A stretch of DNA of 24,207 nt from a virus, in IMG/VR virus record IMGVR_UViG_3300027499_000325, positions 1 to 24,207 of that record. The stretch is one strand, 5' to 3'. Made by a program: the position numbers and the translations under genes. Shown piece after piece: positions 1 through 24,207 of the stretch. Each line of letters opens with the position of its first letter. The first letter of the stretch is position 1. The notes below the pieces were generated by a model. That model had not been told where the DNA came from. It saw only the letters and a program-made list of their open reading frames with translations, and did no database searches.

Positions 1-175
1 GCTCATATTCACCTGTTACCAATCTCCCGTTCTCCTTTACAAACCTGACTATATCTTCGTCACTTGCATGGAAGATTGGTACTCCATTTTTAGTATTACC
101 TTCTATGTAAGGATCTTTATACTCCACTTCTTGATCAAAGAAGTGCTGCTTGTTTTGGAAAAATTTCTTAGCCAT
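1..175 (-). CDS. Hypothetical protein, 3' part outside window (partial)
   Basis: The reverse strand is open from an ATG at 173-175 to the window edge, giving 58 codons that begin MAKKFFQNKQHFF. An AGGGG ribosome site lies about 7 nt upstream of the ATG. A strong sigma70 promoter sits just before it and a terminator seals off the preceding operon, so this is the first gene of a new leftward transcript. I do not recognise the family. The visible part is lysine- and aromatic-rich at the N-terminus, then polar, with no membrane segment or known motif. Confidence 0.6.
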   Translation of the reverse strand, partial: MAKKFFQNKQHFFDQEVEYKDPYIEGNTKNGVPIFHASDEDIVRFVKENGRLVTGEYE

Positions 176-201
176 TCTTAAGCCCCTAAAGTGATTCCAC
201 A

Positions 202-230
202 ATTTTACACATAGTAATACTGGCAGTCAA
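202..230 (-). promoter_or_regulatory. Sigma70-type promoter, leftward
   Basis: On the minus strand there is a -35 TTGACT (225-230), a 17-nt spacer and a -10 TAAAAT (202-207). It lies between the terminator at 269-302 and the ATG at 175, so it should drive the gene leaving the left edge. The match is to the bacterial consensus, which implies use of host RNA polymerase. Confidence 0.7.
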
Positions 231-268
231 TAAAATTTGAAGTATTTTGTAACATGCTTTACAACCAT

Positions 269-302
269 AAAAACAAAAAGCCCACACCGTTAAGGCATGG
301 GC
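269..302 (-). terminator. Rho-independent terminator, leftward
   Basis: On the minus strand a 9-bp stem, GCCCATGCC paired with GGTGTGGGC (two G-U wobbles), has a 5-nt loop and is followed by a TTTTTGTTTTT tract. The wobble pairs are only possible in the minus-strand RNA, which fixes the direction. It closes the ligase operon whose last gene ends at 337. Confidence 0.85.
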
Positions 303-336
303 GAATGGTTTGAATTAGTGCTTACGTTTTGATAGG

Positions 337-771
337 TCAATCTTTCAAGTCAGCAAGAGAAGATAGTGTATTACTCTTTTCACGCTTTAACAGTTTTGAT
401 GGGATGTTAACCACGTTCTGCAAGTGCCTTGCTCTGTTCAATGCAATCACCGTTTTATACACTGCTTCTTCTAGGTCAGTACCAATCATACTGATACGTC
501 TTAGTCCAACACCAGTACGCTTGTAATAATACACCATCACTGAGACAGCCTCACCATTTCTGAATGTGTAATTCACATCCCATTGTGCAAACTTATCATT
601 CCGAATCAATAACACTGGATCTGGAAACTTTACCACTTCACCGCAGATTGCAATATCTTCCTCTTCCATAGTTACCACAACACTCTTATCTGATTGCTTT
701 GCAATGGCATACTTAGCAAACAAATAACGAATGTTCATCTTGTCTTTAATCTCTTTCAGGGCTACTTTCAT
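337..771 (-). CDS. Hypothetical protein downstream of DNA ligase
   Basis: This 144-residue protein is not recognised. Its start overlaps the ligase stop by ATGA (768-771), a sign of translational coupling. An internal Met at residue 12 is a possible alternative start. The sequence is mixed alpha/beta in character, with a basic C-terminal third (RTGVGLRR, LLKREK) and no transmembrane segment or cysteine cluster. It is the last gene before the terminator at 269-302. Its pairing with the ligase suggests a DNA-related role, but nothing in the sequence proves that. Confidence 0.7.
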   Translation of the reverse strand: MKVALKEIKDKMNIRYLFAKYAIAKQSDKSVVVTMEEEDIAICGEVVKFPDPVLLIRNDKFAQWDVNYTFRNGEAVSVMVYYYKRTGVGLRRISMIGTDLEEAVYKTVIALNRARHLQNVVNIPSKLLKREKSNTLSSLADLKD

Positions 772-2135
772 ACATTACCACCTTTCTTTGCTGATTCAAA
801 AATCTCAATACAACGATCTGCACTGTCTGCCACATCCTTATCACCACGAATCCGCACATAGCGAGGCAGAAACAGTGATAGCGTTGCATCTTTCTTGTTG
901 GTGATAATATCGTTAGCAATCACTTCTACAACGCTACCATGCCGTTTATTGTGCCACAGATCGGTACGTTCTTTGTCGGTAAATCCTGTTCCTACATTCA
1001 CCTTCAACTTACCACAAGAAGATTCTAAGCACATTGCACCTAACATACCCTTTGCTTTCCCTTCACCTTCGATACTATCAACCCACAACAGGTCAACACT
1101 AGCCTCAAGTTTCAACTTAACACACTCTGTCGATGTTCCGTTTTTCCATTTGTGAGTTAGTGTTTTGATAACGCTTCCTTCATCACCGCGAGCCATACGG
1201 AGATTATTAAGGCTTACGGCATCGTCTAAACTAGACATCTCATATGACTCTACCAACTTGATCGATGTCTCACTTCTCAATAGAAACTGGTCTAAGTCGT
1301 TAAAACATTCAACGTATTCTTTATCTGTCTTTCCTGATTTCCAGTCATTGTACGGCAGCATGTTCCATGCAATCATCTGTAATCTAGTGCCGTCTGGTAA
1401 TTCACCACCGCTCAAAATAGAGTTTAGGATGCCGTTGCTTTTCTTACGGTCAAGGATATTCCCATACTGTTTTACTACCAGCTCTCCCTCGATTGCATAG
1501 TCTTTTTCACTGCTGCCACCAATTAACCATTGCGATACCCAATCAGGAAACTTACTACCGTTCCTACTATACATCGAAAGGCTTCCACCATTGTTTACCA
1601 AAACAGCAAACATTCCATCTAGTTTTAACTGGCTATAAAATTGCTTACCTTCAAAACTCCTAGAAATAATTTTATCGGATAGCAATGAGCAACGCTGGTA
1701 TGGAATATCAACAAGTAAATCAGGCCATACACTGTTGACAATACTCACATTCACTTTTGCACGAATATCTTTTAGCACCAAATACTTGAACAACTCTCTT
1801 GATTCTTCGCCTACTTCAGACATCCACCAACGAATTTTATCTACTGCACTCTGCCCTGTGTAACCTCTCTCGGATAATGTTATTGCCAACCCTAGCATAG
1901 ACTCAAATTCATCTTCCATGCTGATACTGCTATTCAGTGCTGGTGAATCAATATGTACACTTTCAAGTGTCTTTTTACCAATTCCTGTTGTTACTGATGG
2001 GCACAACGTCCATTCTAGGTATTCTTTCAATGCCTCATTGTTTTTGTTTGATTGTAGAATTTCCTTTTTCTCGTTAGTTCCGGTAGCTTTTTGTAAAGCG
2101 TGAACAATGCTCAACACTTCAATGTGCTTTTCCAT
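768..2135 (-). CDS. ATP-dependent DNA ligase
   Basis: This 455-residue nucleotidyltransferase-type ligase would seal nicks in phage DNA during replication and recombination. Motif I, KLDGMFA, places the AMP-accepting lysine at about residue 171. Motif III is AIEGELV (~214-220), motif IV DEGSVIK (~318-324) and motif V VKLK (~339-342). A C-terminal OB-fold region follows. The N-terminal ~165 residues match the helical extension seen in T4 gp30-like ligases, and the length is close to that enzyme's. The start is supported by AAAGGA about 7 nt upstream. The gene lies directly under the promoter at 2171-2199 and is coupled to the downstream hypothetical gene. Confidence 0.95.
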   Translation of the reverse strand: MEKHIEVLSIVHALQKATGTNEKKEILQSNKNNEALKEYLEWTLCPSVTTGIGKKTLESVHIDSPALNSSISMEDEFESMLGLAITLSERGYTGQSAVDKIRWWMSEVGEESRELFKYLVLKDIRAKVNVSIVNSVWPDLLVDIPYQRCSLLSDKIISRSFEGKQFYSQLKLDGMFAVLVNNGGSLSMYSRNGSKFPDWVSQWLIGGSSEKDYAIEGELVVKQYGNILDRKKSNGILNSILSGGELPDGTRLQMIAWNMLPYNDWKSGKTDKEYVECFNDLDQFLLRSETSIKLVESYEMSSLDDAVSLNNLRMARGDEGSVIKTLTHKWKNGTSTECVKLKLEASVDLLWVDSIEGEGKAKGMLGAMCLESSCGKLKVNVGTGFTDKERTDLWHNKRHGSVVEVIANDIITNKKDATLSLFLPRYVRIRGDKDVADSADRCIEIFESAKKGGNV

Positions 2136-2170
2136 GCCAGTTCCTTTAATACACAGTTAAAGACAAGCCA

Positions 2171-2199
2171 ATCTTACATTAACATACATCGTGCGTCAA
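2171..2199 (-). promoter_or_regulatory. Sigma70-type promoter for ligase operon
   Basis: On the minus strand there is a -35 TTGACG (2194-2199), a 17-nt spacer and a -10 TAAGAT (2171-2176). It is immediately downstream of the terminator at 2209-2243 and 36 nt ahead of the ligase ATG, so ligase starts a separate transcript. Confidence 0.65.
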
Positions 2200-2208
2200 C
2201 CATGAAAC

Positions 2209-2243
2209 AAAAAAAAAACAGCAGAAGCATTACGCCTCTGCTG
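2209..2243 (-). terminator. Rho-independent terminator after rha-like gene
   Basis: On the minus strand a 10-bp stem, CAGCAGAGGC with GCTTCTGCTG (one G-U pair), has a GTAAT loop and is followed by ten consecutive T. It starts 12 nt past the stop of the Rha-like gene. It is the strongest terminator in the leftward arm. Confidence 0.93.
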
Positions 2244-2254
2244 CCTTTTATTGC

Positions 2255-2974
2255 TTATACCAGTCCTAATGTTTCTTTCAACTTGCCAGTCATATACAAC
2301 TGTCCTTTCCCTGTGATCAATGTGAGCAAGTTAATGTGGTCTTGACTATCATATTCACTCACTGTTTCAATCACTTCAAACAGTCCTTCATTCACATAAC
2401 GCTGATAAGGTACGTTATCTTTCATCAGATACTTATTATCTCGAAGCCACTTGAACAATTTGTTACGTCCAATCTTCCATTCCTTTGGTAGAAGTTTTGC
2501 AAACTCCCCAATCGATAATGTACCGTCTGAACGCTCTACTGTCTCAGCAAACTCTACCTTTGGCTTTTGCTGCTCTAGCAATCGCTGACGTTCTTCGGCT
2601 AATGCTGCTTGCTGTCCTGCCAGTAGCAATGCCTCTGATAGTGTCTTAGGCATCTTAAACTGAGTAGATTCTTTTTGTTCAAGTTCCTGCCATCGTTTAA
2701 TGATGCGCATACGCACCTGAGCGTTATACCCTGCAATCAAGCAGATTGTTTCCTCTTTTGGTAAACTGTAGCACTTGTATTTCTGACCATTTTGAGGATT
2801 TACATAGGTGTCCTCACTTTTGAGGAGACCCTCACTGTCACCTAATTGTTCAAACATCGCCTTAATATCACGCACTACATTATCGTGACGTTTTCCTGTC
2901 AACTCTGCAATCTCAAGACTAGACATTGTTAATACATTGTTTGCTTCTAAAACTTGAATGTTCATGTTTTCCAT
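2255..2974 (-). CDS. Rha-family / KilAC-domain phage regulator (copy 1)
   Basis: This 239-residue protein has an N-terminal Rha-type domain (~15-105, with TMSSLEIAELTGK, CYSLPKEE, RMRIIKRWQELE). A glutamine/glutamate-rich linker follows, then a C-terminal KilAC (antirepressor-type) domain (~130-235, SIGEFAKLLP, GRNKLFKWLRDN). Such proteins are DNA-binding regulators or antirepressors in temperate phages. In this apparently lytic gene set the role is unclear. A paralogue of the same architecture lies on the opposite strand at 10446-11156. The start is backed by GGAGA 5-6 nt upstream. The leader contains three 9-bp tandem repeats, and a strong terminator follows the gene. Confidence 0.88.
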   Translation of the reverse strand: MENMNIQVLEANNVLTMSSLEIAELTGKRHDNVVRDIKAMFEQLGDSEGLLKSEDTYVNPQNGQKYKCYSLPKEETICLIAGYNAQVRMRIIKRWQELEQKESTQFKMPKTLSEALLLAGQQAALAEERQRLLEQQKPKVEFAETVERSDGTLSIGEFAKLLPKEWKIGRNKLFKWLRDNKYLMKDNVPYQRYVNEGLFEVIETVSEYDSQDHINLLTLITGKGQLYMTGKLKETLGLV

Positions 2975-2997
2975 AATTATCTCCAGAAATCATTACT

Positions 2998-3024
2998 TGG
3001 TTTAATTGGCTTAATTGGCTTAAT
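2998..3024. repeat. Three tandem 9-bp repeats upstream of rha copy 1
   Basis: The plus strand reads TGGTTTAAT, TGGCTTAAT, TGGCTTAAT, that is 9 bp three times with one mismatch. The array lies in the 71-nt gap between the dNMP kinase stop and the Rha-like start, 24 nt upstream of the start codon. It could be a slippage array or an operator set. Confidence 0.8.
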
Positions 3025-3045
3025 ACTGTTTCACCACTGATGCTA

Positions 3046-3654
3046 CTACAACCTACCATCCGCTTTCAATCTACGTTCAATCGTTTTTACTGACTGTTCC
3101 TTCCATTTTTCCCACCCATCCACTGTAGAGCATTTTTCATTGTGTGGCAACATAATATGATTCATAAGCACAGGGTCGATGTGCTTACGACTATCACTTA
3201 AGTATGAGCACCCATCAGCAGTCCATTGGACAAGGTACAGGTTATCCCGTCCAAACGCATCTACCAGTGTTGCCACTTCCTCTTCAAACCCTACACCAGC
3301 CACCACGACATACTTGTGATGATCTTTTACATTCTGTGCAATGTGCTTTGCCAGACACTTACCAAACACATCATTACCAAATGTAGGCTTCATCACCGAT
3401 TCAGAAAGGTGAATGTAGAATTGACGGCAAGACATACCTCCTAGCTCCTTTCTTGCCTTCTCTTTATCAAGGTCATACCAACGCTTAAACACGTTGTTAT
3501 CAATCCCTGCAACACTCAGCACAGCATCCGCTAGAACATCCACCCCTTGCTTGAAAGAGCAAACAAAGGCATTATCAATCCGTTCTAACAACATAGCCAA
3601 CGTATCCTTGCCTGCTCTTGGTGGTGCATTCAATAGTAAGATTGGTTTGTTCAT
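3046..3654 (-). CDS. Deoxynucleoside monophosphate kinase
   Basis: This 202-residue P-loop kinase is similar in layout to T4 gp1-type dNMP kinases, which phosphorylate dNMPs to dNDPs. The Walker A motif is near the N-terminus (NAPPRAGKDT, residues 9-18, K16 binding phosphate). The conserved FKQGVD and FGNDVFGKCL segments fit the nucleotide-binding and lid regions of this family. The start lies 2 nt downstream of the thyX stop, and GAGG 6 nt before the ATG acts as ribosome site. The gene follows thyX, so dUMP methylation and phosphorylation would be co-expressed. The family call is firm. Substrate range is inferred. Confidence 0.85.
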   Translation of the reverse strand: MNKPILLLNAPPRAGKDTLAMLLERIDNAFVCSFKQGVDVLADAVLSVAGIDNNVFKRWYDLDKEKARKELGGMSCRQFYIHLSESVMKPTFGNDVFGKCLAKHIAQNVKDHHKYVVVAGVGFEEEVATLVDAFGRDNLYLVQWTADGCSYLSDSRKHIDPVLMNHIMLPHNEKCSTVDGWEKWKEQSVKTIERRLKADGRL

Positions 3655-3656
3655 TA

Positions 3657-4607
3657 TCAGCCTCGCTTGCTTTCATTAGCAATCAGTTTACGGAATTGAA
3701 TCCAGTTCTTTAATTTACCAGACCAGCAATCATAGTAACGGTCAACATGTGTAACGCCTTCAGGCCACATATCAGGACGTGTTTTAACACATATTGGCAA
3801 ATTCATCGGCGTTGCCTGATGTGTTGTAGGGCTTGCATGTGCTGGCTTTGTTTTGCTACCAATGTTCAGTTTATCAAACACTGCTTCAGCTTTCTCAATG
3901 CTATCATCACACTTACGGTAACTTACTTGAGCACAGCATGATGCGCTTACTTGACGTGCCGTAAATGTTGAAATGTAATCACCATTATTGTCTAGGTAAT
4001 AACGCTTTCCGTTTGCTTCACGATATGTTCTCACATAAGGCACATGCCATTCATCTTCGTATAGCGTTTCATATTCAGCCTTACTCGCTGCCTCATACAT
4101 GCAACGCGCTAATTCTTGAAAATGTGGGTCAGCGTCCTCGTGCATACGGAGATAGAAAAAGTTATTCCACTCTGTACCGCTAATCACCATCTTCACAATC
4201 TGGAATGGTTCATTAAGACGATTAGCAACCTGCTTATGGATACCAAGATCAATCATCTCGTAACAAATACCCTCAACAGTGGCAAAGGCACTCTCCCACA
4301 GTTCTTTTGCTTTCTGAGCAATCTCAGCATCAACCTCTTTATCAGCCACCATCCCTGCTTTGTTTTTACCCCAATGGATCGGTGTCGCATGGTTTTCTTT
4401 CAAGTTCTCAAGCATCTTAGCCACTGGGATTGCACGGGATGATGCTGCATTCTTCTCCAACATGCAGTGGGTGTTCACCTCTGCTAAAATGAACCGAGGA
4501 AACTCGGTCTCAAATGTTGTCATTTTTGTATCACAGTAAGCACTCTGCGATGCTGCTACTACTCGTGCCACGATACCGCCCTTGCCCTTTACTTCTGATA
4601 AATACAT
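3657..4607 (-). CDS. thyX: FAD-dependent thymidylate synthase ThyX
   Basis: This is a flavin-dependent thymidylate synthase, making dTMP from dUMP with methylene-tetrahydrofolate, FAD and NADPH. Its 316 residues begin at MYLSEVKG, chosen because AGGGG lies 6 nt upstream. A 16-residue longer reading frame has no such site. Hallmarks are ILAEVNTH (40-47), NAASSRAIP (53-61) and HKQVANRLNEPFQ (124-136). The phage-type signature THRxxxRNxxSSR is altered: the Arg after His47 is Cys48 and the next basic position is Lys. Activity is therefore uncertain, although everything else is intact. It is followed by dNMP kinase 2 nt downstream. Confidence 0.92.
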   Translation of the reverse strand: MYLSEVKGKGGIVARVVAASQSAYCDTKMTTFETEFPRFILAEVNTHCMLEKNAASSRAIPVAKMLENLKENHATPIHWGKNKAGMVADKEVDAEIAQKAKELWESAFATVEGICYEMIDLGIHKQVANRLNEPFQIVKMVISGTEWNNFFYLRMHEDADPHFQELARCMYEAASKAEYETLYEDEWHVPYVRTYREANGKRYYLDNNGDYISTFTARQVSASCCAQVSYRKCDDSIEKAEAVFDKLNIGSKTKPAHASPTTHQATPMNLPICVKTRPDMWPEGVTHVDRYYDCWSGKLKNWIQFRKLIANESKRG

Positions 4608-4632
4608 TAACTTCCCCTTTGTTAAAAACTTG

Positions 4633-4884
4633 TCAATCAGTGTATGCCGCAACAAAACCTACAGCATCACAATTTTCACAATCCTCTTGCCAAACATATT
4701 CAGCCTTGTACCTTTCCTTGTACCAATCGCATGAGTCGCCATCTTGTTCTGGTGCTTCCACTGCTTCAATATCGTTCTGGTAACACCAGACATAGCCCCT
4801 ACCGTGACACACAGGGCACTTTCTGTAAACAGTCTTTCCTGTAATAATTCGCCTTAACTCTTCAGGTGACAACTCTATCACCAT
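4633..4884 (-). CDS. Small zinc-cluster (DnaJ-type CxxCxGxG) protein
   Basis: This 83-residue protein starts at MVIELSPEE, because AAGGAG lies 7 nt upstream. A 15-residue longer form lacks a good site. Two cysteine pairs resemble DnaJ zinc-finger repeats: CPVCHGRG (~23-30) and CENCDAVG near the C-terminus, with an acidic, aromatic insert between. It probably binds one zinc ion. No function is assigned. It lies 25 nt upstream of thyX in the same leftward operon. Such small zinc proteins are common fillers in phage early operons. Confidence 0.75.
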   Translation of the reverse strand: MVIELSPEELRRIITGKTVYRKCPVCHGRGYVWCYQNDIEAVEAPEQDGDSCDWYKERYKAEYVWQEDCENCDAVGFVAAYTD

Positions 4885-4962
4885 GATTTTCTCCTTAATC
4901 AAACCAACAATGTAGTCATTGCAAGACACTACCTTACTCTGTAATGCCTTGCCATTCCTACA

Positions 4963-5490
4963 CTATCGTGCCTTTTCGTTGTCTGGTAAATCTGATTCCT
5001 TTACAAACATTCCGTTAATCATTTTACCTTTACGGTCTTTGATCTCATCCCATGCCTTCTCCAAGCAATCTTTGAATGCAATACCCGATGCCTCGCTAAA
5101 CACTTTCAACATATTGATCGCATCGCAATATGTTTGTTTCTTTGCTTGCATTCCGATCTTACAACTACTGATTGCTTCACCTAAGGCACATACTACCTTC
5201 AATGTATGTAAGTTCTGGATCGGTGGTTTTTCAGTAAGTGATGCTGTTTCCTTGTAATCAAAACCGAATTGGTGCATACCTACAACTAGCGTTACCCAAG
5301 CATCGCCATACCCATCTACTTCCTGATCCTTATCTACGGCATTGATAAGTTCGAGTAACTCTGATAGAGTCTTAAAGAATTGCTTTTCAGGGTTACTGCC
5401 TTCAATCAGGTTACGATCTTTTGCCCACTCACCTACCTTGTTGAAGTATTCAATCTCATAATCCTGTACCGCTTCATTTTCGTAAATCAT
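4963..5490 (-). CDS. MazG-like nucleotide pyrophosphohydrolase
   Basis: This 175-residue all-alpha NTP pyrophosphatase would hydrolyse (d)NTPs to (d)NMPs and pyrophosphate using Mg2+. The metal-binding acidic residues are visible as SELLEL (E44, E47) and DGYGDAW (D59, D63). The C-terminal EIKDRKGKMINGMFVKE segment is typical of phage MazG-like proteins. The start is 1 nt past the preceding stop, with AAGGG before it. It sits with thyX and dNMP kinase, fitting a nucleotide-pool role, either dNTP balancing or removal of unwanted nucleotides. A Z-genome dGTPase role (MazZ) is not supported because no PurZ is seen here. Confidence 0.82.
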   Translation of the reverse strand: MIYENEAVQDYEIEYFNKVGEWAKDRNLIEGSNPEKQFFKTLSELLELINAVDKDQEVDGYGDAWVTLVVGMHQFGFDYKETASLTEKPPIQNLHTLKVVCALGEAISSCKIGMQAKKQTYCDAINMLKVFSEASGIAFKDCLEKAWDEIKDRKGKMINGMFVKESDLPDNEKAR

Positions 5491-5491
5491 A

Positions 5492-5827
5492 TCAATACCC
5501 TTTCTTCAGACTGTTGTTAATGCAGTAGTTAGCAATATCTCCAACAACTTTCTTCAGTTGGTTAATATCTTGCTCTACTTTTTCAATACGCCGATCAAGA
5601 GATACGCAATACTGCTCGTTACTCTCAACACCTTCAAGTGCATCCTTTACATTGTCTAGTAGCTCATACAAAGAGAATTCGGCATCATACAACTCAATAT
5701 CGTCCGGATTTAGGTCATAGCACTTACCATCTTTCCAGCAGAATACACGTTCAAAGATATTGCTGTATTCGTCAACTGTGTATAAGTTACCGTTTACGTC
5801 TTGAACCACATCACCTTTAGTGAACAT
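5492..5827 (-). CDS. Hypothetical protein with C-terminal coiled coil
   Basis: This 111-residue protein is not recognised. The first ~50 residues look like a small beta domain (GDVVQDVNGNLYTVDEYS, then CWKDGKCYDLNPDDI). Residues ~75-100 form a likely coiled coil (RRIEKVEQDINQLKKVVGDI). It is acidic overall. The ribosome site AAGGGA lies 7-8 nt before the ATG. It ends 1 nt before the MazG-like start, so the two are probably translated together. Confidence 0.72.
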   Translation of the reverse strand: MFTKGDVVQDVNGNLYTVDEYSNIFERVFCWKDGKCYDLNPDDIELYDAEFSLYELLDNVKDALEGVESNEQYCVSLDRRIEKVEQDINQLKKVVGDIANYCINNSLKKGY

Positions 5828-5843
5828 TTTATTTCCCTTGCTG

Positions 5844-6026
5844 TTAATTAAGAATGTCTTGCAATTGATCTTCGCTGATATTAGCAGTCAGAAACACTTG
5901 CTGCAGAATATCAACCTTTGTTACTACATCACTATATGTGTTTGGCTCTCCTGTGTAGTTTAACACTTCAAAGGGATCACTACATGAGTGACCACTGCAT
6001 GAGTCATACATTGCATCGATCTTCAT
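5844..6026 (-). CDS. Hypothetical 60-residue protein
   Basis: This small acidic protein overlaps the stop of the SleB-like gene by ATGA (6023-6026), with AAGGAAAG as ribosome site. The N-terminus holds two close cysteines (SCSGHSCSDP). The rest is probably helical (LQQVFLTANISEDQLQDIL). No family is recognised. Overlap-coupling makes it a likely real gene rather than a chance frame. Confidence 0.65.
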   Translation of the reverse strand: MKIDAMYDSCSGHSCSDPFEVLNYTGEPNTYSDVVTKVDILQQVFLTANISEDQLQDILN

Positions 6027-6499
6027 TTTCTTTCCTTACAGAATGTGTGGTTTCCTATCACTTCGCACTTCATATTATTTGACCACACTGGTTTAACTTG
6101 TTTGTGATTGTAGAAGTAAGTGTAATGGCTTAAGTGATTAAGGTGATTGTATCTGTTATTTGCTGCCAGTGCAATCAAGTTTTTAACTGCTTCTACATTA
6201 TCTTTGTGTACGTTTACGCCAATCTTCCCTTTCCTATACCAAGAGAACTGTCTAGGTTGTCTGATAATATCGCAAACGTGTTTACCTTGCTCTATTGATC
6301 TGTTTACGATAACAGCAGCTACCGCTTTCTTTCCTTTGGTACTCTCTGTGTTTGCTTCGTACTGAACAGCAGATGCTAGGCACTGCACACTTCCTTTTTG
6401 TGTCATTCTGTATAACGCTTGCTCTGACAGATTTTTAGCCATTGCTGGCTGACACAGAAAAGACATTGCTATACATGAAGTGACTAGCATTGCTTTCAT
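6023..6499 (-). CDS. Secreted SleB-type cell wall hydrolase (Hydrolase_2)
   Basis: This 158-residue peptidoglycan hydrolase has a classic N-terminal signal: Lys2, a hydrophobic core to residue ~16, and an AMA|K cleavage site near residue 21. The mature part matches the SleB/Hydrolase_2 fold. CLASAVQYEANTES (40-53) contains the expected catalytic glutamate E48. AVAAVIVNRS (59-68) and QPRQFSWYRKG (81-91) follow. It would act in the periplasm as an endolysin exported by the host Sec system, or as a wall-modifying enzyme. It is embedded in an early-type operon under the promoter at 6758-6786, not in a lysis cassette. No holin is recognised beside it. Confidence 0.85.
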   Translation of the reverse strand: MKAMLVTSCIAMSFLCQPAMAKNLSEQALYRMTQKGSVQCLASAVQYEANTESTKGKKAVAAVIVNRSIEQGKHVCDIIRQPRQFSWYRKGKIGVNVHKDNVEAVKNLIALAANNRYNHLNHLSHYTYFYNHKQVKPVWSNNMKCEVIGNHTFCKERK

Positions 6500-6723
6500 T
6501 ATACAGCCACCTTCATACTGCTTTCTTTCGTTGTCATCTCAGGTGATGTCTTGTAAACCATCTCAAGAACAACATATTCCTTGTTATGCTTCATAGACAA
6601 GTCGTGTGCCAGTTTTAACGCCTCACTTTGATTCATCAAATCACACCACATCGGAGATGTTTTAATTGCTTCTTTGTTTTCGATGTTTGTATGTACCAGC
6701 GGCATTACGATAAAGTTTTTCAT
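6499..6723 (-). CDS. Hypothetical 74-residue protein
   Basis: The start is taken at MKNFIVMPLVH because AGAGAGAA lies just upstream and the promoter at 6758-6786 would place the transcript start inside the longer frame. The protein has a small beta-start and a helical middle (LMNQSEALKLAHDLSMKH). I do not recognise the family. It overlaps the SleB-like start as TAATG and is the first gene of this transcript. Confidence 0.65.
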   Translation of the reverse strand: MKNFIVMPLVHTNIENKEAIKTSPMWCDLMNQSEALKLAHDLSMKHNKEYVVLEMVYKTSPEMTTKESSMKVAV

Positions 6724-6757
6724 TTGTTTCTCTCTGTTTGTTAAGAACATGTCGTGG

Positions 6758-6786
6758 ATTCTACACATGCTCTCAAATTGTGTCAA
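6758..6786 (-). promoter_or_regulatory. Strong sigma70-type promoter, leftward
   Basis: On the minus strand there is a consensus -35 TTGACA (6781-6786), a 17-nt spacer and a -10 TAGAAT (6758-6763, 5 of 6). It lies in the 80-nt gap after the primase-helicase stop. No terminator separates it from the upstream gene, so it adds to readthrough rather than replacing it. Confidence 0.8.
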
Positions 6787-6803
6787 CAATTATTTATCAG
6801 TAT

Positions 6804-8579
6804 CTAGAAACTCGCATTCTGTGTTGACATCCACTCATCCTTATCCCACAGCGTGTGAGTAGCAGGGTCGTAATAAACTTCGCAGGCTAACCCAGTCCAT
6901 CCTGTAGAACGTGATTTCAATACATGCACAAACGTGGTATTACGCTCCACCAAATCCTCTGCATTCTTGTTACGTTGCAAGGCAATGTTTACACCTGCTG
7001 AACGGTACTGTGTACCTGACCCGATAATCTGCTCCTCTGTCAGGAATGCACCTTGGCTTGCTGATTTTTCACCACTACCTGACTTGCGAACATGCGAGAT
7101 ATTGAAGATGATGCAGTTATGTTGCTTTACAACTTTCTTCTCCCATGCCATCCACTCATCAACAAACTCTATAGGCTTACCAGAGAACACATCGCTAACT
7201 ACATCAATAACAATAATTTTACATCCACATGCGATAATCAGTTCTTCGATTTGCTCTTTCAGTTTAGAGTAATCACCCCGATCATCCAGTAAAAATAGGC
7301 GGCTTGTCCCATCTTCTCGCTTAAAAAGACGGTGTGCAGCCTCCTCTGCCTCTTTACTTGCCACAAAGTCCATACGTTCCTTTTTATCCGCTATAAGTGC
7401 GATCTTACGGCCAAGATAATGAGAGAGAAGGTTTTCACCGTATTCGCCACTCTCTGCTTCAAGAGACACAACGCCAACATTCAAATCTAACTCAGTCATC
7501 CAATAGGAAACACACTGATTGATTGCACTGCTTTTCCCAGACCCACTTCCAGCAAGTACGTTACAAATGTATCCGTAATTTACACCACCAGCTAACACAT
7601 CATTCACCTTTTTCCACATAGGTGGAAATTTCAGTTTGTCCACCATTGCACGTTGTTTGATTTCTTCGTAGATTTTATCACTGTCAACAATAGCTGCTGA
7701 AGTATATAAACGTGCCTTCCAGAAGTCTGAAATAAAATCTTTTTCCTTCCCGTATTTAATATACTCATCAGCATCTTTATATCTCATTTCCATCACATAT
7801 GCTTTACCTTTAGGTAGCACTTTGCAGATACTTTCTGTTGCATCCTTGCCTGCTTGATCGTTGTCCATACACACGACAATTTTCTTAAACTGGCAAAGCC
7901 ACTCATATTGCGCTGCTAACTCTTTTGCGGCTGAAGGTTCACCGTTTACAGGGCAAACCACTGCAACAGGATCATAAGCATCTTTTCCACGCTGTTTTTG
8001 ATCATCTAAGAGCATTTGGTAAGCTGCCAACATCTTAACCTCTCCACCGACAACTAAGAGTGTATGGTTAAAATTCTTGAACCGGAATTGACCAATCAAA
8101 TCACACTCTTTATCAACCTTTCCTACTGGGTGAGAAAAGTCTTTAGGGAATACTCGTGTTTTGTATCCTGCAAGCATTGAGTTTACGGTAGTTGGCACAT
8201 ACTGCTTAATTGGTTCTCCTGTTGCAGTATCGTACTCATATCGAACACCGAAGTACTTGCTTACTTCATCACGGATTCCACGATAGCCCTTACCGGATAC
8301 ACCTGTATATAACTTAATCCGTTCATTTTCTTCGCTACTAATAATTTCCCGTGTCATTACTTCATCCTCATAATCATCAGAGACATCATTTGTTAAAGCA
8401 TTACGTTTTGCTTTCTCATCATCAGAAAGCACCGTGTAATTACATTTCCAACAGTAACCGCCTTTCCCATCACCATACCAATAAAAGTTATCACCTGCAT
8501 GATCCTCACCATTCTTACGACATGCAGGACATGGGTTCTTACCTACCCTGTAACCGTTGTTTTTCCCTACCTCGTACAT
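6804..8579 (-). CDS. T7 gp4-like DNA primase-helicase
   Basis: This bifunctional replication protein of 591 residues unwinds the fork and makes primers. A zinc-binding domain comes first (CPAC at 17-20 and CWKC at 43-46). The TOPRIM domain has VVGGE (E180) and MDNDQAG (D239, D241). The RecA-like helicase has Walker A AGSGSGKSS (343-351) and Walker B IIVID (455-459). T7 gp4 has 566 residues. The start at MYEVGKNN is chosen because the zinc domain follows directly, AAGGA lies ~10 nt upstream, and a consensus promoter at 8614-8642 would begin transcription just before it. A longer frame to 8990 is therefore rejected. Confidence 0.93.
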   Translation of the reverse strand: MYEVGKNNGYRVGKNPCPACRKNGEDHAGDNFYWYGDGKGGYCWKCNYTVLSDDEKAKRNALTNDVSDDYEDEVMTREIISSEENERIKLYTGVSGKGYRGIRDEVSKYFGVRYEYDTATGEPIKQYVPTTVNSMLAGYKTRVFPKDFSHPVGKVDKECDLIGQFRFKNFNHTLLVVGGEVKMLAAYQMLLDDQKQRGKDAYDPVAVVCPVNGEPSAAKELAAQYEWLCQFKKIVVCMDNDQAGKDATESICKVLPKGKAYVMEMRYKDADEYIKYGKEKDFISDFWKARLYTSAAIVDSDKIYEEIKQRAMVDKLKFPPMWKKVNDVLAGGVNYGYICNVLAGSGSGKSSAINQCVSYWMTELDLNVGVVSLEAESGEYGENLLSHYLGRKIALIADKKERMDFVASKEAEEAAHRLFKREDGTSRLFLLDDRGDYSKLKEQIEELIIACGCKIIVIDVVSDVFSGKPIEFVDEWMAWEKKVVKQHNCIIFNISHVRKSGSGEKSASQGAFLTEEQIIGSGTQYRSAGVNIALQRNKNAEDLVERNTTFVHVLKSRSTGWTGLACEVYYDPATHTLWDKDEWMSTQNASF

Positions 8580-8613
8580 AGTAAAGCAATCCTTATCGTA
8601 GTGAAGAGATACG

Positions 8614-8642
8614 ATTGTATGGTTTGGCAGGTATTCTGTCAA
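8614..8642 (-). promoter_or_regulatory. Strong sigma70-type promoter for primase-helicase
   Basis: On the minus strand there is a -35 TTGACA (8637-8642), a 17-nt spacer and a -10 TACAAT (8614-8619). The predicted start of transcription is ~8607, giving a leader of about 28 nt before the ATG at 8579. It heads the whole leftward arm. Confidence 0.82.
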
Positions 8643-9072
8643 CAAGATAGTGGCCAATGGCGATGTGCACCGTCCCACAGGTGTTTGTGAAATTTTATCA
8701 TCCGTTGTGTCTAAATTTTGAACACAACAAGAGTGAATTTTTCGCATGTCGGTAGGCTTTACTATCGCGAATTTTCTGCTGCATGTTTTTATAAATAACA
8801 GAATAAATAAAAGAAAAACCCTTTCTTCGTAGTAGAGAGTAGTGAGAGAAGATACATAGGCACTCTCGTACAACCTCCGTAAGACAAAGTGACAAGACTT
8901 CTTTATGTTTGTGTTCAAAACCAATCCAAGAATGGCTGTAAAAGCCACACAATCGGCCTGTATTGAACGATATCGTGTGAAACGTATCATTTCATACCTG
9001 CATGTGTTTTAACGCAATACAGAGGCTTTATGAGCGTTTATGCAGTCTTAAGGTTGTCTTGATAGTCTGTTG
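8643..9072. other. Divergent intergenic control region, candidate replication origin
   Basis: About 430 nt without a credible gene separate the two transcription arms. The region contains four AATTTT tracts at 8691, 8714, 8736 and 8770, spaced 23, 22 and 34 bp, near whole helical turns as in bent DNA. An AT-rich block lies at ~8784-8816. There is a 7-bp hairpin (GTTGTGT/ACACAAC, 8704-8728) and a perfect 10-bp palindrome ACGATATCGT (8967-8976). Origin function is inference from position and composition. The promoters facing out on both sides are clear. Confidence 0.45.
8716..8920. repeat. 12-bp inverted repeat pair around AT-rich block
   Basis: TTTTGAACACAA at 8716-8727 is repeated in perfect inverted form at 8909-8920, 181 bp apart. 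The midpoint (~8818) abuts the AT-rich block. Shorter TTGTGT/ACACAA copies occur at 8705-8710 and 8947-8952. The arrangement fits paired binding sites for an initiator or regulator. Confidence 0.7.
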
Positions 9073-9102
9073 TTGACACGGGACATCTCGTTAAGGCACA
9101 AT
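9073..9102 (+). promoter_or_regulatory. Sigma70-type promoter, rightward arm
   Basis: There is a consensus -35 TTGACA (9073-9078), an 18-nt spacer and a -10 CACAAT (9097-9102). It lies 31 nt upstream of the first rightward gene. The AGGAGG site and ATG at 9134 follow, so transcription would start near 9109. Confidence 0.68.
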
Positions 9103-9133
9103 GCACATGATCATTCATTCAGGAGGTAGTAAC

Positions 9134-9949
9134 ATGAACGCATTACAAGCACTGAGCATCTTAGCTAAGACACATCCATCAACCATCGGTGTAGATGGCT
9201 TAGAGCACCATATCTTGTTGGTTATGCTTGGTTGTGCAGACAATAACATGATCGTTGCTTGTGGTGGCTACAAGGCCATTGCAGAGCGTGTTGGTAAAAC
9301 TACTCGCACAAGCAATGAGCGTGTAAACCATTTGATCGAACTAGGCTACATTGAGATTCACCAGAACAAACGCTGGTGTGTTAGTGGTTGGACTAAGACT
9401 CAATTCCGTGTTACTGACAAACTACTGGAAACATTGTCTGGAGAGCAATGGGAGGACGTTCAAGAGAACGATATTGCACCAGTAATCATCACACATCATG
9501 GTATCAAGGTTAAGTCTAACAAAGACGTTGATATGTCTTTTGTTAAGCAGGTGATGGATAAGTTACAACGTGGTCAGTTGCTTACATTGCTCAAGACTTA
9601 CAGTGAGAAGAAGATGTCGGTGCAATATGCCATTGAGTATGCTAAAGCGACAAAGCGTGATGTGAGAAGTTGGTATGCCTACCTGATGAAGTGTGCAGAG
9701 CAATACAACGATTTTGGTCTGTTGGTTAGAGAGATGAATAAGCAGTCTGCTAAGAAACAAAATGTTGTAGTGGAAGATAAGCCAGTTGTTGCACCATTAG
9801 TTAGTGTGTGCAATAATCAAAACACACCACATGGCGTAGCAAAAACTAGATATGTGGCAGAACTGCCTAGCCAAAACAATAAAGGTATGTCAGCTAAAAA
9901 TGCCTTGAATGCTGTTAAAGAAATGCTCAAGATGAAGAAAGGTGTTTGA
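9134..9949 (+). CDS. Winged-helix DNA-binding protein, possible regulator or replication initiator
   Basis: This 271-residue protein starts at MNALQALS, with a near-perfect AGGAGG 7 nt upstream. Residues ~20-75 form a winged helix-turn-helix (GGYKAIAERVGKTTRTSNERVNHLIELG, then a beta wing). A helical middle region and a basic, low-complexity C-terminus follow. The layout recalls phage replication or transcription regulators with an N-terminal wHTH, but no specific family is recognised. It is the first gene of the rightward arm and sits next to the candidate origin, so binding there is a reasonable guess. The next gene starts 2 nt downstream. Confidence 0.78.
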   Translation: MNALQALSILAKTHPSTIGVDGLEHHILLVMLGCADNNMIVACGGYKAIAERVGKTTRTSNERVNHLIELGYIEIHQNKRWCVSGWTKTQFRVTDKLLETLSGEQWEDVQENDIAPVIITHHGIKVKSNKDVDMSFVKQVMDKLQRGQLLTLLKTYSEKKMSVQYAIEYAKATKRDVRSWYAYLMKCAEQYNDFGLLVREMNKQSAKKQNVVVEDKPVVAPLVSVCNNQNTPHGVAKTRYVAELPSQNNKGMSAKNALNAVKEMLKMKKGV

Positions 9950-9950
9950 G

Positions 9951-10331
9951 ATGTTAATCGATGAACTAGATACGTTGCTCAATGTGCTAAATCAGAAGAT
10001 GGATGAGTTCAATCATCAAGCAGGCAACGAGAATGATTTTGGTATTGAAAGATACGATCGTGGTGTTGCTCATGGACTGTCTATCGCTATCTACACGTTA
10101 GATTATCTTGTCAATTCTTGGAAAGAGAAAACACCAGAGGATTGGCGAGATAATGTGAAACTTGTAATTCACAAGCAAGCACTAACGAATGCAATCAACG
10201 ACCTACATGCTACAAAGCAAAGAATGAAGGTATACGATGCTTGCGATCTTCGTAATCAGTTTTCAGACTATGAAATTGGTGTCGAAATTGATAAACTGAA
10301 CGAAATTGCAAACAGATTAAAGGGTTTGTAA
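9951..10331 (+). CDS. Hypothetical helical protein
   Basis: This 126-residue protein starts at MLIDELDTLL, with AAAGGTG 7 nt upstream inside the preceding gene's end. A GTG three codons earlier is possible but has no site. Nearly all of it is predicted helical and acidic (ELDTLLNVLNQKMDEF, EIDKLNEIANRLKGL). No motif is recognised. It follows the wHTH gene directly, so it may be its co-expressed partner. Confidence 0.68.
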   Translation: MLIDELDTLLNVLNQKMDEFNHQAGNENDFGIERYDRGVAHGLSIAIYTLDYLVNSWKEKTPEDWRDNVKLVIHKQALTNAINDLHATKQRMKVYDACDLRNQFSDYEIGVEIDKLNEIANRLKGL

Positions 10332-10445
10332 GATGTTGATGGCTGTGTTATTGTTTGTTCTTGCTAGTTTGTGTGAGTAATATGAGCAGTATGAGCAGTA
10401 TGAGCAGTATGTGTAAGTGGTTTGTTAAATTTAAGGAGATGTAAA
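10332..10445 (+). other. Intergenic leader with two tiny reading frames
   Basis: The stretch contains a 15-residue hydrophobic frame (10333-10380, MLMAVLLFVLASLCE) with AGGG upstream. A 20-residue frame (10382-10444) follows, encoding MSS three times and then MCKWFVKFKEM. Its stop lies 1 nt before the Rha-like ATG at 10446. These may be a leader peptide system or the remains of a decayed gene. There is no evidence that either is translated. Confidence 0.35.
10382..10408. repeat. Three tandem 9-bp repeats upstream of rha copy 2
   Basis: ATGAGCAGT is repeated three times exactly, then decays into ATGTGTAAG. It lies 38 nt upstream of the Rha-like start. Unit length and copy number equal those of the unrelated-sequence array before the other Rha-like gene (2998-3024). 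Confidence 0.9.
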
Positions 10446-11156
10446 ATGGAAAAGAATTTGATGGTGATTGGTTCTGCTAACGAAACAGTGTTGACGATGT
10501 CTAGCTTAGAGATTGCAGAGTTGACTGGTAAGCAGCATAAGCATGTCCTGACAGACATCCGTAACATGCTGAATAGTCTAAACATTGAATCAGCCGTTTT
10601 CACGGCCGATTACAAAGATAGCAAAGGTCGGATGTATCCATGCTACAATTTACCAAAGCGTGAGACACTCTGCTTAATTGCTGGCTACAATGTTCAGGTT
10701 CGTATGCGTATTATTGATCGATGGCAAGAACTGGAAGCTAAAGGTAAGCCAGACTTGAGTACCGATGTTGGTAAACTGTTAATGATTCAAGAGATGGCAG
10801 CAAAGCAATTAGAGCTTATCTCAGAGAATAAGCGTATCTCGGAATCACTATCTATTGCTGCACCAAAGGCTGAATTTGTTGACAATTTTGTTGATAGCAC
10901 AGGATTAAAAGGTTTCCGTAAAATGGCAAAGATATTTGGTATCAGTGAACGTAGATTCCGACAGTTCTTAGCTGATAACAAAATCATGTATAAGCAGAAC
11001 AAGTGTTGGTTGCCTTACGCTCGGCATATCAATGCAGGACGATTTGTAAATAAAACTGGTGAGTCTCGAGGCCACGCTTTTATCTCTACCTACTTCACAC
11101 CAAAAGGTGAGGTATGGGTTGCTGGCCTATTAAAAGAGGCAGGTGAGATTGCTTAA
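10446..11156 (+). CDS. Rha-family / KilAC-domain phage regulator (copy 2)
   Basis: This 236-residue paralogue of the leftward gene at 2255-2974 shares the Rha-type domain (TMSSLEIAELTGK, CYNLPKRET, LIAGYNVQVRMRII, ~16-100). It also has a KilAC-type C-terminal domain (GFRKMAKIFGISERRFRQFL, ~155-235). The middle helices differ. AAGGAG lies 7 nt before the ATG, and a terminator follows within 25 nt, so it ends the first rightward unit. In temperate phages this architecture serves in regulation or antirepression. Here its target is unknown. Two copies may reflect duplication or domain shuffling with other phages. Confidence 0.88.
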   Translation: MEKNLMVIGSANETVLTMSSLEIAELTGKQHKHVLTDIRNMLNSLNIESAVFTADYKDSKGRMYPCYNLPKRETLCLIAGYNVQVRMRIIDRWQELEAKGKPDLSTDVGKLLMIQEMAAKQLELISENKRISESLSIAAPKAEFVDNFVDSTGLKGFRKMAKIFGISERRFRQFLADNKIMYKQNKCWLPYARHINAGRFVNKTGESRGHAFISTYFTPKGEVWVAGLLKEAGEIA

Positions 11157-11178
11157 TTAAATTGGTGCAATAACAACA

Positions 11179-11211
11179 GAGACATGCTAGTATAGGTGTC
11201 TCTTTTCTTTT
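11179..11211 (+). terminator. Rho-independent terminator before DNA polymerase
   Basis: GAGACA (11179-11184) pairs with TGTCTC (11197-11202) across a 12-nt loop and is followed by TTTTCTTTT. A wobble T-G pair can extend the stem to 7 bp. The stem is short and the loop wide, so partial termination is likely. The polymerase ATG follows 15 nt later. Confidence 0.68.
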
Positions 11212-11225
11212 ATGGGATGCAAAGC

Positions 11226-13184
11226 ATGGAAACATTAGATGGTTTCTATTTTGATATTGAGACTGACGGACTGTATTTGCAATCAAGCAAAATCTGGTAT
11301 GCAAAGTTCAAGAGTCTTGATGGTAAACGGGAATTAGCACTATTTCCGCACAATGATAAGGGTGCAGCAAACAAACTAATGCAGTGGGTTGGTCAATACC
11401 CTGATGGCTGTTATGTGGTATCACACAATGGCTTAGGGTTTGACTTATGGGCTTTATGGAAATTGATGGGGATTAAGCCAGTTGTAGGTAAAGCAGGTAA
11501 AGATTACTTAGGCGGTAAGCACGTTACGTTCATTGATACCTATGTGCTGTCGATGTATATCAACCCAGATTCTAAAGGGCATTCACTTGAGTTCTTAGCA
11601 TCTGGGAACGAGAATGAGAAGATGGACTTCCGTCAGAAATTGATTGATCAAGGGCTGATGGATAAGGCAGCACCAAAAGGACAAGAGTTCTCATTCTTCT
11701 CTGAATCAATGATTGAATACTGTGATGCTGACGTTGAGGCTGGTATTGGTGTATTCAATAAACTGTGGGCTGATGCTAAGGCATTGTATAAAGACTGGGT
11801 TCATCCTTCTTTCCGCCAACTCAGTAAAGACTATTTCCTGTATTCAGCACAGGCTTATACAGGTGTTAAATTCAACGTGGAGAAGGCTAAGGCACTGCTG
11901 GCACATATTGATGAGAAGATGGCAGAGATTAAGGCTATCGTTGACCCTATGTTGCCTAGTCGTGAATTGAAAAGCACTGAGCAAGCATTTTACAAGATTC
12001 CTGCTGCACCGTATAAAAAGAACGGCGATCTTAGTTCGACAATGATTAAATGGCTAGAGAAGCATAATGCTAAAATTGTTGATGGCAAGATTGAAGCGTA
12101 CGGGATGAAAGTTGATATTGTTGCCAATACTGTCTTACCAGTAAAGATGCCGCTTGAGATTGATGATAATGATGAATTGAAGAATTACTTTCTTGAATCA
12201 GGTTGGATACCGCATGAAGATTTTTGGAACTATAAAAATGATCCAGCAACAAAAAAACCTATGCGTGATGCTAATGGTAAACTGATTAAAACATCACCAA
12301 AAATTAAAAGTGATGGTGAGTTGTGTCCTAACCTATTAAAACTGAATGGTGAAGTTCCAGCAAAGGTTGTGAAATACCTCTCTTACCGTAACAGACGTGG
12401 TGTTGTAAAAGGGTGGATAAATAATTGGCGTATTGAATGGGATGGGCGACTAAGTGCTGAGATTAGCGGATACACTCCTACTTTCCGTGTAAAACATAAA
12501 ACAGTAACAAACTGCCCAAAAGCTGATGCAGGTGTTTTGCTAGGAAGTGAAATGCGCGATCTGTTTACTGTTGACAATGGTTGCTGGTACATTGGCACTG
12601 ATGCAGCAGCATTAGAGAATAGGACAGTGGCAGCGTACACAATGAAGTACGATAATGGTGCATTTGCTGATATTGTCCTTAACGGAGATAGCCATTCTAG
12701 AAACGCTTTCATTTTCTTCCCTGATCTGAAAAATAGGTTTGATCCGTGTATGAAAGGGTTGAAAGACTTGCCAGAATTTAAGCCATACCGTAATAAAGCT
12801 AAGACAGGTGCATATTTATTGGCATACGGCGGAGGCGTTGGGAGGTTATCGGCAAGTCTTGGCTTATCTAAATCTGAAGCAAAAAGGGCTTACGATAACT
12901 ACTTCCTAGAGAATGAAGGTCTAGGTAAACTTAAGGAAAACATTGAGAGGTATTACAACACGGTAGGTAAGAAAAGCCATGTACCGGCTTGGGACGGCAG
13001 GATGTTATGTGCCAGAGGTAAGCACACATTGATTAACTTAATTGGGCAAAGTTGCGGCTCAATAGCTATGAGTTATGCAGCCTGTTTCATGGATGCTTGG
13101 CTGGGTGAGATGTATCTCGATGATTTAGGCAGACCTTACTATCTATATAAAGGCAAAAAGGTTAAGCGTGTGAGTATGGTGCAT
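11226..13184 (+). CDS. Family A DNA polymerase (T7 gp5-like), exon 1
   Basis: This is the replicative polymerase, residues 1-653. The 3'-5' exonuclease domain shows FDIETDG (D10, E12) and YCDADVEAG (D167/D169). The polymerase domain has motif A at TDAAALENR (D459) and motif B R522-K526-Y530-Y534. These align with T7 R518, K522, Y526 and Y530, and the Tyr at 530 predicts acceptance of dideoxynucleotides. The exon stops after His653 of motif C. Reading on gives KCCAF and a stop, which removes the catalytic Asp. Joining to 13435-13593 restores HDE and gives 705 residues (T7: 704). The start at METLDG is preferred, but the ribosome site (GGGA) is weak. Confidence 0.93.
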
Positions 13185-13434
13185 AAATGTTGTGCCTTCT
13201 AGCAGGAATGCTAGTCGAACAACTCTCCTAATTCGGTGAAACCCTAACAGAGACCCTAACAAAATAGCTGAGGGCAATACCGAGCAAAGAAGCAATGCTT
13301 CTGTGTGTGGAGGCTATCCCGACAGGGAGTAGGTAGCAAGTGCTATCGAAACGGAGAGAGGCCAGAACGGTCTGTGATCTAGCCCGACACTACAGGAAAC
13401 TGTAGAGTGGTGTAACGAACCACATAACTGATTG
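13185..13434 (+). ncRNA. Group I (IA-like) self-splicing intron, ORF-less, in DNA polymerase motif C
   Basis: The 250-nt insert begins after an exon T and ends in G, as group I introns do. Elements seen: P1 GCAT/GTGC with a terminal U-G (13181-84/13192-95); P10 GTT with exon GAC; P2 13199-13214 (GGAA loop); P3 CTCTCC/GGAGAG (13223-28/13353-58); P4 TCGGT/ACCGA (13233-37/13279-83); P5 CCCT/AGGG (13242-45/13271-74); P6 GC/GT with hairpin P6a (13288-13302); P7 GGCTA/TAGCC (13312-16/13380-84); P7.1 CCC/GGG; P7.2 GGTAGC/GCTATC (13332-47); P8 GGCC/GGTC; P9 13390-13405 (GAAA loop); P9.1 13407-13423. P7.1 and P7.2 point to subgroup IA. There is no endonuclease ORF. Confidence 0.93.
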
Positions 13435-13593
13435 GACGAATACTCATTTGAATGTGAAGATGGTGTAGAGGAGGAGATAACAGCATTGACAGTAAAGGCT
13501 ATTGTAAAGGCCGGTGAATACATGAAATTGCCGTTAGAGTTGGATGGGGAAGGTAAGAAGTCATATAACGGTAGCTGGAAAGACGTTCACTAA
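13435..13593 (+). CDS. Family A DNA polymerase, exon 2
   Basis: These 52 codons begin DEYSFECEDG and end SWKDVH. They contain the catalytic Asp and Glu of motif C, with Asp as residue 654 of the spliced protein (the T7 catalytic residue is also Asp654). The last helix follows. Alone the exon has no start codon or ribosome site and would be meaningless, which supports splicing. The stop TAA is at 13591-13593. No convincing terminator follows, and a new promoter lies at 13623-13652. Confidence 0.92.
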   Translation, partial: DEYSFECEDGVEEEITALTVKAIVKAGEYMKLPLELDGEGKKSYNGSWKDVH

Positions 13594-13622
13594 TTTTTCT
13601 GTAAATTATCCTAAAAAGACAC

Positions 13623-13652
13623 TTGACAGATTGTAAAATAATAGACTACTAT
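13623..13652 (+). promoter_or_regulatory. Sigma70-type promoter after DNA polymerase
   Basis: A consensus -35 TTGACA (13623-13628), an 18-nt spacer and a -10 TACTAT (13647-13652) lie 30 nt after the polymerase stop. It would restart transcription for the small genes, the RNA ligase locus and SSB independently of the intron-bearing message. Confidence 0.65.
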
Positions 13653-13691
13653 CTGTCTTGTGTTATTGCAAACGGAGGTGTTTAACAAAGT

Positions 13692-13862
13692 ATGTATCTC
13701 AACAATTTGAAAAAAGACAAGCCTTATTCCGGATTAGCTAAGGTTGCTCATTTTGAGCATAGAGCTAAGGTAAAGGCTTCACTGGTGAAGAAGAAGCGTT
13801 TGCAGAAAGTAAAAGAGCATGATGCACTTCTTGAAATGGAAGATAAACAAACAGAGGACTAA
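13692..13862 (+). CDS. Small basic protein, 56 residues
   Basis: The frame runs from ATG 13692 to TAA 13860-13862, starting MYLNNLKKDKPYSG. It is lysine-rich in the middle (LVKKKRLQKVKEH) with an acidic tail (MEDKQTED), the kind of charge split seen in small nucleic-acid-binding or host-interacting phage proteins. No family is recognised. GGAGG lies upstream but 13 nt from the ATG, longer than usual. It is the first gene after the promoter at 13623 and ends 2 nt before the next ATG. Confidence 0.6.
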   Translation: MYLNNLKKDKPYSGLAKVAHFEHRAKVKASLVKKKRLQKVKEHDALLEMEDKQTED

Positions 13863-13864
13863 AA

Positions 13865-14134
13865 ATGTCTCGCATTAAAACAATCGAAGATTTACTTGAT
13901 GTTATCAATGAGATTGAGTACCCATTGACGGTAGTTAAGACGGGTAAACTTACTGATGAATACATCTACGATTCAGATAATTTCTTTGTTGTGATTGACA
14001 CAGAACGTCTTGGTGAGGTTGTTATCTTTGATAGTTTGTTTGTTAAAGTGAAGAACGAGGAAGTAAGTCCTGAATGGACTGATGTTGAGGACTTGATTGA
14101 GGCACTTCTTAAAACAGCCATGAAAGTTAAATAG
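13865..14134 (+). CDS. Hypothetical acidic protein, 89 residues
   Basis: The start at MSRIKTIEDLL has GAGG 7 nt upstream. The protein alternates predicted strands and helices (YIYDSDNFFVVIDTERLGEVV, then VEDLIEALLKTAM) and is strongly acidic. No motif is recognised. It ends 8 nt before the RNA ligase stub at 14143, so it originally sat directly in front of an intact ligase gene. Confidence 0.68.
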   Translation: MSRIKTIEDLLDVINEIEYPLTVVKTGKLTDEYIYDSDNFFVVIDTERLGEVVIFDSLFVKVKNEEVSPEWTDVEDLIEALLKTAMKVK

Positions 14135-14142
14135 GGGGAAGT

Positions 14143-14271
14143 ATGCGTAAAATGGCAACAGTGCGTAAGATTGACGATATTCAGCCAATCGAGAATGCAG
14201 ATGCTATTGAGAAGGCTGTGGTAGGTGGATGGAACGTAGTGGTTAAGAAAAAGTATAAACAGGAGTACTGA
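14143..14271 (+). pseudogene. Orphaned 5' fragment of the original RNA ligase gene
   Basis: This 42-codon frame starts with a strong AGGGGG site. Its product begins MRKMATVRKIDDIQPIENAD and continues GGWNVVVKK before ending KYKQEY and a stop. It aligns with the first ~40 residues of the ligase at 14962 (MRKLATIRKID, IEGAD, GGWRVV, KY). It lacks the rest of the OB domain and all catalytic motifs. It uses the phage's usual CGT arginine codons, so it is probably the native start, cut off when the endonuclease gene inserted. Its last codons contain the ribosome site of the next gene. Whether the peptide does anything is unknown. Confidence 0.82.
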
Positions 14272-14272
14272 T

Positions 14273-14984
14273 ATGACTATTATTTGGTTGATATAAAACA
14301 ACAAACACTGTAACTGGGAAAATTTACGTTGGACAACACAAGACAGGAACTGTAGATGATGGGTATCTGGGTAGTGGGAAGATAATTCGACGAGCTATTA
14401 AGAAGTACGGGGATGACGCATTTACAAGGGAAATTTTAGAAATTTGCGGATCAAAAGAAGAGGCTAATACTGCCGAAGAAAAGTGGATTACTAAACTAGA
14501 CTCAACAAACAAAGACATTGGCTACAACATAACACCACATGCATATGGTGGACAACCTTTAAGTAATGAATCTAGACAAAAGATTTCTGAAAAAATGAAA
14601 GGAAGAAAACTCAGCGAGGAGACAAAAGAGAAGATGAGGAAACCTAAACCTCCACGCTCTGACGAGCACACAGAAAATCAACGGAAGTCTAGAATAGGTA
14701 AAAGGTGGTATCACAACCCCATCTCAGGTGATTCAAGACAGTTTCAAATGGGAGAGCAACCTTTAGATTGGGTCATGGGCAGACCAGAAGCTCACATGGA
14801 AGCAGTTAGAACAGACTCAGCAAACAATAAAAGAAGCATTAGTGGTAAGCAGAAAGTTGTCAGTGATGAAGTACGTTTGAAAATTAGTAAGTCTTTGATG
14901 GGACACTCTGTTAGCAATGAAACTAAACAAAAAATTAGTCAGTCTTTAAAGGAGTATAATAATGAGAAAACTTGCAACAATTAG
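14273..14984 (+). pseudogene. GIY-YIG/NUMOD3 homing endonuclease gene, frameshifted
   Basis: ATG 14273 has AGGAG 7 nt upstream and encodes MTIIWLI, then TAA at 14294-14296. The matching continuation YKTTNTVTGKIYVGQH is in another frame from 14292 and stays open to 14984. Restoring two nucleotides in the ATATAAA run would give one protein of about 237 residues, close to I-TevI length (245). The GIY part is LIY and the YIG part IYVG. The conserved Arg lies in KIIRRAIKKYG and the Glu in AEEKWI. At least two NUMOD3-like segments follow (LSEETKEKM, VSNETKQKI). AGA/AGG/ATA codons differ from neighbouring genes. Only fragments would be made unless frameshifting occurs. The 3' end overlaps the ligase start. 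Confidence 0.87.
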
Positions 14985-15930
14985 GAAAATAGACTCCATT
15001 ATCCGCATCGAAGGCGCAGATAACATTTGTGTATATGGAGTAGGTGGTTGGAGAGTTGTAGATGCAATTGGCAAATACCGAGTAGGTGATTTCGCAGTTT
15101 ACTGTGAGATTGATAGCTGGGTAAGTAAAGAGTTAGCACCATTCTTGTTTGAAGGTAAATCGTATAACGGGATTGAAGGGGCACGTCTCAAGACAAAGAA
15201 ACTCCGTGGTGTAGTATCTCAAGGGCTGCTGTTGCCATTGAGTGTATTAGAAGGCAAAGATGTTTCAGATGTTCTTGGTATTGTGAAGTGGGATAACGAG
15301 AATTTACAGAACACTTCTAATGGATCACCTAAAGGGAATTTCCCGTCATTCATCCCTAAGACTGACCAAGAACGTGTTCAGAACTTGAAACAAGAGGTAG
15401 AGAGTAAAAGAGGCAATGAGTTTGAAGTAACAATCAAACTTGATGGTAGCTCAATCACGATGTACCATTATAACGGTGTTGATGGTGTTTGCTCTCGTAA
15501 CCTTGACCTACGGCCAGACATGCCTAGTGCTTTCTGGGATATTGCACGAGAAATTAACATCCATGAAAAGATTAAGAGCACAGGACGTAACCTAGCATTT
15601 CAGGGAGAGTTGGTTAGCCATAAGATTCAAGGGAACTACGAAAAAGTAGATAAGCCGTATGTGTTTATCTATGATGTGTTCGACATTGATAAACAGCAAT
15701 ACTTACTGCCAGAAGAGCGTCGTAATCTTTGCAAAGAGCTTGACGTAAGCCATGTGCCGTTATATGATTCAGCATTCGTCCTTAATCACAGTGTTGCTGA
15801 TCTGATTGATCTAGCAGACGGTGAAGGGATGAATAAAGGTGTTAAGCGTGAGGGACTTGTGTTTAAGTCTTGCACTGATGACTTTAGCTTCAAGGTAATC
15901 AGTAATTCGTACCTGCTAAAACGTGGGTGA
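14962..15930 (+). CDS. RNA ligase, DRB0094/Rnl5-like family
   Basis: This ATP-dependent RNA ligase has 322 residues. An N-terminal OB-type domain (~1-100, with FAVYCEIDSW, LRGVVSQGLLLP) comes first, as in the Deinococcus Rnl5 family. The adenylyltransferase domain has motif I KLDGSS (K159), CSRNLDL, FQGELV (E216), REGLVFKS and FKVIS (K311). It seals nicks with an RNA 3'-OH end, so a role in RNA repair is likely but inferred. AGGAG lies 7 nt before the ATG inside the endonuclease gene, and the two overlap by 23 nt. The first ~30 codons use AGA, AGG and ATA, unlike the rest, suggesting a 5' end imported with the endonuclease. Confidence 0.88.
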   Translation: MRKLATIRKIDSIIRIEGADNICVYGVGGWRVVDAIGKYRVGDFAVYCEIDSWVSKELAPFLFEGKSYNGIEGARLKTKKLRGVVSQGLLLPLSVLEGKDVSDVLGIVKWDNENLQNTSNGSPKGNFPSFIPKTDQERVQNLKQEVESKRGNEFEVTIKLDGSSITMYHYNGVDGVCSRNLDLRPDMPSAFWDIAREINIHEKIKSTGRNLAFQGELVSHKIQGNYEKVDKPYVFIYDVFDIDKQQYLLPEERRNLCKELDVSHVPLYDSAFVLNHSVADLIDLADGEGMNKGVKREGLVFKSCTDDFSFKVISNSYLLKRG

Positions 15931-15954
15931 TAGCAGGATAGTAGGCAAGTGACA

Positions 15955-15969
15955 GAGGAATGTTTCCTC
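15955..15969 (+). other. Small hairpin before SSB-like gene
   Basis: GAGGAA pairs with TTCCTC across a 3-nt loop in the 60-nt gap before the SSB-like gene. No T tract follows, so it is not a terminator. It may be an RNA processing or mRNA-stabilising element ahead of a gene expected to be highly expressed. Confidence 0.4.
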
Positions 15970-15990
15970 AAGATAAATTAGGAGATGTAG

Positions 15991-17004
15991 ATGTTTACAC
16001 CAAAAGAAGTTTCCAATGATTTTGTTCAAGTTGTTCCAGAAGAGGGCTTAAATGCTTGTTGTGTAGGACTGTTGGTGTATCTTGGTGAGCACAAGAAATT
16101 GCCACGATTCGCTAAGGATGGGCAAGGTAACATTGAGTTAGACAATGATGGAAAAAAGAAAATCATCTTCCCTAAAGTGAAGGATGGTAAAGAGGAGACG
16201 GTTAAAAAAGTTGGTGTGTATGTTGACCTTCTTGACCAGACACATGATTATGGTGATGAGATTGGTGTAAAGAACATCCGTCTGCCATTGCATAAAAGTC
16301 TGTTTGGCGTAAGTGAAGGTATCAACTATGTTCCAGTTGCACCACGAGACACAAACGGTAATTACATTAAAGGGAAGGCTTGGACATTAGCTCCTGCATC
16401 GATTTGGCAAAAGTTAGCTGCAGTAACAAAGACAGCAGAAGGAAAGACAGTAAAAGATATTATTTTTGAGCCTAGCTACAAAAACCCTAACCTAAATAAT
16501 ATTGGCTTGTTGCTTGGTAAGCCATTCATGGTTAATGTTGAGGTAAAGACATCAGAGAAACAAGGTAAGACGTTCTACAATACATCGGTGAAGTCTCCAG
16601 TTCCACTGATGAAGAACTTGACACCAAAAGAGCCGCTCATCTGGTCTGTGTCTGTAGGATTTGATGACAAAGATTTACTGGATAAGAAAGATGAATTGGG
16701 TGGTGCATGTAAGTTTGACCTGATTCGTATGTCTGATCTTCGTAAGATTGTATTAGCAGAAGATTACGAAGGTAGTGAGATTCAGAAGGCTGTTCAATCA
16801 AAAATGAACGAGAAAGAATTGATTGAGAAAGCTAAAGAGTATCATGCTAAACAGATTGCAGCAGATAAGGATTTGCAAGAAGTAATGGAAGAGATTGCTA
16901 AACGTAATGGCGGAGTATCTACATCTGTATCAACAGATACAGCAGCACCAACGCTACAAGAACGAAAGTTTGTAGCTGATTACGATGATGATATTCCGTT
17001 CTAA
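15991..17004 (+). CDS. Single-stranded DNA-binding protein (phage type)
   Basis: The 337-residue protein ends in DYDDDIPF, almost the tail of bacterial SSB (E. coli ends DFDDDIPF). That tail recruits replication and repair partners. The body has a beta-rich core (LNACCVGLLVYLG, KVGVYVDLLDQ, FMVNVEVKTSEKQGKTFY) consistent with an OB fold. A helical, charged region (~265-310) follows, then a Ser/Thr-rich linker. It is longer than T7 gp2.5 (232 residues). Position between the ligase and the exonuclease fits the T7-like replication set. GGAG precedes the ATG and a strong terminator follows. The role is inferred from the tail and the neighbours. Confidence 0.8.
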   Translation: MFTPKEVSNDFVQVVPEEGLNACCVGLLVYLGEHKKLPRFAKDGQGNIELDNDGKKKIIFPKVKDGKEETVKKVGVYVDLLDQTHDYGDEIGVKNIRLPLHKSLFGVSEGINYVPVAPRDTNGNYIKGKAWTLAPASIWQKLAAVTKTAEGKTVKDIIFEPSYKNPNLNNIGLLLGKPFMVNVEVKTSEKQGKTFYNTSVKSPVPLMKNLTPKEPLIWSVSVGFDDKDLLDKKDELGGACKFDLIRMSDLRKIVLAEDYEGSEIQKAVQSKMNEKELIEKAKEYHAKQIAADKDLQEVMEEIAKRNGGVSTSVSTDTAAPTLQERKFVADYDDDIPF

Positions 17005-17023
17005 AACAAATTGAAGGTGAGAG

Positions 17024-17049
17024 GCAGCAAGGAATCCTTGCTGCTTTTT
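17024..17049 (+). terminator. Rho-independent terminator after SSB-like gene
   Basis: A perfect 9-bp stem, GCAGCAAGG/CCTTGCTGC (17024-17032/17036-17044), has a 3-nt loop and is followed by TTTTT. It lies 20 nt past the SSB stop and 35 nt before the exonuclease ATG. No clear promoter follows it, so the exonuclease and later genes probably depend on readthrough. Confidence 0.88.
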
Positions 17050-17083
17050 ATGTTTGTATGGACACTAATAGATTGGTAACAAA

Positions 17084-18004
17084 ATGGATTTATACATTGA
17101 CGCTGACAGCCTGTTGTATATGTACGCTTTCTCTCAACAATCGACAATAACAACAGTAAAGCATACACCGTCTGGCAGAGAGAAGCAGTTTAAGAACAAA
17201 ACACTTGCAAAGGACTTCATCAAATCTTGGGTAGCTGAAGATAACGACAAGCGATCAGAGTGTGATTTTGAAATAGAGCAGACTTATGAGCTAACGGGAG
17301 ACATTAACCTAGCAGGTCATTTGTTTGACCAGAGGATTAGCAGCATTGCCAAGGATGTAAGCCAGTATAAAAAGATTGGAAAAACTTATGTCTGCATTCA
17401 GGGTGAAGGAAATTACCGTAAGGCTTACCCTGCAAAGTTTGTGAAGTATAAAGAAAATCGAAAGTCAGATAAGCCGATCCTGTTTGAAGATTTATACTGG
17501 TACGTTAAGCATAAATACAATACCAACTGCATTGTTGTGGATGGTGAAGAGACTGATGATTTTGTGTGTCGTAAAGTATATGAAGGTAATGTGGTAGCAA
17601 TGTGCGATAAAGACATTGTTGCCAATAGTGTTGGATGGCTTTATAACTATCAACACAATTCCTTCTTTAATAATACCGATGAGATGCGCTGGAACAAATT
17701 TTGTATGCAGCTTCTTACTGGTGATGCAACAGATAACATTGACGGGATTAAAATTCTATCTGAGCAAGATAAGAAACTTTACGATATACCAGCTTCTAGG
17801 CGGTCTGTAGGCGATGCAACAGCTAAGGTGATACTTTCTACCGTTAAGACTGAGAAAGAGGCTTTACAGGCGATTCTGAGCCTTTATGAGAATGCTTACC
17901 TTGATGATGGCAGAGAGAGATTCAAAGAGATGGCTTTCTTCCTATGGATGGCTAGATATAAGGGTCAAATGTTTGATGTGCTAGAGTATATGGAAGGATT
18001 GTAA
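17084..18004 (+). CDS. 5'-3' exonuclease (T7 gp6-like, FEN family)
   Basis: This 306-residue FEN/PIN-type nuclease has the expected acidic metal-binding clusters: YIDADS (D6, D8), DGEETDDF (E155, E156, D158, D159), CDKD (D175, D177) and GDATDN (D214, D217). T7 gp6 (300 residues) removes RNA primers and degrades DNA for recombination. The same role is likely here. It begins just after the terminator at 17024-17049, and its stop overlaps the HNH gene's ATG as TAATG. Confidence 0.9.
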   Translation: MDLYIDADSLLYMYAFSQQSTITTVKHTPSGREKQFKNKTLAKDFIKSWVAEDNDKRSECDFEIEQTYELTGDINLAGHLFDQRISSIAKDVSQYKKIGKTYVCIQGEGNYRKAYPAKFVKYKENRKSDKPILFEDLYWYVKHKYNTNCIVVDGEETDDFVCRKVYEGNVVAMCDKDIVANSVGWLYNYQHNSFFNNTDEMRWNKFCMQLLTGDATDNIDGIKILSEQDKKLYDIPASRRSVGDATAKVILSTVKTEKEALQAILSLYENAYLDDGRERFKEMAFFLWMARYKGQMFDVLEYMEGL

Positions 18005-18516
18005 TGGACAAAGTTGATTTGATATTGCGTGAGAATCCTAGTGTATGGAAAACACGTTCTGCATTTTTCTCTTGGCTTCGTGGCGGTATTCGTCAAGTAT
18101 GGTCTAAGCACCCAGTAAAGCTGGAGACGATTAAGCATAAGCGTGTACGAATCAAGAAAGAAAATACCAAGACTGGTGATGGCATGGTGTGGGGTGGTGT
18201 ATGTGAATGTTGTGGTGGTGAGTTCCAACAGAAAGATTTGGTGGTAGATCATATTCGCCAAGACTTTGCTTCACTGAAAGATGTAGGAGACATTCAAGGG
18301 TTTGTTGAGAAGATGTTGATTGTCTCTAAAGATGATTTACGGATTGTGTGTAAAGGTTGTCATAGAGTCATTACACACTCTCAACGTAAAGGCGTTAGTT
18401 TTGATGAAGCTAAAGCATTGCTCGAAGAATTAGATAACAAAAAGTCAGCAGCAATGAAGCGAGCGTTAGAACGTGCATCTAAAAAGAAAGGGATTACCGA
18501 TGAACTGGAAAGCTAA
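18004..18516 (+). CDS. HNH-family endonuclease
   Basis: This 170-residue protein has a zinc-anchored HNH core. Cysteine pairs C67/C70 and C116/C119 frame VVDHI (H83, first catalytic His), and DLRIVCKGCHRVITH supplies the later residues. A basic N-terminus (RIKKENTK) precedes it and a lysine-rich C-terminus follows. It sits in the place of junction-resolving or host-DNA-degrading nucleases in T7-like maps, between exonuclease and metallophosphoesterase. It could equally be a free-standing homing endonuclease, although its codon use matches its neighbours and it overlaps both of them, which favours a resident gene. Confidence 0.82.
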   Translation: MDKVDLILRENPSVWKTRSAFFSWLRGGIRQVWSKHPVKLETIKHKRVRIKKENTKTGDGMVWGGVCECCGGEFQQKDLVVDHIRQDFASLKDVGDIQGFVEKMLIVSKDDLRIVCKGCHRVITHSQRKGVSFDEAKALLEELDNKKSAAMKRALERASKKKGITDELES

Positions 18517-19336
18517 AGCATTAGAGATGGCTAATAAAGGTGATATGTCTTGGCGTGAGATTGCAAAACGATTAGGTGTTCCTCGTAGCACTGTAAGTGA
18601 TTATCTGCGTAACAACATTAACAAGAATGTTGGTACAGGCAATGTTCTGGTAATCTCAGATATGCACCTTCCTTTCCAGCACAAGGATACATTCCGTTTC
18701 TTGCAAGCATTGAAAGATAAATACAAGCCAAGCATTGTTGTCTGTATTGGCGATGAATGTGATAAGCATAGTATGTCTTATCATGAGTCAGAGACATCAC
18801 TACCATCGGCAAATGATGAACTAGCAATGGCAACAAAACATATCCTTGAACTAGAGAAGATGTTTCCTGAGATGTACCTTGTAGAGAGTAATCATGGAAG
18901 CCTAGCTTACCGCAAAGCAAAGACAGCAGGCATTCCTAACCAGTATTTGAAGTCTTATAATGAGGTGTATGGCGTAGGCAGTGGGTGGAAGTGGATGGAT
19001 CATTTAGTGATGAACATTCATGGTCAAGATGTGCTGTTCATTCACGGTAAGACAACAGATGTTACCAAGGTTAGCAAAGCAAACAGTATGTGCGTTGTGC
19101 AAGGCCATTACCACACACTTTCTAAAGTAGAATGGTGGCAACCATACGGGTATGGCAATGATAAGCCAAAACGCAGATGGGCAATGCAAGTGGGTTGCTT
19201 GATTGACAATTCTAGTGCTGCTTTTAATTATAACAAGCAATCACCTATTGCACCGATCATCAGTTGTGGTATTATTGTTAACGGTAAGCCTGAAATTGTA
19301 TTCATGGAAGATGTTTTAACTGACGATAAAGGGTAA
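18500..19336 (+). CDS. Metallophosphoesterase with N-terminal helix-turn-helix
   Basis: This 278-residue calcineurin-like phosphoesterase has metal-site motifs DMH (D54, H56), GDECD (D85), NHG (N131, H132), IHG (H182) and GHYH (H203, H205). The usual GNHD/E is replaced by SNHG. Residues ~17-39 are a resolvase-like helix-turn-helix (SWREIAKRLGVPRSTVSDYL), which should bind DNA. A DNA-end-processing phosphodiesterase is the best guess, though the substrate is unknown. The start at MNWKAK overlaps the HNH gene by 17 nt. A nine-residue upstream extension is possible but less well placed. Confidence 0.83.
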   Translation: MNWKAKALEMANKGDMSWREIAKRLGVPRSTVSDYLRNNINKNVGTGNVLVISDMHLPFQHKDTFRFLQALKDKYKPSIVVCIGDECDKHSMSYHESETSLPSANDELAMATKHILELEKMFPEMYLVESNHGSLAYRKAKTAGIPNQYLKSYNEVYGVGSGWKWMDHLVMNIHGQDVLFIHGKTTDVTKVSKANSMCVVQGHYHTLSKVEWWQPYGYGNDKPKRRWAMQVGCLIDNSSAAFNYNKQSPIAPIISCGIIVNGKPEIVFMEDVLTDDKG

Positions 19337-19340
19337 AAAG

Positions 19341-19670
19341 ATGTTCAGTATAAAGTTTGAAAATATGGCTGAGAAGATGCCAGATCATGAGAAAGTAATT
19401 TTACTAATTTGCGGAAGTAATGCCATTGTTGATAAGTTCAAATACTTCTGGATGTATTACCCTAAAGGTAAAGAGTTAAAATGTTCTGCAAAGTATTTGA
19501 AGTACCGTGATTACGATTACATAAAGATTGGTGATACAGCAGAGCAGGATGATTGCTTGTTGTATGTGCTAGAAGCACAGGTAGGTAATTTCTACATCGA
19601 CAAAACTTCAGACCTTAAAAGCATTAAATGGATTTACGTTGATGATCTAACAAAGATTGCAGAGGGATAA
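19341..19670 (+). CDS. Hypothetical protein, 109 residues
   Basis: The protein begins MFSIKFENMAEKMPDHEK. It looks like a compact alpha/beta domain with many aromatic residues (KYFWMYYPKG, YLKYRDYDYIKIG) and ends DDLTKIAEG. AAAGGG lies upstream. It starts 4 nt after the metallophosphoesterase stop and ends 1 nt before the next ATG. No family is recognised. Confidence 0.7.
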   Translation: MFSIKFENMAEKMPDHEKVILLICGSNAIVDKFKYFWMYYPKGKELKCSAKYLKYRDYDYIKIGDTAEQDDCLLYVLEAQVGNFYIDKTSDLKSIKWIYVDDLTKIAEG

Positions 19671-19671
19671 T

Positions 19672-20223
19672 ATGAATGTGAACATTAGAAATGATATTGA
19701 CTGTTTTCGAGGAGAGAGTGTTCTACGGATTGCGCTGAGTGACTTATTACCGTACGTTCAGCAGAAAGAAGTATTTGTGGATGGTCAAATCACAGAAGAA
19801 CTTGGCGATATTTTACACTCTCTTGGTTTTGATATTGATAAAGGGCTTGGAGTAGATGTTGGACTATGTCGTACACTGCACAGTAAGATTCCTAGTGTTA
19901 ATGTTATTATTGTTGGCTGGGAGCGTTGTGATCGGCAGTGGATGAACTCAGGTAAAGCATCAGTGCAGGCACATATTGGGCGTAATAAAGACTCTTACCT
20001 CCGTGGAATGCTTTATTCTCTTAGTGGGCAATCAATGAAACAGACAGAAGGGTTAAATGCTCATAAGAAAGATATTACACACAAGAATGGTGATCTGACT
20101 GACAAGTGTTATATCCTTAATTCACCAGAGGAAATTAAATGGCAGAGAGATATTGAGAGTCAAATTGAAAAGAAACGTAAGTACCTTGTCAGCATCGGTG
20201 TAACATTGTTGAGTAATCTGTAA
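19672..20223 (+). CDS. Hypothetical protein, 183 residues
   Basis: The start at MNVNIRND is chosen because GAGGG lies 5-6 nt upstream inside the preceding gene. Residues ~15-60 are helix/strand mixed. A hydrophobic strand, VNVIIVGWERCDRQW, follows, then a basic helix region (HKKDITHK) and a charged C-terminus (ESQIEKKRKYLVSIG). No motif is recognised. Its position between the metallophosphoesterase and nrdA gives no clear hint of role. Confidence 0.7.
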   Translation: MNVNIRNDIDCFRGESVLRIALSDLLPYVQQKEVFVDGQITEELGDILHSLGFDIDKGLGVDVGLCRTLHSKIPSVNVIIVGWERCDRQWMNSGKASVQAHIGRNKDSYLRGMLYSLSGQSMKQTEGLNAHKKDITHKNGDLTDKCYILNSPEEIKWQRDIESQIEKKRKYLVSIGVTLLSNL

Positions 20224-20239
20224 TGGGTGATTGGCGAAG

Positions 20240-20416
20240 ATGTTGTTGCACAAAATAAAGGTTGACGATAAGATGTCTGCCACTATCTACGAGAGAGCAA
20301 AGTGGGTAGTGGTAGATGTCTTAAACGATAGGATTGTTGTTGATTATCACCAGTTAGATGATTTAATCAACCTTCTTCACGATGTTCGTAAAAAGATAGA
20401 AAAGGGAATGAAATGA
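20240..20416 (+). CDS. Hypothetical protein upstream of nrdA, 58 residues
   Basis: The frame overlaps the nrdA start as ATGA (20413-20416). ATG 20240 (MLLHKIKVDDK) is taken as start with GGGTG about 10 nt upstream. A TTG at 20231 or an ATG at 20273 is also possible. A strand-rich first half (WVVVDVLNDRIVVDY) is followed by a helix (LDDLINLLHDVRKKIEK). It is probably real, given the coupling to nrdA. No function is recognised. Confidence 0.58.
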   Translation: MLLHKIKVDDKMSATIYERAKWVVVDVLNDRIVVDYHQLDDLINLLHDVRKKIEKGMK

Positions 20417-22674
20417 CGCTACATATCACACACGTTATCAAGCGTGATGGGCAGATTCAAGAGTTTAAGAAAGAGAAGCTAGACCATTGGGCACAGTGGG
20501 CTAGTAATGAGTTAGGTATTGACTGGGAAGATGTTAGCAAGAGTGCGTTCCTTCGCTGTGAAAACTACTGCAAGACCTCTGACCTACAGAATGCAATGAT
20601 TGACGCTTGTATTGATAAAGAATCAACAGCACATCAGAAAATGGCAGGAAGGCTCTTAATTGGTGATATTTACCATCGGTTGTTTAACGGTGTCATCCCG
20701 TCAGTAAAAGAGCAGCACAATCGCACTGTGGCTCTCGGAATGGTGAAGAAATTAGAATACAGCGATGGTGAATGGCATGAAATTGAGAAGATGATTGACC
20801 ATTCTCGAGACATGAAGTTAAAGCATTCACAGGTAGTGCAACTGTGTAATAAGTTCGGATTAAAGAGTGCTGTCACTGGTGAATTGTACGAAACACCGCA
20901 GTTCTTGTTCATGCGTCAAGCGTTATTCTATGGTAGCCAATTGCCTAAAGAACGGCGACTAAAAGATATTAAAGAGATTTACAACCGTCTTAGCCAAGAG
21001 AAGTTATGTGCCCCGACACCTAACCATCTGTATGTTGGGACAACAAGAGGCACAGCACCATCATGTGTTGTTGTACGAAGTGAGGATGATTTACCATCCA
21101 TGTCAGCATTAAATCAGGCTGTGTGGAGTTGTAGTGCTACAGGAAGCGGCTTAGGGGCTAGCATGTCTATCCGTAGTCCTAAAGACCCTGTGCGCAACAC
21201 TACAATCGAGCATAACGGGAAGTTAGAGTATTACCGTACCGTAATGACCTTAGCACGAGCTAATCAACAGGCAGGCCGTAGCGGGGCAGTAACGATGCAC
21301 TACACTTGCCTTGATCCTGAAGTAATGGACATTGCTCGTATGCGTAACCCTACGACAGTTGACCAGAAACGACTTGGCGAAATGGATTTTAGCTTTGGTT
21401 CTAATGCTGCCTTTGCTGATGCAGTGCGTGAAAACAAAGATTGGATGTTGGTAAGTGTATTGTATGCACCACGTCTTTGGGAATTGCTGTATCAACCAGA
21501 CAAAGAGAAGTTTTTGGAAGAATACAACAAGGTATTGGCAGATGAGAAAATCCCTAAGAAATTGGTGAATGCACGGAAAATTTTATTGACTGTCCTTCGT
21601 GAAGCAATCGAAACACGTCAATATGAGCATTTTACTGATGAGATGAATCGCCATACACCATTCTTGGACACAATCTACAGTAGCAATTTATGTCAAGAAA
21701 TTTTCCTTCCAACGTCAGGGTATAAGCAAGGTCAGAAAGGGTTAGACAATGTTAATCCTGATGAAGGCGGTGAAATTGCAACATGCAACTTGTGTGGTAT
21801 CAACGTGGCAAACATTGACGGTGATGAGGATTATGAACTAACAGCGTATTATGCTTTGCTAATGATTATGGTCAACATCCTTACATCTCACTACCCGTTT
21901 AAGCAGATGGAAGAAACGAGTATTAGCCGGATGTCTGCTGGTGTCAGTATCTTAAACTTAGCTCATCTGATGGCTAAGAACGGAATGAAGTATAGTGATA
22001 TTTGGGGCAAGAAGTTTGTTCACCGCCTTGCTGAGACGCATAGTTATTTCTTACACAAGGCAGCGTTAAAACTTGGTAAAGAGTTTGGTAACGCTAAATG
22101 GGTCGGAAAAACAAAATACCCTAGCGGATGGCTTCCTATTGATACACGGAACGAGAAGGCTAAAGCAATTGCACATCAGCCTTTGAAACGTGATTGGGAA
22201 ACACTACGGAAAGAGATTGTAGAAAATGGTGGTATTGCTTTCTCTGTATTAGAAACTGCTGTACCTTCTGAGAGTAGCAGTATTGCTCAAGATAGCTGCA
22301 ATGGCCTTTACCCTATCCGTGAAGGCATTATTACCAAGAAGGATGGTAAGAAAGTGGTTCAATGGATTGCACCACAGTGGGAGGAATTGCAAGACCAATA
22401 CGAGAAGGCATTTACCATCTCAACAAAAGATATGACTGACCTATACGCTATTGTGCAATGTTTTACTGGTCAAGGTATCAGTGCAGACTATTACATGGCA
22501 CATAAGCGTGATGAGAATGGTAAGATTGTCGTGTCTGGTAAGCAGCTAATCAAAGACTGGTTATACCGTCAAGAAATGGGAATGAAGTCTCGTTACTACA
22601 TTAACCATTCAACAAACGGTGTATATCAGCAAGCAGAGGCTACTAGTTGTTCATCAGGTGGTTGTACGTTATAA
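20413..22674 (+). CDS. nrdA: Class Ia ribonucleoside-diphosphate reductase, alpha subunit
   Basis: This 753-residue catalytic subunit reduces NDPs to dNDPs. An ATP-cone (HVIKRDGQIQEFKKEKL, residues ~6-22) gives it the potential for overall activity control. Active-site residues are present: C218 (APSCVVV) and C458 (ATCNLC) as the redox pair, and N425-C427-E429 (NLCQE) for radical chemistry. Y728-Y729 (RYYINH) form the radical relay. C746/C751 in the tail CSSGGCTL match the E. coli CESGACKI shuttle, so thioredoxin or glutaredoxin reduction is expected. nrdB follows after a 51-nt gap holding a hairpin. Confidence 0.97.
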   Translation: MTLHITHVIKRDGQIQEFKKEKLDHWAQWASNELGIDWEDVSKSAFLRCENYCKTSDLQNAMIDACIDKESTAHQKMAGRLLIGDIYHRLFNGVIPSVKEQHNRTVALGMVKKLEYSDGEWHEIEKMIDHSRDMKLKHSQVVQLCNKFGLKSAVTGELYETPQFLFMRQALFYGSQLPKERRLKDIKEIYNRLSQEKLCAPTPNHLYVGTTRGTAPSCVVVRSEDDLPSMSALNQAVWSCSATGSGLGASMSIRSPKDPVRNTTIEHNGKLEYYRTVMTLARANQQAGRSGAVTMHYTCLDPEVMDIARMRNPTTVDQKRLGEMDFSFGSNAAFADAVRENKDWMLVSVLYAPRLWELLYQPDKEKFLEEYNKVLADEKIPKKLVNARKILLTVLREAIETRQYEHFTDEMNRHTPFLDTIYSSNLCQEIFLPTSGYKQGQKGLDNVNPDEGGEIATCNLCGINVANIDGDEDYELTAYYALLMIMVNILTSHYPFKQMEETSISRMSAGVSILNLAHLMAKNGMKYSDIWGKKFVHRLAETHSYFLHKAALKLGKEFGNAKWVGKTKYPSGWLPIDTRNEKAKAIAHQPLKRDWETLRKEIVENGGIAFSVLETAVPSESSSIAQDSCNGLYPIREGIITKKDGKKVVQWIAPQWEELQDQYEKAFTISTKDMTDLYAIVQCFTGQGISADYYMAHKRDENGKIVVSGKQLIKDWLYRQEMGMKSRYYINHSTNGVYQQAEATSCSSGGCTL

Positions 22675-22685
22675 TCTGCAATCAA

Positions 22686-22714
22686 GAGGGAGGTAAATTG
22701 CCTCCCTTGTTTCT
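22686..22714 (+). terminator. Terminator-like hairpin between nrdA and nrdB
   Basis: AGGGAGG (22687-22693) pairs with CCTCCCT (22701-22707) across a 7-nt loop, with a G-T pair extending it to 8 bp. The following TTGTTTCT is a poor T tract. It probably acts as an attenuator or processing stem setting the nrdA:nrdB ratio rather than as a full stop. Confidence 0.6.
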
Positions 22715-22725
22715 CAGGAGATGTG

Positions 22726-23781
22726 ATGTTTAATTTTGATAAAAAGATTGGTGAAGGAAGTGAGATTTTCTTTGGTAAGCCTAAAGGGATTTACGACACA
22801 ATCGTTGTCTCTCATCCTCGCTTACAAGAGTTGTACCTAGCGCAACGAGCAACAGACTGGATGCACAATGAGTTTGATTTAAGTAAAGACCGTGAACAGC
22901 TACGTTCACTTGATAAAGGTACACGAGACCTGATGCTGTATAACATCCTGTTTCAGTGGCATCTTGACAGTGTAGCAGCAGATAACCTGTTTCCATTGTT
23001 TGCACCATTCCTCACCAACAGTGAAGCAAGTAGCCTGTTCTCGTTGAATACAAGCATGGAGTATGTTCACTCTATGACTTACTCAGAGATTGTCAGACAA
23101 TGTATCCCAGACCATGAGGAATTGGAAAAATTCATCCAAGACATTGAGCAAGTACGGAAACGGTTAGAGCCTATATTTGGGATTCTTGGTAAACTGAGCA
23201 ATGTAGGATGTCTCTACAAACTAGGGAGAATGTCTGAGAATGGGTGTTACCCTACATTGATAAAAGGGCTTGTGACATGGTGGTGCATGGAGCGTATCCA
23301 GTTCATGTCATCCTTTGCTAAAACATTCGGTGTGGTACGTACTGGCACACTGCAAGGTGTTGGTAATTATGTTCAGAAGATCATGCTTGATGAGCTGAAC
23401 ATCCATGCTGAGACAATGAAGTATGTTATTCAGCATGAGATGAAAACTAACCCTAAGCAGTGGAAAGATTTAGAAAACAGCCTAAGAAAGATTGTTGACA
23501 CTTTTGTTCAAGGTGAATATGATTGGATTGACTTTGTTTTGAGTGATGGTCGTGGTGTATCAGGGTTATCTAATACGCTACTGAAGATGTGGGTAGATTA
23601 CAATGCTGATGATGTTTACGTTACACTGTTTGGTGATAGCAAAAAACAAGTTGACAACCCATTAAAGTGGATGGATAATTGGCTCAATCCAGACAAGATT
23701 CAAACAGCTAACCAAGAGATTGCTAATGGTAATTATCTTCTAGGCGTTGTTGTTGATGATGTTGATGGAGAGATTGTCTAA
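22726..23781 (+). CDS. nrdB: Class Ia ribonucleoside-diphosphate reductase, beta subunit
   Basis: This 351-residue radical-bearing subunit pairs with nrdA. The first helix pair shows D81, then E112-xx-H115-xxx-Y119 (EYVHSMTY), the same spacing as E. coli E115, H118 and radical Tyr122. The second set is E189 (MERIQF) and DELNIH (E223, H227). Here Glu and His are four apart instead of three, a variation to note. ATG 22726 has AGGAG 5 nt upstream. A GTG one codon earlier is possible. A hairpin separates it from nrdA, and the next gene starts 16 nt after its stop. Confidence 0.95.
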   Translation: MFNFDKKIGEGSEIFFGKPKGIYDTIVVSHPRLQELYLAQRATDWMHNEFDLSKDREQLRSLDKGTRDLMLYNILFQWHLDSVAADNLFPLFAPFLTNSEASSLFSLNTSMEYVHSMTYSEIVRQCIPDHEELEKFIQDIEQVRKRLEPIFGILGKLSNVGCLYKLGRMSENGCYPTLIKGLVTWWCMERIQFMSSFAKTFGVVRTGTLQGVGNYVQKIMLDELNIHAETMKYVIQHEMKTNPKQWKDLENSLRKIVDTFVQGEYDWIDFVLSDGRGVSGLSNTLLKMWVDYNADDVYVTLFGDSKKQVDNPLKWMDNWLNPDKIQTANQEIANGNYLLGVVVDDVDGEIV

Positions 23782-23797
23782 CAAAGAAAGGCATCAA

Positions 23798-24076
23798 ATG
23801 AGTGATATTAAGAAGGAAGTAAGAGAGCTAATGTTCCATGCAGCGTTTTGCGAAACAAAGTGGGAATGTGGTATCACAGGTGAGAAATTTGAGATGCCTG
23901 ATGATTATGGTAAAAGACACTACTTCAAGTTTGGCCAATCTTTTATCGATCTAGGTGATGGATATTATTCAAGATACGGCGGTAATCCAGTATGCACAGA
24001 ACGGCCGTTTCAAGATGCACTAGACATGCTTAGAGAAATTTACGATGAATTGGAAAAGAAAGGTAATGAAGAATGA
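23798..24076 (+). CDS. Hypothetical protein, 92 residues
   Basis: The start at MSDIKKEV has AAAGG 6 nt upstream. A short N-terminal helix precedes a strand-rich aromatic middle (HYFKFGQSFIDLGDGYYSRYGG) and a long acidic C-terminal helix (DALDMLREIYDELEKKGNEE). There are three cysteines but no zinc-binding pattern. No family is recognised. It overlaps the next gene by ATGA. Confidence 0.7.
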   Translation: MSDIKKEVRELMFHAAFCETKWECGITGEKFEMPDDYGKRHYFKFGQSFIDLGDGYYSRYGGNPVCTERPFQDALDMLREIYDELEKKGNEE

Positions 24077-24207
24077 ACAAAATACTTCAAAAATGCGAGA
24101 AAATAGTTGGCATATTTCTCGATGATGAGCGTTTTCCGCAAGATGTTACTTGGGTAGAGTACAAAAGCAATATAGAATGGATTGTTGTAAGAAATAGTGT
24201 AGAATTT
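24073..24207 (+). CDS. Hypothetical protein, 3' part outside window (partial)
   Basis: The frame opens at ATG 24073, overlapping the previous stop, and runs 45 codons to the edge (starts MNKILQKCEKIVG). Its ribosome site is the AAAGG 10-14 nt upstream. No function can be assigned from this piece. Confidence 0.55.
   Translation, partial: MNKILQKCEKIVGIFLDDERFPQDVTWVEYKSNIEWIVVRNSVEF

Follow-up and report, generated by a model that had tools for sequence, protein, structure and literature searches.

The stretch of DNA analyzed here (the window) comprises 24,207 nt from a virus of microbes, positions 1-24,207 of the IMG/VR record IMGVR_UViG_3300027499_000325. On its plus strand, a gene for a family-A DNA polymerase is followed by two small genes, a truncated RNA ligase start (the stub), a GIY-YIG/NUMOD3 endonuclease gene, and a full RNA ligase gene, and then by an SSB-like gene, nucleases, and nrdA/nrdB. 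Names of window genes without a Pfam match are our own reading of the sequence. The features of the ligase locus are collected in Table 1. A second record (L001) was found to be 100% identical to the window over 10551-17522 (6972 nt), and the two records may represent the same virus population.

Table 1. Features of the RNA ligase locus, in positions of the window.
Feature	Coordinates	Strand	Basis and remarks
Putative stranded old ligase start (stub)	14143..14271	+	Homology to the N-termini of type-A RNA ligases over 36 codons (to 14250), followed by 6 unrelated codons and a stop
SD (AGGAG, 14261-14265) and ATG (14273) of the endonuclease	14261..14275	+	Sequence; ATG 1 nt after the stub stop
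GIY-YIG endonuclease gene with NUMOD3 motifs, Seg-like	14273..14984	+	PF07460, 2.6e-10; PF19835 (SegE_GIY-YIG), 4.6e-6; PF01541, 0.0019 (below that model's cut-off)
SD (AGGAG, 14950-14954) and ATG (14962) of the working ligase	14950..14964	+	Inside the 3′ end of the endonuclease gene
Putative replacement 5′ end of the ligase, codons 1-41	14962..15084	+	Codons 21-41 type B by A/B profile
Ligase body: rest of the OB fold and nucleotidyltransferase domain	15085..15930	+	PF09414, 3.2e-28; motif KLDGSS intact; codons 42-95 type-A-like

The stub, the endonuclease gene, and the full ligase gene of the window

The stub translates as MRKMATVRKIDDIQPIENADAIEKAVVGGWNVVVKK followed by KYKQEY and a stop codon, and is preceded by its own SD sequence (GGGGGA, 14134-14139). 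Its product matches the OB-fold model PF21189 (PHA02142) in Pfam with E=2e-10, over profile positions 1-34. The claim of the first-pass annotation, that the stub and the full ligase encode similar N-termini from DNA that differs widely, was borne out, the two being 58% identical in protein and 57% in DNA over the 36 shared codons. The best match of the stub is the ligase start of L074, with identities of 92% (protein) and 79% (DNA), and the stub is thus no chance match.

The GIY-YIG gene lies between the stub and the ligase, and holds the ribosome site and start codon of the latter in its 3′ end, both as described in the first-pass annotation, the endonuclease stop codon (14982-14984) lying downstream of the ligase ATG. 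A GIY-YIG domain and DNA-binding NUMOD motifs were recognized by Pfam. One correction concerns the reading frame, which is not intact: the frame that starts at the ATG reads MTIIWLI and then a stop, seven codons in all, and the GIY-YIG/NUMOD3 body is open in another frame (14292-14984). Since the start codon and the body are in different frames, the endonuclease is probably inactivated, its reading frame having been lost since the proposed invasion. The break is present in both assemblies, that of L001 being identical, although these may be one population. The position of the endonuclease ATG, directly behind the stub stop codon, suggests that translation of the endonuclease was coupled to that of the stub.

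The full ligase (14962-15930; translation MRKLATIRKIDSIIRIEGADNICVYGVGGWRVVDAIGKYRVGDF...) begins within the last codons of the endonuclease gene. It matches PF21189 (E=8e-22) and PF09414 RNA_ligase (E=3e-28) in Pfam, and has the make-up of a PHA02142-type enzyme, with an N-terminal OB fold, an RNA ligase domain, and a KxDG motif (EVTIKLDGSS).

The nearest relatives by polymerase (60%), L272 and L277, carry no RNA ligase in 84-90 kb. The invasion proposed for the window may, therefore, have happened in another phage, and the three-part block may have been acquired whole. A nucleotide search of named phages with the window returned a single 78-nt match and nothing more, a search for close relatives through the SSB gene returned the same contig only, and the GTDB genomes searched held six diverged ligases, none of them closer to that of the window.

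Two further observations were made in the window, apart from the ligase locus. The polymerase gene is split by a 250-nt insertion without an ORF (13185-13434), exactly at MVH|DEYSFEC (motif C). By eye, the insertion has features of a group I intron (TTCGGTGAAACCC, GGGCAATACCGAGC; ends ...ATTG|GAC), and it is likely to be one; an Rfam search gave no match to it. The two polymerase parts are contiguous, without the insertion, in the relatives L271-L275 and L277, and the polymerase gene of another relative is interrupted by ~830 nt (L276:4605-5434), possibly by another intron, with or without an endonuclease. Elsewhere, 2255-2974 on the minus strand and 10422-11156 on the plus strand encode two diverged paralogues of a phage regulatory/antirepressor-like protein, with a common VLTMSSLEIAELTGK... 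start.

Ligase 5′-end types and the composition of the window ligase

A total of 237 ligase hits was collected from viral contigs. Their first ~41 codons fall into two main types, A (GGWxVVVKKGEFxVGD) and B (ICxYxVxGWxVVDxxGKYxVGD), and profiles built for both 5′-end types were used for A/B scoring. On a tree of the ligase bodies (codon 42 onward), the 5′-end type changes 13-15 times, at least 7-11 of these changes being forced by well-supported branches; the 5′ end thus has a history of its own.

By the A/B profile, the stub is purely of type A (+19/+45 bits). Codons 21-41 of the full ligase of the window score -41.8 bits, compared with at least +28.6 for every type-A member. Codons 42-95 score +23.2 bits, against 95th percentiles of 3.6 for type B and 22.2 for type A, one diverged B member scoring higher; beyond codon 95 the score is neutral. 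By the profile, on which this reading rests, the full ligase appears to be a hybrid whose two parts meet near codon 41. Since codons 1-20 score as A-like (+8.4 bits) and codons 21-41 as type B, the imported 5′ piece may itself be a mosaic.

The free body tree places the window ligase away from the lineage of the stub, whose best match is L074 (support, 98/93). AU tests reject no placement of the body, which is ~50% identical to all relatives and sits on a long branch. Among the collected ligases, no phage with the ligase body of the window and an unbroken type-A start was found. Three of four arginine codons within ligase codons 1-36 are AGR, compared with one of 13 in the body; codon usage was considered as proof that the 5′ end and the endonuclease had arrived jointly, and was rejected, the overall codon score lying within the spread of ordinary genes.

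Stub loci, switch points, and endonucleases at ligase starts

A scan upstream of all B-type ligases yielded exactly three stubs (81.7, 61.8, and 52.6 bits; next best, 9.7). These lie in the window, L152, and L248, three unrelated loci with the same three-part anatomy, an endonuclease being present between the stub and the ligase in each. A stub with a full ligase but no endonuclease, which the first-pass annotation had named as the case that would speak against invasion, was not encountered.

The 87-kb contig L152 carries a type-A stub (3500-3604), an eroded EndoVII endonuclease gene, and, at 3995, a full ligase whose 5′ end is of type B. The 58-kb contig L248 carries a type-A stub (8439-8561), an intact EndoVII endonuclease gene extending to 9112, and, likewise, a full ligase with a B-type 5′ end. 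Both endonucleases match PF02945 (6.5e-16 in L152 and 1.2e-16 in L248), and belong to an EndoVII/HNH family that is unrelated to the GIY-YIG enzyme of the window. The 5′ end of the L152 ligase has an identity of 0.76 to B_L218 and of 0.50 to A_L156, and its body one of 0.53 and 0.67, respectively; the L152 stub is 81% identical to A_L156. The pattern is weaker in L248, where the identity of the 5′ end is 0.71 to B_L218 and 0.48-0.51 to an A clade, that of the body is 0.51 and 0.55-0.58, and the stub is 76-85% identical to the same A clade as the body. By these comparisons, the lineage of the stub is that of the ligase body in both loci, while the working 5′ end comes from elsewhere, as predicted by the invasion model of the first-pass annotation.

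Stub ends cluster at codons 28-36, with a further break at codon ~49 in L299. There (L299:2367-2938), a 53-codon ligase stub, broken at FCE, is followed by an EndoVII endonuclease gene whose ATG overlaps the stop codon of the stub, and no ligase lies downstream; this locus may represent a failed rescue.

Sharp switch points were observed in two pairs of ligases. L022 and its near-copies have a B-type 5′ end on a body identical to that of L064, with DNA that is 100% identical after codon 41. In successive 30-nt segments from the ATG, the identity between L022 and L064 is 63, 46, 40, 50, and 93%, and then 100% throughout; the next ~5.1 kb are 97% identical. The DNA before the L022 ATG reads KIKNSLKDYY, in the same register as the endonuclease tail KISQSLKEYN of the window (rank 2 of 147 upstream regions; shuffle P=0.003), and is a probable scar of a lost endonuclease. 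In Bobbio, a cultured phage (MN812694.1, Otagovirus), the ligase start is overlapped by an EndoVII gene and the ligase 5′ end is diverged, the first 150 nt being 74% identical to the UNO-G1W1 ligase and the rest 89%; the control comparison of UNO with Ep020 shows no step (81% and 80%). Bobbio has no stub, and its endonuclease gene fills an intergenic gap that is present in UNO-G1W1 (the empty site). In both pairs, the 5′-end replacement stops at about codon 41-50.

Relative to L064, L022 has also lost most of a ~370-nt gene upstream of the ligase in this exchange, which places the left edge of that event in the neighboring gene. Separately, L006 and L010 share 92-96% identity apart from ~110 nt inside the ligase (L006:1538-1650) and the ligase 5′ end; no endonuclease was seen nearby, and further patchwork exchange is a possible explanation.

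Of 30 distinct B-type ligases, 8 have an endonuclease gene immediately upstream, compared with 1 of 68 A-type ligases (Fisher p=2.6e-4), a count that covers the EndoVII and GIY-YIG families only and two sets that were sampled differently. Seven ligase-side EndoVII proteins, used as queries, retrieved 23 relatives. Each of the 11 best (at least 131 bits), several of which are contigs already in the ligase collection, is located at a ligase start (ten immediately upstream of it, and one immediately behind a stub); this is true of none of the 12 weaker relatives. In these sequences, one EndoVII subfamily is thus confined to ligase starts, a fixed target location for which both an empty (UNO-G1W1) and a filled site (Bobbio) are at hand. 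The catalytic and zinc residues (CxxC, DHxH, R, and CxxC-N) are invariant in the aligned EndoVII endonucleases, among them those of L248 and Bobbio.

The hunt for the same endonuclease with a ligase 5′ end in other phages, as suggested in the first-pass annotation, had a mixed outcome: the closest relatives of the GIY-YIG gene (55% identical; L083 and L084) lie away from ligases, and the same gene order was found with the unrelated EndoVII/HNH enzymes of L152 and L248. The two endonuclease families, therefore, seem to have reached the same solution. Small GIY-YIG genes near the ligases of L005 and L062 were considered as further cases and set aside, being of a different type and having no visible stub.

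Interpretation and comparison with known systems

It is probable, judging from the loci described above, that the window records an intronless homing event with co-conversion of the 5′ end of the target gene. In the donor, a free-standing homing endonuclease gene would have lain just upstream of a ligase with diverged (type-B) first ~41 codons, with a slight overlap between the two. During co-infection, the endonuclease would cut an ordinary (type-A) ligase gene within about codons 28-50, and repair from the donor would copy the endonuclease gene together with the diverged 5′ end. On the right side, recombination with the recipient ligase within a conserved stretch, codons ~41-53 (VGDLAVYCEIDSW), would re-create a complete reading frame, equipped with an SD and an ATG of its own. 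On the left side, where there is no homology, the old start would be joined at or near the cut, and left stranded as the stub. In the window, the endonuclease would have lost its reading frame afterwards. We infer that the endonucleases cut type-A and spare type-B ends, that repair takes this route, and that the stub drives translation of the endonuclease. The invasion proposed in the first-pass annotation, near ligase codon ~38 and with a diverged copy of the first ~40 codons, gains support from L152, L248, L022/L064, and Bobbio; in the window itself, it is the A/B profile that speaks for a hybrid ligase.

The endonuclease could instead have come with an entire foreign ligase, which took the place of the resident gene and left the stub as the only trace of it; the right crossover would then lie beyond the ligase and not at codon ~41. 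Whole-gene replacement would fit the even divergence of the window ligase from its family (0.58 in the 5′ end and 0.49 in the body; family means, 0.73 and 0.62) and the separation of its body from the relatives of the stub on the tree, but it is unlikely, given the change from B to A-like scores at codon 42 and bodies that are demonstrably resident in L152, L248, and L022. Alternatively, the newcomers might be the stub and the endonuclease, a fragment made up of a type-A ligase start and the endonuclease having landed upstream of an untouched resident ligase with a B-type start. We regard this as quite improbable: the stubs of L152 and L248 match the lineage of the body, and are thus resident there, and the nearest polymerase relatives of the window have no RNA ligase, even though L223 and L239, with a pol-ligase-exonuclease order like that of the window, carry B-type ligases and the window body has no known specific hybrid partner.

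An old tandem duplication, in which the upstream one of two complete ligase genes was truncated by the endonuclease, would account for a stub and a full gene that are homologous and as diverged as old duplicates would be. It is, nevertheless, very unlikely, as the 237 ligase hits include neither two complete tandem ligases nor a stub and ligase without an endonuclease, the full genes are of type B in all three stub loci, and the stub ends cluster. Splicing of the stub and the full gene into one message, by a group I intron or another spliced element, deserves hardly any credence. The likely intron in the nearby polymerase gene lends it some plausibility, but the ligase locus gave no match in Rfam (a search that also missed the polymerase insertion), and there is no room for an intron core, with only ~20 nt between the stub homology and the endonuclease, and the endonuclease overlapping the ligase start. 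The full ligase, moreover, has its own SD, ATG, and complete OB fold.

Under the co-conversion model, selfish genes seem to have hit repeatedly on a way of disrupting a gene and repairing it in one stroke. A broader proposal, to which we give somewhat less than an even chance, is that the type-B 5′ end serves as a rescue cassette carried along by ligase-specific endonucleases: only the ordinary end would be cut by the nuclease, and a functional end that cannot be cut would be restored by the cassette. Such a natural home-and-rescue gene drive would have been used repeatedly by unrelated phage nucleases, and would be a source of much of the 5′-end diversity in the ligase family.

The usual landing sites of selfish endonucleases are intergenic regions and self-splicing introns, since insertion into a gene would kill it, and the free-standing endonucleases of T4 usually lie between complete genes. 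Here, the endonucleases appear to land inside the target, leaving a duplicated, stranded start, and to rebuild the harder end of the gene, where a ribosome site and a start codon are needed. This would explain why the first ~41 codons of the ligase have a different history from the rest. A literature search, with most subscription journals outside its scope, turned up no phage endonuclease described as replacing the 5′ end of its target.

The closest parallel is found in fungal mitochondria, where mobile endonuclease ORFs insert a foreign 3′ end into atp6, atp9, cox2, and nad3, leaving the native end stranded (Allomyces macrogynus atp6; Glomus atp6, atp9, cox2, and nad3; PMC3630166). In both settings, an endonuclease gene is inserted with a diverged copy of the target end, the native end lies beyond the endonuclease, and the hybrid gene is usable. 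A native gene end is stranded beyond an endonuclease ORF in the window, L152, and L248. The stranded end matches the relatives of the body, with a foreign working end, in L152 and L248; in the window the A/B profile points the same way, but the tree and the AU tests do not place the body. The fungal elements differ in that the inserted piece is the 3′ (C-terminal) end of a mitochondrial gene, whereas here it is the 5′ end of a phage gene, with a ribosome site and a start codon supplied anew, and in that two unrelated endonuclease families (GIY-YIG and EndoVII/HNH) are found at the same gene. The arrangement in the window, thus, works like the Allomyces/Glomus element, and is not classed as a member.

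Free-standing homing endonuclease genes that split phage enzyme genes are represented by mobE in nrdA of phage Aeh1 and mobA in T4 gene 60 (PMC2988022). Those genes end up as separate coding regions, whereas at the ligase the front part is duplicated and exchanged, and a single-chain enzyme is encoded once more. It is established that phage endonucleases co-convert flanking DNA (PMC2988022). As in this co-conversion and in the marker exclusion by T4 free-standing endonucleases (PMC2988022), an endonuclease beside its target would here copy flanking donor sequence into the recipient. F-CphI of cyanophage S-PM2, a DHHRN/EndoVII-motif enzyme, shares the CxxC...DHxH...R...CxxC-N pattern with the L248/Bobbio-type endonucleases, and in both cases the neighboring gene is perhaps protected by its own sequence (PMC6083498). 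The S-PM2 genome is spared through an intron in psbA, whereas the candidate protection here is a recoded 5′ end.

The arrangement also has an engineered counterpart in the home-and-rescue and cleave-and-rescue gene drives, in which a nuclease is combined with a recoded piece of the target that restores function (PMC7968924, PMC7951863). Those are synthetic Cas9 systems, whereas the phage case, known here from sequence, would be their natural counterpart. It is directly testable, because the cultured phage Bobbio carries an intact endonuclease and its close relative UNO-G1W1 the empty site.
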